Source: Candidatus Pelagibacter sp. (lineage in GTDB: Bacteria; Pseudomonadota; Alphaproteobacteria; Pelagibacterales; Pelagibacteraceae). Taken from it: a stretch of 62,954 nt of DNA. The position numbers were made by a program, and so were the translations under genes. The notes under the pieces are model-generated. The model was not told where the DNA came from, did not search any database, and saw only the letters and a program-made list of their open reading frames with translations. Shown here in pieces: positions 1-62,954 of this stretch. Position 1 is the first letter of the stretch. Each line of letters starts with the position of its first letter. The stretch is taken from NCBI GenBank assembly GCA_002689925.1, contig NZIO01000033.1, positions 1 through 62,954 of the forward strand. Reading direction: 5' to 3'.

Positions 1-1
1 A

Positions 2-607
2 GAAGAGGGCTTAGTTGCTTTCGCTTGCACTTCATACAAGCCTGCTGTTGCTCCTGCTGGTGCAATTAAACCATTATTTGGAACAAACCCTATTTCTTTT
101 GCTTGGCCACGACCAGGTAAAACTCCTGTCGTTTACGATATGGCAACCGCATCAATGGCAATGGGAGAAGTTCAAGTTGCTAAAAGAGAGGGACATAAAG
201 TTCCTTTAGGGACAGGATTAAATAAAGATGGAAAAGAAACTACTGATCCAGCTGAAATAGCAGACGGTGGAGTTTTACTTCCATTTGGTGGATATAAAGG
301 ATCAGGAATAGCAATGATGGTAGAGCTGTTAGCTGGAGCTTTAGTTGGAGATAATTTTAGTTTTGAAACAGCTGCTAAAGATAATAATGATGGCGGACCA
401 CCTAGTGGAGGAGAGTTTATATTAGCAATTTCACCTGAGAAAATTGCAGGATCTGGCTGGGATTTACATGCAGATAAATTTTTTCAAAAATTGTCCTCAA
501 TGAAAGGAGTTCGTTTACCTGGAGAGAGAAGACATAAAAATAGATTAGATTTAAATTCTAGAAAAATTAATGAGGAATTAATTAAAAAAATTCAAAGTTT
601 ATCTTAA
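2..607 (+). CDS. Ldh2-family malate/lactate-type NAD(P) dehydrogenase, C-terminal part
   Basis: The reading frame is open from base 2, so the gene begins before the window and only about 200 C-terminal residues are seen. The visible part has the family motifs GTNPISFA and VYDMATASMAMG, followed by GGYKGSG and the glycine-rich PPSGGEF segment. These place it in the Ldh2 family (malate, L-sulfolactate, ureidoglycolate or piperideine/pyrroline-2-carboxylate reductases), which use NAD(P)H on 2-oxo or cyclic imino acids. The substrate cannot be fixed from this fragment. It converges on gcrA with an 8-base gap. Confidence 0.85.
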   Translation, partial: EEGLVAFACTSYKPAVAPAGAIKPLFGTNPISFAWPRPGKTPVVYDMATASMAMGEVQVAKREGHKVPLGTGLNKDGKETTDPAEIADGGVLLPFGGYKGSGIAMMVELLAGALVGDNFSFETAAKDNNDGGPPSGGEFILAISPEKIAGSGWDLHADKFFQKLSSMKGVRLPGERRHKNRLDLNSRKINEELIKKIQSLS

Positions 608-615
608 TAAAAAAA

Positions 616-1116
616 TTAGGCTGACTTTATCTTCTTTTCAATAAATTTAGGAACATCTTCATCTGTTATTACATCTTCCTCTTTTGCATTCTTAGGCTGA
701 AATGCATATAGAACATGTAGCTTACAATAAGAAAAATTTTTTTCTGATGTTCTTCCACAAAAATGAAAATCATTTTCATCTGGATGCCCTAGTGGCCATC
801 TACAAGTTTCATCATCAAGTTGTTCTAGAGATTTAGGATTCTCTGGTTCAAAATTTTTATCTAATAGTAGTGATTTGAATTTTACTTTTCTGCTCACCCT
901 TCCACTATTTATTTCTTTATTTTTTTGATCTTTATCTTTATTTCTAACATTAAAGCTTCTTAAAGAATTCGTTCTAGATGCTAAATTTAGTCTATGAGCT
1001 TTTCCAATAACCGCATTTCGAGTAGTTGCACCAATTGCTTCAGCAATTTGACTTGCTGTATGACCTTTAGCCCAAAGATCTCTTAGTTTACTTTCTCTTT
1101 CTGGTGTCCAGCTCAT
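616..1116 (-). CDS. gcrA: GcrA-type cell-cycle regulator
   Basis: 166 residues. The first 45 residues carry the GcrA helix-turn-helix signature (MSWTPERESKLRDLW, then SQIAEAIG and RNAVIGKAHRL). The middle is lysine-rich and variable, and the C-terminus has a conserved CRWPLGHP block followed by spaced Cys/His residues (FCGRTS, YCKLH) typical of the family. In Caulobacter, GcrA works with sigma70 at promoters carrying CcrM-methylated GANTC sites to time cell-cycle genes; the same role here is inferred. An imperfect inverted repeat lies 14 bases upstream of the start (1130-1174). The gene is divergent from the ABC permease. Confidence 0.92.
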   Translation of the reverse strand: MSWTPERESKLRDLWAKGHTASQIAEAIGATTRNAVIGKAHRLNLASRTNSLRSFNVRNKDKDQKNKEINSGRVSRKVKFKSLLLDKNFEPENPKSLEQLDDETCRWPLGHPDENDFHFCGRTSEKNFSYCKLHVLYAFQPKNAKEEDVITDEDVPKFIEKKIKSA

Positions 1117-1129
1117 TATTTTAATTAAT

Positions 1130-1174
1130 ACCTATATATAGTGTATTTTCAATTAAATTATACATTATATAGGT
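1130..1174. promoter_or_regulatory. Inverted repeat upstream of gcrA
   Basis: The arms ACCTATATA (1130-1138) and TATATAGGT (1166-1174) are perfect 9-base complements. The repeat extends inward with GTGTAT (1141-1146) against ATACAT (1160-1165) after a two-base bulge. It ends 14 bases before the gcrA start codon, so it could be an operator or a 5' UTR hairpin in the gcrA message. Function is not known. Confidence 0.45.
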
Positions 1175-1270
1175 TGAAATAAAGCTTAAAATTGAAAAAA
1201 AACCTATTTTTTTTGAGTTTTACACATTTTTTTATCGTTTTTAAATATATAAGGCTTATTAATTTTATTT

Positions 1271-2083
1271 ATGGTTCAAACTAATAAAAAATATAAAATT
1301 GGAGTAAGAAGATTTGGCTTAATCAACTGGCTAGGATTTTTTGCACTGTATAAAAAAGAAGTTCTTAGATTTTTTGTAGTTTGGGCTCAAACTTTACTAT
1401 CTCCAATAGTTACATCTTTACTATTTTTGATGGTGCTATCATTATCTATTGGAAATTTTAGAGGTGAAGTTTTAGGTTATCCTTTTATTGATTTTTTAGC
1501 ACCTGGCCTTATTGCTATGCAGATTATTCAACAGTCTTTTTCTCATTCATCTTCTTCTATAGTGATTGGAAAAATGCAAGGAAATATAGTTGATGTGCTT
1601 TATGCACCTTTGTCAGCGGCTGAAGTAACTTTAGCAATTGTTTTAGCAGCCACAACTAGAAGTATTATGATTGCCTCAATATCTGTAGTTGTATTTTCAT
1701 TAATAATTGAAATGAATTTTTTTAATATTTTTTATATTATTATTTATACTCTTCTATCTTCATTTATTTTAGGTTCGGTAGGGTTTATAGCTGGTTTATG
1801 GAGTGAAAAATTTGATCAAATGGCTTCGGTAACTAACTTTATAATTGTTCCATTATCTTTTTTATCTGGAACATTTTATACAATAGATAAGCTGCCAAAT
1901 ATTTTAAAAAATGTTAGTGAAATAAATCCATTTTTTTATATGATAGACGGTTTTAGATATGGATTTTTAGGTATTTCAGATGGTTCTTTAAAGTTTGGAA
2001 TGATTTATTTAATCTTAATATCTTTTTTTACTTGGCTTGTTGCCTATATTTTATTTAAAAAAGGCTATAAAATAAAATCTTAA
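1271..2083 (+). CDS. ABC-2 type transporter permease
   Basis: 270 residues with about six hydrophobic membrane segments. It has the ABC-2 signature region around residues 75-120, where a FLAPGLIAMQII segment is followed by a cytoplasmic stretch and LYAPLSAAE. The family includes YadH/NodJ-like exporters of drugs, lipids or polysaccharides, which pair with a separate ATPase. No ATPase gene lies beside it here, so the partner must be encoded elsewhere. It is 13 bases upstream of argD and may be co-transcribed with it. Substrate unknown. Confidence 0.85.
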   Translation: MVQTNKKYKIGVRRFGLINWLGFFALYKKEVLRFFVVWAQTLLSPIVTSLLFLMVLSLSIGNFRGEVLGYPFIDFLAPGLIAMQIIQQSFSHSSSSIVIGKMQGNIVDVLYAPLSAAEVTLAIVLAATTRSIMIASISVVVFSLIIEMNFFNIFYIIIYTLLSSFILGSVGFIAGLWSEKFDQMASVTNFIIVPLSFLSGTFYTIDKLPNILKNVSEINPFFYMIDGFRYGFLGISDGSLKFGMIYLILISFFTWLVAYILFKKGYKIKS

Positions 2084-2096
2084 AATAAATTTAATT

Positions 2097-3257
2097 ATGA
2101 GCTTTTTAGTTAAAAATTATAATAGAAGAAAAATTTCTTTCAAAAAAGGAAAAGGATCCTATCTTTATTCAACAAATGGAAAAAAATATTTAGATTTTGT
2201 GCAAGGAATTGCAGTGAATTCTTTAGGCCATTCAAACCCATATTTAATTAAAGCAATTAACAAACAAGTAAAAAAAGTTTGGCATGTCTCAAACTCTTTT
2301 ATTATTCCTGAAGGAGAAAAGTTGGCCAAAAGATTGACCAACAAAACATTTGCTGACTACGTTATGTTTCAAAATAGTGGTGCGGAAGCAACTGAGGCAG
2401 CGATTAAAGCTGCAAGAAGATACTTTTATTCAATCGGTAAACCGCAAAAAAATAGAATTCTTTGTATTAAAAATTCTTTTCATGGAAGAACTATTGCTGC
2501 AATCTTTGCTAGTGGTTCAAAAAAAATGACTGAAGGTTTTTATCCTAAAGTCGATGGTTTTGATCATTTTGAATTTGGTGACCACAAATCACTAAAAAAA
2601 TCTATTACAAAAAAAACTGCTGCCATCATGATCGAAACTATTATGGGGGAAGGAGGCATCAAAGTTATACCAGATTGGTGTCTTAGAGATTTAAGAAAAC
2701 TTTGTAATAAGAAAAAAATTCTTTTGATTCTTGATGAAGTTCAGTGTGGGATAGGAAGATCAGGAAAATTTTTTGCATACGAACATGCAAATGTTAAACC
2801 AGATATTGTGCCAATTGCTAAAGGAATTGGAGGTGGTTTTCCGATTGGTGCAGTTTTAATGACAAAAAAGGTAGCCTCAGGAATGACTCCTGGGACACAT
2901 GGTTCTACTTTTGGAGGAAATCCTTTAGCAATGAGTGTAGGTAATGCCGTGCTTGATGTGATATTTAAAAAAGGATTTCTTAAAAAAGTTCAACAAATTT
3001 CAAAATATTTTCATAGTGAATTAGAAAAATTAAGAATTAAACATCCTCACATTATTAAAGAAATTAGAGGACTTGGTTTATTAATTGGAGTGCAATTATT
3101 TTCTGATCAAACTAATTTTATTAAAAGACTAATGGATAAAAAACTTCTAACAATTAGAGCTAGCGAAAACGTAATAAGATTGCTTCCACCACTTACAGTA
3201 AATAAAAAAGAAATAGATTTAGCAATTAAAATTATAAATGAAGTTTGTGAAGAATAA
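2097..3257 (+). CDS. argD: Acetylornithine aminotransferase
   Basis: 386 residues, normal length for ArgD. It is a class III PLP aminotransferase that converts N-acetylglutamate semialdehyde and glutamate into N-acetylornithine in arginine synthesis, and may also serve the succinyl-diaminopimelate step. Visible landmarks are QNSGAEATEAAIKAAR (about 92-107), SFHGRT (127-132), LDEVQCGIGR (212-221) and the PLP lysine in AKGIGGG (K242). The neighbour argF supports the arginine assignment. The argF frame begins inside its last codons or just after its stop. Confidence 0.93.
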   Translation: MSFLVKNYNRRKISFKKGKGSYLYSTNGKKYLDFVQGIAVNSLGHSNPYLIKAINKQVKKVWHVSNSFIIPEGEKLAKRLTNKTFADYVMFQNSGAEATEAAIKAARRYFYSIGKPQKNRILCIKNSFHGRTIAAIFASGSKKMTEGFYPKVDGFDHFEFGDHKSLKKSITKKTAAIMIETIMGEGGIKVIPDWCLRDLRKLCNKKKILLILDEVQCGIGRSGKFFAYEHANVKPDIVPIAKGIGGGFPIGAVLMTKKVASGMTPGTHGSTFGGNPLAMSVGNAVLDVIFKKGFLKKVQQISKYFHSELEKLRIKHPHIIKEIRGLGLLIGVQLFSDQTNFIKRLMDKKLLTIRASENVIRLLPPLTVNKKEIDLAIKIINEVCEE

Positions 3258-3264
3258 AAAAAAT

Positions 3265-4197
3265 ATGAAAAATTTTTTAAATATTAAAGATATTTCAAAA
3301 TTAGATCTTAGAAAAATTATTTCTGATGCTAAAAAAAGAAAATTAAAAAGAAGAAAATTGAATCTTCTAGATCCAGATCAAGACAAGCCTTTAAAAGGAA
3401 AATTTCTAATACAAATGTTTGAAAAATCAAGCTTAAGAACAAGATTAAGTTTTTATCTTGCAATAAGACAACTAGGAGGTGGGGCACTTAACTTAAGAAA
3501 TGATGAGATACATTTAGGTATAGGAGGAGAGTCTATTCACGACACTGCAAAAATTTTGTCTAACTACGGTGATATATTTATGTTTAGAACCGACTCTGAT
3601 AAAAAAATGCAAGAATTTAGAAAATATATGGAAATTCCAATTATTAATGGACTAAGCCCAACATCTCATCCTACTCAAATTTTATCTGATATATTTACAA
3701 TTGAAGAAATAAAAAAAAAACCAATATCAAAACTGAATATTAGTTGGATTGGGGATTGCAATAACGTTTTAAACAGTTTGATTGAAGCATCAATTAAGTT
3801 TTCTTTTTCTCTAAAGATAGGTACGCCAAAACAATATATGCCAAATAGAAGTATATTATCTTTAATAAAAAAAACTAAAAATAAGATAAGTATTTATAAT
3901 GATCCCAAAAAAGCAATTAAAAGTGCAGATGTAGTTTTTGCTGATAAATTTATAGGTCTTAATGACAAAGTTAATAAAAAAAAAAAACTTAATGATTTTA
4001 AAAAGTATCAAGTTAATAAAAATTTGATGAAATTTACAAATAAAGATGCAATCTTTTTACATTGCTTGCCTGCGAGCAGAGGACATGAGGTTACGGGTGA
4101 TATAATTGATGGAAAGCAATCAGTAGTTTGGCAACAAGCTGTTAACAGATGCCACCTACAAAAAAGTATTTTACTCTATTGTTTTGAAAAGCTTTAA
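3265..4197 (+). CDS. argF: Ornithine carbamoyltransferase with altered substrate loops
   Basis: 310 residues from ATG 3265, eight bases after the argD stop. An in-frame ATG at 3238 overlaps argD, but the later start gives a family-like N-terminus (MKNFLNIKDIS). It transfers carbamoyl phosphate to ornithine, giving citrulline. Family motifs HPTQ (SHPTQILSD), a GDCNNV segment and HCLPASRGHEVTGDIIDG are present. Two usual signatures differ: the carbamoyl-phosphate loop reads FEKSSLRTRLSF instead of S-T-R-T-R, and the ornithine loop expected as D-x-x-x-SMG reads DKFIGLND. It is still most like OTCase overall because of the HCLP and C-terminal blocks. Confidence 0.88.
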   Translation: MKNFLNIKDISKLDLRKIISDAKKRKLKRRKLNLLDPDQDKPLKGKFLIQMFEKSSLRTRLSFYLAIRQLGGGALNLRNDEIHLGIGGESIHDTAKILSNYGDIFMFRTDSDKKMQEFRKYMEIPIINGLSPTSHPTQILSDIFTIEEIKKKPISKLNISWIGDCNNVLNSLIEASIKFSFSLKIGTPKQYMPNRSILSLIKKTKNKISIYNDPKKAIKSADVVFADKFIGLNDKVNKKKKLNDFKKYQVNKNLMKFTNKDAIFLHCLPASRGHEVTGDIIDGKQSVVWQQAVNRCHLQKSILLYCFEKL

Positions 4198-4206
4198 TTA
4201 AATAAT

Positions 4207-4743
4207 TTATTGAATTGGTTTTGGGTTGTCACTATTTTCGTTTAGATATAATATTACAGAAGCTCTATCCTCTTCTTTTTTAAGTCCAGCGAAAGCCATT
4301 TTCGTACCTTTAATGTGTCCTTTTGGATTAATCAAAAATGCATTTAGTTCATCAAAAGTCCAATTTTTTTCATAATTTAACAATGCTGCTGAATATTTAT
4401 ATTCATTTACAGCACCAAATTTTCTATCCACAACATTCCAAAGTGCTGGCCCCATTTTATTGTTGCCACCTTTATTTATACTGTGGCATGCAGCACATTT
4501 TTTAAATACTTTTTTACCATCTTCTATATTTGCTGATACTAATAAATTTTTAATACTTTCCATGCTAGAGTCGTTACTAACACTTTTCGTGCTGGTGGTT
4601 TCTTCTGGTTCAGGAACTAAATAAGCTGCCTTTTCTGGTTTTTGAACGGCAAAAACGTAATCAGCAACTTTATTTATTCCCATTACAACGATTATTGTTA
4701 ATAGAACTGCAGAAAAAATTTTACTTATTTCAAAAAAATTCAT
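4207..4743 (-). CDS. Membrane-anchored class I cytochrome c
   Basis: 178 residues. An uncleaved-looking N-terminal membrane helix (about 8-25) is followed by a Glu/Ser/Thr-rich linker (40-62) and a cytochrome c domain with haem-binding CAACH (C83, C86, H87) and a distal KMAF methionine near residue 147. This layout matches the CycM / cytochrome c-y type carriers of alphaproteobacteria, which pass electrons between the bc1 complex and terminal oxidases at the periplasmic face. It converges on argF with 9 bases between them. Its start codon lies at the edge of a 9-base inverted repeat (4742-4773). Confidence 0.9.
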   Translation of the reverse strand: MNFFEISKIFSAVLLTIIVVMGINKVADYVFAVQKPEKAAYLVPEPEETTSTKSVSNDSSMESIKNLLVSANIEDGKKVFKKCAACHSINKGGNNKMGPALWNVVDRKFGAVNEYKYSAALLNYEKNWTFDELNAFLINPKGHIKGTKMAFAGLKKEEDRASVILYLNENSDNPKPIQ

Positions 4744-4773
4744 ATGTTTATTCTTTTAAGCAAGTAAACATAT
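4742..4773 (-). promoter_or_regulatory. Inverted repeat overlapping the cytochrome c start codon
   Basis: The arms 4742-4750 (ATATGTTTA) and 4765-4773 (TAAACATAT) are perfect complements with a 14-base spacer. On the minus-strand message the downstream arm contains the first two bases of the cytochrome c start codon. A folded hairpin would therefore hide the start site; as DNA it could instead be an operator. Nothing shows which is true. Confidence 0.45.
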
Positions 4774-4844
4774 ACCATGAGTCATAAAAATAAAGACAAA
4801 GAAATCAAATATTTTGTGACTGTTAGACGCACTTTTAAGCATTT

Positions 4845-5576
4845 ATGTCAGATACTGTAATAATAATTCCTTCTAGATTGAATGCCAAAAGATTCCCCAA
4901 CAAACCTTTATCAAAAATCAACGGTTTACCAATGATTGTTCATGTAATGAATAAAGCAAAAGAATCAGACGTAGGAGAAGTTTTTGTAGCTACTCCAGAT
5001 AATGAAATTGCAGATATTGTAAAAAAAAATAATGGAAATTTTATTTTAACAAATCAGAATCATCCTACAGGCACTGATAGAGTTTTTGAAGCATTTGAAA
5101 AGAAAATGTCAAAAACAGTTAAATTTATAATTAATTTACAGGGTGATATGCCAAATATAAAAGTAGATTCCATTTCAAAAGTAGCAAATTATATTAAGAC
5201 AAACCAGTGTGATATATGTACCCTATGTTCTTTTTTAAAAAAAGAGGATATAGTAAATAAAAATGTTGTAAAAGTTCAAGTTAAAAATAAATTAGATTTA
5301 AAAAATTTTGTTGATGTAGAAGATTTTTTTAGAGAAAGTAAAAATATAACTAAAATTTATCATCATATAGGAATTTATGCATTTACCTCTGAATCAATTA
5401 AAAGATATATTAATACACCAAGATCTAAAAAAGAAATGGAAAGAAATTTAGAACAAATGAGAGCTATGGAAAATAAATTTGTTTTTAAAACAGGATTAAG
5501 CAAAACCATACCACTTAGTGTTGATACAAAAGAAAATTTAATTGAAGTAGAAAAGGAAATGGCAAAGAATGACTAA
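4845..5576 (+). CDS. kdsB: 3-deoxy-manno-octulosonate cytidylyltransferase
   Basis: 243 residues, typical KdsB length. It activates Kdo with CTP to CMP-Kdo for the lipopolysaccharide inner core. The N-terminal nucleotide loop is IIPSRLNAKRFPNKPLSKING (about 7-27), followed by GTDRVFEA, the metal/substrate segment INLQGDMPN, and YHHIGIYAFTS. It overlaps pheA by 8 bases, suggesting coupled translation. Its presence indicates that the organism makes Kdo-containing LPS. Confidence 0.94.
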   Translation: MSDTVIIIPSRLNAKRFPNKPLSKINGLPMIVHVMNKAKESDVGEVFVATPDNEIADIVKKNNGNFILTNQNHPTGTDRVFEAFEKKMSKTVKFIINLQGDMPNIKVDSISKVANYIKTNQCDICTLCSFLKKEDIVNKNVVKVQVKNKLDLKNFVDVEDFFRESKNITKIYHHIGIYAFTSESIKRYINTPRSKKEMERNLEQMRAMENKFVFKTGLSKTIPLSVDTKENLIEVEKEMAKND

Positions 5577-6414
5577 AAAAATAAAAGCAGCTTTTCAAGG
5601 AGAGCCAGGAGCATATTCACATATTGCTTGTTTAGAAATTTTTCCTGACGCTGAAATTATTCCTTGTTCTACATTTGAAGAGACTTTTAAAATAGCAAAA
5701 TTAGATTCAAATTATAAAATAGTAATACCGATAGAAAATTCTTTATCTGGTAGAGTTGCTGACATACACTATCTTATACCTAAGTATAAATTACAAATTC
5801 ATGCTGAGCATTTTCAAAAAGTTAATCATCATTTACTTGCTTCAAAAGGAACTAAATTAAAAAATATTAAAACTGTAAGAAGTCATGTTCAAGCACTTGG
5901 CCAATGTCAAAAATTTATAGAAGAAAATAAATTACAACCTATTATTTCTTCAGATACGGCTGGGTCAGCTAAATTTGTTTCAGAAAAAAAAGACCAAAGT
6001 GATTCTGCAATCGCTTCTAAGTTGGCAGCTGAGATTTATAAATTAGAAATTATAAAATCAAATATAGAAGATGAAAAAGGGAACGTAACTAGATTTCTCA
6101 TCATGTCTAATGACGTAAAGCATCCAGATTTTGAAAATAAAAAGTATATCACTAGTTGTATATTTAGGCTTAAAAGTCTTCCTGCTGCTCTTTATAAATC
6201 TCTTGGCGGTTTTGCTACAAATAATGTTAATTTATGTAAACTAGAGAGCTTTTCAGCCAGAAATACATTTGATCAAGTTAACTTTTACTTAGATATAGAG
6301 GGTCATATTGAAGATCCTCGCCTACAAAAGGCTTTAGAAGAGCTTGGTTTCCACACAGAAAAACTAGATATTCTAGGAGTATACGAGGCAGCAAAGTTCA
6401 GATCTAAATATTAG
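5569..6414 (+). CDS. pheA: Prephenate dehydratase
   Basis: 281 residues. It converts prephenate to phenylpyruvate in phenylalanine synthesis. A catalytic PDT domain (about 4-185) starts with FQGEPGAYSHIA and includes IPIENSLSGRVAD and the essential Thr-Arg-Phe motif in GNVTRFLIMS. A C-terminal ACT domain (about 200-275) should bind phenylalanine for feedback control; its LCKLESFSARN and FYLDIEGH blocks resemble other alphaproteobacterial PheA proteins. There is no chorismate mutase domain. It is downstream of and overlapping kdsB. Confidence 0.94.
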   Translation: MTKKIKAAFQGEPGAYSHIACLEIFPDAEIIPCSTFEETFKIAKLDSNYKIVIPIENSLSGRVADIHYLIPKYKLQIHAEHFQKVNHHLLASKGTKLKNIKTVRSHVQALGQCQKFIEENKLQPIISSDTAGSAKFVSEKKDQSDSAIASKLAAEIYKLEIIKSNIEDEKGNVTRFLIMSNDVKHPDFENKKYITSCIFRLKSLPAALYKSLGGFATNNVNLCKLESFSARNTFDQVNFYLDIEGHIEDPRLQKALEELGFHTEKLDILGVYEAAKFRSKY

Positions 6415-6473
6415 TTTTTTTTTAATTATATTCATTATTGTAGTTCTTAAATTTATGCTGATATAATATCATT

Positions 6474-6564
6474 GGAGGTTGGCAATAGGTGATAATTTCG
6501 GTAATAGGTCAGGTCTGAAAAGAAGCAGCCATAACGAAATTTTTCAGGTTATTGTTTAACCTCC
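6474..6564 (+). ncRNA. ffs: SRP RNA (4.5S / small bacterial type)
   Basis: The 91-base element has complementary ends (GGAGGTT at 6474 and AACCTCC at 6558-6564). Its apical domain GGTCAGGTC...AGAAGCAGCC is the universally conserved Ffh-binding region of bacterial SRP RNA. The tetraloop reads GAAA closed by a T-A pair instead of the common GGAA closed by C-G; both loops are GNRA type. It lies between pheA and dnaX, a usual place for ffs in alphaproteobacteria. It works with Ffh to target membrane proteins. Confidence 0.93.
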
Positions 6565-6573
6565 TATAAAAAA

Positions 6574-8259
6574 ATGAAAACAAATATTCATAAAATTTTA
6601 GCAACAAAATATAGGCCAAAAAATTTTAACGAATTAATAGGCCAAGATATTATGGTGCAGACAATAACAAATTCTATAAAATTAGAAAAACTACCAAATG
6701 CATTTTTATTAACTGGCATAAGAGGAGTAGGGAAAACTACAACAGCTAGATTAATAGCTAAAGCTATTAATTGTAAAAAAAAATTTATTTTAAATAAGGA
6801 TAATGAAATTTGCACATGTAAAGATTGTGATGAAATTTCAGACTCTAGGCATTTAGATGTATTAGAAATGGATGCTGCATCAAAAACTGGAATTGATGAT
6901 ATAAGAGAGTTAATTGAGTCTTCTAGATATAACCCTACCAGTGCAAAATATAAGATTTTTATAATTGATGAAGTTCATATGCTCTCAAAGCAAGCGTTTA
7001 ATGGACTACTTAAAACTTTGGAAGAACCACCACCATATCTTAAATTTATTTTTGCTACTACAGAAATTAAAAAGATTCCTTTTACAATTATATCTCGTTG
7101 CCAAAGATTTGATTTGCATAGAGTTAGTATTCAGATTTTATTTGAGTATTTAAAAAAAATTGCAAAAATAGAAAATTGTAAAATTTCTGACAAAGCTTTA
7201 ATTTTAATTTCAAAAGCAGCAGAAGGATCTGTAAGAGATTCATTATCATTATTAGATAGATCAATAATAAGCCAAAATTTCAATAATAGTGAAATTGATG
7301 ATCAGTTTGTTAGAAAAATGCTAGGAATAGCAGATAGATCAAAAACTCTTGAGTTGATAAAATTTATTTTTGAGGGTGAAAAAAAATCTGCACTTCATCA
7401 TCTAAAAGAAATGATTGATGAGGGACTTGATCCATCAAATTTTCTTAACGATTTTTTAGAAATAATATATTTACTTATTAGACAAAAAGATTTAGGTGAA
7501 TTTGACTCTGATTTGTCAATTTCTGAAGCAGAGTTAGCTAACATTAAAGATATATCCAAAACAATTAATATAAAAACTTTAACACTTTTTTGGCAGTTTA
7601 CATTAAAGGCCATTCAAGAATTATCAGTTGTTTCTAATCAATTTTTGTCATTAGAGATGATCGTAATAAGATTAATTCATTTAAAAGAGATGCCAAGTTT
7701 TGATGAAGTGATAAACAAGATTAATCAAAGTGGAGAAAATTTAGATGACACAAATATAATTAGTTCATCAACTCAAAAAGAAGATGCTACTACTGAGAAA
7801 GAAAAAAATATTAAATCTGATCAATTGAAAAATATTATACAAACAAAAACTGAACCTAGTATTAAAAATGAAGATAAAGAAAATAATAAAGCTTTTTTAT
7901 CGATTAATAATTTTGAAGAGCTGATTAAGATTGCTTCAAAAGAAAGAGAGATAGAACTCAAGTTTGATTTAGAAAGAAATGTTAATTTAGTTAAATTTTC
8001 TCAAGGAAAAATTGATATAAGTTTTAATGAAAATTTAGGAAAGGATTTTATTCGAAATTTAACCGACAAATTGCTATTATGGACGGGTAAACGATGGATC
8101 ATATCTCTTACTAAGGAAAAAGGACAGAAGACATTTGCAGAAATGAACATTGTTAAAAAAAAAAAATTGATAGCAGATGAAAAAAAAGGAAAAATTTACA
8201 ATGATTTCAAAAAAAATTTTTCTGATGCTGAATTGTTAAAAATAGAAGAGGATAAATAA
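6574..8259 (+). CDS. dnaX: DNA polymerase III subunits gamma/tau
   Basis: 561 residues. This is the AAA+ clamp-loader subunit, which organises the replisome and loads the sliding clamp. The Walker A loop GIRGVGKTTTAR (about 48-59), a zinc-binding cysteine cluster (C73 region with CTCKDC), Walker B IIDEVHMLS and sensor SRCQRF are visible. They are followed by a poorly conserved lysine-rich linker and a C-terminal tau-like region. ATG 6574 follows the SRP RNA by 9 bases. An A12 run (8155-8166) lies only about 31 codons from the end, too late to yield a gamma-sized product. It forms a cluster with ybaB and recR. Confidence 0.95.
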   Translation: MKTNIHKILATKYRPKNFNELIGQDIMVQTITNSIKLEKLPNAFLLTGIRGVGKTTTARLIAKAINCKKKFILNKDNEICTCKDCDEISDSRHLDVLEMDAASKTGIDDIRELIESSRYNPTSAKYKIFIIDEVHMLSKQAFNGLLKTLEEPPPYLKFIFATTEIKKIPFTIISRCQRFDLHRVSIQILFEYLKKIAKIENCKISDKALILISKAAEGSVRDSLSLLDRSIISQNFNNSEIDDQFVRKMLGIADRSKTLELIKFIFEGEKKSALHHLKEMIDEGLDPSNFLNDFLEIIYLLIRQKDLGEFDSDLSISEAELANIKDISKTINIKTLTLFWQFTLKAIQELSVVSNQFLSLEMIVIRLIHLKEMPSFDEVINKINQSGENLDDTNIISSSTQKEDATTEKEKNIKSDQLKNIIQTKTEPSIKNEDKENNKAFLSINNFEELIKIASKEREIELKFDLERNVNLVKFSQGKIDISFNENLGKDFIRNLTDKLLLWTGKRWIISLTKEKGQKTFAEMNIVKKKKLIADEKKGKIYNDFKKNFSDAELLKIEEDK

Positions 8260-8263
8260 ATTT

Positions 8264-8584
8264 ATGAATGATTTTTCAGAAGTTTTGTCTAAAGCTAAAA
8301 AGATGCAAGAAAAAATGAGTGAAACTCAAAATAATATTAAGAAAATTGAAGCTGAAGGTGTATCTGGAGGAGATGCAGTTAAGATAGTTTTAAATGGAGA
8401 TAATGAATTAAAAAAAATTTTTATTGATCCAAAAATATTTTCTGAAAGCAAAGAAATGTTAGAAGATCTTATAGTTGCAGCACATAATGATGCAAAACAA
8501 AAAATTAAAATAAAAACATCTGAAGAAATATCTAAAATTACAGGTGGCTTAAATTTGCCTTCTGGATTTAAATTTCCATTTTAA
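8264..8584 (+). CDS. ybaB: YbaB/EbfC nucleoid-associated protein
   Basis: 106 residues, the usual size. Members are small dimeric DNA-binding proteins that coat the nucleoid. The N-terminal helix with KAKKMQEKMSETQNNIKKIE and the GGDAVKIVLNGDNELKKIFID sheet region are diagnostic, as is the C-terminal ITGGLNLPSGFKFPF. It is 4 bases after dnaX and 4 before recR, the conserved dnaX-ybaB-recR order of many bacteria, which suggests a role linked to replication or recombination repair. Confidence 0.93.
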   Translation: MNDFSEVLSKAKKMQEKMSETQNNIKKIEAEGVSGGDAVKIVLNGDNELKKIFIDPKIFSESKEMLEDLIVAAHNDAKQKIKIKTSEEISKITGGLNLPSGFKFPF

Positions 8585-8588
8585 TTTG

Positions 8589-9185
8589 ATGAGTAATAAT
8601 ATAATTGAAATAGAAAAATTAGTTAAATTAATTTCTAAATTACCAGGTTTGGGTCCAAAATCAGCAAAAAGAATTACCCTCAAATTGATAAATAATAGAG
8701 AAGATTTAATCAAACCTTTGTCTAGAACTTTGGCAGAAGTTTATAAAAATGTTGTAAGATGTATGGAGTGTGGAAACTTTAAATCTAAAGATCGTGAATG
8801 TGATTGTAATCAAAAAAAGTTTGACAAGATTTGTGTTGTGGAAAATATAGCTGATATGTGGGTTATAGAAAATACAGGAATATACAAGGGTTATTACCAT
8901 ATTTTGGGAGGCACATTATCTTCTATAGAAAATAAAAATGTAGATAGTTTATTAATTTCAGCTTTAATTAAAAGAGTAAAAAATGACTCAATTAATGAAA
9001 TAATACTTGCTACAAGTGCAACAGTGGAAGGGCAAACTACAGCTCATTATATCCAGGATAGTTTAAAAGATAGCAATGTTAAAATTTCTAAATTAGCACA
9101 AGGTTTACCAGTTGGTGGAGAAATAGAATTTCTTGACGATGGAACTTTATTTTCAGCTTTTAAAAATAGGACAGGTATTAGTTAA
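8589..9185 (+). CDS. recR: Recombination protein RecR
   Basis: 198 residues from ATG 8589 (a TTG one codon earlier is less likely). RecR acts with RecO/RecF in loading RecA at single-strand gaps. The helix-hairpin-helix [17 protein letters not shown] (about 14-30), a zinc motif, and the Toprim domain ([14 protein letters not shown], then GGTLS) are present. The second half of the zinc motif reads C-D-C where C-x-x-C is usual. It converges on malate synthase with a 4-base overlap of the two ends. Confidence 0.93.
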
Positions 9186-11341
9186 ATTTTTTTTAAGATT
9201 CTGTTTAAATGAAGAATAGGCTCAGTATATCCTGAAGGTTGGTTTCTTCCATGAAATATAAGTTCACACGCGGCTTTAAAAGCAATAGATTTATCATAAT
9301 TACCAGACATTGTTTTATATGAAGCGTAACCTTTTAAATCAGGATCTTTAATATTTTGCTTATCTACAATTTTTGCCATTTTTTTCATAGTTTTTATTAC
9401 TCTTTCTTTACTACAAATACCATGATGAATCCAATTAGCTATATGTTGAGATGAAATTCTTAAAGTTGCTCTATCTTCCATTAATCCTATATTATTAATA
9501 TCAGGTACTTTTGAACAACCTACACCTTGATCTATCCATCTAACAACATAACCCAAAATTCCTTGTGCATTATTTTCAAGTTCTTTAGCGATTTCTTCAA
9601 TAGACCAATTAGGTCGAGTTGTAATTGGAATTGTAAGAATATCAGAAATTCTAGTTTTAATTTTATTCTTTAAATTTTTTTGTTTAATAAAAACATCTAT
9701 TTGATGATAATGCATCGCGTGAAGAGTTGCGGCAGTAGGAGATGGAACCCATGCACAATTAGCACCTGACATTGGATGATTAACTTTTTGAGAAACCATA
9801 TCTGCCATTTTATCGGGTGCTGCCCACATACCCTTTCCAATCTGGGCTTTTCCTGAGAATCCACATTTTAAACCCACATTAACATTATTATTTTCGTATG
9901 CAGCAATCCATTTAGAAGACTTCATGTCTCCTTTTTTAATCATTGCTCCCGCCTCCATTGATGTATGTATTTCATCACCTGTACGATCTAAAAATCCAGT
10001 ATTAATAAAAACAACTCTATTTTTTACTTCTCTAACACATTCTTTTAGGTTTACAGTTGTTCTTCTTTCCTCATCCATTATTCCAATCTTAATTGTGTAT
10101 TTTTTAAGACCTAAGACTTTTTCAACTTTTTCAAATATCAAATTAGTAAAAGCAACTTCATCAGGCCCATGCATTTTCGGTTTAACAATATAAACAGAAT
10201 TTGTTCTAGAATTACCTTTAATTTTAAAATCATGAATTGCTGCAGCAGTAGTTATAAAAGCATCCATTATACCTTCTGGAATTTCTGATCCATCTTTTAG
10301 TAAAATTGAGGAGTTAGTCATTAAATGACCAACATTTCTATTTAACATTAATGATCTTCCATGTAATTTTATTTTATTTCCTTCGGCTGAAATATATTCT
10401 TTATCTGGTTTTAATTTCCTAACTATTTTTTTTCCATTTTTATTTATTTTAGTTTGTAGGTCACCTTTCATAAGACCTAGCCAGTTTTTATATCCGAGTA
10501 CTTTATCTTCTGCATCTACAGCAGCAACAGAGTCTTCGTGGTCTATAATTGTAGTTATAGCTGACTCCAAAATTATATCATATATTGCAGCCTTATCCTT
10601 GAGACCACCCAATGTATGATTTGGATCAAATTTGATATCTATATGAAGATTATTATTTCTTAATAGAAGAGATGATAGATTATTTGATTTTTTATTGTAA
10701 CCGACAAATTGTTTTGGATCTTTTAAACTTAAACTTAATTTATTATTTTCTACTTTTGGGATTTTTAAAATATTTTTCCAACTACCTTTTTTTAGTGGTA
10801 CATTTGCATCTAGAAAGTTACGTGCATATTCTATTACTTTTTCTCCTCTTATATAATTATATTTTTTTCCTCTTTCTGCTCCATTTAATTCTGAAATTGC
10901 ATCTGTTCCGTACAAAGCATTATATAAACTTCCCCATCTTGCATTAGCTGCGTTTAAAGCATATCTTGAGTTCATTACTGGAACAACCAATTGTGGTCCT
11001 GCAATAGTTGAGATCTCATTATCTACGTTTTTAGTCTTAATTTTAAATTTACCACCTTCTTTTTTTAAATATCCAATTTCCTTTAAAAAATTATAATATT
11101 TTTTATTATTTAATTTTTTACTTTTTTTATCCCTATGCCAAATGTCTATTTTTTTTTGTAAAATTTCTCTAAATTCTAGTAAATTTTTATTTTTAGGTGA
11201 AAGTTCGTGAACACATTTATCCAGACCATACCAAAATCTTTTTTTTGTAATTCCAGTTCCTGGCAAGAGTTCATTATTAATGAAGTTTAATAATTCTGAA
11301 GAAACAGATAAATTATTTATTTTTCTATATTTTTTTACCAT
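9182..11341 (-). CDS. glcB: Malate synthase G
   Basis: 719 residues, full length for the G isoform. It condenses glyoxylate with acetyl-CoA to malate. Recognisable segments include [20 protein letters not shown] (catalytic acidic/Mg region), [11 protein letters not shown], the [12 protein letters not shown] block, [13 protein letters not shown], and the C-terminal [20 protein letters not shown] and [14 protein letters not shown]. It sits behind a tandem glycine riboswitch, so its level should follow glycine, consistent with a route glycine to glyoxylate to malate. No isocitrate lyase lies in the window. Confidence 0.96.
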
Positions 11342-11356
11342 ATCAATCTATTTTTT

Positions 11357-11515
11357 TACCCCCTCTGTCTTGGTACCGGTGAGATTTGCTCCTTTGGTGA
11401 GAAATTATTCTCTTTCCAGAGTTAATATGGTTTTACGGTCCTTTTGCCTGAGAGTTTCCGGGGTGGTTGCTCCTTCGGCTCTATTAATTAAAATAGTATC
11501 TTCCGTAAAATTTAT
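11357..11515 (-). promoter_or_regulatory. Tandem glycine riboswitch in the glcB leader
   Basis: Read on the minus strand, the first aptamer contains GCCGAAGGAGCAA, then ACTCTCAGGCAAAAGGACCG and CTCTGGAAAGAG. These are the conserved core of glycine aptamers. A second, shorter aptamer follows directly with ACCAAAGGAGCAAATCTCAC, GGTACCAAGACAGAGGGGG, matching the second half of tandem glycine riboswitches with a G-to-A change in the CCGAAGG box. It ends about 16 bases before the glcB start. No U-tract terminator follows, and the GAGGGGG end could act as or hide a ribosome site, so translational control is plausible. SAR11 is reported to use glycine riboswitches on malate synthase. Confidence 0.92.
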
Positions 11516-11565
11516 ATTCTAATAGGTTTGTGAAAAAGTCAATTATTAATTATATTATTATTCTA

Positions 11566-12672
11566 ATGAAAAATTATTTAGAGTTTGAGAAAGATTTAAA
11601 AAACCTAGAAGAAGAATTGATTGAACTCAAGGATCCTTTTAAAAACGAAGGTATTACAGAAGTAGACACAAAAAGAATTTTAGAAATTCAAGAAGAAATA
11701 GATAAAAAACTAGTTTTAGTTTATTCAAATCTTAATAGCTGGCAAAAAACACAAGTTGCAAGACATGAAGACAGACCAAAAGCTAAATTTTTTATAGATA
11801 ATTTATTCACAAATTTTTCAAACTTATCTGGAGACAGACAATTTGGGGAAGACAAGTCTGTTATAGCTGGATTTGCTATTTTTGAAGGACTGTCAGTGTT
11901 AGTTATAGGACAAGAAAAAGGAGATGATCTTGATAGCAGAATAAAAAGAAATTTTGGAATGATGAGACCTGAGGGGTATAGAAAATGTATAAGACTAATG
12001 CGATTGGCTGATAAATTTCAAATACCTGTAGTAACATTTATAGATACACCTGGGGCTTATCCAGGAGTTGGAGCAGAACAAAGAGGACAAGCAGAAGCTA
12101 TCGCAAGATCTATAGAATGCTGTATGTCTTTAGAAGTCCCCACAATCTCTATAATTATAGGAGAAGGTGGATCTGGTGGTGCTATAGCATTAGCATCATC
12201 AAATAAAATAATAATGTTAGAAAATTCTATTTATTCAGTTATTTCTCCTGAAGGATGTGCATCTATTTTATGGAGAGATTCTTCTAAATCTTTAGAAGCA
12301 GCCACTGCAATGAAACTTTCAGCAAATGATTTATTAGAACAAGGAATAATTGATGAAATCATCCCAGAACCACCTGGAGGAGCACACAGAAATAGAGACC
12401 AAGTGCTTTTAACAACAAGAGAAGTTTTAAGAAAAAATATTTTTGAATTAAAAAATTTAAGTAGAGAGGATATTTATAATCATCGTAAATCAAAATTTTT
12501 AGAAATAGGAAGAAAAAGTAAAATTATTTCTGGTTATGAAAAAGGATATAATAAGCTAGCTTTAAAAGAAAACATTTTAAATTTTTACAAAAAATTTGCT
12601 GCAAGTAAAAAAGTAGGTATAACAATATTATTAATTCTTATTTTATCTTTAATAACATTCTTATATTTTTAA
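11566..12672 (+). CDS. accA: Acetyl-CoA carboxylase carboxyltransferase alpha subunit with C-terminal membrane segment
   Basis: 368 residues from ATG 11566 (a GTG at 11530 is possible but not family-like). AccA and AccD transfer CO2 from carboxybiotin to acetyl-CoA, giving malonyl-CoA. The crotonase-fold landmarks IDTPGAYPGVGAEQRGQAEAIA, IGEGGSGGAIAL, SVISPEGCASILWRD and IDEIIPEPPGGAHR are intact. Normal AccA is near 317 residues. This one continues for about 45 residues and ends in a strongly hydrophobic stretch (about 349-368) that looks like a tail anchor. It diverges from the riboswitch and glcB. Confidence 0.94.
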   Translation: MKNYLEFEKDLKNLEEELIELKDPFKNEGITEVDTKRILEIQEEIDKKLVLVYSNLNSWQKTQVARHEDRPKAKFFIDNLFTNFSNLSGDRQFGEDKSVIAGFAIFEGLSVLVIGQEKGDDLDSRIKRNFGMMRPEGYRKCIRLMRLADKFQIPVVTFIDTPGAYPGVGAEQRGQAEAIARSIECCMSLEVPTISIIIGEGGSGGAIALASSNKIIMLENSIYSVISPEGCASILWRDSSKSLEAATAMKLSANDLLEQGIIDEIIPEPPGGAHRNRDQVLLTTREVLRKNIFELKNLSREDIYNHRKSKFLEIGRKSKIISGYEKGYNKLALKENILNFYKKFAASKKVGITILLILILSLITFLYF

Positions 12673-12720
12673 AATTATTTGATGAATTTTTTTATTCTTT
12701 TGTAAGCAAATTAAAAGTTG

Positions 12721-12797
12721 TGGCGCGCCTGCTAGGAGTCGAACCCAGAACCTCCTGGTCCGTAGCCAAGCGCTCTATCCAGTTGAGCTACAGGCGC
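12721..12797 (-). tRNA. tRNA-Arg (anticodon ACG)
   Basis: The minus strand folds as a complete cloverleaf: acceptor GCGCCTG/CAGGCGC, D arm GCTC...GAGC, anticodon stem CTTGG/CCAGG with loop CTACGGA (anticodon ACG, read as ICG after deamination), T arm CTGGG-TTCGACT-CCTAG, and an encoded CCA end. It stands alone between accA and a thiolase gene. Confidence 0.97.
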
Positions 12798-12837
12798 ATT
12801 TCATTAGTTATTATCAGAGATAAATTATTATTTAAAG

Positions 12838-12863
12838 ATAATTTCTCATGATAGAGAAATTAT
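12838..12863. repeat. Perfect 10-bp inverted repeat between tRNA-Arg and thiolase
   Basis: ATAATTTCTC (12838-12847) and GAGAAATTAT (12854-12863) are exact complements around a 6-base loop. It lies 41 bases upstream of tRNA-Arg on the minus strand and about 100 upstream of the thiolase start. It could be an operator or an RNA hairpin. No function is known. Confidence 0.4.
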
Positions 12864-12933
12864 TGATTTTTAGTTAATAAAATATTGTTTTAAATACTTA
12901 ACTTTTCATTTGTTTGGATTTTAATTGAAAGAA

Positions 12934-12951
12934 TTTAGATTATCATCTAAA
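12934..12951 (+). promoter_or_regulatory. Short hairpin just upstream of the thiolase start
   Basis: TTTAGAT (12934-12940) pairs perfectly with ATCTAAA (12945-12951) around the loop TATC. It ends 14 bases before the ATG, where a ribosome binding site would be. No U-run follows, so it is not a terminator. Confidence 0.4.
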
Positions 12952-12965
12952 AATTGAAATAGATT

Positions 12966-14129
12966 ATGAATGTAAATTCAAAAAATATAGTCATAACCTC
13001 TGCCACAAGAACGGCGATTGGTAAACTTGGTGGAAGTTTAAAAGATTTAACAAGTTATCAAATGGGTTCGATTGTAATTAAAGAAGCTTTAAAAAGATCT
13101 AAGGTTCAAGCAAAAGAAGTTGATGAAGTAATCATGGGCCAAGTTTTAACTGCCGGAACAGGTCAAAACCCCTCTCGGCAAGCCGCAATAGGAGCTGGTG
13201 TCCCAGTAGAAAAAACAGCTTATGTAATAAACCAAGTTTGTGGATCAGGATTAAGATCAGTTATTTCAGGTTATCAAAATATATTATTAAATGATTCAAA
13301 AATTTTAGTTGCCGGTGGCCAAGAAAGCATGTCAAATGCGCCATATACAATTGATATACGTGGTAAAAAAGAATTACTTTCATCAAACTTAGAAGACAGC
13401 ATGATCAAAGATGGTTTGCTAGATGCTTTCAATAACTATCATATGGGTATAACTGCAGAAAATGTTGCTGAAAAATTAAATATTACAAGGCTCGACCAGG
13501 ATAATTTTTCTTTTTTGTCTCAAGACAAAACACAAAAAGCAATTAAAGAGGGAAAATTTAAAAAAGAAATTGTTAAAACAGATTTAATAGAAGATGAAAA
13601 TCCAAGAGAAAATATTACTATAGAAAAACTGTCTTCTCTTCAGTCTGTCTTTAAAGAAAATGGAACAGTAACAGCTGGAAATTCATCTGGATTAAATGAT
13701 GGAGCAGCAGCAGTTGTTTTAATGGATAGTTTGGAAGCAGAAAAAAGAGGCTTAGATCCTTTAGCCAGAATAGTATCTTGGGCTACATGTGGTGTTGACC
13801 CGTCTTTAATGGGATTAGGTCCTATTCCAGCTTCAAAAAAAGCTTTAGAAAAAGCAAATTGGTCAGTTAAAGATTTAGATTTAATCGAAGCCAATGAAGC
13901 TTTTGCATCACAAAGTATAGCGTTTATAAAAGATTTAAAAATTCCAGCTGAAAAAGTAAATGTTAACGGTGGGGCGATCGCATTAGGTCACCCAATTGGC
14001 GCCTCAGGGACAAGAATTTTAGTTACACTTTTGCATGAAATGATAAGAAGAGATGTTAAAAAAGGGTTAGCCACACTATGCATAGGTGGAGGCATGGGTA
14101 TTGCAATGTGTTTAGAGCGAAATTTTTAA
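12966..14129 (+). CDS. Acetyl-CoA acetyltransferase (thiolase)
   Basis: 387 residues, normal thiolase length. It interconverts two acetyl-CoA with acetoacetyl-CoA. The acyl-accepting cysteine is C92 in NQVCGSGLRSV. The C-terminal catalytic His and Cys lie in GGAIALGHPIGASG and CIGGGMGIAM, and the loop GQNPSRQAAI is typical of the AtoB/PhaA group. No ketone-body or polyhydroxybutyrate genes adjoin it, so the pathway is open. The start is clear; a short hairpin lies just before it. Confidence 0.92.
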   Translation: MNVNSKNIVITSATRTAIGKLGGSLKDLTSYQMGSIVIKEALKRSKVQAKEVDEVIMGQVLTAGTGQNPSRQAAIGAGVPVEKTAYVINQVCGSGLRSVISGYQNILLNDSKILVAGGQESMSNAPYTIDIRGKKELLSSNLEDSMIKDGLLDAFNNYHMGITAENVAEKLNITRLDQDNFSFLSQDKTQKAIKEGKFKKEIVKTDLIEDENPRENITIEKLSSLQSVFKENGTVTAGNSSGLNDGAAAVVLMDSLEAEKRGLDPLARIVSWATCGVDPSLMGLGPIPASKKALEKANWSVKDLDLIEANEAFASQSIAFIKDLKIPAEKVNVNGGAIALGHPIGASGTRILVTLLHEMIRRDVKKGLATLCIGGGMGIAMCLERNF

Positions 14130-14306
14130 TTCTTTTTTAAATATTTTTGTAAAATTATTTTTTGAACCCAAAACTTACCATCTAAATTTTTATTTTTAAA
14201 AATAAAAAAATTTTCAATATTTTCTATAAACTGAATCATATAATATATAAATAATAATTAAATGGCTGAAAAAAGATAAAATTGTGTTATAAATAAAACT
14301 ATAAAA

Positions 14307-17300
14307 ATGACTGTTGAAATACTTGTTCCTGATATTGGAGACTTTGAAAGCGTTGAAATAATAGAAATATTAGTAAAAATTGGCGATGATATAAAAAAAA
14401 ATGACCCAATTGTAACTTTAGAAAGTGATAAATCTAGCGTAGAGGTTCCCTCACCAATTAATGGTAAAATTTCTGAGATAAAAGTTAAAATAGGAGACAA
14501 GGTTTCAGAAGGAAATGTTTTAGTTTTAGTCGAAGATAATCAGCAAAATTTAAAAAAAATAAAAAAAGAAGAAACAAATTTAGTTAAAAAAGAAGAAAAT
14601 ATATTACCAATTACTGAAAAGATTATTAAAGAAGCTGAGTCTACAATAAACTCTAATGTCTCAAAAGAATCGCAACAAAAGGTTTATCCAAAATCAAAGT
14701 CTATTGATATAGATCCAACAGAAACCCGAGAATGGTTAGACTCTTTAGAGTCTGTTTTAAAAAAAGATGGAACTGATCGTGCCCACTATCTATTAAAAAG
14801 ATTAAGTGACGAAGCCTACAAAGAAGGTTCTAGTCAACCAATAACCAGAATTACACCTTATATAAATACAATACCTGTAGAATTAGAAACTAAATCTCCT
14901 GGAGATCAAAATATAGAAAGAAGAATTAGATCCTTAATTAGATGGAATGCTGCAGCAATGGTAGTTAAAGCGAATAAAAAAAACCCCGAACTTGGTGGCC
15001 ATATTGGAACATTTGCTTCAGCAGCAACTTTATACGACGTGGGAATGAATCATTTTTGGCGAGGTAAAAATAATAAATTTGGTGGTGATCTTGTTTATTT
15101 TCAAGGTCATAGTGCTCCTGGAATGTATGCTCGAGCTTTTTTAGAAGGAAGATTATCAGCAACTCAATTAGGAAATTTTAGACAAGAAGTAGACTCTGAC
15201 GGATTATCATCATATCCACATCCTTGGTTAATGCCGAAGTTTTGGCAATTCCCTACTGTATCAATGGGACTAGGACCTGTTTTATCAATTTATCAAGCCA
15301 GATTTACTAAATATTTAATTAATAGGGGATTGATAAAAGATGAAGGTAGAAAGATTTGGGCTTTTTTAGGAGATGGAGAAACAGATGAACCAGAGTCTTT
15401 AGGAGCAATAAGTTTAGCCTCAAGAGAAAAATTAGATAATCTTATATTTGTTATTAACTGTAATTTACAAAGATTAGATGGTCCAGTCAGAGGTAATGGA
15501 AAAATTATTCAGGAACTTGAAGGTATATTCAGAGGAGCAGGTTGGAATGTCATAAAAGTTGTGTGGGGATCATATTGGGATAATTTATTAGCTAAGGATA
15601 AATCAGGATTATTAATTAAAAGAATGAATGAATGTGTAGATGGAGAGTATCAAGCTTTTAAAGCAAACAATGGATCATATGTAAGAGAAAAGTTTTTTGG
15701 TAAATATCCAGAATTAAAAGATTTAGTTTCTACGATGACTGATAGAGATATATGGAAATTAAATAGAGGAGGTCATGATCCACATAAGGTATTTGCAGCC
15801 TATAACGAAGCAATAAAAACAAAAGACAAACCAACCGTAATCCTTGCAAAAACAATTAAGGGTTATGGAATGGGTAAATCTGGCGAAAGTATAAATATTA
15901 CTCACCAACAAAAAAAATTAGGAGAAGAAGACTTACTTTATTATAGAGATCGTTTTGACATCCCCCTTACAAATGAACAAGTAAAAAATGTTGAGTTTTA
16001 TAAACCAGATGAAAAATCAATTGAAATTAAATATTTAAAAGAAAGAAGAATGAAACTTGGTGGTAATTTACCTGAAAGAACATCTTATGCAAAATCAATT
16101 AAAAAACCTTCAAAAGATATTTTTGAAAATATGCTTAAGTCTTCTGGTGATAAAGAAATGTCAACTACCATGGCTTTAGTAAGAATGTTAACAAATTTAT
16201 TAAGAGATAAAAATATAGCGCCTAGATTAGTTCCAATTATTCCTGATGAAGCAAGAACTTTTGGAATGGAAGGCTTTTTTAGAAAGATTGGAATTTATGC
16301 ACATGAGGGACAAAAATATGAACCTGAAGACTCTGAACAATTAAGTTCATACCGAGAAGACAAAAAAGGTCAAGTGTTAGAAGAAGGGATAACAGAAACT
16401 GGAGCAATGTCATCTTTTATTGCTGCTGGAACCTCTTACTCTAACCATGATTTGGAAATGATACCTGTATATACTTTTTATTCTATGTTTGGTTTTCAGA
16501 GAGTAATGGATCTTATTTGGGCAGCTGGAGATTCTCAGACTAGAGGTTTTCTTATTGGAGCAACATCTGGCAGAACTACGTTAGCAGGAGAAGGCTTACA
16601 ACATCAAGATGGACACAGTCATCTCTTAGCTTCTACAGTACCAAATTGTATAAGTTATGATCCTACATTTGCTTATGAACTTGCTGTAATTTTTCAAGAT
16701 GGTCTCAAAAGAATGCACGATAAACAAGAAAATATTTTTTATTATTTAACAACGATGAATGAAAATTATAAACATCCAGAAATACCCAAAAATTGTGAAA
16801 AAGGTATTCTTAAAGGCATGTATCTATTTAAAGAATTTAAAAACAAAGGTAAAATAAATGTTCAACTGTTGGGCAGCGGAACAATTTTAAGAGAAATGAT
16901 TTCTGCAGCTGAAATATTAAGCAATGAATATAATATCGATAGTGATGTTTGGAGCGTGACAAGCTTTAATGAGCTCAGAAAAGATGGAATGACAGTCGAA
17001 AGAAAAAATCTTTTAAACCCAAATCAAAAGCCTGAGAAGTCTTATGTGGAGGAATGTCTTGATAAAAAAGATGGACCAATTATTGCAGCTTCTGATTATA
17101 TGAGAAGCTTTGCTGATCAAATAAGGCCTTATACATCTAAATCATTTTATTCTTTTGGTACTGATGGCTATGGAAGAAGTGATAGCAGAAAAAACTTAAG
17201 AAAATTTTTTGAAGTTGATAAAGAACATATTGTGACATATACATTAAGTGCGTTAGCTAAAGAACAACTTGTACCCTCAACTTATGCAGATAAAGCAATT

Positions 17301-17348
17301 AAAAAGTATAAAATTAATAAAGATAAACCAATACCTATAGTATTATAA
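14307..17348 (+). CDS. aceE: Pyruvate dehydrogenase E1 with N-terminal lipoyl domain
   Basis: 1013 residues. Residues 1-78 form a complete lipoyl domain, with the lipoylated lysine expected at K42 in LESDKSSVEVPSP. A charged linker (about 80-130) leads to a full homodimeric E1 of the AceE type: DPTETREWLDSLE, LGGHIGTFASAATLYDVG, the thiamine diphosphate motif GDGETDEPESLGA...NCNLQRLDGPVRGN, and the C-terminal TDGYGRSD and HIVTYTLSAL blocks. E1 decarboxylates pyruvate and acetylates the lipoyl arm. Such arms usually sit on E2; here E1 carries it, and the E2 gene three bases downstream has none. Confidence 0.95.
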   Translation: MTVEILVPDIGDFESVEIIEILVKIGDDIKKNDPIVTLESDKSSVEVPSPINGKISEIKVKIGDKVSEGNVLVLVEDNQQNLKKIKKEETNLVKKEENILPITEKIIKEAESTINSNVSKESQQKVYPKSKSIDIDPTETREWLDSLESVLKKDGTDRAHYLLKRLSDEAYKEGSSQPITRITPYINTIPVELETKSPGDQNIERRIRSLIRWNAAAMVVKANKKNPELGGHIGTFASAATLYDVGMNHFWRGKNNKFGGDLVYFQGHSAPGMYARAFLEGRLSATQLGNFRQEVDSDGLSSYPHPWLMPKFWQFPTVSMGLGPVLSIYQARFTKYLINRGLIKDEGRKIWAFLGDGETDEPESLGAISLASREKLDNLIFVINCNLQRLDGPVRGNGKIIQELEGIFRGAGWNVIKVVWGSYWDNLLAKDKSGLLIKRMNECVDGEYQAFKANNGSYVREKFFGKYPELKDLVSTMTDRDIWKLNRGGHDPHKVFAAYNEAIKTKDKPTVILAKTIKGYGMGKSGESINITHQQKKLGEEDLLYYRDRFDIPLTNEQVKNVEFYKPDEKSIEIKYLKERRMKLGGNLPERTSYAKSIKKPSKDIFENMLKSSGDKEMSTTMALVRMLTNLLRDKNIAPRLVPIIPDEARTFGMEGFFRKIGIYAHEGQKYEPEDSEQLSSYREDKKGQVLEEGITETGAMSSFIAAGTSYSNHDLEMIPVYTFYSMFGFQRVMDLIWAAGDSQTRGFLIGATSGRTTLAGEGLQHQDGHSHLLASTVPNCISYDPTFAYELAVIFQDGLKRMHDKQENIFYYLTTMNENYKHPEIPKNCEKGILKGMYLFKEFKNKGKINVQLLGSGTILREMISAAEILSNEYNIDSDVWSVTSFNELRKDGMTVERKNLLNPNQKPEKSYVEECLDKKDGPIIAASDYMRSFADQIRPYTSKSFYSFGTDGYGRSDSRKNLRKFFEVDKEHIVTYTLSALAKEQLVPSTYADKAIKKYKINKDKPIPIVL

Positions 17349-17350
17349 CA

Positions 17351-18265
17351 ATGGAAAAAAAAGATTTACCAACTATTAGTGCTAGTCCAAAAACTAGAAA
17401 GTTTGCAAGAGAAGTAGGAGCTGATTTACGTTTAATAAAAGGATCACAAAGAGAAGGAAGAATTAGTGAGGAAGACGTAAAAACATTTGTTAAAAATTCA
17501 TTCTCAGAGGTAACAACAAAAAAAAATGAAACAAAATTAGCTGAATATAATCATTCAGATTTTGGAGATATCGAAAAAAAATCTTTACCAAGAATAAAAA
17601 AAATTGCAGGACCGCATTTACAAAAATCCTGGAATGAAATTCCTCATGTCACACAGCACGATGAGGCAGATATTACTGAAATGGAATTATTTAGAAAATC
17701 ATTAAGAGATTTATATAGTGGAGAAAAAATATCTATTACGCCATTGGCTTTTATTATCAGGGCTGTAGTTAAAGCTCTTAAAGATTACCCAAATTTTAAC
17801 ACTTCATTAGATTTAAAAAAAGATCAAATAATCTATAAAAAGTATTATCATATAGGAATTGCTGTAGACACACCGCATGGCTTAATGGTACCTAAAATTA
17901 GAGACGCAGAAAAAAAAGATATAACAGCTCTTGGAAAAGAATTAAAAAAGATAAGCAAACTTTCTGCAGAATTAAAAATTGATAAAAGAGAATTTTTTGG
18001 AGGATCTATGACAATTTCTAGTCTAGGAAGTATTGGGGGAAGTTTTTTTACTCCAATTATAAACCAACCTGAAGTTGCTATTCTTGGAGTCGGTAAAGCA
18101 GAAAAAAAACAAGTATTTATAAAAGATAAATATGAAAGTAGAATCATGCTTCCATTATCTCTTTCTTACGATCATAGAGTTATAGATGGAGCTGAAGGTG
18201 CACGTTTTTGTTCACATTTAAAAGAAAGCCTAGGAAAAGATTTTGCCTACAAATTAGCAGTTTGA
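17351..18265 (+). CDS. aceF: Dihydrolipoamide acetyltransferase (E2) lacking a lipoyl domain
   Basis: 304 residues. It begins directly with a peripheral subunit-binding domain (about 8-48, SASPKTRKFAREVGADL and GRISEEDVK). A short linker and the acetyltransferase catalytic domain (about 80-304) follow, with the active-site DHRVIDG near residues 274-280 and the SSLGSIGG segment. Usual AceF proteins carry one to three lipoyl domains in front; this one has none, and the E1 encoded just upstream supplies one. The two genes are separated by two bases, so they are one operon. E3 is not in the window. Confidence 0.93.
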   Translation: MEKKDLPTISASPKTRKFAREVGADLRLIKGSQREGRISEEDVKTFVKNSFSEVTTKKNETKLAEYNHSDFGDIEKKSLPRIKKIAGPHLQKSWNEIPHVTQHDEADITEMELFRKSLRDLYSGEKISITPLAFIIRAVVKALKDYPNFNTSLDLKKDQIIYKKYYHIGIAVDTPHGLMVPKIRDAEKKDITALGKELKKISKLSAELKIDKREFFGGSMTISSLGSIGGSFFTPIINQPEVAILGVGKAEKKQVFIKDKYESRIMLPLSLSYDHRVIDGAEGARFCSHLKESLGKDFAYKLAV

Positions 18266-18269
18266 TTAT

Positions 18270-19175
18270 ATGACAAAAACGATGTCTTTAGTTAGTGCAC
18301 TTTTATGCACTTTTATTTGGGGAACAACATTCATTGCACAAGATACAGGAATGGACGAAATTGGTCCACTTACATTTAATGGAGCTAGATTCTTTATTGG
18401 CTTTTTGTCTGTTTTGCCTTTTGCAATTCTTTTTGAAAAGAAAAAAATTATAAAGGAAATAAATCTTAATAAAAAACTTTTTTTTAAATTACTTTTTTTT
18501 GTTGGGTTATTTCTATTTTTAGGAACATATGTTCAGCAAGCAGCTTTGCTATATACTGACATTGCTAATGCTGCTTTTTTTACAATTTTTTATGTTCCAA
18601 TAGTTCCAATAATTCTCTATTTTTTTTACAACAAGTCTATCCATTGGAGTATTTGGCCGTCTATTTTATTTTGTATAGCTGGTGTTTATTTATTAAGTGA
18701 TTTTTCTAATGCTACAATGAGAAAGGGAGATGGTTTAGTTATACTATGTGCTATTTTTTGGAGTTTGCATATAATTTTTATAGGAAAATTTATAAAACAG
18801 TTTGATCTTCCTTTATCTTTTGGAGCTCTTCAAGCTTTGCTAGTTGCTTTTTTTTCAACTTTTTTTGCAATAATTTTTGAAACAGTTACTTTTTCAAATA
18901 TATTAAATGAATATATATCAATAATTTATGCAGGTGCATTATCAGGTGGAGTTGCTTTTACATTACAAATATATGCTCAAAAAAATATTTCTGCTGCACC
19001 AGCAGCTATAATCTTTTCTCTAGAGGGTGTTTTTGCTGCTGTAGCTGCATGGTTAATACTTAATCAAATTTTAGGTTTTAACAATATTTTGGGCTGTGTA
19101 TTAATTCTTTTAGGTGTGCTTTTTTCACAGCTTGCACCTTTATATAAAAAAAAACTAAAAGTAAACTATACTTAA
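18270..19175 (+). CDS. EamA/DMT-family transporter
   Basis: 301 residues with about ten hydrophobic helices in two repeated halves (LVSALLCTFIWGTTFIAQD at the start of the first, LVILCAIFWSLHIIFIGKF at the start of the second), the EamA layout of the drug/metabolite transporter superfamily. Substrates of such proteins include amino acids and nucleosides; none can be named here. It is 4 bases after aceF, so it probably shares that transcript, and its end overlaps the convergent uppP gene by 21 bases. Confidence 0.86.
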   Translation: MTKTMSLVSALLCTFIWGTTFIAQDTGMDEIGPLTFNGARFFIGFLSVLPFAILFEKKKIIKEINLNKKLFFKLLFFVGLFLFLGTYVQQAALLYTDIANAAFFTIFYVPIVPIILYFFYNKSIHWSIWPSILFCIAGVYLLSDFSNATMRKGDGLVILCAIFWSLHIIFIGKFIKQFDLPLSFGALQALLVAFFSTFFAIIFETVTFSNILNEYISIIYAGALSGGVAFTLQIYAQKNISAAPAAIIFSLEGVFAAVAAWLILNQILGFNNILGCVLILLGVLFSQLAPLYKKKLKVNYT

Positions 19176-19931
19176 TATAAATATTGAAAGTATTATTCTA
19201 TAGAGTATGAATATTTTTAAACTAAATTTTTTGATAAAATTTAAAAAAATTGATATTGTAATATAAGAAAAAACAAAGGAAAATAACACAGCGCAAATAG
19301 CTAAAATATTTAGCTCAATGCTTTCTTCTTTATAAATATTATAAATTCCTAAAGAGCTAGCTGCTGTTAAGGCAGGTATAGCTAAAAAAAAAGAAATCTT
19401 GGATGAATCGAATCTACTAAAACCCATGATCCTTCCAGCGCTAATAGTAATACCAGCTCTACTTACACCTGGTATTAAAGACAAAACTTGAAATAAACCA
19501 AAAATAAGCGCTGATTTGTTAGAAAAATCATTTTTAATTAATTTTCTAACTTTTACTTTGTCGCTTATGTATAAAAAAATTCCAAATATAAGGCTCATCC
19601 AACCAATTAACTCTAAACCTCTTAGTTTTTCAATCAAACCAGTTTGATACAGAACATAACCGATTGGAATTATTGGAATTGTACCAACAATAATTTTTAG
19701 TAAAAAATTTTTATTATTTTTAAAATCAAATAAATCTTTTCTAAAATAAATTACTATCGCCATTAAAGAACCAAGGTGTAAACAAATATCTATTAATAAA
19801 TTTTGATTTTCAAAAATATAATATTTAGAAATTAAGATAAGATGCGCAGAAGAGCTAATAGGTAAAAATTCAGTAATACCTTGAGTTATTGAAAGAATTA
19901 AAACTTCTATGTAAGATATGTAAGAAATCAT
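19155..19931 (-). CDS. uppP: Undecaprenyl-diphosphatase
   Basis: 258 residues, eight or so membrane helices. UppP (BacA) removes a phosphate from undecaprenyl diphosphate, recycling the lipid carrier for peptidoglycan and surface sugars. The two active-site signatures are present: ITEFLPISSSAHLIL near residues 18-32 and PGVSRAGITISAGRIMGFSR near 154-173. It converges on the DMT transporter and is divergent from gltD. Confidence 0.93.
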   Translation of the reverse strand: MISYISYIEVLILSITQGITEFLPISSSAHLILISKYYIFENQNLLIDICLHLGSLMAIVIYFRKDLFDFKNNKNFLLKIIVGTIPIIPIGYVLYQTGLIEKLRGLELIGWMSLIFGIFLYISDKVKVRKLIKNDFSNKSALIFGLFQVLSLIPGVSRAGITISAGRIMGFSRFDSSKISFFLAIPALTAASSLGIYNIYKEESIELNILAICAVLFSFVFSYITISIFLNFIKKFSLKIFILYRIILSIFILSIVYF

Positions 19932-19943
19932 TGATACTTATTA

Positions 19944-19962
19944 TTGCATAGCAGATATGCAA
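19944..19962. repeat. Inverted repeat between uppP and gltD
   Basis: TTGCAT (19944-19949) and ATGCAA (19957-19962) are exact complements around seven bases. It lies 13 bases upstream of the uppP start codon and 110 upstream of gltD, a position suitable for an operator for either gene. No known regulator motif is matched convincingly. Confidence 0.3.
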
Positions 19963-20013
19963 TATAAATTACAATTTTGCTGGATTTTTATTAAAAAAGG
20001 TCAGTTATTCTGT

Positions 20014-20031
20014 CCTAAAACTACTTTTAGG
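20014..20031 (+). promoter_or_regulatory. Short hairpin upstream of gltD
   Basis: CCTAAAA (20014-20020) pairs exactly with TTTTAGG (20025-20031) around CTAC. It is 40 bases before the gltD ATG. It has no following U-run longer than three, so it does not look like a terminator. It may be a leader structure of the glutamate synthase message. Confidence 0.42.
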
Positions 20032-20071
20032 CTTATTTGTATTGATATAAAATACCTATAGAAAAAAAAAT

Positions 20072-21511
20072 ATGACTGAAAAAATGCTTAAATTTACTGA
20101 GTTAGAACAACAAACTCCAAAAAAAAGAAAAGTAGAAAATAGAGTAAGTGATTTTGAAGAAGTTTATGATGAATTTATTAACGAGAAAGCGAAGCAACAA
20201 TCTAGCAGATGTTCTCAGTGTGGAGTCCCATTTTGTCAAGTTCATTGTCCGTTGCATAATAATATTCCAGACTGGTTAAAGCTTACAGCTGAAGGAAGGT
20301 TACAAGAGGCTAGTGAACTAGCTCACAGTACAAATAATATGCCAGAAATTTGTGGAAGAATTTGTCCACAAGATCGCTTATGTGAAGGGAATTGTGTAAT
20401 TGAACAATCTGGACATGGAACTGTAACTATAGGTTCAGTAGAAAAATATATTACAGATACCGCATGGGATGAAGGCTGGATAAAACCAATCAAAGTAACT
20501 AAAGAAATTGATCAGTCAGTAGGAATTATTGGAAGTGGACCAGCAGGACTTGCATGCGCAGAAGAACTTAGAAAAGCAGGCTATAAAATAAGTATTTATG
20601 ATCGATATGATAGAGCTGGAGGTTTATTAATTTATGGAATACCAAATTTTAAATTAGAAAAGTTTGTAGTTGAAAGAAGAACAAAACTTTTAAAAGAAGG
20701 AGGTATAGAATTTAATCAAAATATTGATGTAGGAAAAAATATAACTCTAGAAGAACTACAAGAAAAACATGACGCTATTTTAATAGCCACAGGAGTATAC
20801 AAACCAAGAGAAATAGATTTACCTGGTAATAATTTAAAAAATATTTTTCCAGCAATGGAATTTTTAACTGCTTCTAATCGTAAAGGCTTGGGAGATAAAG
20901 TCCAGGACTTTGATAATGGAAAACTTAATGCTGAAAATAAAAATATTGTCGTAATAGGTGGTGGTGATACTGCTATGGATTGTGTAAGGACAGCAATAAG
21001 ACAAAATGCTAAATCAGTAAAATGTCTGTATAGAAGGGATAAAGAAAATATGCCTGGATCAGCAAGAGAAGTAAATAACGCAGAAGAAGAAGGAGTAGAA
21101 TTTTTATGGTTAACAAATCCTAAAGAATTTATTGGATCAGAAAAAATTTCTTCTTTAAAGATAGAAAAAATGCAACTTGGTGAACCAGACTCTTCTGGCA
21201 GAAAAACTCCAGAACCCATTACTAATTCTACTTTTGAAATTAAGACTGATATTGCTATTAAAGCACTTGGTTTTGATCCTGAGGACTTACCAAATATGTT
21301 TAACAATAATAATTTATCAGTATCTAAATGGGGGACTTTAAAAGTTGATAGAGATACAATGCAAACAAATATTCCAGGAGTTTTTGCAGCAGGCGATATA
21401 GTTAGAGGAGCCTCTTTAGTAGTATGGGCAATTAAAGATGGACGAGACGCTTCTTTGTCAATTAAAAAATATTTAGAATTTAAAAAACAAAAAAAAATTA
21501 AAGCAGCATAA
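20072..21511 (+). CDS. gltD: Glutamate synthase small (beta) subunit
   Basis: 479 residues, standard length. It supplies electrons from NADPH through FAD and iron-sulphur clusters to the large subunit. The N-terminal cluster-binding region has CSQCGVPFCQVHCPL and CGRICPQDRLCEGNC. Two nucleotide-binding folds follow, GIIGSGPAGLACAEELRKAG (about 151-170) and VVIGGGDTAMDCVRTAI (about 294-310), and the C-terminus has PGVFAAGDIVRG. The gene is one base before gltB. Together they assimilate ammonia from glutamine and 2-oxoglutarate into glutamate. Confidence 0.95.
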   Translation: MTEKMLKFTELEQQTPKKRKVENRVSDFEEVYDEFINEKAKQQSSRCSQCGVPFCQVHCPLHNNIPDWLKLTAEGRLQEASELAHSTNNMPEICGRICPQDRLCEGNCVIEQSGHGTVTIGSVEKYITDTAWDEGWIKPIKVTKEIDQSVGIIGSGPAGLACAEELRKAGYKISIYDRYDRAGGLLIYGIPNFKLEKFVVERRTKLLKEGGIEFNQNIDVGKNITLEELQEKHDAILIATGVYKPREIDLPGNNLKNIFPAMEFLTASNRKGLGDKVQDFDNGKLNAENKNIVVIGGGDTAMDCVRTAIRQNAKSVKCLYRRDKENMPGSAREVNNAEEEGVEFLWLTNPKEFIGSEKISSLKIEKMQLGEPDSSGRKTPEPITNSTFEIKTDIAIKALGFDPEDLPNMFNNNNLSVSKWGTLKVDRDTMQTNIPGVFAAGDIVRGASLVVWAIKDGRDASLSIKKYLEFKKQKKIKAA

Positions 21512-21512
21512 A

Positions 21513-24500
21513 ATGAAACTATATAAAAAAAATTTAAAAAAATTAATTGAAGGTAATGTTTATAATCCCAAGGATGAACATGATGCATGTGGAGTTGGCT
21601 TTGTTGCAGCTACAGACGGAAAAAAATCCAGAAAAATTGTAGACTTTGGGATACAAGCTTTAAAAGCTGTGTGGCATCGAGGTGCAGTAGATGCTGATGG
21701 AAAAACTGGTGACGGAGCAGGGATTCATTTAGAAATACCAACCGATTTCTTTATTGAAAGAATAGAAAATGCAGGAAGAAAGCATACGGAAGGCACAATT
21801 TGTGTGGGCATGGTTTTTCTTCCTAGAAATGATTATAGCTCTCAAGAAAAGTGCAAAACTATTGTAGAAAATGAATTATTATCTAAAAATTATTATATTT
21901 ATAGATGGAGACAAGTTCCAGTAAATGTAAAAGTATTAGGAGTAAAAGCAGACTTTAATAGACCAGAAATTGTTCAAGTAATTTTCAAATCAAACAACAA
22001 AGAATTAAAAGATGATGATTTAGAAAGAGACTTATTCGTAGTTAGAAAAAGAATTGAAAAACAATCTAATCTTTTAAAATTAAAAGATTTTTATATATCT
22101 TCTTTCAGTTCAAGATCAATTATTTACAAGGGAATGTTTCTAGCAGAATCTTTGTCAGATTTTTATCCTGATTTAATGGATAAGAGATTTATTTCAAAAT
22201 TTGCAATTTTTCATCAAAGATATTCTACCAATACTTTTCCTAGCTGGGATTTAGCACAGCCATTTAGAACCTTAGCTCATAATGGAGAAATTAATACAAT
22301 TAAAGGAAATGTTAATTGGATGAAAGTTCACGAACAAGACATGAACAATAAATTGTTTAAAAATATTGAAGACTTAAAACCTGTTATTGGAGAAGGAAAC
22401 TCAGACTCTGCAGCTTTAGATAATGTTTTTGAATTATTAATTAGATCTGGAAAGTCTGTTCCTCTTACAAAACTTATGCTTATACCTGATGCGTGGTCAA
22501 AAAGAAGAAAAACTGTTTCAAAAGCTCACCAACAACTTTTTAATTTTTTAAATAGTACAATTGAACCTTGGGATGGACCAGCAGCAATCGCTGCTACAGA
22601 TGGAAAATGGATAATAGCTGCTCAAGATAGAAATGGACTAAGACCTTTAAGATATAGCATTTCCTCAGATAATATTTTGTTTGCTGGCTCTGAAACAGGG
22701 ATGATCCCGTTTCAAGAAGAAAAAATTAATTTTAAAGGAAGGTTAGGACCTGGCCAAGCAATTGCAGTTGATCTTGAAAAGGGCCAAGTTTATGATAGCA
22801 AAAGTCTTAAAAATAAAATTTCTAAAGACTATAAAAAATATAATAAACAAATTATTGATTTAGATAAAAAATTTTATATCTCTAAAGAAAAATTTAATTA
22901 TAGTGGTGATGAATTAAGGCGAAGACAATTTTTAGCTGGCATGAGTATAGAAGATTTAGAACTTATACTTCATCCAATGGTAGAAGACATGAAAGAAGCT
23001 GTTGGATCAATGGGAGATGACACTCCTGCTGCAGTGTTATCTGATAAATACAGACCTTTATCTCATTTTTTTAGGCAAAACTTTAGTCAAGTCACAAATC
23101 CTCCTATTGATTCTTTAAGAGAAAATGAAGTTATGAGTTTAAAAACACGTTTTGGAAACACTGGTAACATTTTGGATTTTGAAAATTTAACAGAGGACAA
23201 CATATATGTTTTAGAAAGCCCAGTATTATCTAATTCACAATTTTCTAAATTCTCAGAATTTTTTAAAGAAAACATAAGAACAATAGATTGCACTTTTAAC
23301 ATTGAAGAAAGTTTAAAAGATAGATTAGATAAATTGCGTATAGAGGCAGAAGTTGCAATTCGAGAAGGAGCAAAACATTTAATTTTAAGTGACAAAGAAG
23401 TTAGTGAAAAAAAAGTTCAAATACCAATGGCTTTAGCAATTGGATCAATTAATTCAAGACTTACAAGTTTAGGCATTAGAGGTTTTGCTTCAATTAATAT
23501 TCAAACCAGTGAAATCTTAGATACACATTCGTTTGCAGTCTTGTTAGGTGTTGGTGCCACTACAATCAACCCCTATATTGCGATTGATTCAATTTTTCAA
23601 AGGTATCAAAAAAAATTATTTGAAAAAATGAGCTTTGAAGAATGTGTTAAAAGATACATAAAATCTATAGACAATGGATTGCTTAAAATAATGTCTAAAA
23701 TGGGCATTTCAGTTTTAAGTGCTTATAGAGGGGGATGCAATTTCGAGGCAGTTGGATTAAGTAGATCAGTTGTAGCAGAATACTTTCCAGGGATGGTTTC
23801 AAGAATATCAGGGATAGGAATAAGTGGAATCGAAAAAAAAATAAAAGAATTGCACGCAAAAGCTTTTCAAAGCAATGTTTTAATTCTTCCAATCGGAGGT
23901 ATCTACAAGTATAGAAAAAATGGTGAAACTCATCAGTATCAAGGTAAATTAATTCATATGCTACAAAGTGCTGTAACATCAAATTCTTACAAAGTTTATA
24001 AAAAATATAGTCAAGGAATTCATGATTTACCAGTAATAAATTTAAGAGATCTTGTAGACTTTAAAAAACTAAAAAAATCAATTAATATTAAAGAGGTTGA
24101 GTCAATCGAAAGTATTAGAAAAAGATTTGGAAGTGGAAGTATGTCTCATGGTGCACTTTCTTCAGAAGCTCATGAGACTTTAGCAATTGGAATGAATAGA
24201 ATAGGAGCAGCTTCTTGTAGTGGCGAAGGAGGAGAGGATTCAAAAAGATTTATTAAAAGACCAAATGGAGACAGTGCTAATTCCAAAGTTAAGCAAATAG
24301 CTTCCGCTAGGTTTGGAGTAACTATTGAGTATCTAAATAACTGTAGTGAAATAGAAATAAAAATTTCCCAAGGTGCTAAACCTGGTGAAGGAGGACAGCT
24401 TCCGGGTTTTAAAGTATCAGAAGAAATTGCAAAGTTAAGACATTCTACTCCTGGAGTAACTTTAATATCTCCTCCGCCCCATCATGATATATATTCCATA

Positions 24501-26012
24501 GAAGATTTAGCTCAACTTATTTATGATCTTAAACAATCTAATCCTAGAGCAAGAGTAGGTGTAAAGTTAGTGGCATCGAGTGGGATTGGTACAATTGCAG
24601 CTGGAGTAGCCAAAGCTAAGGCAGACGTTATATTAATTTCAGGTCATTCTGGAGGCACTGGAGCTAGCCCTCAAACAAGTGTAAAATTTGTAGGAATACC
24701 TTGGGAAATGGGACTTACTGAAGTAAATCAAGTTTTAACACTAAATAATCTTAGACATAAAGTTACTTTAAGGACTGATGGAGGATTAAAAACAGGTAGG
24801 GATGTAGTTATTGCAGCAATGATGGGAGCAGAGGAGTTTGGAATTGGAACTACTTCATTAGTTGCAATGGGTTGTATTATGGTAAGACAATGTCATTCTA
24901 ATACTTGCCCAGTTGGTATTTGTACTCAAGATGAAGATTTAAGAAAAAAATTTACTGGCACTCCTGATAAAGTTGTAAATTTGTTTAGTTTTATAGCTGA
25001 AGAAGTAAGGGAAATTTTAGCAGAAATAGGCTTTAAAAGTTTAAATGAAATTATTGGAAGAAGTGATCTTTTAAAACAAGTAAGTAGAGGAACATCAAAC
25101 TTAGATGATTTAGATTTAAGCCCCCTTCTTGTTCAAGCAGATCCTGGAGAATATAAAAGACACTCTACTCCTAATTTAATTAATAAAGTTCCAGATACAT
25201 TAGATGAAAAAATTTACAAAGATGTAAAAATTTTAATTGATAAAGAAAAAAATATTGAAAAAAACTATCAAATTAAAAACGTAGATAGAGCCGTCGGAAC
25301 TAGATTATCCCATTATATTTATGAGCATTTTAAAGAAAAGGATTTAACACAAGACTGCATAAAAATTAATCTTAATGGGTCTGCAGGCCAATCTTTGGGA
25401 GCTTTTGCAATTAAAGGTTTAAAACTAAATATAGAAGGAGATGCAAATGATTATGTTGGAAAAGGACTTTCTGGTGCAACTATAGTGGTTAAACCACCAT
25501 TAAAAAGCAATTTAATAAGTCACGAAAATACTATAATTGGAAACACAGTGCTTTATGGAGCCACATCAGGAAAACTTTTTGCATCTGGACAATCAGGAGA
25601 AAGATTTGCTGTAAGGAACTCAGGTGCAGTAGCGGTAATCGAAGGATGTGACTCTAATGGATGCGAATATATGACAGGAGGAACAGTGGTTATTTTAGGA
25701 AAAATAGGAGATAATTTTGCAGCAGGTATGACCGGGGGTATGGCATTTATTTATGATCCAAATCAAGAATTTGAAAACTATGTTAATCCTAACTCGGTAA
25801 TTTGGCAGAAACCTGAAACAGAACATTGGGTTAAATATTTAAAAAAACTTATTAGTAATCATTTTCAAGAAACACAGTCAAAAATAGCATTTAAGATATT
25901 AGATAACTACGAAGAAGAACTAAAAAATTTCCAACAAGTCTGTCCAAAAGAAATGATTGACAAATTGTCAAATCCTATATCTTTAAAAACTATCGTTTCA
26001 AAAGCGATTTAA
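21513..26012 (+). CDS. gltB: Glutamate synthase large (alpha) subunit
   Basis: 1499 residues, full length. The catalytic cysteine of the glutaminase domain is C26 in HDACGVGFVA, so about 25 residues should be removed as a propeptide. The glutaminase domain (26 to about 430) has QRYSTNTFPSWDLAQPFR and HNGEINTI. The FMN-binding synthase domain has GEGGEDSKRF, KPGEGGQLPG and SGHSGGTGASPQTS with the iron-sulphur cysteines in CIMVRQCHSNTCPVGIC. The C-terminal beta-helix is rich in GxxxG repeats (AGMTGGMAF). It works with gltD immediately upstream. Confidence 0.96.
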   Translation: MKLYKKNLKKLIEGNVYNPKDEHDACGVGFVAATDGKKSRKIVDFGIQALKAVWHRGAVDADGKTGDGAGIHLEIPTDFFIERIENAGRKHTEGTICVGMVFLPRNDYSSQEKCKTIVENELLSKNYYIYRWRQVPVNVKVLGVKADFNRPEIVQVIFKSNNKELKDDDLERDLFVVRKRIEKQSNLLKLKDFYISSFSSRSIIYKGMFLAESLSDFYPDLMDKRFISKFAIFHQRYSTNTFPSWDLAQPFRTLAHNGEINTIKGNVNWMKVHEQDMNNKLFKNIEDLKPVIGEGNSDSAALDNVFELLIRSGKSVPLTKLMLIPDAWSKRRKTVSKAHQQLFNFLNSTIEPWDGPAAIAATDGKWIIAAQDRNGLRPLRYSISSDNILFAGSETGMIPFQEEKINFKGRLGPGQAIAVDLEKGQVYDSKSLKNKISKDYKKYNKQIIDLDKKFYISKEKFNYSGDELRRRQFLAGMSIEDLELILHPMVEDMKEAVGSMGDDTPAAVLSDKYRPLSHFFRQNFSQVTNPPIDSLRENEVMSLKTRFGNTGNILDFENLTEDNIYVLESPVLSNSQFSKFSEFFKENIRTIDCTFNIEESLKDRLDKLRIEAEVAIREGAKHLILSDKEVSEKKVQIPMALAIGSINSRLTSLGIRGFASINIQTSEILDTHSFAVLLGVGATTINPYIAIDSIFQRYQKKLFEKMSFEECVKRYIKSIDNGLLKIMSKMGISVLSAYRGGCNFEAVGLSRSVVAEYFPGMVSRISGIGISGIEKKIKELHAKAFQSNVLILPIGGIYKYRKNGETHQYQGKLIHMLQSAVTSNSYKVYKKYSQGIHDLPVINLRDLVDFKKLKKSINIKEVESIESIRKRFGSGSMSHGALSSEAHETLAIGMNRIGAASCSGEGGEDSKRFIKRPNGDSANSKVKQIASARFGVTIEYLNNCSEIEIKISQGAKPGEGGQLPGFKVSEEIAKLRHSTPGVTLISPPPHHDIYSIEDLAQLIYDLKQSNPRARVGVKLVASSGIGTIAAGVAKAKADVILISGHSGGTGASPQTSVKFVGIPWEMGLTEVNQVLTLNNLRHKVTLRTDGGLKTGRDVVIAAMMGAEEFGIGTTSLVAMGCIMVRQCHSNTCPVGICTQDEDLRKKFTGTPDKVVNLFSFIAEEVREILAEIGFKSLNEIIGRSDLLKQVSRGTSNLDDLDLSPLLVQADPGEYKRHSTPNLINKVPDTLDEKIYKDVKILIDKEKNIEKNYQIKNVDRAVGTRLSHYIYEHFKEKDLTQDCIKINLNGSAGQSLGAFAIKGLKLNIEGDANDYVGKGLSGATIVVKPPLKSNLISHENTIIGNTVLYGATSGKLFASGQSGERFAVRNSGAVAVIEGCDSNGCEYMTGGTVVILGKIGDNFAAGMTGGMAFIYDPNQEFENYVNPNSVIWQKPETEHWVKYLKKLISNHFQETQSKIAFKILDNYEEELKNFQQVCPKEMIDKLSNPISLKTIVSKAI

Positions 26013-26018
26013 CATTAC

Positions 26019-26897
26019 ATGAAAGAAAATTTTAAATTATTATGTTTTGGTTTTGGGCAAGTAGCAAAGTATTTTGTTAAAAATCTTATTAAAAATCAAT
26101 TTAAATTTGAGTTAATCACAACAAATACAACAAAAACACAATTTAAAGATTTTGATGGTTTAAAATACAAGTCTTATTATTTTTTTAATAATTTATATGA
26201 CAAAGAATTATTGGAAGATTTAAGATCTTCAAATAAAATTTTAGTTTCCATTCCACCTAAAAATGAAAAAGATATTGTTTTAGAAACCTTTAATCAAATA
26301 TTTCAAAAAAATAATTTTGATTGGGTTACTTATTTATCTGCAACAAGTGTTTATGGTAATAAGAATGGAGAATGGGTTAATGAAGATGTAAATCCTGAAC
26401 CTACTAATAAAAGAGGAATTTTGAGATTAAAAGCAGAAAATGATTGGTTAAAATTTCATAAACTTTTTAATTTACCAGTTCAAATATTTCGTTTGTCTGG
26501 AATTTATTCTCTTGAAAATAATATACTCAAGAGGCTAAAAATGGGAGACCTAAAAATTATCAAAAAGAGTAATCATTTTTTTTCAAGAATACATGTTGAG
26601 GATATTGCTCAAATTTTAACTATTTCTTTAAAAATAAAAAAACCAGGAGAAATTTTTAATATTTCAGATGATTATCCTTGTAGTAATAAAGAGATTGCAA
26701 AATATGCTGCGAAAATTATGAAAACAAATGATCCTGAAGAAATTAATTTAGAAGATATTAAAAGTGAAATGTTAAAGGAATTTTATAAAGACTCAAAAAA
26801 AGTAGATAATAAAAAGATGAAGTTTTTTTTTAATTACAAGCTAAAATATCCCACATATAAAGATGGTTTAAAGATGATTAAAGATCATAAAATTTAA
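26019..26897 (+). CDS. SDR-superfamily (YeeZ-like) NAD(P)-binding protein
   Basis: 292 residues. The start LLCFGFGQVAKYFVKNL is a Rossmann nucleotide loop of the GxGxxA type. LSATSVYGNKNGEWVNED and a later FRLSGIYSLENN resemble extended SDR proteins of the YeeZ group, whose reactions are mostly unknown. The usual YxxxK pair is not clear: the expected region reads PTNKRGILRLKAEND, so activity is uncertain. It follows gltB by 6 bases and overlaps the convergent hydrolase gene by 30 bases. Confidence 0.75.
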   Translation: MKENFKLLCFGFGQVAKYFVKNLIKNQFKFELITTNTTKTQFKDFDGLKYKSYYFFNNLYDKELLEDLRSSNKILVSIPPKNEKDIVLETFNQIFQKNNFDWVTYLSATSVYGNKNGEWVNEDVNPEPTNKRGILRLKAENDWLKFHKLFNLPVQIFRLSGIYSLENNILKRLKMGDLKIIKKSNHFFSRIHVEDIAQILTISLKIKKPGEIFNISDDYPCSNKEIAKYAAKIMKTNDPEEINLEDIKSEMLKEFYKDSKKVDNKKMKFFFNYKLKYPTYKDGLKMIKDHKI

Positions 26898-27629
26898 TGC
26901 ACTGCAGATTTTTTTTAAATCACTTTTTCTAGAAAGGCTATGATCACCATTTTTAATTTTTATAAGTTTTTTATTTTTTCCTTTAAAATAATTTAGAATT
27001 TTTTTTGAAAATCTGGTTGGTACAACTTTATCTTTTAAACCATGAAAAAGAACAATAGGAATTTTTAAATCAATATTTTTTTTTAAAATTTTATTTTTTT
27101 TTCCATCAAATATTAACTGTTTTGTTAAAGGATAATTAAATCCACCATGATCAAGGTAATAAATTTTTTTTTTAATAATAATTTTTTTAATTTTATTACT
27201 AAATTTATCCCACATTAATTTTTGAAGAAATTCAGGAGCAGAAGCTATTCCAATAAAACCTTTAACTTGATTTTTAAATAATTTAATTAGATTTAAAGCA
27301 ATCCAACTTCCCATACTAGAACCTACAAATATTAAATTTTTATTTTTATTTTTTAAATTAATTAATTGTTTAGATTGATTGGTCCATTTTGAAATATTGC
27401 CTTCGGTGAATTTACCACTAGACTTACCATGACCCGAGTATTCAAATTTTAGAAAATTAATTTTTCTTCTTTTACAAAATTTTTGAATTTGAGATGGTTT
27501 TTCTCCAACCATGTTTGACATAAATCCGTGAAAAAAGACTACAGTCGTTTGGCTATTATTGTTTAAAAAATAATATTTAATACGTTTTTTATCTGACGTT
27601 AAAAAGTATTTTGATCCTCTATAGGTCAT
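26868..27629 (-). CDS. Alpha/beta hydrolase
   Basis: 253 residues. It has the alpha/beta hydrolase features VVFFHGFMSNMVGEKP (oxyanion region with HG), the nucleophile elbow VGSSMGSW (serine near residue 105), an acid in HGLKDKVVP near 196 and the late histidine in NGDHSLSRK near 231. A FEYSGHGKSSG motif is typical of short serine hydrolases related to human ABHD10 and YqiA-like esterases. The natural substrate cannot be told. It converges on the SDR gene, sharing 30 bases, and is very lysine-rich. Confidence 0.82.
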   Translation of the reverse strand: MTYRGSKYFLTSDKKRIKYYFLNNNSQTTVVFFHGFMSNMVGEKPSQIQKFCKRRKINFLKFEYSGHGKSSGKFTEGNISKWTNQSKQLINLKNKNKNLIFVGSSMGSWIALNLIKLFKNQVKGFIGIASAPEFLQKLMWDKFSNKIKKIIIKKKIYYLDHGGFNYPLTKQLIFDGKKNKILKKNIDLKIPIVLFHGLKDKVVPTRFSKKILNYFKGKNKKLIKIKNGDHSLSRKSDLKKICSALNFMIFNHL

Positions 27630-27691
27630 TTAAAATTTTTAATTTATTAAAAATAATACTATAACATTAAAATTAACAATTATTTTAAAAA

Positions 27692-28837
27692 ATGAATATT
27701 TTACAAGTCATACCAAAATTAGGCTTCGGGGGAGCGGAAACAGGGTGTTTTGATTTGGCACACTACTTGTATGAAAAAAATTGTAAATCATTTATAGCTA
27801 CTGGTGGTGGTGACCTAATTAAATATATTAATAAAGATAAAGTTAAAGTTTTTAAATTTTTAGTACATTCAAAAAATCCATTAATTATTTTGATAAATAC
27901 TTTTATATTAATTTTTATAATAGTGTTTTATAAAATTGATATTGTACATGCTAGAAGTAGAGCTCCTGCTTGGTCGTGTTTAGTAGCAACTAAAATTACG
28001 GGAATAAAATTTGTAACAACTTTTCATGGAACTTATAACTTTAATAACAAGATTAAAAAGTTTTACAATTCTATTATGGTTCGTTCTGATTTAGTTATTG
28101 CAGGTTCTAACTTCATTTTTTCTCACGTTAGTTCAAATTATAAAAATTTTTTTGATAATAACAAAAGGAAATTAATGGTTATATTTAGAGGAATTAATAC
28201 AAATTATTTTGATGATAGAAAAGTTTCTCAAACTAAAAAAGACTCTCTTTATCAAAAAACAAAAATTGAAAAAGATTTTTTTAAGATATTGCTTCCAGGA
28301 AGAATAACTAAATGGAAAGGGCATAAAGTTTTTCTAGAAGCTTTAAATATTTTAAGTCAAAAGGAGAATACCAAACCATTTGTTGCGATAATACTTGGAA
28401 GTGATCAAGGTAGAACGGTTTATAAAAAAGAACTTATATCACTAGTGTCAAAATATAAATTAAACCAAAAGGTAAAATTTATTGATAAATGTGAATCAAT
28501 GCCTGTTATATATAGTATTGCTGATATAGTTATTTCATCATCAATTGAGCCAGAGGCTTTTGGACGTGTTTCTGTTGAAGCTCAGTCAATGCGCAAACCT
28601 ATTATAGCAAGTAATTTAGGTGGCTCAAAAGAGACTATTATGAAAGAAAAAAGTGGTTATTTATATGATAGTAAAAACCCAAATGATCTAGCTGATATTA
28701 TTTATTCTTTCATGAATATGAGCTTAGAATCGTTGAAATCTTTTGGAATAGAGGGTAGAAAAAATATTCTTAAGAAATTTGATGTTGAAAAAATGTGTAA
28801 CACCACTTTTACTGAGTATAATAAATTGATAAGTTAA
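27692..28837 (+). CDS. Glycosyltransferase family 4 (GT-B fold)
   Basis: 381 residues. The N-terminal half has ILQVIPKLGFGGAETGCFDLA, the usual acceptor-side start, and the C-terminal half has the donor-binding LLPGRITKWKGHKVFLEAL, VIILGSDQGR and the EX7E region SIEPEAFGRVSVEAQSMRKPIIAS. Such enzymes transfer sugars from nucleotide donors in LPS or capsule synthesis. It lies alone ahead of thrS (9 bases apart), outside the sugar island 10 kb downstream; acceptor and sugar are unknown. Confidence 0.88.
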   Translation: MNILQVIPKLGFGGAETGCFDLAHYLYEKNCKSFIATGGGDLIKYINKDKVKVFKFLVHSKNPLIILINTFILIFIIVFYKIDIVHARSRAPAWSCLVATKITGIKFVTTFHGTYNFNNKIKKFYNSIMVRSDLVIAGSNFIFSHVSSNYKNFFDNNKRKLMVIFRGINTNYFDDRKVSQTKKDSLYQKTKIEKDFFKILLPGRITKWKGHKVFLEALNILSQKENTKPFVAIILGSDQGRTVYKKELISLVSKYKLNQKVKFIDKCESMPVIYSIADIVISSSIEPEAFGRVSVEAQSMRKPIIASNLGGSKETIMKEKSGYLYDSKNPNDLADIIYSFMNMSLESLKSFGIEGRKNILKKFDVEKMCNTTFTEYNKLIS

Positions 28838-28846
28838 CTAATATTA

Positions 28847-30766
28847 ATGCCTAATATACAATTACCAAATGGAAAAAAAATTTCTTTTAGCAAAGCTATA
28901 GATGGTTTTGAGATTGCTAAAAAAATAAGCATCTCTTTATCTAAAGAAGCCTGCGTAATGGAAGTTAATGGCACACTTAAGGATTTAAGTTCTTTAATAA
29001 AAGAAGATGCAGCAGTTAGAATTATCACAAAAAAAGATAAAGAAGGACTTGAAGTTTTAAGACATGATACAGCTCATATAATGGCTATGGCAGTCCAAGA
29101 ATTATATCCTGGAACACAAGTTACAATTGGTCCTGTTATAGAAGATGGTTTTTTTTATGATTTTGCTAGAAAAGAATCTTTTACAAGCGAAGATTTGAAA
29201 AAAATTGAAAAAAAAATGTCAGAAATTATAGATAGAGATTTAAAAACTAAAAAAGAGATTTGGAAAAGAAAAGATGCAATAGAGCATTTTAAAAAAATAG
29301 GAGAAAAATATAAAGCTGAAATAATTGAAAGTATTCCCGATAAAGAAGAAATTTCAATATATCATCATGGCAATAGTTGGTATGATCTTTGTAGAGGGCC
29401 ACATCTAGCCTCATCAGGAAAAATTGGAAAAGCTTTTAAACTTACTAAAGTTTCGGGAGCCTATTGGAGAGGAGATTCTAACAATGAAATGCTGCAAAGA
29501 ATTTATGGAACTTGCTGGAGAAATCAAAAAGAACTAGATGATTATTTGAATAGACTTGAAGAAGCAGAAAAAAGAGATCACAGAAAACTTGGAAAGGATA
29601 TGGATTTATTTCATTTTAGAGAAGAGAGTCCAGGAGCAGTCTTTTGGCATCCAAAAGGGTGGAATTTATTTCAAAAACTTGTTGATTATATGAGAATAAA
29701 ACAAAAACAAGCTGGGTATAAGGAAATTAATACTCCAGAAATATTAGACAGAACTCTGTGGGAAAAATCAGGGCACTGGGAAAAGTTTGGTGAACACATG
29801 TATACTTCAACCACTCCTGACGAAAAAGTTTTTGCTATAAAACCAATGAATTGTCCCGGGTGTGTTCAGGTATTTAATCAAGGAATAAAAAGTTATAGAG
29901 ATTTACCTATAAAACTATCTGAATTTGGAAAAGTTCATAGATATGAACCCTCTGGTGCCTTGCATGGATTATTAAGGGTTAGGGCATTTACACAAGATGA
30001 TGCACATATATTTTGTACAGACAATCAAATAACTGAAGAATGTTTAAAGGTTACAAACTTGATTTTAAGTATTTATAGAGATTTAGGTTTTAAAGATATT
30101 TTTTTAAAATATTCTGATAGACCAGAACAAAGAGTTGGAGACGATAGTGTATGGGATAAATCTGAAGCAGCTTTATTGCAGGCTATAAAAGAGTCAAAAC
30201 TTGAATATACGGTTAACAAAGGTGAGGGAGCATTTTATGGTCCTAAAATTGAATTTGTATTGAGAGACGCAATTGGTAGAGATTGGCAATGTGGAACATT
30301 GCAAGTAGACTTAAATCTTCCTGCCCGATTAGGAGCCTCTTACATAGATAAAGAAGGAGAAAAAAAAATACCAGTAATGCTTCACAGGGCTTTATTTGGT
30401 TCACTCGAACGTTTTATTGGAATTTTAATTGAGCATTATGCTGGCAAGTTACCAATTTGGTTATCACCAATTCAAGCTGTAATATTACCAATATCACCAG
30501 AATTTGATGATTATGCAAAAAAGATCTATGAACAAATATTAAAAGCAGATATAAATTCTCAAGTGGATTTAAAAAATCAAAAAATAAATTTTAAAATTAG
30601 AGAATACTCTTTGTCTAAAGTACCACTCTTACTAATATGTGGGCAAAAAGAAAAAGATAGCAATAGTGTTACTATAAGAAAATTAGGGGAAGAAAAACAA
30701 GAGTTTTTAAAAGTTTCTGAGGCAATAAATTATATTTCTAAAAAATCTAAATTTCCAATTAACTAA
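28847..30766 (+). CDS. thrS: Threonyl-tRNA synthetase
   Basis: 639 residues, full length. An N-terminal TGS domain (about 1-60) and the editing domain (with RHDTAHIMAMA and YDLCRGPHLAS) precede the class II catalytic core (GAVFWHPKGWNLF, KPMNCPGCVQVF, the motif 2 region EFGKVHRYEPSGALHGLLRVR, motif 3 with HRALFGSLERFIGILIEH) and the anticodon-binding domain. The zinc ligands Cys/His of the core are present. infC starts directly after its stop codon, the common thrS-infC-rpmI-rplT-pheS-pheT order. Confidence 0.96.
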   Translation: MPNIQLPNGKKISFSKAIDGFEIAKKISISLSKEACVMEVNGTLKDLSSLIKEDAAVRIITKKDKEGLEVLRHDTAHIMAMAVQELYPGTQVTIGPVIEDGFFYDFARKESFTSEDLKKIEKKMSEIIDRDLKTKKEIWKRKDAIEHFKKIGEKYKAEIIESIPDKEEISIYHHGNSWYDLCRGPHLASSGKIGKAFKLTKVSGAYWRGDSNNEMLQRIYGTCWRNQKELDDYLNRLEEAEKRDHRKLGKDMDLFHFREESPGAVFWHPKGWNLFQKLVDYMRIKQKQAGYKEINTPEILDRTLWEKSGHWEKFGEHMYTSTTPDEKVFAIKPMNCPGCVQVFNQGIKSYRDLPIKLSEFGKVHRYEPSGALHGLLRVRAFTQDDAHIFCTDNQITEECLKVTNLILSIYRDLGFKDIFLKYSDRPEQRVGDDSVWDKSEAALLQAIKESKLEYTVNKGEGAFYGPKIEFVLRDAIGRDWQCGTLQVDLNLPARLGASYIDKEGEKKIPVMLHRALFGSLERFIGILIEHYAGKLPIWLSPIQAVILPISPEFDDYAKKIYEQILKADINSQVDLKNQKINFKIREYSLSKVPLLLICGQKEKDSNSVTIRKLGEEKQEFLKVSEAINYISKKSKFPIN

Positions 30767-31312
30767 GTGGCATATCCAAAACAAAATTATTTTCAAAGAA
30801 GGACCAAACAAAGGGGCCCAAGAACTAATCATAGAATAAATTCACCACAAGTTCAGGTAATAACAAATGATGGTGAAAATCTTGGTGTAATCCCAACACA
30901 AGAAGCTATTAAAATTGCTCAAGAAAGAAATTTAGATTTAATAGAAATATCACCAAATGCAAAACCGCCAGTTTGTAAAATTGTTGACATTGGAAAATTT
31001 AGATATGAGTTACAAAAAAAAGCAAAAAAAGCAAAAAAGAAACAAAAAATTTCTAATTTAAAAGAAATAAAGATGAGGCCTGGAACTGAAATACATGACT
31101 ATAGTTTTAAAATAAAAAATGCTAAAAAGTTTCTAGAAAAGGGAGATAAAGTTAAATTTACAGTAAGATTTAAAGGAAGAGAAATGCAACATGTGCAGCT
31201 TGGAAAAGAACTTTTAAAAAGAGTTGAGGCAGACACTCAAGAAATAGGAAAAGTAGAATTAGCCCCTAAGTTTGAAGGAAGGCAAATTATAATGATCATA
31301 CAACCCCTTTAA
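30767..31312 (+). CDS. infC: Translation initiation factor IF-3
   Basis: 181 residues starting at a GTG placed directly after the thrS stop, with no spacer. The N-terminal domain has RINSPQVQVITNDGENLGVI and ERNLDLIEISPNAKPPVCKI. A lysine-rich linker follows, then the C-terminal domain with KEIKMRPGTEIHDYSFKI and KFTVRFKGREMQH. IF-3 binds the 30S subunit and checks the start codon. In enteric bacteria it starts at AUU and controls itself; here a GTG start is the best fit, as no ATG is available nearby. Confidence 0.94.
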   Translation: MAYPKQNYFQRRTKQRGPRTNHRINSPQVQVITNDGENLGVIPTQEAIKIAQERNLDLIEISPNAKPPVCKIVDIGKFRYELQKKAKKAKKKQKISNLKEIKMRPGTEIHDYSFKIKNAKKFLEKGDKVKFTVRFKGREMQHVQLGKELLKRVEADTQEIGKVELAPKFEGRQIIMIIQPL

Positions 31313-31370
31313 ATACTGAAATATTAGTTATTGTAAAATAAACTTATAATTCGTATAACCGACCAAATTT

Positions 31371-31577
31371 ATGCCAAAATTAAAAACAAAAAGTTCAGCA
31401 AAGAAAAGATTTAGAATAACTGCTAAAGGTAAAGTGAAAATGGGCCAAGCAGGTAAACGTCATGGGATGATAAAAAGAACAAACTCTCAAATTAGAAAAC
31501 AGAGAGGTACAACAATCATGTCTAAACAAGATACAAAAATAGTTAAATCTTATATGCCATATAGCTTGAGAGGATAG
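31371..31577 (+). CDS. rpmI: Ribosomal protein L35
   Basis: 68 residues, with the L35 signature [20 protein letters not shown] and GKRHGMIKR. It is a small basic protein of the large subunit. A TATAAT-like sequence at 31345-31350 in the 58-base gap after infC may be an internal promoter, though no good -35 is visible. rplT follows after one base. Confidence 0.95.
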
Positions 31578-31578
31578 A

Positions 31579-31935
31579 ATGTCTAGAGTTAAAAGAGGAG
31601 TTACAAGTCACGCGAAACATAAAAAAGTTTTAAAAGCTGTCAAAGGACAATGGGGTAGAAGAAAAAATACAATAAGAGCAGCTAAGCAAGCTTTAGAAAA
31701 ATCACTTCAATACGCTTATAGAGACAGGAAAGCCAAAAAAAGAGATTTTAGATCTTTGTGGATACAAAGAATTAACGCTGGTGTTAGAGAAGAAGGTTTG
31801 ACTTATGCCAAGTTTATTAATGGCCTAAATAAGTCAGGAATTAAGCTTGATAGAAAAGTATTAGCTGACATAGCATATAATAACCCTGAAGCCTTTAAAT
31901 CTTTAGTAAAAAAAGTACAATCGTCACTTAACTAA
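31579..31935 (+). CDS. rplT: Ribosomal protein L20
   Basis: 118 residues, the normal size. The sequence [20 protein letters not shown], then [24 protein letters not shown], is diagnostic for L20, which binds 23S rRNA early in large-subunit assembly and in enteric bacteria also represses this operon. It is one base after rpmI and 56 bases before pheS. Confidence 0.96.
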
Positions 31936-31991
31936 TTAAGATAATTCAATTATCCTAATAGATATAAAGAATCATAAAAAAGTATTTTGAT

Positions 31992-33059
31992 ATGGAAAAC
32001 TTTAATCAAATTGAATCTACTATATTGGACAAGATAGAAAAAATAAGTGACAGAAACACTTTTGATACAGCAAAGACTGAAATTTTTGGAAAGAAAGGGA
32101 TTGTTACTGAACTATTTAAAAAAATTGGTAGTTTAGATCAAAATTATAAAAAAGAATATGCTTCAAAGCTTAATTCTTTAAAAACAAAAATAACAGAAAT
32201 TCTTGAAAAAAAACTTAATGATTTAGGTCAATCAGAAATTAATAAAAAACTTAAAAATGAAAAGGTAGATGTAACTTTACCAGGAAGGTCATATTATTCT
32301 GGAAAAATACATCCCGTATCTCAAGTTATAGATGAAGTGACTTCAATTTTTTCTGAAATTGGATTCTCTGTTGAAGAAGGCCCTGATATTGAAAATGAAT
32401 ATTATAATTTTTCAGCATTAAACACTCCAAAAGATCACCCAGCTAGAGACATGCATGATACTTTTTATCTTGACCAGTCTAAGGATTTACTTTTAAGAAC
32501 TCACACATCTCCAGTACAAATTAGAACAATGTTAAAAAGTAAACCACCTTTTAAAATCATTGCACCTGGGAGAACTTATCGATGCGATAGCGACCAAACA
32601 CACTCTCCTATGTTTCATCAACTTGAGGGTTTACATATAGATAAAAATATAAACATGGGTCATCTTAAAGGCTGTTTATATTATTTTGTAAAAAAATTTT
32701 TTGAGGTTGAAAAGGTAAAAATAAGATTTAGACCAAGTCACTTTCCTTTTACAGAACCATCAGCAGAAGTAGATATTGGTTATAAAATTGAAAATGGAAA
32801 AATTAAAGTAGGTGAAGGAGATAAATGGTTAGAAGTACTTGGCTGTGGAATGGTTCATCCAAATGTTTTAAAAAATGCAAAAGTAAACCCAAATAAATAT
32901 CAAGGTTATGCATTTGGTGTTGGCCTAGATAGATTAGCTATGTTGAAATATGGGATTAATGATTTAAGAGCATTTTTTGAGAGTGATATTAGATGGTTAG
33001 AGTTTTATGGGTTTGACCCTCTCGATGTTCCAACTAATTACAGAGGTCTTAGTAGATGA
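31992..33059 (+). CDS. pheS: Phenylalanyl-tRNA synthetase alpha subunit
   Basis: 355 residues. An N-terminal coiled coil (about 1-85) leads into a class II core with [63 protein letters not shown], motif 2-like [17 protein letters not shown] and [14 protein letters not shown]. It charges tRNA-Phe as a heterotetramer with PheT. The gene overlaps pheT by 4 bases (ATGA), so translation is probably coupled. A GATAATT-C-AATTATC palindrome lies in the upstream gap at 31940-31954. Confidence 0.96.
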
Positions 33060-35458
33060 TAACTTCTCTTTCATGGTTAAAAAATCATATTTCAACAAGA
33101 GCAAACACCCAACAAATAGTTGAGCGCTTAACTGAGATTGGACTAGAAGTAGAAAGTGTCAAATCTCCAGAAAGTGAAAGGGATAATTTTATTATTTGTA
33201 AGATTATTAAAGCTGAAAAACATCCAAATGCGGATAAATTAAAATTATGTGATGTAAAAATTGGGAATGATAAATTAGTGAAAGTTGTTTGTGGGGCAAC
33301 AAATGCTAAAGATGGTTTATTTACAGTATATGCTCCTCCAGGATCAATTATTCCAAAAACAAAAACCAAATTAAAAGTAGCAAAAATTAGAGGCATAGAG
33401 TCTTTTGGTATGCTTTGTTCTGGAAGTGAGCTTGATGAATCCCTAGAAAAAGATGGAATAATTGAATTACAAAAAAATGAAAAAAATATAGGTGAAAAAT
33501 ATTTTAAGTCTTCAGCAGAAGAGGTAATTGATATAGCTGTTACTCCTAACAGGCCAGATTGCTTAGGTGTAAGAGGTATCGCAAGAGATTTAGCTGCATC
33601 AGGGTTAGGCCAATTAAAAAAACAATCTAAAATTAAAATAAATCAAAAATTTAAACAGCCAATAAAGATTTCTATAACTAAAGAAAAAAATCAAGGCTGT
33701 GCTGTTTTTGGAAGTATATATATAAAAAATGTCCAAAATAAAGAAAGCCCAGATTGGTTAAAAAATAAAATTATATCTCTGGGTTTAAAGCCTATTTCAT
33801 CAATAGTAGATATTACTAATTATGTTATGTACGATTTGAATAGACCTTTGCATGCCTACGACGCTGATAAAATTAATAAAGAAATCATAGTAAGAAATTC
33901 TAAAAAAGAAGAGTCTTTTGAAGCTCTAGATAATAAAAATTATACACTAGATAGTAATATGTGTGTGATTACAGATAAGACAGGTGTATTAGGGCTTGGC
34001 GGTATAATAGGTGGAATTAGATCTGGAACAGAAGTATCAACAAAAAATATTTTATTGGAATCTGCTTATTTTTTCCCATCAGGAATAAGAAGAACTGCAA
34101 AAGGCTTAAATATTGACACAGATGCAAAGTATAGATTTGAAAGAGGTATAGATCCAAATTCCATACAGGAAGGATTAGAACTAGCAACAAGACTAATTTT
34201 AGATATATGTGGTGGAGAAGCTAGCAAATTTTCAATAGCAGGAAAATTAAAGAAAAGTGTTAAATCGATAGATCTAAGTCATGAAAAATTTTTTAGTGTC
34301 ATTGGTTCTAAGATTAGTGAATCTGAAACAAAAAAAATATTAACTTTTTTAGGATGTGAAATAGGAAAAAGAAAAAAAGGTATAAAAGTATTGCCCCCAT
34401 CATGGAGACCAGATCTTAAAGAGGATATTGATCTCATTGAAGAATTAGTAAGAATGAAAGGTTATAATACGATACCTCTAATAAGTCCCCAGAAAGATAA
34501 TATTAAAGATACTTTGAATTATAGACAAAAACTTTTTCATTTTTCACAAAGATCTGTTGCTTCAAAAGGTTTTACAGAAGCTATTACCTGGTCTTTTACA
34601 GATTCTAAAGTAGATAGTTTTTTTTCTGAATTAAAAAATGAAATTAAAATTTTTAATCCAATATCAAGTGACCTCGATGTTTTAAGGTCATCACTTTATT
34701 CAAATTTAATGATAAGTGCTAAAAACAATATTCACAGAAATTTTGAAGACTTAATGTTGTTTGAAATTGGTCCAGTTTTTCAAGGAAAAGAACCAGGAAA
34801 ACAATTAACAATGATAGGAGCAATCAAAACAGGAAAATACTCAAGAAAAAATTGGATAGAAAAAGAGAGAAATTTTGATGTGTTTGATATTAAAAATGAT
34901 GCTTTAAGAACTTTAATTGAAATTGGAATTGATAGTTCAAAAATATCAGTCAGCAACAAGACAAAAAAATGGTATCATCCAGGCAGATCAGGGTTACTTT
35001 CATTAGGCTCGATAAATGGACCTGAGTTAGGATATTTTGGAGAAATTCATCCTTCAATAATTAAAAAACTGGATCTAAGAGTTGAAAGCATTTTAGGCTT
35101 TGAAATTTTTATGGACAATATTCCTGAATCAAGAAAAAAAATTAGAGAAGCTAAAAGAATTTTTACTGTATCAGATTATCAAAAAGTTGTTAGAGATTTT
35201 GCTTTTGTTATTGATGAAAAGTTTAGCTCAAGTGAAATTACTAATTTAGTTAAAAATATAGATAAAGAATTAATTAAAATTGTTAAAATATTTGATGTTT
35301 ATCAAGGAGAAAATATACAATCAGGTAAAAAATCTATCGCTTTTAGTGTAACTCTAGAGCCAAAAGATAAAACTCTAAGTGAAAATGATATTGATAAAAT
35401 AAGTAAGAAAATAATATTTACAGTTCAAGATGTAACTGGCGCTACAATAAGATCATAA
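33056..35458 (+). CDS. pheT: Phenylalanyl-tRNA synthetase beta subunit
   Basis: 800 residues, full length. The N-terminal tRNA-binding OB domain ([31 protein letters not shown]), the B3/B4 editing region ([20 protein letters not shown]), B5 ([19 protein letters not shown]), the catalytic-like core ([24 protein letters not shown]) and the C-terminal anticodon-binding domain are all visible in order. Its stop overlaps the lepA start by one base. Confidence 0.96.
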
Positions 35459-37263
35459 TGTCAAATAATAATAATATCCGTAATTTTTCTATAATTGCGC
35501 ATATCGACCATGGAAAATCAACAATAGCCGACAGAATAATTCATAAATGCGGTGGATTAACAGATAGAGAGATGAAATCTCAAGTTTTGGATTCTATGGA
35601 TATAGAAAGAGAACGAGGAATAACAATAAAAGCTCAAACTGTTAAATTAAAATATAAGTCAAAAAATGGAAAAGATTATATTTTAAATATCATCGACACC
35701 CCAGGTCATGTTGATTTTGGTTACGAGGTAAGTCGCTCACTGTCTGCTTGCGAAGGATCCTTGCTAATCGTTGATAGCACTCAAGGAGTTGAAGCACAAA
35801 CTTTAGCAAATGTATATCAAGCATTAGAAATTAATCATGAAGTTATTCCAATTTTAAATAAGATAGATTTGCCTGCTTCAGATATTGAAAAAACAAAAAA
35901 AGAAATAGAAGATGTTGTTGGGATTGAAACTTCAAATGCTATTAACTGTTCTGGAAAAACAGGAGAGGGTATTGAAGATATTTTAGAAGGAATAATAAAT
36001 ATTTTACCAGCACCCACTGGAAACCAATCAAAAAAATTAAAATCATTATTAGTTGATAGTTGGTATGACACTTATTTAGGAGTAGTTATTTTAGTCAGGG
36101 TTATTGATGGTAAAATTAAAAAAAATATGAAAATTAAATTAATGTCAAACAACGAAGAGTATATAATAGAAAAAGTAGGAGTTTTTACCCCTAAACCGGT
36201 AGATATAGAAGAATTGAATGCCGGAGAGATTGGATTCATAATAGCTGGTATTAAAACTTTATCTGAAACAAAAGTTGGAGACACCATATGCGATGCATCA
36301 AATCCAGTAAGTGAACCTTTATCAGGATTTAAACCGAGTAAACCAGTTGTTTTTTGTGGATTGTTTCCAGTAGATAGTTCGGAGTATCAAAAATTAAAAG
36401 ATGGCCTAGGTAAACTTAAACTTAACGATTCTAGTTTTTCTTATGAAGCAGAGTCTTCTAGCGCACTTGGATTAGGCTTTAGATGTGGGTTTCTTGGCTT
36501 GTTACATTTAGAAATAATTACTGAAAGGCTTGAAAGAGAATTTGATGTAAATTTGATAACTACTACTCCTGGAGTAATTTATAAAGTTCATAAAATTAAA
36601 GGTGAAATTATTGATTTGCAAAATCCATCTAGTATGCCCGACCCTACTCAAATTAAAAAAATAGAAGAACCATGGATCAAAGCTACTATAATAACACCAG
36701 AAGAATATTTGGGATCTATTATAAAAATTTGCCAAGACAAAAGAGGTTTGCAAAATAACTTAAGCTATTCAGGGAACCGAGCAGTTTTATCTTACGATCT
36801 TCCTCTTAACGAAGTTGTTTTTGATTTTAATGACAGGTTAAAATCTGTCTCTAGCGGATATGCTAGTTTTGATTATGAAATAACAGAGCATAAAGAAGGT
36901 AATTTGGTAAAACTTGGCATTTTAGTCAACAGTGATCCAGTTGATGCTCTTGCAATGATAATTCATAAAGATTTTGCACAAAAAACTGGAAGACAAGTTT
37001 GTGAAAAATTAAAAGATCTAATCCCAAGGCATAACTTTATGATACCAATTCAAGCAGCTATAGGTGGAAAAATAGTAGCAAGAGAATCAATAAAAGGATT
37101 TTCAAAAGATGTACTTACCAAGATTCATGGTGGTGGTGCTGGAGATAGGAAAAAGAAATTACTCAAGAAACAAAAAAGAGGAAAAGCTAGATCAAAACAA
37201 TTTGGAAGAGTGGAAATTCCACAAGAAGCTTTTATTGGTGTTTTGAAAATAAATAAAGAATAA
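35458..37263 (+). CDS. lepA: Elongation factor 4 (LepA)
   Basis: 601 residues. A translational GTPase with G1 [13 protein letters not shown] (14-26), G3 [13 protein letters not shown]4 NKIDLP, and the EF4-specific C-terminal domain ending [25 protein letters not shown]4 back-translocates or remodels stalled ribosomes and matters mainly under stress. It begins in the last base of the pheT stop codon, so it closes the translation operon that starts at thrS. It converges on bcp with a 4-base gap. Confidence 0.96.
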
Positions 37264-37267
37264 AAAA

Positions 37268-37729
37268 TCAAATATTCTTAAGTTCATCTAATACTTCTTT
37301 TGCATGATCTTTTACTCGAACATTTGACCATATTCTATGAATTTTCCCCTTTGCGTTTACTAAAAAAGTAGTTCTAATAATTCCCATAAATTTTTTTCCT
37401 AAGAATGATTTTTGACCCCAAACTTGGTATTTTTTTAAAACTATAAGTTTTTCATCAGACAATAAATCAAATTTTAATTTATATTTTTTTTTAAACTTTA
37501 AATGGCTTTCAATACTATCTTTTGAAATTCCAAATATTAAAGTATTATTTTTAGAAATTAAGTTATTTAATTTACTAAAATCTTTAGATTCAATTGTACA
37601 ACCAGGCGTATCATCTTTTGGATAAAAAAATAAAATAATATTTTTTTTTTTAATTTTTTTAAGTTCAAAAATAGAACCATCTGTACTTGGCAACTTAAAG
37701 TTTGGTGCTAATATTTTAGTTTTTAACAT
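37268..37729 (-). CDS. bcp: Thioredoxin-dependent peroxiredoxin, Bcp type
   Basis: 153 residues. The peroxidatic cysteine is C44 in the motif FYPKDDTPGCTIESKDF. The second cysteine that E. coli Bcp has five residues later is absent (a lysine is there), so this is a 1-Cys form or uses another resolving thiol. It reduces hydrogen and organic peroxides in the cytoplasm. It lies 23 bases downstream of the glycosyltransferase-radical SAM gene on the same strand and may be transcribed with it, though it is probably a core gene at the island edge. Confidence 0.92.
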   Translation of the reverse strand: MLKTKILAPNFKLPSTDGSIFELKKIKKKNIILFFYPKDDTPGCTIESKDFSKLNNLISKNNTLIFGISKDSIESHLKFKKKYKLKFDLLSDEKLIVLKKYQVWGQKSFLGKKFMGIIRTTFLVNAKGKIHRIWSNVRVKDHAKEVLDELKNI

Positions 37730-37752
37730 CGTTCTGTATAGATATAGTTAAT

Positions 37753-39813
37753 TTAATTTTTTGTTTTAATGATATCTTTTACAGATTGTTTTATTATTGA
37801 TGGAAACATATCTTTATTAAATAAAACATTAGTCGACATTGCACATTCAAAAGTACATTTACATTTTGTATCTTTTATTTTTGTTCTTAAGTCTTTCGCT
37901 TGTTTAGATTTAAATATTTCACTTACACTTATTTTAGGATCATTTATATTACCTAAATTATCTTGCAATATTTCGCATGGTTTTAATGATCCATCTTCCA
38001 TTGAAACATAGCTTAAATTTCCAGCAGTGCACGGTGTAACAAATTTTTCTTCTTTAGCTACTGTCAAAATTAAATCTTTTTGTACTTTTTCTTTAGCTTT
38101 AAGAATTAAATTGCTTAACAAACCATAAGATTTTTTAGTTCTTATTTTATCATATTCATTTATAGCTGCTTCATAACCTTGTATTATTTCATCTTTAACT
38201 TTTGGACCATTTAAAGTGTGATGTCGAAATAAATTAATTGAAATAGATGTTGGGTTAAATTCTTCATACAAGCTGTTTATAGTTCCAGGGAAAAATTTAT
38301 AATTATAATCTTGAACAGTAATCACTATATTTACATGTAATTTCTCATAAAGTTTTCCTAATTTTTTTAGTACTTCAAAAGTTTTTCTAAGTTTTTGAAA
38401 AGAATTTTTTCCTCTTATTCGGTCATGAGTTTCTTCTGGCCCATCAATTGAAATAAACACTACAAACAAACCATCTTTAAGATTTTGCATTACTTTTAAG
38501 CAACTAAGATAAGTTTTATTTGTATACCAACCGTTAGTTGGCAGAGAGATTACAACTGGTTTTGCTTCTTTTTTAACTCCAAGAACAATATCACTAAAAT
38601 CTTTTCTGATAAAAGGTTCTCCTCCCGCTAAAGAATACCATAATAAAGGACCACTTTGTTTTGCGGCGTCTATTAAAATTTTTGGATCTAGTTCACCTGG
38701 GTCTGGTTTATTTAATGTGTCTTTATAAAAGCAATGGTCACATCTTAGATTACATCTTCCAGTAATATATTGGATGAGTTGAATAGGTTTTCCATATTTG
38801 AAAACTATTTTTATAAAACAAATTGATAAATCTTTTAATTTTATAAAATAATTGAAGGTATTGTTTATAAATAAAGATACCAAGCTTGTTGCTATAGAAA
38901 AATACGAAACCATTCCCACTATTGATAAAACGACAGTTGAAAAAAAAGATTTTTTAAGATTTTCAAATATTTTTAAATTAAAAAAAGAGGCTATTAAAAT
39001 TGTGCTAAAAAAAGACATTAAAAATAATAAAGAACTATTAAAAAATAAACCAACTAGAAATGAAGATAGCAACAATAAGGGAGCTAAATTTATCCTCCAG
39101 TCAACTAAAGAAGGAACATCTCTAAAAAAATTTATAAAACTTAATCTAGTTTTTGTAAAATTAAAAGTTCGATTGAAAGTTTCTTTTATTAAACTAAAAA
39201 TATTATATTGTTTGTTGTGTAAGGCAGTAAAATTTTTTTCTATATTTACATTCGCATCAAAAACTTTTTGTGCTCTAGTAAAAAAATCTACATCTTCATA
39301 GCTATTAAGATTTTCATTAAATCCACCAACTTGTTTGAAAAAATTTTTATAAATTACAAAATGAGATGATGATGCCAACTTAATATCTTTTTTATTTAGA
39401 ATCAATAATCTATATTTTAATAAATTAGTTAAAAAATTTGCTGTAAAGCTTACTTTATTATTGACATCATAAATGCCTGAATAAATTTTATTTTCAATTA
39501 TTTTATTTTTTATTTCCTTTAAAGCCAATTTACCATTTTCATTTATCTCTACATCTGCGTCGACAAATAATATTAATTCACTTCTGGCTAATTCTGCTCC
39601 AATATTTCTTGCTCTGGCAGCATTAGTTCCTTTTTTTGCATCTATTAATTTAATTTTATCATCTTTATTTGATATTTTATTTTTATTATCTGAATTAATA
39701 ATTAATATTTCATCGACATAATCTTTTATAGAATTTATTGTTGATTCTATTCTTCTATTATCATTTGATGGAATTACAGCACTAATTTTTTTTGGAGTAA
39801 TGTTATTGTTCAT
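37753..39813 (-). CDS. Fusion: GT2 glycosyltransferase, membrane segments, radical SAM/SPASM-like enzyme
   Basis: 686 residues in three parts. Residues 1 to about 230 form a GT-A (family 2) domain with SAVIPSNDNRR at the nucleotide end, KGTNAARARNIGAELA and the metal-binding FVDADVEI (83-90). About three hydrophobic helices follow (roughly 243-316). From about 340 a radical SAM domain carries the 4Fe-4S motif C354-x3-C358-x2-C361 (RCNLRCDHCFY), GGEP, and a SPASM-like tail with TPCTAG, LKPCEI and KCKCTFEC. The fusion suggests transfer of a sugar plus radical modification of a lipid-linked glycan or related substrate. It overlaps the upstream GT2 gene by 11 bases. The reaction is unknown. Confidence 0.85.
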   Translation of the reverse strand: MNNNITPKKISAVIPSNDNRRIESTINSIKDYVDEILIINSDNKNKISNKDDKIKLIDAKKGTNAARARNIGAELARSELILFVDADVEINENGKLALKEIKNKIIENKIYSGIYDVNNKVSFTANFLTNLLKYRLLILNKKDIKLASSSHFVIYKNFFKQVGGFNENLNSYEDVDFFTRAQKVFDANVNIEKNFTALHNKQYNIFSLIKETFNRTFNFTKTRLSFINFFRDVPSLVDWRINLAPLLLLSSFLVGLFFNSSLLFLMSFFSTILIASFFNLKIFENLKKSFFSTVVLSIVGMVSYFSIATSLVSLFINNTFNYFIKLKDLSICFIKIVFKYGKPIQLIQYITGRCNLRCDHCFYKDTLNKPDPGELDPKILIDAAKQSGPLLWYSLAGGEPFIRKDFSDIVLGVKKEAKPVVISLPTNGWYTNKTYLSCLKVMQNLKDGLFVVFISIDGPEETHDRIRGKNSFQKLRKTFEVLKKLGKLYEKLHVNIVITVQDYNYKFFPGTINSLYEEFNPTSISINLFRHHTLNGPKVKDEIIQGYEAAINEYDKIRTKKSYGLLSNLILKAKEKVQKDLILTVAKEEKFVTPCTAGNLSYVSMEDGSLKPCEILQDNLGNINDPKISVSEIFKSKQAKDLRTKIKDTKCKCTFECAMSTNVLFNKDMFPSIIKQSVKDIIKTKN

Positions 39814-40552
39814 TTCTTTTTGATTTTATTACTGATTTTTCATTCATATTAAACCAAGTTGTACAAATACCATAAAAATACCATCTAAGATATGCTGGCA
39901 ACCATTTAAAAATTTTAAATCTACTTGATCCTTCGCTTCTTTCTTCCCATTGCGCTGGCACTTCAGCAATATTCAATCTTAATCTATGACATTTTGCCAA
40001 TAACTCTAAAGAGTATGAAAAACCAACTGTCGATTGCACATTTACTGTATCAAGTAACTTTCTGGAAAACAACCTGAACCCATTACTTGCATCTTTTACA
40101 GGTATACTAGATAGGTAATAAAGTGTAAATGATGCCAATCTTACCAAAATTGACTTAAGAAGTGGACATCCTTTCATAGAACCACCTTCTACAAAGCGAC
40201 TTGCCACAACTACATCATTTCCATTTTTAAATTTTTCAAACATTAAATCTATAATATCACAATTTAAAATATCATCTGCAGGATAAACAATAACGCAATC
40301 TGAATTACTATAATATAACCCTTTTTTAATTGCTGAGCATGGACCTTTGGAAGAATTTTTTACAAACTCTACATCAAATTTAAATTTTTCAATTCTTTCT
40401 TTAAATTTAAAACAATCATCATCATCTTGGTCATAACAAATTAAAACTTTAAAATCTGTTTTTACATATTGCTCTAAAAGATGTAATAATTTTATTAAAT
40501 TTTCACCTTCATTATAAACTGGTATGACAATTTCTAAAGGAAATTTATCCAT
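39803..40552 (-). CDS. GT2 glycosyltransferase (DPM1-like)
   Basis: 249 residues. The GT-A start IVIPVYNEGENLIKLL, the SSKGPCSAIKKGLYYS segment and the metal site VIVYPADDIL mark family 2, and ASNGFRLFSRKLLD with the later PAQWEERSEGSSRFK resembles polyprenyl-phosphate sugar transferases (dolichol-phosphate mannose synthase type). It has no strong C-terminal membrane pair. It overlaps both neighbours on the same strand (8 and 11 bases), so it belongs to one operon with the RmlD-like gene and the radical SAM fusion. Confidence 0.88.
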   Translation of the reverse strand: MDKFPLEIVIPVYNEGENLIKLLHLLEQYVKTDFKVLICYDQDDDDCFKFKERIEKFKFDVEFVKNSSKGPCSAIKKGLYYSNSDCVIVYPADDILNCDIIDLMFEKFKNGNDVVVASRFVEGGSMKGCPLLKSILVRLASFTLYYLSSIPVKDASNGFRLFSRKLLDTVNVQSTVGFSYSLELLAKCHRLRLNIAEVPAQWEERSEGSSRFKIFKWLPAYLRWYFYGICTTWFNMNEKSVIKSKRNEQ

Positions 40553-41291
40553 TTTTTTTTAATTTATTAAATAAATTTAAATTCATTGACGCATCTTTTG
40601 CCATAAAAAATTTTAATTTTTTAATAAGTTTAATTCTTTTTGTAGGCATAATATCTTTTTTATGTTTTTTATAATTGTGATAATCTGATTGTCTTTTTGA
40701 TCCAACATTAACTATTCCAATAAAATTAGAATATAGTAATAATTTTATACTATCCACCAATTCATTTACCTCCATCTTTGAAGTAAAAATATCATTAGCA
40801 GATTTCTTATATTTAATTTTGTCTTTATTATAAAACCTTGTTCTAATAATTACATAATTTTTCAAGAATTTTACCAGATATTCTGAAGTCATTTTAGTCC
40901 AGTCATAGTTGTTATGAGGCCAAAGTTCACTTTTTTCAGAATAATTTCCATTAGTAGATTTATAAACAGCATCAGTTGATATATGTATAAATCTTAAATT
41001 ATTTTTTTTTTTTAAAACTTCTTTGACTAAATTAAAAGTTCCATCAACATTTACTTTTATAGCTTTTGATGGATTGGCTTCACACTCTTTAATTCTAGCA
41101 ATTGCTGCACAATTTATTATAGTTTTAATATTCATCCTATTTAGAATTTTGGCTATACTTTTAGAATCTTCTATATTCAAAATTTTTTTATTTGGTGCGT
41201 ATAAATTTTTAAATATTTTAGATTTTATAATAGAGGAACCTAAGTTACCACTACCACCAAGAAGAAGTATTTTATCTTTTTTATTTTTCAT
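40545..41291 (-). CDS. RmlD-like sugar-nucleotide reductase (SDR)
   Basis: 248 residues. The NAD(P) loop is LLLGGSGNLGSSII (about 9-22). NCAAIARIKECEANPSKAIKVNVDGT and the catalytic HISTDAVY plus YDWTK (the YxxxK pair) match the dTDP-4-dehydrorhamnose reductase family. It is shorter than RmlD (about 290), with an odd lysine-rich end, so the exact substrate is uncertain. It is the first gene of the minus-strand sugar operon and lies 57 bases downstream of tRNA-Ser. Confidence 0.82.
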   Translation of the reverse strand: MKNKKDKILLLGGSGNLGSSIIKSKIFKNLYAPNKKILNIEDSKSIAKILNRMNIKTIINCAAIARIKECEANPSKAIKVNVDGTFNLVKEVLKKKNNLRFIHISTDAVYKSTNGNYSEKSELWPHNNYDWTKMTSEYLVKFLKNYVIIRTRFYNKDKIKYKKSANDIFTSKMEVNELVDSIKLLLYSNFIGIVNVGSKRQSDYHNYKKHKKDIMPTKRIKLIKKLKFFMAKDASMNLNLFNKLKKNG

Positions 41292-41348
41292 TACGAGTGA
41301 CCAAAGTAATCTTAACGTTTTTTTAAATGAGGAGAAAGGTTAAAATAA

Positions 41349-41438
41349 TGGCGGAGAGAGTGGGATTCGAACCCACGGTACCTTTGACAGTACACACACT
41401 TTCCAAGCGTGCTCCTTAAACCACTCGGACACCTCTCC
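41349..41438 (-). tRNA. tRNA-Ser (anticodon GGA)
   Basis: The minus strand gives a class II tRNA of 90 bases: acceptor GGAGAGG paired with the end before CCA, anticodon stem CACGC/GTGTG with loop TTGGAAA (anticodon GGA), a long variable arm, and T arm GTGGG-TTCGAAT-CCCAC. CCA is encoded. Its 5' end is the base right after the stop codon of the methyltransferase gene, so it must be cut from a shared transcript or have a promoter inside that gene. Confidence 0.96.
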
Positions 41439-42224
41439 TTATAATTTTATTTTATCTAAAAGAGTATTATAAAAATATTTTATGTATCTTAAAATATATT
41501 TAGAATATCTCAAAAATAATCTTATTTTATAAAAATTTTTCTTTTTTATTGGCAACATGTTATTTTTTACTATGTTGCTTAATTCATCATTTATCTCTTT
41601 TTTCACTACTATCAAGTTATGATAAAAATGTATTTCAGTAATATTTTTTGAAAAATAATCTGCTTTATAAAATGGATTATCAAGTTCTTGATAATTAATT
41701 TTATCTATTATTTTTTTAAAGTAATTTATAGCTGTCTTGTCTTTTTTTAAATAAAAGCTATCACCTCGGTATCCACTCCAATAAGAAGTTTGAACATCTT
41801 CTATAAAATAATACCCACCATTCTTTAAAAATTTAAATGTATATTCAAATGTTTTAATAATATCTTTACTTTGATGACTTCCGTCATCTATTATAAAATC
41901 AACATCTCCTATTTTTTGAAATATTTTTTCTAAGGCAAATTTATCAGTTTGGGAACATTTGAATATTTTTGTTTTATTTGTTTGAAGAGGGCTTTTGTCA
42001 AACATATCAATGGCATAAATTTTTCCATTCGGAAAATATTCCTCCCAAACTTTAAGCGAGTTACCACCAGATTTTGGATCATGGTATCCACCAACACCAA
42101 CCTCAAACAAGGAAATCTCTTTATCTCTGGATGATATAAAATACTTCTCATAAACCTTTATATAGTTATGGTCATTAACTTTATCAGTATCATGTTTTTT
42201 AGCTATATTTTCTAGATCAGTCAC
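41439..42224 (-). CDS. Class I SAM-dependent methyltransferase (sugar O-methyltransferase-like)
   Basis: 261 residues. After an N-terminal KKHDTDKVNDHNYIKVYEKYF segment, the SAM-binding site is LFEVGVGGYHDPKSGGNSL (about 39-57), with IYAIDMFDKS, then IIDDGSHQSKDIIKTFEYTF and the FIEDVQTSYWSGYRGDS block. That layout is seen in MycE-like macrolide-sugar and other hexose O-methyltransferases. In this sugar island it probably methylates a surface saccharide, though that is inferred. It is divergent from rmlB and abuts tRNA-Ser. Confidence 0.82.
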   Translation of the reverse strand: MTDLENIAKKHDTDKVNDHNYIKVYEKYFISSRDKEISLFEVGVGGYHDPKSGGNSLKVWEEYFPNGKIYAIDMFDKSPLQTNKTKIFKCSQTDKFALEKIFQKIGDVDFIIDDGSHQSKDIIKTFEYTFKFLKNGGYYFIEDVQTSYWSGYRGDSFYLKKDKTAINYFKKIIDKINYQELDNPFYKADYFSKNITEIHFYHNLIVVKKEINDELSNIVKNNMLPIKKKNFYKIRLFLRYSKYILRYIKYFYNTLLDKIKL

Positions 42225-42301
42225 AATATGTTCACAATTAGTGTTTAATAAAATATCTCTGTATTTATATTATAATGTTATAAAAAATTACATTAAATAA
42301 A

Positions 42302-43330
42302 ATGAAAAAAAAAATTCTTATTACTGGAGGCTCAGGTTTTATTGGGACCAATTTAGTAAATTATTTATCAAATAAAGGTTATAATATTACCAATTTAGAT
42401 AAAATTTCTTATGCTTCCACACCAGAAATTTTTAAAAAAAATGTAAAAAGACAAAATTATAGGTTTTTAAAAATAGATCTTGCAAATAAAAATAAAGTTT
42501 TGAAAATTTTTAAAAAGATAAAACCCAATATAATCATAAACCTTGCAGCAGAAACACACGTAGATAGATCTATAGATAATTCTGATGAATTTATTAAAAG
42601 TAATATTTTAGGAACTTATAATTTGATTAATATAATTAACAAAACTTTAAGCCGTAAAGAAATTAAAAAATTGAAATTTATACATATTTCTACAGATGAG
42701 GTATATGGTAGCAATAAATTATCTCCGTCTAAAGAAAATGATCAATATAACCCCAGCTCTCCATATTCAGCTTCCAAAGCAAGTGCAAATCACCTTGTAA
42801 AATCTTTTGGAATAACTTTTAATATCCCAATAACAATTTTAAATTTTTGTAATAATTATGGCCCATATCAATTTCCTGAAAAATTTATTCCAACAGTTAT
42901 AATAAATGCATTAAAAAAAAAGGTAATTCCAATTTATGGCAATGGTAAAAATATACGTGAATGGATATTTGTTGAAGATTGTTGCAAAGCTATAGAATCT
43001 ACATTTTCAAAAGTTAAATTTGGTAATGAATATAATATTGGATCAGGTTATAGAACTGATAATTTAACAATAGCAAAGATGATTTGTAAATTATTAGGTA
43101 AAGTTGAAAAGTATGATTTTAAAAAGTTAATTCGTTATGTAAAAGATAGACCAGGTCATGATTTTAGATATGCATTGAATTCTTCGAAATTCAAAAATAA
43201 AACTAAATGGAAACCTAAGACAAGCATAGAAAATGGTCTTAAAGAAACAATTAATTGGTATATAAAAAATAAAAAATGGTTTAAATATACTCAAAAAAAA
43301 TATTCAGGTAGTAGGTTAGGAAAAATATGA
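42302..43330 (+). CDS. rmlB: dTDP-glucose 4,6-dehydratase
   Basis: 342 residues. The extended SDR fold starts ILITGGSGFIGTNLVNYL and has AAETHVDRSIDNSDEFIKSNI, HISTDEVYGS, the catalytic YSASKAS (YxxxK), NNYGPYQFPEKFIP and a late PGHDFRYALN. It converts dTDP-glucose to dTDP-4-keto-6-deoxyglucose, the branch point for 6-deoxy sugars. It is first in a four-gene operon with 4-, 1- and 11-base overlaps between successive genes. Confidence 0.94.
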   Translation: MKKKILITGGSGFIGTNLVNYLSNKGYNITNLDKISYASTPEIFKKNVKRQNYRFLKIDLANKNKVLKIFKKIKPNIIINLAAETHVDRSIDNSDEFIKSNILGTYNLINIINKTLSRKEIKKLKFIHISTDEVYGSNKLSPSKENDQYNPSSPYSASKASANHLVKSFGITFNIPITILNFCNNYGPYQFPEKFIPTVIINALKKKVIPIYGNGKNIREWIFVEDCCKAIESTFSKVKFGNEYNIGSGYRTDNLTIAKMICKLLGKVEKYDFKKLIRYVKDRPGHDFRYALNSSKFKNKTKWKPKTSIENGLKETINWYIKNKKWFKYTQKKYSGSRLGKI

Positions 43331-44193
43331 TTAACAAAGGTATAATTCTAGCAGGAGGCATGGGAACTAGACTTAGTCCATTAACAAAAGTTATAAACAA
43401 ACAACTCCTTCCTTTATATGACAAGCCTTTAATTTTTTACCCATTATCTGTTCTGATGTTATCTGGTATTAAAAATATCCTTATAATCACAAATCCTAAT
43501 GAAAATAATATTTATAAAAAAATTTTAGGAGATGGAACTAGATTTGGAATAAAAATTTCTTATAAAGAACAAGCAAAACCAAATGGCTTACCAGAAGCTT
43601 TTATATTAGGAAAAAAATTTATTGGAAAAGATGGAGTTGCTCTTATTTTGGGAGATAATTTTTTCTATGGAGAAGGATTTACTAAAAGATTAAAAAATGG
43701 ATTAAAAAAAAACAAGGGTGCAACAATTTTTGCTTACGCTGTGAACAATGCTTCAAATTATGGAGTTGTGAAAGTTAATAATAATAATAAAGTTTTAAAT
43801 ATAGTTGAAAAACCAAAAAAATATATTTCAAATTTAGCTATAACAGGCCTTTATTATTTTAATAACAAGGTAATTAGATTTGCAGAAAAACTTAAGCCAT
43901 CAAAGAGAAAAGAACTTGAAATTACTGACTTAATTAAGAAATATAAAAGGGATAAACAATTAAAAGTAGAGCTCATAGGTAGAGGCGGATCATGGCTAGA
44001 TGCAGGAACAATAAAAGATTTATTTGATGCTTCTACGTTTGTATCAACAGTTGAGAAAAGACAAGGCTTTAAAATTGCATGCTTAGAAGAAATTGCATTA
44101 AGAAATAAATGGATAACAAAAAATTTAATTATTAAATCAATAAAATTTTATGGAAATTGTGATTATTCTAACTATTTAAAAAAACTTATTTAA
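43327..44193 (+). CDS. rmlA: Glucose-1-phosphate thymidylyltransferase
   Basis: 288 residues, normal length. It makes dTDP-glucose from dTTP and glucose-1-phosphate. The N-terminal GIILAGGMGTRLSPLTKVINKQ is the nucleotidyltransferase signature, followed by PLSVLMLSGIKNILIIT, LILGDNFFYGEGF, and the catalytic/metal region VVKVNN...VEKPKKYISNLAITGLYYF and GRGGSWLDAGT. It overlaps rmlB by 4 bases (ATGA) and its stop shares a base with the next start. Confidence 0.95.
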   Translation: MINKGIILAGGMGTRLSPLTKVINKQLLPLYDKPLIFYPLSVLMLSGIKNILIITNPNENNIYKKILGDGTRFGIKISYKEQAKPNGLPEAFILGKKFIGKDGVALILGDNFFYGEGFTKRLKNGLKKNKGATIFAYAVNNASNYGVVKVNNNNKVLNIVEKPKKYISNLAITGLYYFNNKVIRFAEKLKPSKRKELEITDLIKKYKRDKQLKVELIGRGGSWLDAGTIKDLFDASTFVSTVEKRQGFKIACLEEIALRNKWITKNLIIKSIKFYGNCDYSNYLKKLI

Positions 44194-45068
44194 TGATAAA
44201 AAAATATGTGATTACTGGTGCAGCAGGATTTATTGGAAAAAATTTAGTTAAAGATTTGCTTTCACAAAAAAAAAGTAAGATTTATTTAATATTAAGAAAA
44301 TCTAAGAAAAATCAAATTTTATCAAAAAAATTTACAAAAGAACCAAATTATATTCCTATTTTTTTTAAAGACTCAAATGAATTAAAAAAAAAATTTAGAA
44401 AAATAAATGCTGACGTTGTAATAAATCTTGCTACCCACTATGTAGATAAACATAATTTTGAAGATTTGGAAAAGATTGTAAGTTCAAATATATTATTTTG
44501 CTCACAAATCTTAGAACTTTCCTGCGAAAGAAAAATAAAGAGTTTTATAAATATTTGCTCCGTTATGCAATTATATACCCACAATAAATATCCTTTAAAT
44601 TTTTATGCAGCTTCAAAAGATTCTTTTAAAAATATAGGATCCTTTTATTCAAAAATTTATGGTATAAAATTTTTTAATTTATTTATTGGAGATACTTATG
44701 GTGATAATGATGAAAGAAAAAAAATCATTCCAATAATTTTAAAAAATTATAAAAAAAACAAAACAACAAAAATTATGAAAAGAAAACTTGAATTAAATAT
44801 CCTTCATGTAAAAGATATAATAAATGCTATTTCAATTATTTTATGGAAAAAGATTAAACCTGGAGACTATTTAGTTCGCTCAAAAATTAATATTAAACTA
44901 CATAGATTGATCTCTAATATAAATAAAGTACTAAAAAGAAAAATAAAAATAATATGGGGAAATAGTAAATTTATTAAAGTTAGAAAAATAAATATGAGAT
45001 TATTGCCAGGATGGAAACAAAATTTTAATATAGAAACAGAAATAAAAAAATATCTTAATGAAAATTAA
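44193..45068 (+). CDS. SDR-family sugar-nucleotide reductase or epimerase in the RmlD position
   Basis: 291 residues. NAD(P) loop VITGAAGFIGKNLVKDLL, then VVINLATHYVDKHNFED, NICSVMQLYTHN and catalytic YAASK. It is not a typical RmlD; the sequence is nearer to the CDP-abequose/paratose synthase and NDP-6-deoxyhexose 4-reductase type enzymes. As rmlB, rmlA and rmlC surround it, it probably reduces the 4-keto group of a dTDP-6-deoxy sugar, giving something other than or in addition to L-rhamnose. An RmlD-like gene on the other strand (40545-41291) may be an alternative reductase. Confidence 0.78.
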   Translation: MIKKYVITGAAGFIGKNLVKDLLSQKKSKIYLILRKSKKNQILSKKFTKEPNYIPIFFKDSNELKKKFRKINADVVINLATHYVDKHNFEDLEKIVSSNILFCSQILELSCERKIKSFINICSVMQLYTHNKYPLNFYAASKDSFKNIGSFYSKIYGIKFFNLFIGDTYGDNDERKKIIPIILKNYKKNKTTKIMKRKLELNILHVKDIINAISIILWKKIKPGDYLVRSKINIKLHRLISNINKVLKRKIKIIWGNSKFIKVRKINMRLLPGWKQNFNIETEIKKYLNEN

Positions 45069-45594
45069 AAAAACAAAATTTAAAAACTTGATAGTTATTA
45101 AACATAAGAGAAATGTTGATAAAAGAGGTAGCCTTAGAGAAACTTATATTAAAAAAAAAATTAATTGGGACAATTTTTTATTAGAATATGCAACTACTTC
45201 TAAAAAAAATGTTCTTAGAGGATTACATTTTCAATACAAGAATCAACAAGCTAAGCTAGTTACTGTTTTAAAAGGAAAAATCTTGGATGTAGTAGTTGAT
45301 TTAAGAAAAAATTCGAAAACTTTTGGCAAACATTATTCTATAATTCTTTCAGAAAAAAACTGTACATCGCTGTACATACCTAGAGGTTTTGCCCATGGTT
45401 ATTATAGTTATGATAAACTAAATATAATTTACTATAAATTGTCAGATTATTATAAACCACAATATGAAAATGGCATTATTTGGAATGATAAAAAATTAGG
45501 AATTAAATGGCCCAATAAAAAGCCCATTTTATCAAAAAAAGATGTAAAATTTGGATCTTTAGCTAATTTTAGCGAAAATTTTAAGGGACTTTAA
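45058..45594 (+). CDS. rmlC: dTDP-4-dehydrorhamnose 3,5-epimerase
   Basis: 178 residues. The cupin-fold enzyme epimerises dTDP-4-keto-6-deoxyglucose at C3 and C5. It shows the family motifs RGSLRETY, NVLRGLHFQYKNQQAKLVT (catalytic histidine in LHFQ), ILDVVVDLRKNSKTFG, YIPRGFAHGYYS and YYKPQYENGIIWND. It overlaps the preceding gene by 11 bases and ends the operon. About 200 bases with a hairpin follow before the small membrane-protein genes. Confidence 0.93.
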   Translation: MKIKKTKFKNLIVIKHKRNVDKRGSLRETYIKKKINWDNFLLEYATTSKKNVLRGLHFQYKNQQAKLVTVLKGKILDVVVDLRKNSKTFGKHYSIILSEKNCTSLYIPRGFAHGYYSYDKLNIIYYKLSDYYKPQYENGIIWNDKKLGIKWPNKKPILSKKDVKFGSLANFSENFKGL

Positions 45595-45750
45595 TTATTA
45601 CAAAACTTGTTAATTTTGCTTAAAGATGAAAAAATTGTTAATAAGTGTAAATAAACGTGCTTTTTAGGCAACATATTTCAAATTTTATCAATTAATTAGA
45701 CCCTAAATTAGTGTTTTATCTACATATAGTATGGTATTCTTAGCCAAATA

Positions 45751-45775
45751 CTACCGAAAGTGATTCGGTAGTTTT
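45751..45775 (+). terminator. Hairpin with short U-run upstream of the first small membrane-protein gene
   Basis: CTACCGAA (45751-45758) pairs exactly with TTCGGTAG (45764-45771) around a 5-base loop, followed by TTTT. It could terminate the rmlBAC operon, but it lies 156 bases past rmlC and only 30 before the small gene, so it may be instead a 5' leader hairpin or attenuator for that gene. A TATAGT sequence at 45725-45730 would fit a -10 box just ahead of the hairpin, without a clear -35. Confidence 0.55.
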
Positions 45776-45801
45776 ATAAATAAATAAACAAAGAGGTGCT
45801 T

Positions 45802-46017
45802 ATGAAAATGTTAGCAGGATTATCAGCAACATTTAATAGTTTAACTAGCGTAGTAATTTCTTTACTTGGACTAGGAATAGTAGTTTCTCTTCTTGGTGGG
45901 AATGTCCCATTTGTTGGAGAAATCGCAAGTAATATCGTTGGTTTAGTGCAAAGTCTAGGAGATGCAGGAATAGTTGGCTTAATTGCAGCTATTATAATCC
46001 TAGGTTTTTACAAATAG
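45802..46017 (+). CDS. Small two-helix membrane protein, copy 1
   Basis: 71 residues from ATG 45802, after a strong Shine-Dalgarno AGAGG six bases upstream. A GTG two codons earlier is also in frame but lies inside that site. The protein is almost all hydrophobic, with two predicted helices (about 12-31 and 49-70) joined by a short loop GGNVPFVGEIASN. The second half, NIVGLVQSLGDAGIVGLI, aligns with the product of the next gene (NLVDLLNSLGSQGIAALI), so the two are paralogues. I recognise no known family. The clear ribosome site and leader hairpin suggest strong or regulated expression. Confidence 0.72.
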   Translation: MKMLAGLSATFNSLTSVVISLLGLGIVVSLLGGNVPFVGEIASNIVGLVQSLGDAGIVGLIAAIIILGFYK

Positions 46018-46030
46018 TTAAAAGAAAAAA

Positions 46031-46056
46031 TTTTAGCTAACCCTCTGTAGCTAAAA
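46031..46056 (+). repeat. Hairpin downstream of the first small gene
   Basis: TTTTAGCTA (46031-46039) pairs exactly with TAGCTAAAA (46048-46056) around an 8-base loop. It begins 14 bases after the stop codon and could act as a terminator-like or mRNA-end structure, although no long U-run follows. Confidence 0.5.
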
Positions 46057-46064
46057 ATAAATTA

Positions 46065-46100
46065 CACCACCCTAATTTTAAAGTTATAATTAGGGTGGTG
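46065..46100 (+). promoter_or_regulatory. Strong 13-bp hairpin in the leader of the second small gene
   Basis: CACCACCCTAATT (46065-46077) is an exact complement of AATTAGGGTGGTG (46088-46100) with a 10-base loop. In such AT-rich DNA a 13-bp stem with seven G-C pairs stands out. It ends 25 bases before the ATG and just ahead of the AAGGAG ribosome site. A following U-run is absent, so a leader structure, or a processing or stabilising element between the two small genes, is more likely than a terminator. Confidence 0.6.
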
Positions 46101-46125
46101 AGCTTAAATTTAAAAAAGGAGAACT

Positions 46126-46362
46126 ATGAAGCCTTGGATTTCGAAGATTAAAAATTACTTAAACACTTTTCTTGAATTAGGTGTTCTTTTGTTAGCGGTA
46201 TCTGTGTTAGCAGAAATATTGTTTGGACCTGATGTTGCTTTTTTTGGCTCTCAAGTAACTAAAAATTTAGTTGACTTACTTAATAGTCTTGGGTCGCAAG
46301 GTATTGCAGCATTAATTATAGTGTTTGCTGTAATATTTACATATAGAAAATTATTAAAATAA
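46126..46362 (+). CDS. Small two-helix membrane protein, copy 2
   Basis: 78 residues. ATG follows an AAGGAG Shine-Dalgarno with good spacing, rare in this window. A basic amphipathic start (MKPWISKIKNYLN) leads into two helices (about 15-34 and 55-74) joined by FGPDVAFFGSQVTKN, and the end is basic (YRKLLK), as for a membrane protein with both ends in the cytoplasm. It shares V-x-F-x-G, N-[IL]-V-x-L-x-x-SLG-x-x-GI-x-x-LI with the preceding small gene. Function unknown. Its end faces the persulfide dioxygenase gene, 3 bases away. Confidence 0.72.
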   Translation: MKPWISKIKNYLNTFLELGVLLLAVSVLAEILFGPDVAFFGSQVTKNLVDLLNSLGSQGIAALIIVFAVIFTYRKLLK

Positions 46363-46365
46363 ATT

Positions 46366-47076
46366 TTATTTTTTAATAGTTTCTTCAAACTCTTTTAAGT
46401 TTATACCTTTAATATTTGCTGGTACGGCTATATCCATCATTTTAGGGCTCGATAATTTTAAATTTTTCATTAGCTCTACATATTCATCAACTGAATTAAC
46501 TTGCAATCTCGGATTATTTTTTTTTTGATCTCCGATAGTGCTTACTTTGTTACCTTTATAATCGTGAGCTGGATATACTAATGTTTCTGAAGGAAGTTTT
46601 AATAGCCTTTCAAAAAGTGAATGATACTGATCTTTGGAATTTCCGTTTTGAAAATCAGTTCTACCAGTTCCGTTAATAAGTAAAGTATCTCCTGTAAAAA
46701 CTCTATCCTTCATTAAAAAACTATAAGAGTCATCAGTGTGACCAGGAGTATAGATTGAAGTTAATTCTATATTTTCTATTTTTATTTTTTCACCATCTTT
46801 AACTTTCAAGGCAACTATTTCAGATAAAGATTTTTCACCCATGATTGTAAGGCAATTTGTTTGAGTTTTGAGTTCTTTTAGACCAGATATATGATCCGCA
46901 TGAATATGTGTATCTATAACTTTTACAAGCTTTAGTTTTAAACTATTTAAAATATCTAAATAATCTTGTGTATTTTCAATTACAGGATCTATTAATAAAG
47001 CTTCCCTACCTATGCCACTAGATATTATGTAAGTATAGGTTGAAGACTTAGTGTCAAATAATTGTTTAAATATCAT
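46366..47076 (-). CDS. Persulfide dioxygenase (ETHE1-like metallo-beta-lactamase fold)
   Basis: 236 residues from ATG 47076 (MIFKQLFDTKSSTYTYII matches the family start; an ATG four codons earlier is possible). The metal site THIHADHISGL, the later TPGHTDDSYSFL, FTGDTLLINGTGRTDFQNG and PAHDYKGNKVSTIG are characteristic of ETHE1-type enzymes, which oxidise glutathione persulfide to sulfite using one iron. It implies handling of reduced sulphur from cysteine breakdown. It is divergent from the peroxiredoxin gene. Confidence 0.9.
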   Translation of the reverse strand: MIFKQLFDTKSSTYTYIISSGIGREALLIDPVIENTQDYLDILNSLKLKLVKVIDTHIHADHISGLKELKTQTNCLTIMGEKSLSEIVALKVKDGEKIKIENIELTSIYTPGHTDDSYSFLMKDRVFTGDTLLINGTGRTDFQNGNSKDQYHSLFERLLKLPSETLVYPAHDYKGNKVSTIGDQKKNNPRLQVNSVDEYVELMKNLKLSSPKMMDIAVPANIKGINLKEFEETIKK

Positions 47077-47101
47077 AAAATATGTCAAAGGTTATAAAAA
47101 A

Positions 47102-47130
47102 TTGCATATTAAATCAATCTTGCTTATAAT
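47102..47130 (+). promoter_or_regulatory. Sigma70-type promoter for the 1-Cys peroxiredoxin gene
   Basis: TTGCAT (47102-47107) and a perfect TATAAT (47125-47130) are 17 bases apart. Transcription would begin near 47137, leaving a leader of about 28 bases that includes the AAGGGGG ribosome site before the ATG at 47165. Confidence 0.75.
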
Positions 47131-47164
47131 GATTATAAATAACAACACATAAAAGGGGGAAAAT

Positions 47165-47827
47165 ATGTCATTAAGAATTAACGATATTGCGCCAGATTTT
47201 AAAGCCAAAACTTCTGAAGGCGACATATCTTTTCATGAGTGGATTGGTGATGGATGGGGTGTGCTTTTTTCACATCCAAAAGACTTTACGCCAGTATGCA
47301 CAACTGAATTGGGTTCTTTAGCAAAATTAAGACCAGAGTTTGATAAGCGTAACGTTAAAGTTATGGGACTAAGCGTTGATCCTGTTGCTGACCATATTAA
47401 ATGGTTAGATGATATTAAGGATGTTTGTGGACTAAAACCAAATTATCCTATTGTTGCAGATGAAGATCTAAAAATAGCTAAACTTTATAATATGCTTCAA
47501 GTTGATATCGAAGGATCTTCCAAAGGGAGAACTGCAATGGATAATAAAACTGTTCGAACTGTATTTATTGTAGGTCCTGATAAAAGAATTAAACTTTTTC
47601 TAACCTATCCAATGACAACTGGTCGTAATTTTCATGAGCTATTGAGAGTAATAGATTCAATGCAATTAACAGCTAAACACAAAGTTGCTACTCCAGCTGA
47701 CTGGAATAAAGGTGAGGACGTAATTATTGTTCCAGCGGTAAAAGACGAGGAAGCAAAAAAATTATATCCAAATGGTTGGGAAACTTTAAAGCCATATTTG
47801 CGTAAAGTTCCAGATCCATCTAAGTAG
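47165..47827 (+). CDS. 1-Cys peroxiredoxin (Prx6 type)
   Basis: 220 residues. The peroxidatic cysteine is C45 in HPKDFTPVCTTELGSLAKL. The Prx6 features GLSVDPVADHIKWLDDI, NYPIVADEDLKIAKLYNM, RTVFIVGPDKRIKL and the long C-terminal arm with TPADWNKGEDVIIVPAV are present. It reduces hydrogen peroxide or alkyl peroxides. Promoter and ribosome site are among the best-formed in the window, consistent with high expression. It converges on the TPR-sulfotransferase gene. Confidence 0.93.
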   Translation: MSLRINDIAPDFKAKTSEGDISFHEWIGDGWGVLFSHPKDFTPVCTTELGSLAKLRPEFDKRNVKVMGLSVDPVADHIKWLDDIKDVCGLKPNYPIVADEDLKIAKLYNMLQVDIEGSSKGRTAMDNKTVRTVFIVGPDKRIKLFLTYPMTTGRNFHELLRVIDSMQLTAKHKVATPADWNKGEDVIIVPAVKDEEAKKLYPNGWETLKPYLRKVPDPSK

Positions 47828-47843
47828 TTTTGAAAAAATTATT

Positions 47844-49410
47844 TTAAAGTTTTAAAACCTCAATAAGAGGTTTTAATTCTGATTTATATCTTTCCCAGGC
47901 TTTAAGAGAATCTTTATAAATTGGTCTTCTAGCTTGGGCAAGACTTGCTGTAACAATTGGCCTGTTATTTTTATGAAATTGCATGCAGTTATCATCCCAC
48001 TTTAAATTACAAAAATTAAGAATTTTTTTAGTATTTTCTTTTTGATCCATCACTAAATCTTCGTAAGATATATTACAAATAAAACTAGGTAATACGTTAT
48101 TCCAATGATCCATTAAATCTTTATATAGATTAAAGTAAAGGCCCATTTCCTTAAGATCGTAGGCGTAAGGAATAAATCCTGCAAAAAAATTTTTAAAAAT
48201 TGATAAACAAGTATCTTTAGAGTCCCTAACACAATGAATTATTTTAGCATTCGGTAAACATAATTTTATTAAACCTATAAACTGAAAATTATTTATTGCT
48301 TTATCTGTAATATGTTTAGTATTGTTACTAAATCTTTTTATACTACTTACATATTCACTTCCTATTTTTTTAAGATTAATTTTATCTTTAATTTTTAATG
48401 TTGAGAAATTTATTTTACCTTCACTTGAAAAATTTTTATTTATTAAAAAAGAAAGATCACCTAATTCTCCAGCTCCATAAACATCAGAGTGGCTAGATAG
48501 GATTTGTTCAACCAAAGATGTGCCTGATCTTGGCATGCCTAAAACAAAAATAGGAGTTGAGTCTTTAAACCCAAGATCATCAATATTTTTAAAAAAATCT
48601 GATGAAAAAATATTCTTAATACTTTGAAAATAACTAATATCATCTTCAATGGAATATTCATAACTTTCTCTTTTTATCTTATTTCCTGCTAAGTAAAATT
48701 GAAAAGATTTTTCATAATCTTTTACGTCATCAAAAGCCTTTCCAAGCGCAAAAGAAAGATCCATTATTTGATCTTTAGATAGATTTTTTTCCAAAATTTT
48801 ATTTTTCATTTCATCAAAATGTTTGTTTTTAAGACTATATTTTGTGGAAATACTTATTTGTCTATGTGCAATACAAAAATTAGGATTTATTTTTAATGCT
48901 GATCTAAAACATTCATGAGCCTCTTCAAATTTGCCTTGATTCTGGTAAAGGGAACCCAAGTTATTATAAACAGGTAATAGTTTAGGCTGATGTTTTATTG
49001 CAGATTTAAAACACTCAACAGCTTGTTCAAATTTGTTTTCATCTCTTAATAAGTTACCAAGGTTGTTTAGAGCCAATGAAAAAGAAGGATCTATTTTAAT
49101 GGCTTTTTCAAAGTATTCTTGAGCTTCTTTTTTCTCTCCTTTATTTTTTAAAATATTTCCTAAATTATTGTATGCAATGGCAAAGTCAGGTTTAATTTTG
49201 ATTAACTTTTTATAACAAGTTATTGCTTCTTCTATTTTTTTTTTGATTAGAAAGAGCTAATCCTAAAATATTATAAAGTATAAAAATATTAGGATATTTT
49301 TTTATAAGTATTTTAGCTTTATTCTCAACAGTAATGTTGTCACCAGACTTATATAAATTCATTATAATTTCAATTTCTTTTTTTACTTTTTCTTGAAGAT
49401 TTTTATCCAT
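47844..49410 (-). pseudogene. TPR-repeat sulfotransferase, interrupted by a frameshift at a homopolymer
   Basis: A 5' part (49410 down to about 49245) encodes an N-terminal helix and the first TPR. Translation then leaves frame inside a run of ten A on the coding strand (49235-49244 on the given strand) and stops at 49210. The sequence from the run onward, in the other frame, continues smoothly as TPR repeats (AYNNLGNILKNKGEKKEAQEYFEKAIKID, then MALNNLGNLL) and a sulfotransferase domain with the PAPS loop LGMPRSGTSLVEQILSSH. Nine A's would give one protein of about 521 residues. It could be a true break, a slippage-controlled gene or a sequencing error. If only the 3' part is made, a TTG at 49076 could start it. 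Confidence 0.8.
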
Positions 49411-49411
49411 T

Positions 49412-50146
49412 TTATATAAACCTTTTTACTGACAAGACTTTTAGATTAGCAGTTTTATAAATTCTATCTATAGTTTTATCTATTGGCATAATAACTACTT
49501 TTTTTATTGGGCCATAGGCATGTATTAGTTTTTTACTTGAAATAGCTATTGCGACATGACCTTTCCAAAAAATTAAATCATTTTTTTTAATATTATCTAA
49601 TCTTATATTTCTTTTAAAATATTTTATTTGATCTTTTGTATCTCGTGGGCAATACCTATTGTTAAAATTCATCATTAATTGAACTAAAGCAGAGCAATCT
49701 ATGCCTTTATAGTTTTTACCTCCCCACTTATATTTGATATTAATAAATTTTTTAACATCTTTAAAAACGTCTTTAGTATTATAAGTTATCTCATTTAAAT
49801 CTTTTTTTTTTACCCACAAATTGTCAAATTTATAAAAACCATTTTGTTTTTGTATAATTTTTATTTTAGAACCATAACTAAGTTTTTTTTTTATTTTACA
49901 TCTTTTATTTGGTTTTAGGTAAAGCTCTGCTGATATGCTAGAGACTTTATGGGAATTTTTCTGTTCTTTCATAAACTTTTTTTCTTTTATAAAACCTTGG
50001 TAGCCATCTAAATAGTTTTTAATTTTTATCCATTTTCCAATTTTTTTTAATTTTTTAAAACTATCTCCATATATAAGTTGAGTAACAACTTTTGAATTTA
50101 AAGTTTGTTTTTCATAAACATTTATTATTGTATAATTATTTCTCAC
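49412..50146 (-). CDS. NlpC/P60 peptidase with SH3-like N-terminus
   Basis: 244 residues. The first 120 or so form two SH3-like stretches (for example QLIYGDSFKKLKKIGKWIKIK and LSYGSKIKIIQKQNGFYKF). The C-terminal catalytic domain has the cysteine in YKGIDCSALVQLMMN (C near 151) and the histidine in WKGHVAIA. These enzymes cut gamma-D-glutamyl-diaminopimelate bonds in peptidoglycan peptides. No signal peptide is visible, which suggests cytoplasmic work on imported muropeptides; the neighbour ampG supports that. It overlaps ampG by 4 bases. Confidence 0.88.
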   Translation of the reverse strand: MRNNYTIINVYEKQTLNSKVVTQLIYGDSFKKLKKIGKWIKIKNYLDGYQGFIKEKKFMKEQKNSHKVSSISAELYLKPNKRCKIKKKLSYGSKIKIIQKQNGFYKFDNLWVKKKDLNEITYNTKDVFKDVKKFINIKYKWGGKNYKGIDCSALVQLMMNFNNRYCPRDTKDQIKYFKRNIRLDNIKKNDLIFWKGHVAIAISSKKLIHAYGPIKKVVIMPIDKTIDRIYKTANLKVLSVKRFI

Positions 50147-51513
50147 TGTAATTTTAATTTATTTCGAATAAACCATAAGCAAACTAACGATGGTATAACC
50201 ATTAAAGCTGTAATTATAAAAAATATACCCCAGTCTCCATTCAGCCAATCAACCATTGCACCTGATGAGGCTGCTAAAGTAGTTCTTCCAGCAGTTCCAA
50301 TTGATGCAAGCAACGCATATTGTGTTGCAGTATAAGTTCTGTCTACAAGCATAGAAATGAAAGCTACAAAAGCAACAGTTGCAAACGCAGCTGCCATATC
50401 ATCAAATATTACTGCAATCGCGAAAATTAATTCTGATTTTCCTGACCAAGCAAGCACAGAAAACAGAATGTTTGTTGAGGCCATTAGAATCCCAGATATA
50501 AACATTGCTTTTATAACTCCAGACCTTATAGCAAACAATCCTCCAAGTAATGTAAACAAAACTGTAGTAAGCCAACCCAAGCCTTTAGAATACAAAGCAA
50601 TATCTGATTTTGAAAAACCCATTTCTTTATAAAAAATTACAGACATTCTTCCAAGAAAAGCTTCACCAATTTTAAAAAGAAAAATAAACACCAAGATACC
50701 CAAGGCAATTTTAAAACCATTTTGTTTAAAAAAACTTATAATAGGACCACCAATAGTCCCACCAACCCAGGCAGCAGATTTTGCTATGGTTCCTGAAAAC
50801 TTTAATTTTTTTTCTATCATTTCATCTGTTTTTTTTTGTGAATCTTTTCTGCTAATAGTTTGAGGCTCATGAACAAAGAGCAAGCCAATGTTACAAGCTA
50901 TTATAACAATACCAAGAACAAGAAATGTTATTTGCCAGTAGTTTTCTATTCCCAAGTTTTGAAAATACTGAGCTGTATTAAGAGATATTACTCCTCCTAA
51001 TTTATATCCCGTCCACCACCCAACAACAGCCATTGCAGCTCCCGCCTGCATTGATTTTCCCTCATTTTCACCAATTTGCTCTATCCTAAGAGCATCAACT
51101 GTAATATCTTGAGTAGCAGAAGCTATAGCTATTATTAAGCCAACAAAAATTATTAAACCAAGGTTTGCAGTAGGGTTTATTAAGCTCCAAAAAACAAGAC
51201 TTGCTAGGATAATAAATTGCATGCTTATAATCCAGCCACGTCTATGACCAATTTTTTTAGTTAACCAAGGTATCCTAATTCTATCTATTAATGGTGCCCA
51301 TAAGTAGTTGATAGCATAAACACCAAATATTAAACCTGCCCAACCGATTGTACTTCGGCTTAAGCCATCCTCCTTGAGCCAAAGGCTTAAACTGCTACCT
51401 ATAAGAACCCAAGGAAATCCACTTATAATTCCTAATAAAAGAATTTTTATCATTCTTTTATCAAGGTATGTTGCAAAAGTTTCTGAAAAAGTTTGTTTTT
51501 TTTGAATTTCCAT
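50143..51513 (-). CDS. ampG: Muropeptide permease AmpG (MFS)
   Basis: 456 residues with about twelve or more membrane helices. The start region KILLLGIISGFPWVLIGSSLSLWLKEDGLSRSTIG and YLWAPLIDRIRIPWL...HRRGWI is characteristic of AmpG, the importer of GlcNAc-anhydromuropeptides. A charged central loop (about 220-240) splits the halves. It sits 13 bases after trkH and overlaps the NlpC/P60 gene, which suggests a recycling unit in which imported peptides are trimmed. Confidence 0.9.
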   Translation of the reverse strand: MEIQKKQTFSETFATYLDKRMIKILLLGIISGFPWVLIGSSLSLWLKEDGLSRSTIGWAGLIFGVYAINYLWAPLIDRIRIPWLTKKIGHRRGWIISMQFIILASLVFWSLINPTANLGLIIFVGLIIAIASATQDITVDALRIEQIGENEGKSMQAGAAMAVVGWWTGYKLGGVISLNTAQYFQNLGIENYWQITFLVLGIVIIACNIGLLFVHEPQTISRKDSQKKTDEMIEKKLKFSGTIAKSAAWVGGTIGGPIISFFKQNGFKIALGILVFIFLFKIGEAFLGRMSVIFYKEMGFSKSDIALYSKGLGWLTTVLFTLLGGLFAIRSGVIKAMFISGILMASTNILFSVLAWSGKSELIFAIAVIFDDMAAAFATVAFVAFISMLVDRTYTATQYALLASIGTAGRTTLAASSGAMVDWLNGDWGIFFIITALMVIPSLVCLWFIRNKLKLQ

Positions 51514-51526
51514 AAATTATTATTTC

Positions 51527-52972
51527 TTAATTTTTCCAAAAAGCAGGAACAAATAAAATTAATATAGCAAATAATTCTAGTCTACCAAGTATCATTCCAA
51601 AAGACAAAATCCATTTAGCTGTGTCTGAAATTTCTTTAAAATTACCATTAGGACCTATATTAGAACCTAATCCTGGACCAACATTTGAAATAGCTGTTGC
51701 GGCTCCTGAAATAGCTGACATAAATTCTAAACCTGTTAGTGATAATAGTATTGATATAATAAAAAAAATAAAGAAATAGACAAAAATAAAAGTAATTACT
51801 GACATCATAAAAGGATCAGAAATTTTTTCATTGTTATAGTTTATTGGGAAAATACCTCTCGGGTAAGCAAGTTTTTTGAATTGATTTAAAATGAATAAAC
51901 CTAAAATCTGAACTCTAAATATTTTAATCCCACAAGTTGTAGAACCCGCACATCCTCCAATGAACATTAAAAAAAGAAAAAAAACTAAAGGAAATGTACC
52001 CCAGGCACTAAAATCTGTAGTGACATAACCTGTTCCAGATAAAATAGACAACACATTAAACATAGACTGTCTCAGATTATTTAAGAAAGTATTTTCATTG
52101 CTTAACATAAGGTAAATAAACATAATAAGCACAGAGAAAATAATAAGATAAATTAAACCTCTTATCTGGACATCTTGAAAGAAAATTTTCTTTTTTCCAT
52201 TTATAAATTTAATGTATGAGATAAATGGAATACTTCCTAGAATTATAAATACTATAGAAACTATTTCTATATTTGAATTTTGAAAAAAACCAATTGAGTC
52301 ATTATAATTTGAAAAACCTCCAGTAGCTATTGTGGTCATAGCATGAGTAATACCATCAAATAAATTCATTCCAGCCAAACAGTAAGAAACTATACAAAGA
52401 ATAGTTAGTGTTAAATAAATTAAAAAAATAATTAATGCAATTTCTTGAGTTTTGGGTAAAATTTTTTCAGTAGTATCTGAGCTCTCTATTCTAAACATTT
52501 CCATTCCACCTACGTTTAGCAAGGGAAGCACAGTAATAGCCATAACTATTATTCCTATGCCACCCAACCATTGCAAAATTGCTCTCCAAATTAATATTCC
52601 TTTAGGAGCACTATCAAGATCATCAATAACAGTCGATCCCGTAGTAGTAATACCAGACATACTTTCAAAGAAAGCTTCGCTAATAGAAAAATTTAAATCT
52701 GAAAATAAAAAAGGAAGACTTCCAAAAATTGCAATAGCCAGCCATGAGATTGAACTTAAAAGAAATGCTCCCTGTAGGTTAAGTTTTGGGTTTTTATCAA
52801 GATTAGAGAGTATTAATAATATCCCAATAAATATTGTAACGGCAGAGGAATTGATAAAAATACTACTTTTTTCTTGGTACACTGTTTCTGCAATAATTGG
52901 CAACAGCATAAATAGACCCAATATAACCAACAAGGTACCTTGAACAAAAAACACATTTTTATAGCTATTCAT
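51527..52972 (-). CDS. trkH: Trk-type potassium uptake membrane protein
   Basis: 481 residues. Ion-pore segments ESMSGITTTGSTV, HAMTTIATGGFSN, NVLSILSGTGYVTTDF and AISNVGPGLG are the four selectivity-filter loops of the TrkH/KtrB superfamily. It moves K+ (often with Na+ or H+) across the inner membrane and needs TrkA, not present here. It is the first gene of the minus-strand set that runs to the sulfotransferase gene, and it is divergent from lysS (100 bases). Confidence 0.93.
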   Translation of the reverse strand: MNSYKNVFFVQGTLLVILGLFMLLPIIAETVYQEKSSIFINSSAVTIFIGILLILSNLDKNPKLNLQGAFLLSSISWLAIAIFGSLPFLFSDLNFSISEAFFESMSGITTTGSTVIDDLDSAPKGILIWRAILQWLGGIGIIVMAITVLPLLNVGGMEMFRIESSDTTEKILPKTQEIALIIFLIYLTLTILCIVSYCLAGMNLFDGITHAMTTIATGGFSNYNDSIGFFQNSNIEIVSIVFIILGSIPFISYIKFINGKKKIFFQDVQIRGLIYLIIFSVLIMFIYLMLSNENTFLNNLRQSMFNVLSILSGTGYVTTDFSAWGTFPLVFFLFLMFIGGCAGSTTCGIKIFRVQILGLFILNQFKKLAYPRGIFPINYNNEKISDPFMMSVITFIFVYFFIFFIISILLSLTGLEFMSAISGAATAISNVGPGLGSNIGPNGNFKEISDTAKWILSFGMILGRLELFAILILFVPAFWKN

Positions 52973-53072
52973 TAGAAGATCGAAGATTATTTAATAGTAT
53001 TAAAAATTCAACATAAATAGGTCGAATTTTACCTATATTTTTCATATAAAGTTTAATAAATCTTTAAATATA

Positions 53073-54635
53073 GTGATAGATAAATCGATAATTGAAAATA
53101 CTTCAGCCTGGCCCTTTGTAGAAGCTAGGAAATTAATCAAAGACAGAAAAAAAATCTTTGAGAAGAAGGGCATAATTACTTTACAAACAGGTTATGGGCC
53201 AAGTGGATTACCTCACATAGGAACTTTTGCAGAGGTAGCCAGAACAACAATGATGGTAAATGCCATAAATCAACTTATTGAAATTCCAACAGAAATTATA
53301 ACTTTTTCAGATGATATGGATGGTTTAAGAAAAATTCCTGACAATATTCCAAATAAAGAAATTTTAGAAAAAAATTTACATAAACCTTTAACAAAAATAC
53401 CAGATCCATTTAAAAAATTTAATAGCTTTGGAGAACACAATAACGAAATGTTAAAAGATTTTTTAAATAAATTTAATTTTAAATATACATTTAGAAGTTC
53501 CACAGAATGTTATAACAAAGGAACTTTTAACAAATCTCTTTTGTTAGTTCTTGAAAACTATGAGGAGATAATGAAAATTATTTTACCCACATTAGGAAAG
53601 GATAGACAGAAAACATACAGTCCTTTTTTACCAATATGTCCAATAACTAATAAAGTTCTAGAAGTAAAAATTATTGAGATCAAAAAACATGAAGGAAAGA
53701 TAGTTTATGAAAATGGGAAAGACAAAATAGAAACAGAAGTTACAAATGGTAAATGTAAATTACAATGGAAAGTGGACTGGGCGATGAGATGGTATAATTT
53801 TGATGTAGATTATGAAATGTACGGAAAAGACCTTATTGAAAGTGCAATTCTTTCAACCAAGATTTGCAAAGTTCTAGGGAAGAAAGCTCCTAATGGATTT
53901 GCATATGAATTATTTTTAGATGAAAAAGGAGAAAAAATTTCTAAATCCAAAGGTAATGGAATAACAATAGATCAATGGCTTAATTATGCGTCCCCAGAAA
54001 GTTTATCTTTATTCATGTACCAAAATCCTAGAAGAGCAAAAAAACTTTTTTCAGATGTTGTTCCAAAGGCAGTTGATGAGTATTTATCTTTTATAGATAA
54101 ATTTAACCAGCAACAAGATAGAGATAAATTACTGAATCCAGTCTGGCATATTCATAATGGTAAACCACCTAAAGAAAAATCAATTATGCCATTTTCAGTT
54201 TTATTAAACTTGGTTGGAACAAGTAATGCAACTGATAAAGATGTATTATGGAAATTTATTAAAAAATATAAAAAAGATATAAAAATTTCAGACCACCCTA
54301 TACTAGACAGTTTAACAGAATATGCTTTAAAGTATTTTGCAGAAGTTACAAAGCTTAAAAAAGTTTATAGAAAACCAAATGAAAATGAAAAGAAAGCTCT
54401 TAAAGATTTAGTTACAAGACTAGAAAAATGTGAAGAAGATTCAGATCCAGAAACAATACAAACAATAGTATATTCAGTTGGAAAAGATAATGGTTATAAA
54501 GAAAATTTGAGAGAGTGGTTTAAAACTATATATGAAGTAATTTTTGGAGATCAAGATGGACCAAGAATGGGATTTTTTATATGTTTTTTTGGAATTAAAG
54601 AAACTATTAAATTAATTAACAAATATATTAAATAA
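53073..54635 (+). CDS. lysS: Lysyl-tRNA synthetase, class I
   Basis: 520 residues, starting at GTG. It is the class I type found in archaea and alphaproteobacteria and not the common class II enzyme. HIGH-like PSGLPHIGTFAEVART (about 44-59), LQWKVDWAMRW, FLDEKGEKISKSKGNG (KMSKS-like) and an alpha-helical anticodon domain are seen. It attaches lysine to tRNA-Lys. Its stop codon shares a base with the pyrD start. Confidence 0.95.
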   Translation: MIDKSIIENTSAWPFVEARKLIKDRKKIFEKKGIITLQTGYGPSGLPHIGTFAEVARTTMMVNAINQLIEIPTEIITFSDDMDGLRKIPDNIPNKEILEKNLHKPLTKIPDPFKKFNSFGEHNNEMLKDFLNKFNFKYTFRSSTECYNKGTFNKSLLLVLENYEEIMKIILPTLGKDRQKTYSPFLPICPITNKVLEVKIIEIKKHEGKIVYENGKDKIETEVTNGKCKLQWKVDWAMRWYNFDVDYEMYGKDLIESAILSTKICKVLGKKAPNGFAYELFLDEKGEKISKSKGNGITIDQWLNYASPESLSLFMYQNPRRAKKLFSDVVPKAVDEYLSFIDKFNQQQDRDKLLNPVWHIHNGKPPKEKSIMPFSVLLNLVGTSNATDKDVLWKFIKKYKKDIKISDHPILDSLTEYALKYFAEVTKLKKVYRKPNENEKKALKDLVTRLEKCEEDSDPETIQTIVYSVGKDNGYKENLREWFKTIYEVIFGDQDGPRMGFFICFFGIKETIKLINKYIK

Positions 54636-55681
54636 TGTTTTCAGCGCTTAGACCTTTTTTATTTAACCTAGATCCAGAAACAGCTCATAATTTAGCTATA
54701 AAATCACTAAAACTTGATTTTTTACCAAGCAAAATATTTGAAATTGAGAATGAAAAAATTTTAAATATTGAGTTATTAGGCAAAACATTTCCAAATCCAA
54801 TTGGATTAGCTGCTGGTTTTGATAAAAGTGCTGAAGTTTATAATCCAATGTTTAAACTTGGATTTGGCTTTGTGGAAGTTGGGACCGTCACGCCACTTAA
54901 GCAATTTGGCAATATTAAACCTAGGGTATTTAGACTAAAAGAAGATTCTGCTTTAATTAATAGATTGGGTTTTAATAATGATGGAATAGATGAAATTAAA
55001 AAAAGAATATTATCAAAAAAAAAAATAGGTGTACTTGGTATAAATATAGGACCAAACGCAAGCACAAGTGATAAAAAAAATGATTATTTTATTGGACTAA
55101 AAAGTTTCTTTAATTTAGCAGATTATATAACGATCAACATTTCTTCACCAAATACAAAAGGACTAAGAGACTTTCATGAAACAAATCAGTTAACTGAACT
55201 TTTAATTGGACTAAATAAAATTAAAGATGAAAATAAAACAAATATTCCTTTACTTTTAAAAATTTCCCCTGATATAAAAAAAAATCAAATAGAAGATATT
55301 TGTGGCATTGTATCAGACAATAATGTTTCTGCACTTATAGTAAGTAATACATCTGATAATAATAGAAAAAACTTAATTAACGAATTAAAAAGTGAAGAAG
55401 GGGGACTTTCAGGTCAACCACTTAAAAAAATTTCTACTGATTTAATAAGAGTGTTTTATAATAAACTTAATGGCAAGATTCCTATAGTAGGTGTTGGTGG
55501 AGTTGATAATGCAGAGTCAGCTTATGAAAAAATAACTGCTGGTGCTTCATTGATCCAACTATATACTGGTTTGGTTTACAAAGGACCAAATGTAGTCAAA
55601 GAAATAAAAAGTGAATTAGTTAAAATGTTAATTAATGATGGCTTTAATTCTTTAAATGAAGCAATAGGATCAAAAAGTTAA
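54635..55681 (+). CDS. pyrD: Dihydroorotate dehydrogenase (quinone), class 2
   Basis: 348 residues. The N-terminal helical extension (FSALRPFLFNLDPETAHNLAIKSL) is the membrane-associating part of class 2 enzymes that pass electrons to quinone. The FMN barrel has GLAAGFDKSAEVYNPM, EVGTVTPLKQFGN, RLGFNNDGID, GINIGPNAST and NISSPNTKGLR, and the later KISPDIKK, SGQPLKKIS and VGVGGVDNAESAYEKI. It oxidises dihydroorotate in pyrimidine synthesis. It is convergent with ccdA, with no gap. Confidence 0.95.
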   Translation: MFSALRPFLFNLDPETAHNLAIKSLKLDFLPSKIFEIENEKILNIELLGKTFPNPIGLAAGFDKSAEVYNPMFKLGFGFVEVGTVTPLKQFGNIKPRVFRLKEDSALINRLGFNNDGIDEIKKRILSKKKIGVLGINIGPNASTSDKKNDYFIGLKSFFNLADYITINISSPNTKGLRDFHETNQLTELLIGLNKIKDENKTNIPLLLKISPDIKKNQIEDICGIVSDNNVSALIVSNTSDNNRKNLINELKSEEGGLSGQPLKKISTDLIRVFYNKLNGKIPIVGVGGVDNAESAYEKITAGASLIQLYTGLVYKGPNVVKEIKSELVKMLINDGFNSLNEAIGSKS

Positions 55682-56398
55682 TTATCCAATTTTACCCAAT
55701 ATCGGAAAATATTCTAAAATAAAAAAACCTAAAATTTGTAATTGGCCAGATATAATCGCAATACCCGTTAGAAGTAAAATTACTCCTGAAAATTTAAAAA
55801 TGTATGGTAAATATTTGTTCATATTTTTAGAAAAAAATAAAAATTTTTCTATCAAAGCAGCTGATATAATAAATGGAATAGCTAAACCAAGAGAATAGAA
55901 AGAAAGTAAAAAAATACTTTGATAGAAACTATCTTTGGTTGCTGCTATAGCTAAAACTGAACCTAAAATAGGACCAATGCAAGGAGTCCATCCAAATCCA
56001 AATGCAGCACCTACAATTACAGGAAATATAAAGTTGTTATTATATTTATTTGTAAAAAATTTTAATTCTTTATTTAAGAATTTAAAATTAAAAACACCCA
56101 AAAGTTGAAAAGAAAATATTATTATTATAATTCCTGCAAATATTCTTAAAAGATTAGAATTATTTAAAAAAAATTTACCTAGTATTGATGCGGTAGATCC
56201 TAAAGCTATAAAAACAATAGAAAATCCTATGGTAAAAAGAATAGACTTTACAATAATCTTTTTATCTTGTTTTTTTGTTAATTCATTAAATGAAATACCT
56301 GATATGAATGATATATATCCAGGTATAATGGGTAATACGCAAGGAGATAAAAAACTTACTAATCCAGCAAAAAAAACTAAAAGAAAACTTATATCCAT
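55682..56398 (-). CDS. ccdA: Cytochrome c biogenesis protein CcdA
   Basis: 238 residues with six predicted membrane helices. The two redox cysteines lie in VSFLSPCVLPIIPGY (near residue 20) and FGFGWTPCIGPILGS (near 141). CcdA carries reducing power from cytoplasmic thioredoxin to periplasmic apocytochrome c maturation proteins. This fits a cell that makes several c-type cytochromes, like the one at 4207-4743. A promoter can be read just upstream (56426-56454). Confidence 0.94.
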   Translation of the reverse strand: MDISFLLVFFAGLVSFLSPCVLPIIPGYISFISGISFNELTKKQDKKIIVKSILFTIGFSIVFIALGSTASILGKFFLNNSNLLRIFAGIIIIIFSFQLLGVFNFKFLNKELKFFTNKYNNNFIFPVIVGAAFGFGWTPCIGPILGSVLAIAATKDSFYQSIFLLSFYSLGLAIPFIISAALIEKFLFFSKNMNKYLPYIFKFSGVILLLTGIAIISGQLQILGFFILEYFPILGKIG

Positions 56399-56425
56399 TG
56401 AAATTTCATAATAAACTTAAAATAA

Positions 56426-56454
56426 TAGATATTCCTAGCAATAAGACTTGTCAA
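56426..56454 (-). promoter_or_regulatory. Sigma70-type promoter for ccdA
   Basis: On the minus strand a consensus TTGACA (56454 to 56449) and TATCTA (56431 to 56426) are spaced by 17 bases, ending about 28 bases before the ccdA start codon. Confidence 0.6.
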
Positions 56455-56469
56455 TAAGCCATTAATAAC

Positions 56470-56498
56470 TTGACGACTTTTTATTCTGGAATTATACC
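56470..56498 (+). promoter_or_regulatory. Sigma70-type promoter for rpmB
   Basis: TTGACG (56470-56475) and TATACC (56493-56498) are 17 bases apart, with the rpmB ATG at 56519. AAAGGA at 56505-56510 is the ribosome site, so the leader is very short. Confidence 0.65.
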
Positions 56499-56518
56499 CG
56501 TCTAAAGGAAAAATAATA

Positions 56519-56797
56519 ATGACAAAAAGATGTGAATTAACTGGAAAATCACCTTTAAAAGGTCACAAGGTGAGTCATGCTAATAATAAAGTAAAAAGAA
56601 AATTTTATCCCAACCTTAAGAAAGTTTCTTTTAAAAGCATTAAATTGAAACGAAATGTTGTGTTAAATGTAAGCAATGCTGCTTTAAGATCTGTGGACTT
56701 TAAGGGTGGATTGGATTTTTTTTTAAAAAATGCAAAAGCTGTAAGACTTTCTCAAAAAGCCAAGAAACTTAAAAAGAAAATAATCTCAATTTCTTAG
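56519..56797 (+). CDS. rpmB: Ribosomal protein L28
   Basis: 92 residues. [32 protein letters not shown] is the L28 signature; the C-terminal half includes [19 protein letters not shown]. It is a small basic protein of the large ribosomal subunit. It has its own promoter and is 13 bases upstream of the YhhQ-like gene. Confidence 0.95.
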
Positions 56798-56810
56798 ATT
56801 TTTTTAATAG

Positions 56811-57392
56811 ATGAAGGATAGTTTAAAAAAAAATATTTTTTTTCTCTTAGCTTTTTCAATGAGTGGAGTAGTAATTTTATCAAATTATTTAGTTCAATTT
56901 CCTTTTAGATATTTTAATTTAGAAACTGTACTGACTTATGGGGCTTTTTCTTATCCAATTGCTTTTTTAATAACTGACTTAACTAATAAAACTTTTGGAA
57001 GCGTGCAAGCAAAAAAAGTTGTTTATTTTGGATTCTTTACTGGCGTTATTATTTCAATAATTTTATCAATAAAACAAATCGATTTAATATTTTATAGAAT
57101 TGCAATTGCTTCAGGAGTAGCTTTTTTAATTGCTCAACTACTGGATATAAAGATTTTTGATAGATTAAAAAATAGAATATGGTTTATTCCTCCCTTAGTA
57201 TCATCTCTAATTTCATCAACTATTGACACATTTTTATTTTTTTCATTAGCTTTTTTTGGTTCAGGAGTAACATGGGTAACTTTAGCTTTTGGAGATTTGT
57301 CTGTTAAATTTTTTATTACTATTTTAATGTTAGTTCCTTTTCGAATAATTTTGATATTATTCAAAAGAAATTCAATCCTAAAAAAAATTTAG
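56811..57392 (+). CDS. VUT/YhhQ family (queuosine precursor) transporter
   Basis: 193 residues, about six membrane helices. LETVLTYGAFSYPIAFLITDLTNKTFG and the later PPLVSSLISSTIDTFLFFSLAFF match the YhhQ family, of which the E. coli member imports preQ0/preQ1 for queuosine in tRNA. Import of the precursor would suit a genome with few biosynthesis genes. It is downstream of rpmB and converges on cobT with a 4-base gap. Confidence 0.88.
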   Translation: MKDSLKKNIFFLLAFSMSGVVILSNYLVQFPFRYFNLETVLTYGAFSYPIAFLITDLTNKTFGSVQAKKVVYFGFFTGVIISIILSIKQIDLIFYRIAIASGVAFLIAQLLDIKIFDRLKNRIWFIPPLVSSLISSTIDTFLFFSLAFFGSGVTWVTLAFGDLSVKFFITILMLVPFRIILILFKRNSILKKI

Positions 57393-57396
57393 ATTA

Positions 57397-59199
57397 TCAA
57401 TTAATTTGTCTTTGATTTTTTTCTTGTGAAAAAAGATTTGCTAATTGATTTATCATTACATCCCCTAGTTCTTGTACATCTGTTATTTTAATTGCTTTTT
57501 TATAATACCTAGTTACATCATGTCCAATACCGATAGCAAACATTTCTACATCAGACTTATCTTCAATTTTTTTTACTGTTTCTTTTAAATGTTTTTCTAG
57601 GTAGTCTCCAGTATTCACAGATAAAGTTGAATCATCAACAGGTGCACCGTCTGAAATAATCATTAAAATTTTTCTCTCTTCTTTTCTTTTTTTAATTCTA
57701 TCAAAAGCCCATAGTATTGCTTCTCCATCTATATTTTCTTTTAACAAACCTTCTTTCAACATTAAACCAATGTTTATTTTAGACTGTCTCCACGGTGTGT
57801 CTGCGCTTTTATAAATAATATGACGTAAATCGTTTAGTCTTCCTGGATTACTAGGTTTATTTTTTACATTCCAATTTTCTCTACTTTTTCCACCTTTCCA
57901 ATTTTTTGTAGTAAAACCAAGTATTTCAACTTTTACAGAACATCTTTCAAGTGTTCTTGCCAGTATATCTGAACATATTGCAGCAATTGTAATTGGTCTA
58001 CCTCGCATTGAACCTGAGTTATCTATAAGAAGACTTACTACAGTATCTTTAAACTCAATATTTTTTTCTTTTTTAAAGGACAAAGAACTAAAAGGATCTA
58101 TAACTATTCTAGTTAATTTTGAACAATCTAAAGCACCTTCTTCCAGATCAAATTCCCAAGAACGATTTTGTTTTGCAAGAAGTTTTCTTTGTAATTTATT
58201 AGCAAGTTTTGAAATAATGTTTTGTGTAGTTAAAAGTTGTTGATCAAGATTTTGTCTTAGTTTTACTAATTCTTTTTTTTGTTCTAATTTGTCAGCTTTT
58301 GCAATTTCGTCATATTCTTTTGTAAATATTTTATAACCTTTTTTTTCAGAATTTATTGCTTCTTTTGGAGAAAAATCTGGTTTTTGTTCAGACGAATATT
58401 CTTCATCACCGTTTTTAGCTTCATTTTTGTCATTCATCTTATCATTTATTGAACCCGATTCTGGATTAAAGCTTTCTTCTTGTTCCTCGCTTTTAGTGAG
58501 ATTTTCATTATTTTCATTATTATCTTGAGAACTTCTATTTTCTTCTTTTTCGTTTTCATTTTCTTCTTTTTTTGAGTTTTCACTTTCTTCAATATTTAAA
58601 TTGGAAATAATATTTGAAATTATTTTTGAGAATTTATTTTGATCAGAAATATTCTTATTAAGCTCATGTAAATCTTTTTGAATTTTTTGATCAAATAAAT
58701 CTTTCCAATAGCTTAATATTTTTTCTGTAACTTTAGTTTTTTTTGTATCAAAAAAGAAATTTCTTAAATAAATCTCAAATGCTTCAGAAATTTTTATATC
58801 ATTTTTTGTTTTTATTTCTTCAATTTTTTTATCCTTAAATTTTTTTTCATAAAATTTTGAAATATTATTTTTAATTCCTTTTAAATTTTCAGATCCAATT
58901 TTCTCATATCTTATTTTTTCTGCAATTGAGTATAAATCTCTAGAAAGAACACCAGAAGGTTCATTTTTTGTATATTCCTCTTGATTTGTATATTTTAATT
59001 TTAAAGACTCTGAGTCTGCTAAAGCTCTTATATCTAAATAATTATCTATATTATCAATTTCGGGTAAGTTAAGGGTGTTTTTTTCTGAGCTTACTTTACT
59101 TCCAAAATTTATTTCTAAGTTTTTTTTTTCTGATATTACTTTAACAGTCGAAGCTATAGCTGATTTGAATTTTTCTTTTAATAAATCTTCTTTATCCAC
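57397..59199 (-). CDS. cobT: CobT-like cobaltochelatase subunit
   Basis: 600 residues. The centre (about 215-300) is a long run rich in Glu, Asn and Lys. The C-terminal third is a von Willebrand A domain with the metal-binding [10 protein letters not shown] (MIDAS), [31 protein letters not shown] and [11 protein letters not shown]. In aerobic B12 synthesis, CobT and CobS form the ATP-driven ring complex that helps CobN insert cobalt. The window has no cobN or other B12 gene. It follows cobS by 6 bases. Confidence 0.92.
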
Positions 59200-59205
59200 T
59201 TTTAT

Positions 59206-60180
59206 TTATATTTTAATATTAATAGTAGATTCTGGTAAATCTTTCCCAAAACTTCTCTGGTAATATTCAGCAATTATACTTTTTTCTAAATCATCACACT
59301 TATTTAAAAATGTTACTTTAAAAGCATATCCTACATCTTTAAATATTTGAGAATTTTCTGCCCAGTGTAAAACAGTTCTAGGGCTCATAACAGTAGAAAT
59401 ATCTCCATTAACAAATCCTTTTCTAGAAAGATCTGCAACTTTTATCATGCATGAGATAATTTCTTTTCCTTTTATGTTATTCATTTTTTTATTTTTAGCT
59501 AAAATTATTTCAAGTTCTTTTTCAAAACTTAAATAATTCAAAGCTGTTATTATATTCCATCTATCCATTTGCCCTTGGTTAATTTGCTGAGTACCATGAT
59601 ACAATCCTGTTGTATCACCCAACCCAATCGTATTAGTTGTTGCAAATAATCTAAAGAAAGGGTTTTGTTTTAAAATTTTATTTTTATCTAACAAGGTAAA
59701 ATTTCCTTCATTTTCTAAAACTCTTTGTATTACAAACATTACATCTGGTCGACCTGCATCATATTCATCAAAGACAAGTGCAATTGGGTTTTGAAGTGAC
59801 CAGGGAAGTATTCCTTCTTTAAATTCTGTGATTTGTTTACCATCCTTAATTACAATTGCATCTTTACCAATTAAATCGATTCTACTAATGTGACTATCTA
59901 AATTTACTCTAATGCATGGCCAATTAAGTCTGGCTGCCACTTGTTCTATATGTGTTGATTTTCCAGTACCATGGTAACCTTGTATTAAAACTCTTTTGTT
60001 AAAAGAAAAGCCTGCCAATATAGCTAAAGTCGTGTCTCGGTCAAATTTATAATCAACATCTATATCAGGGACAAATTCTTGTTTTTTTGAAAAACCACTA
60101 ATTTCCATATCAGAATCAATTCCAAAAATTTGTTTTATAGAAATTTTAATATCTGGTTTTATTTCATTTAGAGAAGTCAT
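59206..60180 (-). CDS. cobS: CobS-like cobaltochelatase AAA+ ATPase
   Basis: 324 residues. A MoxR-like AAA+ ATPase with Walker A VLIQGYHGTGKSTHIEQVA (about 68-86), RVNLDSHISRIDLIGKDA, Walker B LVFDEYDAGRPDVMFVI and sensor LFATTNTIGLGDTTGLYHG. It forms a ring with CobT. The start (MTSLNEIKPDIKISIKQIFG) is family-like. It lies 5 bases after the J-domain gene, the normal alphaproteobacterial order. Confidence 0.94.
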   Translation of the reverse strand: MTSLNEIKPDIKISIKQIFGIDSDMEISGFSKKQEFVPDIDVDYKFDRDTTLAILAGFSFNKRVLIQGYHGTGKSTHIEQVAARLNWPCIRVNLDSHISRIDLIGKDAIVIKDGKQITEFKEGILPWSLQNPIALVFDEYDAGRPDVMFVIQRVLENEGNFTLLDKNKILKQNPFFRLFATTNTIGLGDTTGLYHGTQQINQGQMDRWNIITALNYLSFEKELEIILAKNKKMNNIKGKEIISCMIKVADLSRKGFVNGDISTVMSPRTVLHWAENSQIFKDVGYAFKVTFLNKCDDLEKSIIAEYYQRSFGKDLPESTINIKI

Positions 60181-60185
60181 TTTTT

Positions 60186-60707
60186 TTATTTTTTATTTTT
60201 AAAAATTAATTTTAGATGACTATAAGCTAAAGTTATTGACTTTAGTTTATTTTCAAATTCTTTATTACCTGCATTCATGTCTGGATGATACATTTTAACA
60301 AGAGTTTTAAATTTTTTTTGTATAATAGTCCAGCCAGAATCTACCTTTAAATCCATAGCTTTAAAGGCATCTTTGTCTTTTATGGATAAGTTTTTTTTAA
60401 TTTCTTGGTTATTTTTATTAACATTTTCAAATAAATTAAAATTATCATTAATGGCATTATTCCATAAAATATTAAAAAAATTGTCAGGAGAGTCAAATTT
60501 TTGTGTTGAACGATGCCATGTTTGGTCAGATTTTATAAAGCACTCTATATCATGTTCAGACATCCCATCAAAATAATCCCAAGATTTATTAAATTCTTTA
60601 ATATGCATAGAGCATAATAATCTATATTCTTTACTATTATCTTTTTCGATCGGAGCTTTATAAAAAGCAACATTTTTACAATTTTTCCAATCACAAATAT
60701 TTTCCAT
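60186..60707 (-). CDS. J-domain protein upstream of cobS
   Basis: 173 residues from ATG 60707 (MENICDWKNCKNVAFYKAP). A longer frame back to 60824 would run into bolA and looks non-coding. The N-terminal half has a Cys pair (C5, C10) and WDYFDGMSEHDIECFIKSD, typical of the J-domain protein next to cobS in alphaproteobacteria. The C-terminal J domain has the HPD motif in LVKMYHPDMNAGN. J-domain proteins pass clients to DnaK. It probably acts with the CobS/CobT machine, which is inferred from position. Confidence 0.86.
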   Translation of the reverse strand: MENICDWKNCKNVAFYKAPIEKDNSKEYRLLCSMHIKEFNKSWDYFDGMSEHDIECFIKSDQTWHRSTQKFDSPDNFFNILWNNAINDNFNLFENVNKNNQEIKKNLSIKDKDAFKAMDLKVDSGWTIIQKKFKTLVKMYHPDMNAGNKEFENKLKSITLAYSHLKLIFKNKK

Positions 60708-60747
60708 AAATTTAAAATAGTGTATATTAACAAAATAAACAAGAATA

Positions 60748-61002
60748 ATGAAAAAACTTTTACAAGATATAGAAAAAAAAATTAAAGAAAAAATTCCCTG
60801 TGACAAATTAATTTTAATTGACAATTCATATCTTCATAAAAAGCATAAAAGTTTTGATGAAAAAAAAATTCATTTAAAGATGCAAATTACAAGTTCTTAT
60901 TTAAAAAAAATGAAACCTATTGAATCTAATAGATTAATTTTTTCTGCTTTAAAAGATGAAATCAAGGACAAAATTCACGCTCTGCAGATTGAAATTAAGT
61001 AG
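60748..61002 (+). CDS. bolA: BolA-family protein
   Basis: 84 residues. LILIDNSYLHKKHKSFDEKKIHLKMQITS and the end ALKDEIKDKIHALQIEI match the BolA fold, including the HALxI ending. BolA proteins bind 2Fe-2S clusters with monothiol glutaredoxins or act on transcription. It is divergent from the J-domain gene (40 bases) and its end overlaps convergent aroB by 8 bases. Confidence 0.9.
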   Translation: MKKLLQDIEKKIKEKIPCDKLILIDNSYLHKKHKSFDEKKIHLKMQITSSYLKKMKPIESNRLIFSALKDEIKDKIHALQIEIK

Positions 61003-62098
61003 TAGTTTTTAAAAAAGCTTTTATTTTAGTTATTGAAAATTTTTTAGTAATAAAACTTTTTCCAATTTTTTTAATTAAAACTAAGTTAATTTTTTGTTTA
61101 ATATTTTTTTTATCTGTCTTAATAAATGTAATTATTTTATTAAAATTCTTATTCTTTAAAAATTGATTATAATTATTTGGTAATTTATATTTAGCATAAT
61201 GTTTTTTTATTATGTTTAAATCATGCAAAGATAACAATTTGTTGAAATGTGAAAAATTACAAATTAACAAAATCCCCAAAAGCACAGCTTCACCATGATT
61301 AAGTTTTTTAGAGTAGTTAGTTATTCCTTCAAATGCATGCCCAAAGGTATGACCAAAATTTAATATCATTCTATAATTTTTTTCTTTTTCATCTTTGCTC
61401 ACTACTTTTGATTTAATCTTACAACTTTTTATAATTGCGTATTTTAGATAATCTAAATTTCTTTTAAAAATTATTTTTTTTGCATTTTTATCTAACCAAT
61501 AAAAAAAAGCTTTATCCTCAATCAATGAGTGCTTGAGAATTTCTGCATAACCACAAACCATTTCTCTATGCGGTAAATATTTAATTGCTGATATATCTGA
61601 AATAACTAAATCTGGTTGATAAAAAGTACCTATTAAATTTTTTCCATATTTACTATTAACTGCAGTCTTACCTCCAATCGAAGCATCTACTTGAGACAAA
61701 AGTGTTGTTGGAATATTTATAAATTTAATTCCTCTTTTAATTAAATTTGCAGCGAATCCAGTGATATCACCAACAACACCACCGCCAACAGCAATTAAAC
61801 AATCTGATCTTGAAAAATTATTTTTTAAAGTCCAATTAATTAACACATCAATAGTTTTAAAATTTTTAGTTTTTTCTCCTGGCTTTAGCGTAAAAACAAT
61901 AGTATCAAATTTTTTTAAGGATCTCTTAATTTTTTTAATTAAAATTTTAGGAATATTAGAATCAGTAATAATTCCAATTTTTTTTATATTTTTAAATTCT
62001 TTGTTGATAAATAAACCAGTATTTTTTAATAGATCATTTCCAACTAAAATATTATATTTTTTGTCTTTAGTTTTAACTATTAAATTATTTTTTTTCAT
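60995..62098 (-). CDS. aroB: 3-dehydroquinate synthase
   Basis: 367 residues. It makes 3-dehydroquinate from DAHP with NAD and a divalent metal, step two of the shikimate pathway. CLIAVGGGVVGDITGFAANLIKRG, PTTLLSQVDASIGGKTAVNSKYGKNLIG, the metal residues in MVCGYAEILKHSL, and LNFGHTFGHAFEG, LNHGEAVLLG are all present. It overlaps aroK by 14 bases. Confidence 0.95.
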   Translation of the reverse strand: MKKNNLIVKTKDKKYNILVGNDLLKNTGLFINKEFKNIKKIGIITDSNIPKILIKKIKRSLKKFDTIVFTLKPGEKTKNFKTIDVLINWTLKNNFSRSDCLIAVGGGVVGDITGFAANLIKRGIKFINIPTTLLSQVDASIGGKTAVNSKYGKNLIGTFYQPDLVISDISAIKYLPHREMVCGYAEILKHSLIEDKAFFYWLDKNAKKIIFKRNLDYLKYAIIKSCKIKSKVVSKDEKEKNYRMILNFGHTFGHAFEGITNYSKKLNHGEAVLLGILLICNFSHFNKLLSLHDLNIIKKHYAKYKLPNNYNQFLKNKNFNKIITFIKTDKKNIKQKINLVLIKKIGKSFITKKFSITKIKAFLKTTT

Positions 62099-62594
62099 AG
62101 AAATTTATAATTTTTTTTTGAATTTGATTAATATTTAATTTTTCACAGTAAACTTTAAAATCTGCTAATTTATAAGTACTTTTTCTTTTTTTATATATAT
62201 TTAATAACATTTTTTTATTATTTCCCCTCTGTAAAAGAGGTCTTTTTAAGTTATTATTCAATCTTTTAGAAAGTGTTTCTAAATCTACATCTAGCCATAT
62301 TGATATGGCTTTATTAAGAACTTCAGTTCGAATTTTGATATTAATAAACCCCCCACCACCTAAAGCAATTAATGAATTGTTATTTTTGAGACAATCCAAA
62401 ACAACAATTTCTTCTTGTTTTCTAAAGTATTTTTCTCCTTTTAGATTGAATATATCAATAATTTTCATTTGAACCTTTTTTTCTATAATTTGGTCAGTAT
62501 CAAAAAATTTTAAATTAAGTTTTTTTGCGAGTTTTCGGCCTATAGTGCTTTTGCCAACTCCCATCATGCCCAGTAAAACAAGGTTTTTTGCCAT
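62085..62594 (-). CDS. aroK: Shikimate kinase
   Basis: 169 residues from ATG 62594 (MAKNLVLLGMMGVGKS); the frame is open further back, but this start matches the family. P-loop LLGMMGVGKSTIGRKLA (8-24), shikimate site FFDTDQIIEKK, RKQEE, GGGGFIN and the lid RPLLQR are visible. It phosphorylates shikimate before EPSP formation. The aroK-aroB pair is a common operon. Confidence 0.94.
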   Translation of the reverse strand: MAKNLVLLGMMGVGKSTIGRKLAKKLNLKFFDTDQIIEKKVQMKIIDIFNLKGEKYFRKQEEIVVLDCLKNNNSLIALGGGGFINIKIRTEVLNKAISIWLDVDLETLSKRLNNNLKRPLLQRGNNKKMLLNIYKKRKSTYKLADFKVYCEKLNINQIQKKIINFYEKK

Positions 62595-62683
62595 ATGTTT
62601 AAGTAAAATTATTATTAAATTTTTTTCACAATTATGTCTTAATTTTCCTGTGTAAGTAGTCTCTAATATTATATTAATATCAT

Positions 62684-62869
62684 ATGTTAACAAAAATTAA
62701 AACTAGATCAGATGACAAGTTTAAAATAGGCAAGCTATTGATAAAAATAATATTACCTATTTTAGTTATATTAGGTGCAATTTATTTAATTTTAAAAATT
62801 GATATGCCCTCTCCAAACAAGCCTATAAAGCAAGAAATTTCTACCGATAAACTTATCAATGTTAAATAA
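62684..62869 (+). CDS. Small single-helix membrane protein, unknown
   Basis: 61 residues with a basic start (KIKTRSDDKFKIGK), a hydrophobic helix at about 18-41 (LLIKIILPILVILGAIYLIL) and a hydrophilic tail. The likely topology is the N-terminus inside and a short C-terminal tail outside. It is divergent from aroK, 89 bases away. It overlaps the next gene start by 11 bases, so it looks translated with that gene. I recognise no family. Confidence 0.6.
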   Translation: MLTKIKTRSDDKFKIGKLLIKIILPILVILGAIYLILKIDMPSPNKPIKQEISTDKLINVK

Positions 62870-62954
62870 GTTTTTATTACTATCAATCTTCCTAATTTTT
62901 GTTTCTTTTTCATCCCAATCAGATAATGAGATAGATATATGGAAACAGATAGAA
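62859..62954 (+). CDS. Exported protein, N-terminal part only
   Basis: 32 residues are visible before the window ends. MLNKFLLLSIFLIFVSFSS is a signal-peptide-like start, with a possible cleavage near SSQS, followed by DNEIDIWKQIE. The ATG overlaps the end of the small membrane-protein gene. Nothing about its function can be stated. Confidence 0.5.
   Translation, partial: MLNKFLLLSIFLIFVSFSSQSDNEIDIWKQIE

Follow-up and report, generated by a model that had tools for sequence, protein, structure and literature searches.

We find that a single protein encoded in the window (the whole 62,954-nt stretch of Candidatus Pelagibacter sp. DNA analysed here) joins a GT2 glycosyltransferase, a membrane part and a radical SAM domain, and that this fusion derives from a conserved GT2/radical SAM gene pair that has long been co-inherited and has fused at least twice. 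The repeated fusion and the conserved pairing argue for a strong functional link. The chain carries an intact GT-A glycosyltransferase together with an intact, apparently twitch-type radical SAM domain, and the evolutionary unit is the pair, not the three-gene operon in which the fusion lies. A reasonable possibility, though still a tentative one, is that the fusion is a bifunctional membrane-bound glycan builder, in which the glycosyltransferase adds a sugar to a lipid-linked acceptor and the radical SAM domain edits that sugar.

Table 1. Features of the fusion gene and its neighbours, in window coordinates.
Feature	Position	Strand	Size	Evidence or remark
Fusion gene, GT2-membrane-radical SAM/twitch	37753..39813	-	686 aa	ORF, Pfam, AF2, full-length homologues
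GT-A glycosyltransferase domain, residues 10-204	39202..39786	-		Pfam PF10111/PF00535, conserved residues
DXD motif D85-A-D87, GT domain	39553..39561	-		two invariant Asp (15 GT rows)
Hydrophobic hairpin (239-281) and long helix (286-338), GT-to-radical SAM joint	38800..39099	-		hydropathy, AF2, charge pattern
Radical SAM core, residues ~345-530	38224..38781	-		PF04055; CNxxCxxC, GGEP motif, SxD, HxxxR conserved
CNLRCDHC motif, C354/C358/C361	38731..38754	-		invariant in alignment
Twitch-like auxiliary cluster region, C595, C613, C651, C653, C657	37834..38040	-		five invariant Cys
Second GT2 (GT2b), dolichyl/polyprenyl-phosphate-mannose-synthase-like	39803..40552	-	249 aa	PF00535 (1.9e-16)
RmlD-like short extended SDR	40545..41291	-	248 aa	PF04321 (1.2e-27); YDWTK active-site motif
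Probable SAM methyltransferase	41439..42224	-		upstream of tRNA; membership of system uncertain

The initial annotation had described the three parts as one chain, with C354, C358 and C361 as the radical SAM cysteines. Its coordinates proved exact, the ORF has no internal stop, and the three cysteines were confirmed in the sequence. Pfam matches PF00535/PF10111 at residues 16-204, and the PF00535-type domain, the DXD motif and Foldseek matches to GT-A enzymes place this half in GT2 (GT-A fold). In the alignments, D85, D87 and E173 are conserved, H199 is near-invariant, and the catalytic motifs of both halves are invariant. Profile matches to the glycosyltransferase part include no close characterised relative. 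In the second half, PF04055 matches at residues 350-488 (E 1.5e-15; 58 bits against a cut-off of 29.5) and the CX3CX2C motif is invariant in 18 sequences, identifying a member of the radical SAM superfamily. Structurally, among the matches listed, the sugar enzyme BlsE gives this part its highest target-normalised TM (0.67).

A twitch domain is a truncated SPASM domain with one auxiliary cluster bound. The C-terminal region of the fusion contains five cysteines in the pattern CX12GX4C...CXCX3C (CXCTXECA), aligns to the twitch of SkfB, and yields a cluster-domain profile that matches the C-terminal domain of BtrN, an aminocyclitol dehydrogenase. The SPASM motif, by comparison, comprises seven cysteines (CX9-15GX4C-gap-CX2CX5CX3C-gap-C) and two auxiliary clusters (PMC6231123). 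Because there are five cysteines and not this seven-cysteine motif, the region is predicted to be twitch-like and a full SPASM assignment was rejected; the auxiliary cysteines had thus been correctly noticed but, as "SPASM-like", misassigned. The SPASM-related Pfam model PF13186 falls slightly under its cut-off in the fused homologue L033 and is absent from the window protein.

Hydropathy reveals three hydrophobic segments within residues 240-316. A structure prediction for the junction, proposed in the initial annotation, was confident over the whole chain: AlphaFold2 returned a single fold (pLDDT 91.6, pTM 0.92), from an input alignment in which the glycosyltransferase rows were shortened and some 20-30 residues per row were misplaced. 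With three full membrane crossings, the radical SAM domain would end up on the outside; the charge pattern instead points to crossings by the first two segments only.

The source genome consists of 73 contigs with an estimated contamination of 7.36%, and an assembly or frame error could in principle have joined two separate genes. We consider the probability of such an artefact negligible, because the same unbroken architecture occurs at full length in three other genomes, G1125 (47% identity), G319 (43%) and G073 (38%; 3 contigs, 99% complete), in ORFs that lack internal stops and alongside a single confident predicted fold. A second, independent fusion was found in G773, a distant proteobacterium. 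Every NCBIfam match listed for the window protein scores far under its cut-off, in line with the earlier remark that no named pathway is known to have this fusion. The fusion is not a one-off, as we see two independent fusions of a widespread pair. We found no description of a GT/radical SAM fusion in papers, chiefly those outside subscription journals.

The pair itself is most evident where it is unfused. A GT2/membrane gene of ~330 aa adjoins the radical SAM gene on the same strand at 31 of the 35 unfused homologues that could be judged, where chance predicts 2-3, about 2.7 by calculation (the window protein and L033 were classed as fused); the four homologues with no adjacent glycosyltransferase are L031, L094, L095 and L101. 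Either gene may come first, and the two are separated by 0-77 nt or overlap. The glycosyltransferase and radical SAM trees are congruent (Mantel r 0.82, p 1e-4), also for the unfused pairs alone (r 0.84, n=26). Beside several unfused pairs lie GT-C-like membrane proteins with at least 7 hydrophobic segments, one of them a PMT_2 protein.

Within the window, the overlapping three-gene unit described earlier was confirmed: GT2b overlaps the fusion gene by 11 nt, and the RmlD-like gene overlaps GT2b by 8 nt. GT2b belongs to the DPM synthase family by homology along the catalytic domain, with DPM synthase 5mlz as its best PDB match (E 8e-20, residues 5-224, the full catalytic domain), and it has no hydrophobic segment; the membrane helices present at the C-terminus of many DPM synthase-like enzymes are missing. 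The SDR is not a member of the RmlD (dTDP-4-dehydrorhamnose reductase) equivalog TIGR01214, which it matches in its N-terminal part only (72.8 bits, cut-off 224). The three genes together are rarer than the pair: the co-occurrence of both genes with the fusion, a check proposed in the initial annotation, holds in G319 (GT2b 60% identity, RmlD-like 55%), a genome from a different taxonomic order, where the gene order differs and a nucleotide-sugar dehydrogenase gene is inserted; their orthologues are not beside the fusions of G1125 or G073. A conserved three-gene operon was therefore rejected, the orthologues being common to G319 only.

We propose the following mechanism for the fusion. At the cytoplasmic face, the glycosyltransferase half would use a nucleotide sugar as donor and glycosylate an acceptor anchored in the membrane, probably polyprenyl-phosphate or a growing lipid-linked glycan, while the helical linker would keep the radical SAM half above the same lipid. 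The latter would generate the 5'-deoxyadenosyl radical and abstract hydrogen from one carbon of the sugar just added; with the auxiliary cluster, the outcome may be epimerisation or conversion of an alcohol to a ketone. A keto-sugar could next be reduced by the RmlD-like SDR of the window operon, in which GT2b may supply or handle the polyprenyl-phosphate sugar. The pathway would end in a surface-glycan sugar of an unusual kind.

Several observations argue for this bifunctional builder: the adjacency, tree agreement and two fusions; the invariant motifs in both halves and the confident domain arrangement; the matches to BlsE and BtrN; and gene spacing in which a precursor-peptide gene would not fit. 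The earlier suggestion of a lipid-linked substrate gains contextual support from the DPM-like GT2b, from the G073 operon, where UbiA (like decaprenyl-P phosphoribosyltransferase) and a GMC oxidoreductase lie beside the fusion, and from the GT-C-like neighbours. There are also precedents. In the HpnI/HpnJ route, a lipid first receives a sugar from a glycosyltransferase, and this sugar is next rearranged by a radical SAM enzyme (PMC12583986); in other systems, epimerases control which of the polyprenyl-linked pentofuranoses gets incorporated (PMC11127046). Against the proposal, the radical SAM part is nearest by sequence, among PDB entries, to a peptide maturase, SkfB; the closest profile matches of the glycosyltransferase part, chondroitin synthase and GalT1, are not lipid-acceptor enzymes; four unfused homologues have no adjacent glycosyltransferase; neither GT2b nor RmlD is a general partner; and the three hydrophobic segments allow more than one topology.

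The order of the two reactions may instead be reversed, such that the acceptor (a lipid head group or preceding sugar) is modified first, by the radical SAM domain, and the glycosyltransferase then glycosylates the modified site. The pairing evidence fits this order too, as does the presence of either gene first in unfused loci, and the radical SAM gene at L031, with no glycosyltransferase neighbour, implies that modification may stand alone. We nevertheless regard reversal as unlikely: NeoN, a carbohydrate epimerase, works on an aminoglycoside once this has been glycosylated (PMC10991966), which speaks for transfer first and editing second. Alternatively, both halves could serve one pathway on different molecules, with the radical SAM domain making or modifying a free nucleotide sugar that the glycosyltransferase then uses. 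The fold match to DesII, a TDP-sugar enzyme, and rmlB/rmlA/rmlC nearby are consistent with this route; a soluble substrate, however, would not explain why fusion to a membrane glycosyltransferase has happened repeatedly, and the sugar-supplying neighbours are not conserved, making it quite improbable.

A peptide or protein route, in which the radical SAM domain modifies a peptide that the glycosyltransferase glycosylates, as in mycofactocin- or sublancin-like systems, draws on the top radical SAM profile matches (SkfB, 5wgg, anSME) and on the glycosyltransferase profile, which reaches SunS, the sublancin S-glycosyltransferase (2.6e-8). We judge it very unlikely. The gaps inside the operon and between pair genes are too small for a precursor gene, which disfavours a RiPP maturase; the MftC model scores 44.8 bits (NCBIfam cut-off 265); and the twitch-like rather than SPASM region, the membrane anchoring and the glycan-type neighbours at many loci also speak against it. 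SkfB, a sactisynthase with a twitch, does share the CXC and the five C-terminal cysteines, but it acts on a peptide and lacks both a glycosyltransferase and a membrane segment, and the fusion locus lacks a precursor gene.

Among sugar-modifying systems, BtrN and HygY combine, as predicted for the fusion, a radical SAM core with a twitch-type auxiliary region, and the dehydrogenase BtrN and the epimerases HygY and NeoN (the latter two likened by description, not by sequence) act on carbohydrate-like substrates. All three work as stand-alone soluble enzymes in antibiotic biosynthesis, whereas the fusion is membrane-bound, belongs to a family paired with or fused to a glycosyltransferase, and conserves five auxiliary cysteines, with CXCX3C. 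HpnI/HpnK/HpnJ, which serve in making hopanoid cyclitol ether, are separate proteins with a hopanoid acceptor and a different radical SAM family; no hopanoid biosynthesis genes occur among the annotated neighbours of the fusions, and HpnJ is absent from the best 25 NCBIfam matches listed, so the fusion is not assigned to HpnJ. In the polyprenyl-phosphate pentose systems DprE1/DprE2/UbiA and three-component PPPRS/flippase/GT-C with an epimerase, the identity of the sugar is likewise altered while it is a lipid-linked donor or close to that stage, and the G073 fusion too has UbiA and an oxidoreductase as neighbours, but they use flavin and NAD(P) enzymes, with neither radical SAM nor a GT2 fusion. 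It is conceivable, if somewhat doubtful, that the fusion represents an undescribed bifunctional class in which a GT2 places a sugar onto a lipid carrier and a twitch radical SAM domain rewrites it before release, with the unfused pair of surface-glycan islands in SAR11 and other proteobacteria as its widespread ancestor.

SAR11 bacteria are among the most abundant in the ocean, and their surface glycans, chemically poorly known, are a likely phage contact point. From the pair we predict a sugar that is edited by radical chemistry and produced at the membrane; if this is true, radical SAM chemistry would extend to assembly-line glycan building, and unusual sugars would gain a searchable signature. 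The question shifts from one odd fusion to the reaction of a paired family.

A virus or plasmid origin was rejected: tblastn against phage and plasmid records returned only generic radical SAM proteins, with ~21-32% identity for the listed matches, not one of which reached 80% query coverage. Scanning viral contigs with a profile picked up 14 loci, of which two matched over a longer stretch (27-32%), and the genome-contig scan gave one distant radical SAM protein (Nitrospirae, beside cytochrome c assembly genes), one distant glycosyltransferase and nothing more. In four relatives the peroxiredoxin found next to the locus does not occupy a syntenic position, and an empty insertion site is therefore not demonstrable. 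The probable methyltransferase beyond the operon has no Pfam or NCBIfam match; we take it to resemble macrolide-sugar O-methyltransferases. A TylF methyltransferase adjoins the G319 fusion.

The fusion of a GT2 domain, hydrophobic segments and a radical SAM domain in one chain is a real single protein. The three overlapping reading frames claimed in the initial annotation are present exactly as described, with overlaps of 11 nt between the fusion and the second GT2 gene (GT2b) and of 8 nt between GT2b and the RmlD-like reductase gene. Pfam assigns residues 16-204 of the fusion to GT2 (PF10111, 5e-13; PF00535, 5e-9) and residues 350-488 to Radical_SAM (PF04055, 1.5e-15), and the gene is the single match in its own genome (1.6 Mb, 73 contigs). 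The search proposed there for the same architecture in Pelagibacterales and beyond recovered it at family level (297 genomes) in G073 (full length, 38% identity, 695-aa ORF), together with a contig-edge fragment in G088 (51%), at order level in G1125 (47%, 674-aa ORF), in a different order of the same class in G319 (43%, 683-aa ORF), and elsewhere in the phylum in G773 (741 aa).

Features and their coordinates (plain numbers refer to the window, L numbers to loci with radical SAM homologues)
Feature	Coordinates	Strand	Length
GT2/radical SAM fusion	37753-39813	minus	686 aa
tRNA-Ser(gga)	41349-41438	minus	
Protein beside the tRNA gene	41439-42224	minus	261 aa
dTDP-6-deoxysugar set	42302-45594	plus	
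GMC oxidoreductase and UbiA protein	L033:6069-8740		
B12-binding radical SAM genes	L038:10414-13737		
Nitrospirae radical SAM homologue	L031:7965-9032		
Extended radical SAM homologue	L095:7641-9161		506 aa
ApbC/NUBPL-like carrier (PF10609)	L048:8636-9433		

AlphaFold2 prediction with a 52-row alignment (pLDDT 91.6, pTM 0.92) places residues 286-338 in one helix running into the radical SAM domain, a linker model that leans mainly on the five fused rows because some GT rows of the alignment have 20-30 residues out of place. Comparison with the PDB gave matches to the separate halves only and none spanning both: GT-A enzymes for the GT half, and a set including anSME, SkfB, DesII and BlsE (TMt 0.67 for BlsE) for the other. 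Since each NCBIfam match shown scores far under its curated cut-off, the fusion carries no assigned reaction. In keeping with the statement that no named pathway is known to contain it, no curated family covers it and we found no published description in the literature searched. Each half is of a known family, and other glycan clusters also contain radical SAM genes; a Brachyspira plasmid, for instance, has a block of radical SAM, GT, epimerase and rfbC genes (PMC4267127). Within the papers and curated families searched, the fusion is new as a combination of known families.

The conserved unit is the GT2/radical SAM gene pair. ORFs were called around each radical SAM homologue and scored with profiles of both halves; leaving aside the five fusions and a contig-edge fragment (L040), a GT2/membrane gene of ~330 aa is the immediate same-strand neighbour in 31 of 35 unfused homologues (~2.7 expected if the neighbour of any gene in these loci were taken at random), and in 13/16 loci fetched after profile building (~1.3 expected). 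It lies mostly downstream, and upstream in L044, L051, L108 and L113; in L044 and L108 it overlaps the radical SAM gene by 1-4 nt, a layout that would give a fusion through stop-codon loss and frame adjustment. Trees of the two halves recover the same groups (Mantel r 0.82 with p 1e-4 over 31 pairs, and 0.84 when only the 26 unfused pairs are taken); part of this agreement, uncorrected for host phylogeny, comes from the common ancestry of the genomes themselves. The fusions of the window, G1125, G319 and G073, plus G088, form one clade, and the G773 fusion clusters apart with the unfused pair L051 (support 0.97), so fusion arose at least twice.

Across 18 radical SAM sequences the CX3CX2C cysteines, parts of the GGEP motif, SxD and HxxxR are invariant, as are five C-terminal cysteines (CX12GX4C...CXCTXEC). 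These had been called SPASM-like; however, a SPASM motif requires seven cysteines for two clusters, and twitch is its truncated form with one (PMC6231123). The five-cysteine pattern, the alignment of SkfB through the same first cysteine pair and CXC, and a BtrN match spanning the cluster domain argue that the family is twitch-like. Full ligation of a cluster takes four cysteines, one fewer than are present; speculatively, a free cysteine could donate hydrogen, the role played by Cys249 in NeoN, an epimerase (PMC10991966). In the GT half, D85, D87 and E173 are kept in 15/15 rows, and H199 nearly so.

Most forms, fused and unfused, have three hydrophobic segments after the GT domain. In unfused GTs, segments 1 and 2 are joined by a loop almost without charge; the segment 2-3 loop and the C-terminal tail are both Lys/Arg-rich and hence, by the positive-inside rule, presumably cytoplasmic. 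The third segment therefore probably crosses incompletely, keeping the radical SAM domain in the cytoplasm. Radical SAM clusters and SAM require that location.

With a little under even odds, we propose that the GT half would place a sugar on a membrane-bound acceptor and the radical SAM half would then edit it, at a guess by epimerisation or alcohol oxidation, by analogy with BtrN, NeoN and HygY. In the window operon, paired oxidation and reduction would be in keeping with the RmlD-like reductase, but this is not a general partner. Similar logic is seen where HpnI puts GlcNAc onto bacteriohopanetetrol, HpnK removes the acetyl group and HpnJ, a radical SAM enzyme, yields the cyclitol ether (PMC12583986), and in three-component pentofuranose systems, which use a polyprenyl-phosphoribose donor and in which the pentofuranose is dictated by an epimerase (PMC11127046).

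Independent hints point to polyprenyl-phosphate sugars. The best solved relative of GT2b is dolichol-phosphate mannose synthase (5mlz, 8e-20, across the catalytic domain). The G073 fusion is preceded, at gaps of ≤4 nt, by a GMC oxidoreductase and a UbiA protein resembling decaprenyl-phosphate phosphoribosyltransferase. Directly beside the unfused pairs L038, L041, L042, L043, L051 and L097 lie large proteins that have 7-10 hydrophobic segments, one of them matching PMT_2. The GMC and UbiA genes perhaps represent a DprE1-like route in SAR11.

The suggested co-occurrence of GT2b and reductase with the fusion stands for G319, where orthologues (60% and 55%) lie beside it in a different gene order, with a nucleotide-sugar dehydrogenase, a TylF-type methyltransferase and a weak GT87 match, but not for G1125, which has none of these neighbours. 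Other neighbours are varied and G1125 shares none; the pair thus acts as a stand-alone module of many glycan islands.

In the window, 57 nt separate the end of the tRNA gene from the first gene of the operon. The tRNA gene may mark where an island was inserted; comparison with four relatives did not reveal an empty site. The 261-aa protein, without a match in Pfam or NCBIfam, presumably resembles sugar O-methyltransferases of macrolide pathways. The deoxysugar set comprises rmlB, rmlA, an unassigned SDR in rmlD's place and rmlC, and its product may be some sugar different from rhamnose.

Among other loci, L038 and L041 carry related B12-binding radical SAM genes after the pair, giving these glycan islands several radical SAM enzymes each. 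The Nitrospirae homologue (L031) has no GT and adjoins ResB, cytochrome c assembly genes and a B12 radical SAM gene; that of L095 is extended by ~150 residues at its N-terminus and lacks a neighbouring GT. In L048, and likewise L047, the iron-sulfur carrier directly precedes the radical SAM gene; it could help to load its clusters, or be there by chance.

Follow-up and report, generated by a model that had tools for sequence, protein, structure and literature searches.

A conserved pair of predicted two-helix membrane proteins with RNA hairpins in SAR11 bacteria, and its relatives in Alphaproteobacteria and large marine phages

Introduction

The window analyzed here, a stretch of 62,954 nucleotides from Candidatus Pelagibacter sp. 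(assembly GCA_002689925.1, contig NZIO01000033.1), contains two short adjacent reading frames, designated P1 and P2, and three RNA hairpins in front of and between them. The locus raises the question of what the two frames encode, how widely they are kept, and what the hairpins and the proteins may do. A sequence-only reading had proposed highly or conditionally expressed membrane peptides with RNA-level control. Its observations of paralogy, strong ribosome sites and hairpins stood, and the conserved frames, the covariation and the tandem copies in relatives that it had asked for as checks were found. It had missed that the family reaches other Alphaproteobacteria and large marine phages. A literature search found no paper on the P1-P2 pair.

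Results

P1 and P2 are paralogous genes under purifying selection

The two frames, of 71 and 78 residues, lie where they had first been placed (Table 1), and the three sequence motifs said to be common to both are present. A profile-profile comparison between P1 and P2 gives 91.4%, in agreement with the proposal that they are paralogous small membrane proteins. Both are real genes under purifying selection. Among 147 genomes of the taxonomic family to which the window belongs, P1 and P2 each have strong, full-length matches in 30, and 29 contain both; raising the limit to E values up to 1, which admits weak matches, gives 34 and 49 genomes, respectively. In one genome (G111), P2 is cut by a contig end, and in another (G008), P2 is present and no P1 was detected. 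Aligned columns are on average 91% identical in P1 and 82% identical in P2. A scan of genome contigs with P1 returned at least 48 loci; among the matches listed, all are titled Pelagibacteraceae, Pelagibacterales or Candidatus Pelagibacter. The presence in SAR11 is patchy, the pair family being found in 40 of 397 genomes of the taxonomic family and in 4 of 140 high-quality ones.

Table 1. Features of the P1-P2 locus, with positions numbered along the window
Feature	Position	Strand	Description and basis
Putative promoter	45708..45735	+	TTAGTG, 16 nt, TATGGT; inferred
Leader hairpin	45750..45772	+	9-bp stem, 5-nt loop; compensatory changes in relatives
Shine-Dalgarno of P1	45792..45796	+	AGAGG; seen in sequence
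P1	45802..46017	+	71-aa predicted two-helix membrane protein; median dN/dS 0.078 (234 of 435 pairs in the usable range)
Hairpin A	46031..46056	+	9-bp stem, loop with CCCUC; fold and relatives
Hairpin B	46065..46100	+	13-bp stem, 10-nt loop; covariation, regional z -5.2
Shine-Dalgarno of P2	46116..46121	+	AAGGAG; seen in sequence
P2	46126..46362	+	78-aa predicted two-helix membrane protein; median dN/dS 0.139 (149 of 300 pairs in the usable range; five rows with shifted starts dropped)

Predicted topology and structure

Hydropathy and charge patterns of 48 members describe a common plan composed of two membrane helices, positive ends, and an acidic loop. On these patterns, the N and C ends of the family very probably both lie inside. 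No signal peptide is seen. The AlphaFold2 model of P2, built from 48 sequences, consists of helices at residues 3-33, 44-54 and 57-77 (pLDDT 83.4, pTM 0.51). A fold search with both models gave no structural match.

The size and the two-helix plan are similar to those of pilin-like subunits of secretion or conjugation systems, which form VirB2-like helical hairpins. One relative weakly matches TIGR03745 (E 0.0013, 18.5 bits) and DUF2976, which we take to be small two-helix, VirB2-like membrane proteins of integrative elements (ICEs). However, these 18.5 bits, the best among the relatives scanned, fall far under the curated TIGR03745 cut-off of 52.5 bits, no secretion or conjugation genes are recognized near the family (most neighbors being un-annotated), and the signal peptide is not seen. 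A pilin-like role is therefore hardly credible.

Relatives in other Alphaproteobacteria and in phages

By sequence comparison, P1 and P2 are members of an unnamed family of membrane proteins of about 75 residues. Profile comparisons with the phage copies give 98.7% for P2 and 97.7% for P1. A search with the phage profile detects the family in 25 of 240 genomes, or 22 of 203 genera, of a sample of the class Alphaproteobacteria. In two samples of the phylum, the window's own genome alone is positive (1 of 398 and 1 of 249). When 10 positives of the class sample were retested with the model of the phylum search, all 10 were recovered, so the gap between class and phylum most likely reflects sampling, not sensitivity. 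As found here, the family thus spans Alphaproteobacteria and phages, the phylum samples adding no further genome.

Reading of 35 genome regions identified 52 members, which stand in tandem in eight loci outside the order and in nine loci of the sister taxonomic family f154. Every positive genome of f154 (25 of 31) contains two matches, in the same gene order as P1 and P2; the pairing found in the window is kept in relatives, as the sequence-only reading had invited one to check. Single copies rather than pairs occur in several Alphaproteobacteria. Two genomes (G175, loci L205 and L234; G305, loci L208 and L235) each carry two single copies at separate places and no tandem pair.

In a tree, built from few columns, the first f154 gene joins P1 (96/94), the second joins P2 (92/99), and the phage copies form one clade. 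This grouping indicates that the pairing and its order probably predate the split between the window's SAR11 family and f154.

The absence of a recognizable domain, noted before, holds in that neither protein has a Pfam match above cut-off or an NCBIfam or PADLOC match. P2 has a sub-threshold match to Pfam DUF6366 (E 0.003). Ten relatives scanned against Pfam and ten against NCBIfam, including one phage copy in the latter, gave nothing above cut-off, and PADLOC returned one weak match in all among seven proteins (E 0.042, to a restriction-enzyme model). A sequence search of the PDB gave nothing meaningful. In a tblastn search of phage and plasmid records, no match was found for P1, P2, the phage copies at L141 and L178, or the relative at L203; for the phage copy at L140, the matches listed have E values of 3-5 and cover at most 64% of the query.

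Strong ribosome sites and a putative promoter

Strong Shine-Dalgarno sites that are uncommon in this DNA had been pointed out for both genes, and relatives confirm the pattern. A Shine-Dalgarno match of at least 5 nt precedes 77% of P1 genes (n = 30) and 93% of P2 genes (n = 29), compared with 12.7% of 425 larger SAR11 ORFs. For the phage copies, the proportion is 97% of 38 copies (24 distinct proteins, near-copies being counted) over a background of 32% of 479. In other Alphaproteobacteria, first or single genes reach 66% (n = 35) and second genes 29% (n = 17) over a background of 18.5% of 394, where family starts were picked partly by their Shine-Dalgarno site, which favors the family. All backgrounds take the best of several starts, which favors the background. 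From these sites, P1 and P2 are likely to be highly expressed.

A -10-region motif of the TATATAGTATGRTA type occurs at a similar place in 17 of 30 leaders. A formal sigma-70 scan did not flag the putative promoter.

RNA hairpins are conserved and covary

The perfect stems seen earlier are present; the lengths of 9 and 13 bp given for two of them are right, and the first stem has 9 bp rather than 8. When 10 intergenic stretches of 50-400 nt between same-strand genes of the window were scored for folding, the P1-P2 spacer came out as the most structured (z -5.2), more so than expected by chance. The 29 SAR11 intergenic regions have a mean z of -4.45, and 23 of them score below -3.

Covariation, which had been proposed as a check, is clearest in hairpin B, where 8 of 12 pairs are changed on both sides in some sequence and 98.4% of cells are paired. 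These pair counts derive from 16 of 29 intergenic regions and 17 of 30 leaders, picked as alignable; in a plain alignment, the full set of 29 intergenic regions is too divergent for the purpose. None of 500 shuffles and no slid version reaches the whole-structure measures of the intergenic alignment. Hairpin A shows both-side change in 2 of 7 pairs and no more. In the leader hairpin, which probably lies near the 5' end of the mRNA, 3 of 8 pairs are changed on both sides and 99.3% of cells are paired; for the whole leader, the count of double-changed pairs is matched by 6 of 500 shuffles, and a second leader stem has no double changes.

The spacers of f154 form a strong single hairpin in nine of nine cases tested (mean z -5.61, all below -3), with quite different letters and without hairpin A; this rests on z-scores, as the nine sequences gave no useful alignment. 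Of eight other alphaproteobacterial pairs, two have a spacer z below -3, so an intergenic hairpin does not accompany every pair beyond the order.

No intrinsic terminator (GC stem with U run) was found in positions 45590-46400, and a terminator reading was rejected for lack of a U run. The hairpins therefore look more like elements that stabilize or process mRNA, a role that we consider on balance the better guess from their sequence. A conserved stable stem between two genes is what characterizes an intercistronic hairpin, and such a stem is found here. In pufBA-type operons, adjacent genes encode small membrane proteins and a stem-loop shields the upstream message. P1 and P2 are likewise adjacent genes for small membrane proteins with an intercistronic stem-loop. 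They differ in that no sequence relation was noted, the hairpin lies between two small genes, and the stabilizing role is read from sequence. The intercistronic hairpin of Rhodobacter appears in the title of Klug 1987, as cited by PMC6238624. The motifs described in the consulted portion of a SAR11 structured-RNA paper (PMC2704228) differ from the hairpins of this locus.

By eye, the loop of hairpin A is of the CCUC/CUCC type in about 25 of the 29 SAR11 regions; a script count of 28 of 29 takes in some matches outside the loop. Pairing of this loop with Shine-Dalgarno sites could occur and is a lead, but pairing within the operon, judged by eye, is not convincing in all genera. The RNA itself might be the main product, with hairpins A and B released as a Shine-Dalgarno-binding small RNA. 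The recurrent CCUC-type loop and the covariation of the hairpins fit this idea, and there is precedent in the CcsR RNAs, which according to the portion consulted of PMC8625941 are cut from the 3' UTR of ccaF1, a small-protein mRNA of an alphaproteobacterium. P1 is likewise a small-protein gene of an alphaproteobacterium with RNA hairpins 3' of it; its protein is unrelated to that of ccaF1, and the small RNA here is hypothetical. A small RNA as main product is nevertheless very unlikely, considering that f154 retains one hairpin and lacks hairpin A, that both proteins are clearly under selection, and that no terminator was found.

Genomic neighborhood

The pair had been described as lying beside a sugar island. 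This neighborhood is incidental: it is not conserved in relatives, and a link to it was ruled out by the differing neighbors between genera. No neighbors recur across families, and most are un-annotated. The locus was also considered as a prophage remnant, and this was rejected, no common phage neighbors being seen on chromosomes.

Several local arrangements were observed. In one SAR11 genus, the pair adjoins a divergent gene of about 113 aa that by eye resembles an SMR-type exporter (L085:11328-11678). In f154, the pair is followed by amino-acid ABC transporter-like genes (L229:6709-9003, a reversed locus), which lie 3' of the pair in the same order in the nine loci read. Elsewhere in the window, a glycine riboswitch aptamer occupies positions 11426-11515 of the minus strand.

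Phage copies and their surroundings

The 38 IMG/VR phage contigs that carry the family (24 distinct proteins) belong to large marine phages, and each has one copy within the stretch covered. The gene occupies different places. In one phage lineage, it lies between an SbcC/SbcD-like gene and the terminase and portal genes. In L156 and L177, it is inside a tail-gene cluster, and in the L159-L174 group, it is next to an exonuclease gene, accompanied in L164 by a PurN-like gene.

In the first of these lineages (17 of the 38 loci), the family gene is directly 5' of c4, a gene of 63 aa. A distant relative of the c4 family (L145:8242-8433) occurs in Flavobacterium phages, where a D-Ala-D-Ala carboxypeptidase gene lies one gene away. 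The c4 of L175 weakly matches a PHROG holin (E 0.095) and that of L145 has no such match; c4 is a candidate holin on this basis. L178 and L179 are laid out alike; in L178, the genes downstream encode a GH25 endolysin, a lipoprotein-like protein whose Rz-like match is weak, and a coiled-coil membrane protein. A GH25 endolysin at the site of the family gene was recognized in L178 alone among those tested. The apparent link to lysis is limited, being confined to one phage lineage and consisting of weak matches and one endolysin. In the other two phage lineages, the family gene is away from recognized lysis genes, and no lysis genes are recognized near the bacterial copies.

Class II holins of phages are small proteins with two transmembrane helices and a charged C end. 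The P1/P2 family resembles them in its length of about 75 residues, two predicted transmembrane helices and charged C end, and, in one phage lineage, in having a holin-like gene as its neighbor. Unlike them, it has no holin family match, either for P1 and P2 (Pfam, NCBIfam, PHROGs) or for the phage copies (PHROGs and Pfam; one copy against NCBIfam), and the chromosomal pairs have no recognized phage neighbors.

One 2.4-kb viral contig contains a stretch (L142:1-168) whose 168 nt are 96-98% identical to the P1 leader and the 5' half of P1. The stretch matches some SAR11 genomes and is followed beyond position 168 by phage structural-type genes; the contig is probably a chimeric assembly.

The same data bear on two further explanations. 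The proteins could form an abundant membrane scaffold, a structural assembly that organizes curvature or other proteins without a pore, with the phage copy maintaining or reshaping the membrane of the infected host. Strong ribosome sites in bacteria and phages, high conservation of P1 and P2, a lack of conserved neighbors beyond single families, and three different places of the phage gene all suit a scaffold. Against it speak the placement of the gene, in one phage lineage, at what is probably a lysis cassette and the patchy presence in SAR11, unexpected of a needed structural part; we regard a scaffold as possible but doubtful. Phage defence or lysis interference, in which the chromosomal pair acts as an antiholin or entry blocker against phages using the related protein, would account for a family common to phage and host, its patchy presence, and chromosomal sites that vary within the family. 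It is a distinctly improbable reading: PADLOC matches are lacking, defence-island neighbors are not recognized, and the genes show purifying selection, not fast change.

Discussion

We favor, at a probability of about 0.45, the reading that P1 and P2 form a hairpin-protected two-gene module of two-helix inner-membrane proteins that assemble into a heteromeric complex, possibly with holin-like action. The family was not filed as holin or pilin, nor the hairpins as terminators, because the defining feature of each was looked for and not found.

P1 and P2 would together make up an old two-gene module that has escaped annotation. A single transcript would start just 5' of the leader hairpin and carry strong ribosome sites for both genes. 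The intergenic hairpins would most likely keep exonucleases off the upstream message and determine how much P1 is made relative to P2. Each protein very probably sits in the inner membrane with a long helix at its N-terminal end and a second, transmembrane helix, joined by an acidic loop on the outer side that contains a short amphipathic helix. The most likely outcome would be that P1 and P2 come together as an abundant heteromeric complex in the membrane. The conserved pairing suggests such a complex, and we lean towards its existence.

The presence of a copy in phages suggests action on membranes, perhaps holin-like. The single-copy phage relative beside a holin-like gene in one lineage points to proteins that may open or organize the membrane; holin-like action itself is a tentative suggestion that we hold to be rather unlikely. 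A more elaborate scheme, a two-component holin/antiholin-like system common to bacteria and phages, is improbable. There, P1, P2 and the phage copy would interact in one membrane, and the host pair would either set or block the timing of phage lysis; alternatively, the host membrane complex would be subverted by the phage.

The locus introduces an unannotated family of tiny membrane proteins in scattered Alphaproteobacteria and large ocean phages, whose SAR11 copy has features of high expression. Its conserved hairpins offer a compact natural case of what may be segmental mRNA control in streamlined genomes. Should the phage copy have a part in lysis, a membrane module of the host would be tied to phage release in an abundant group of bacteria.
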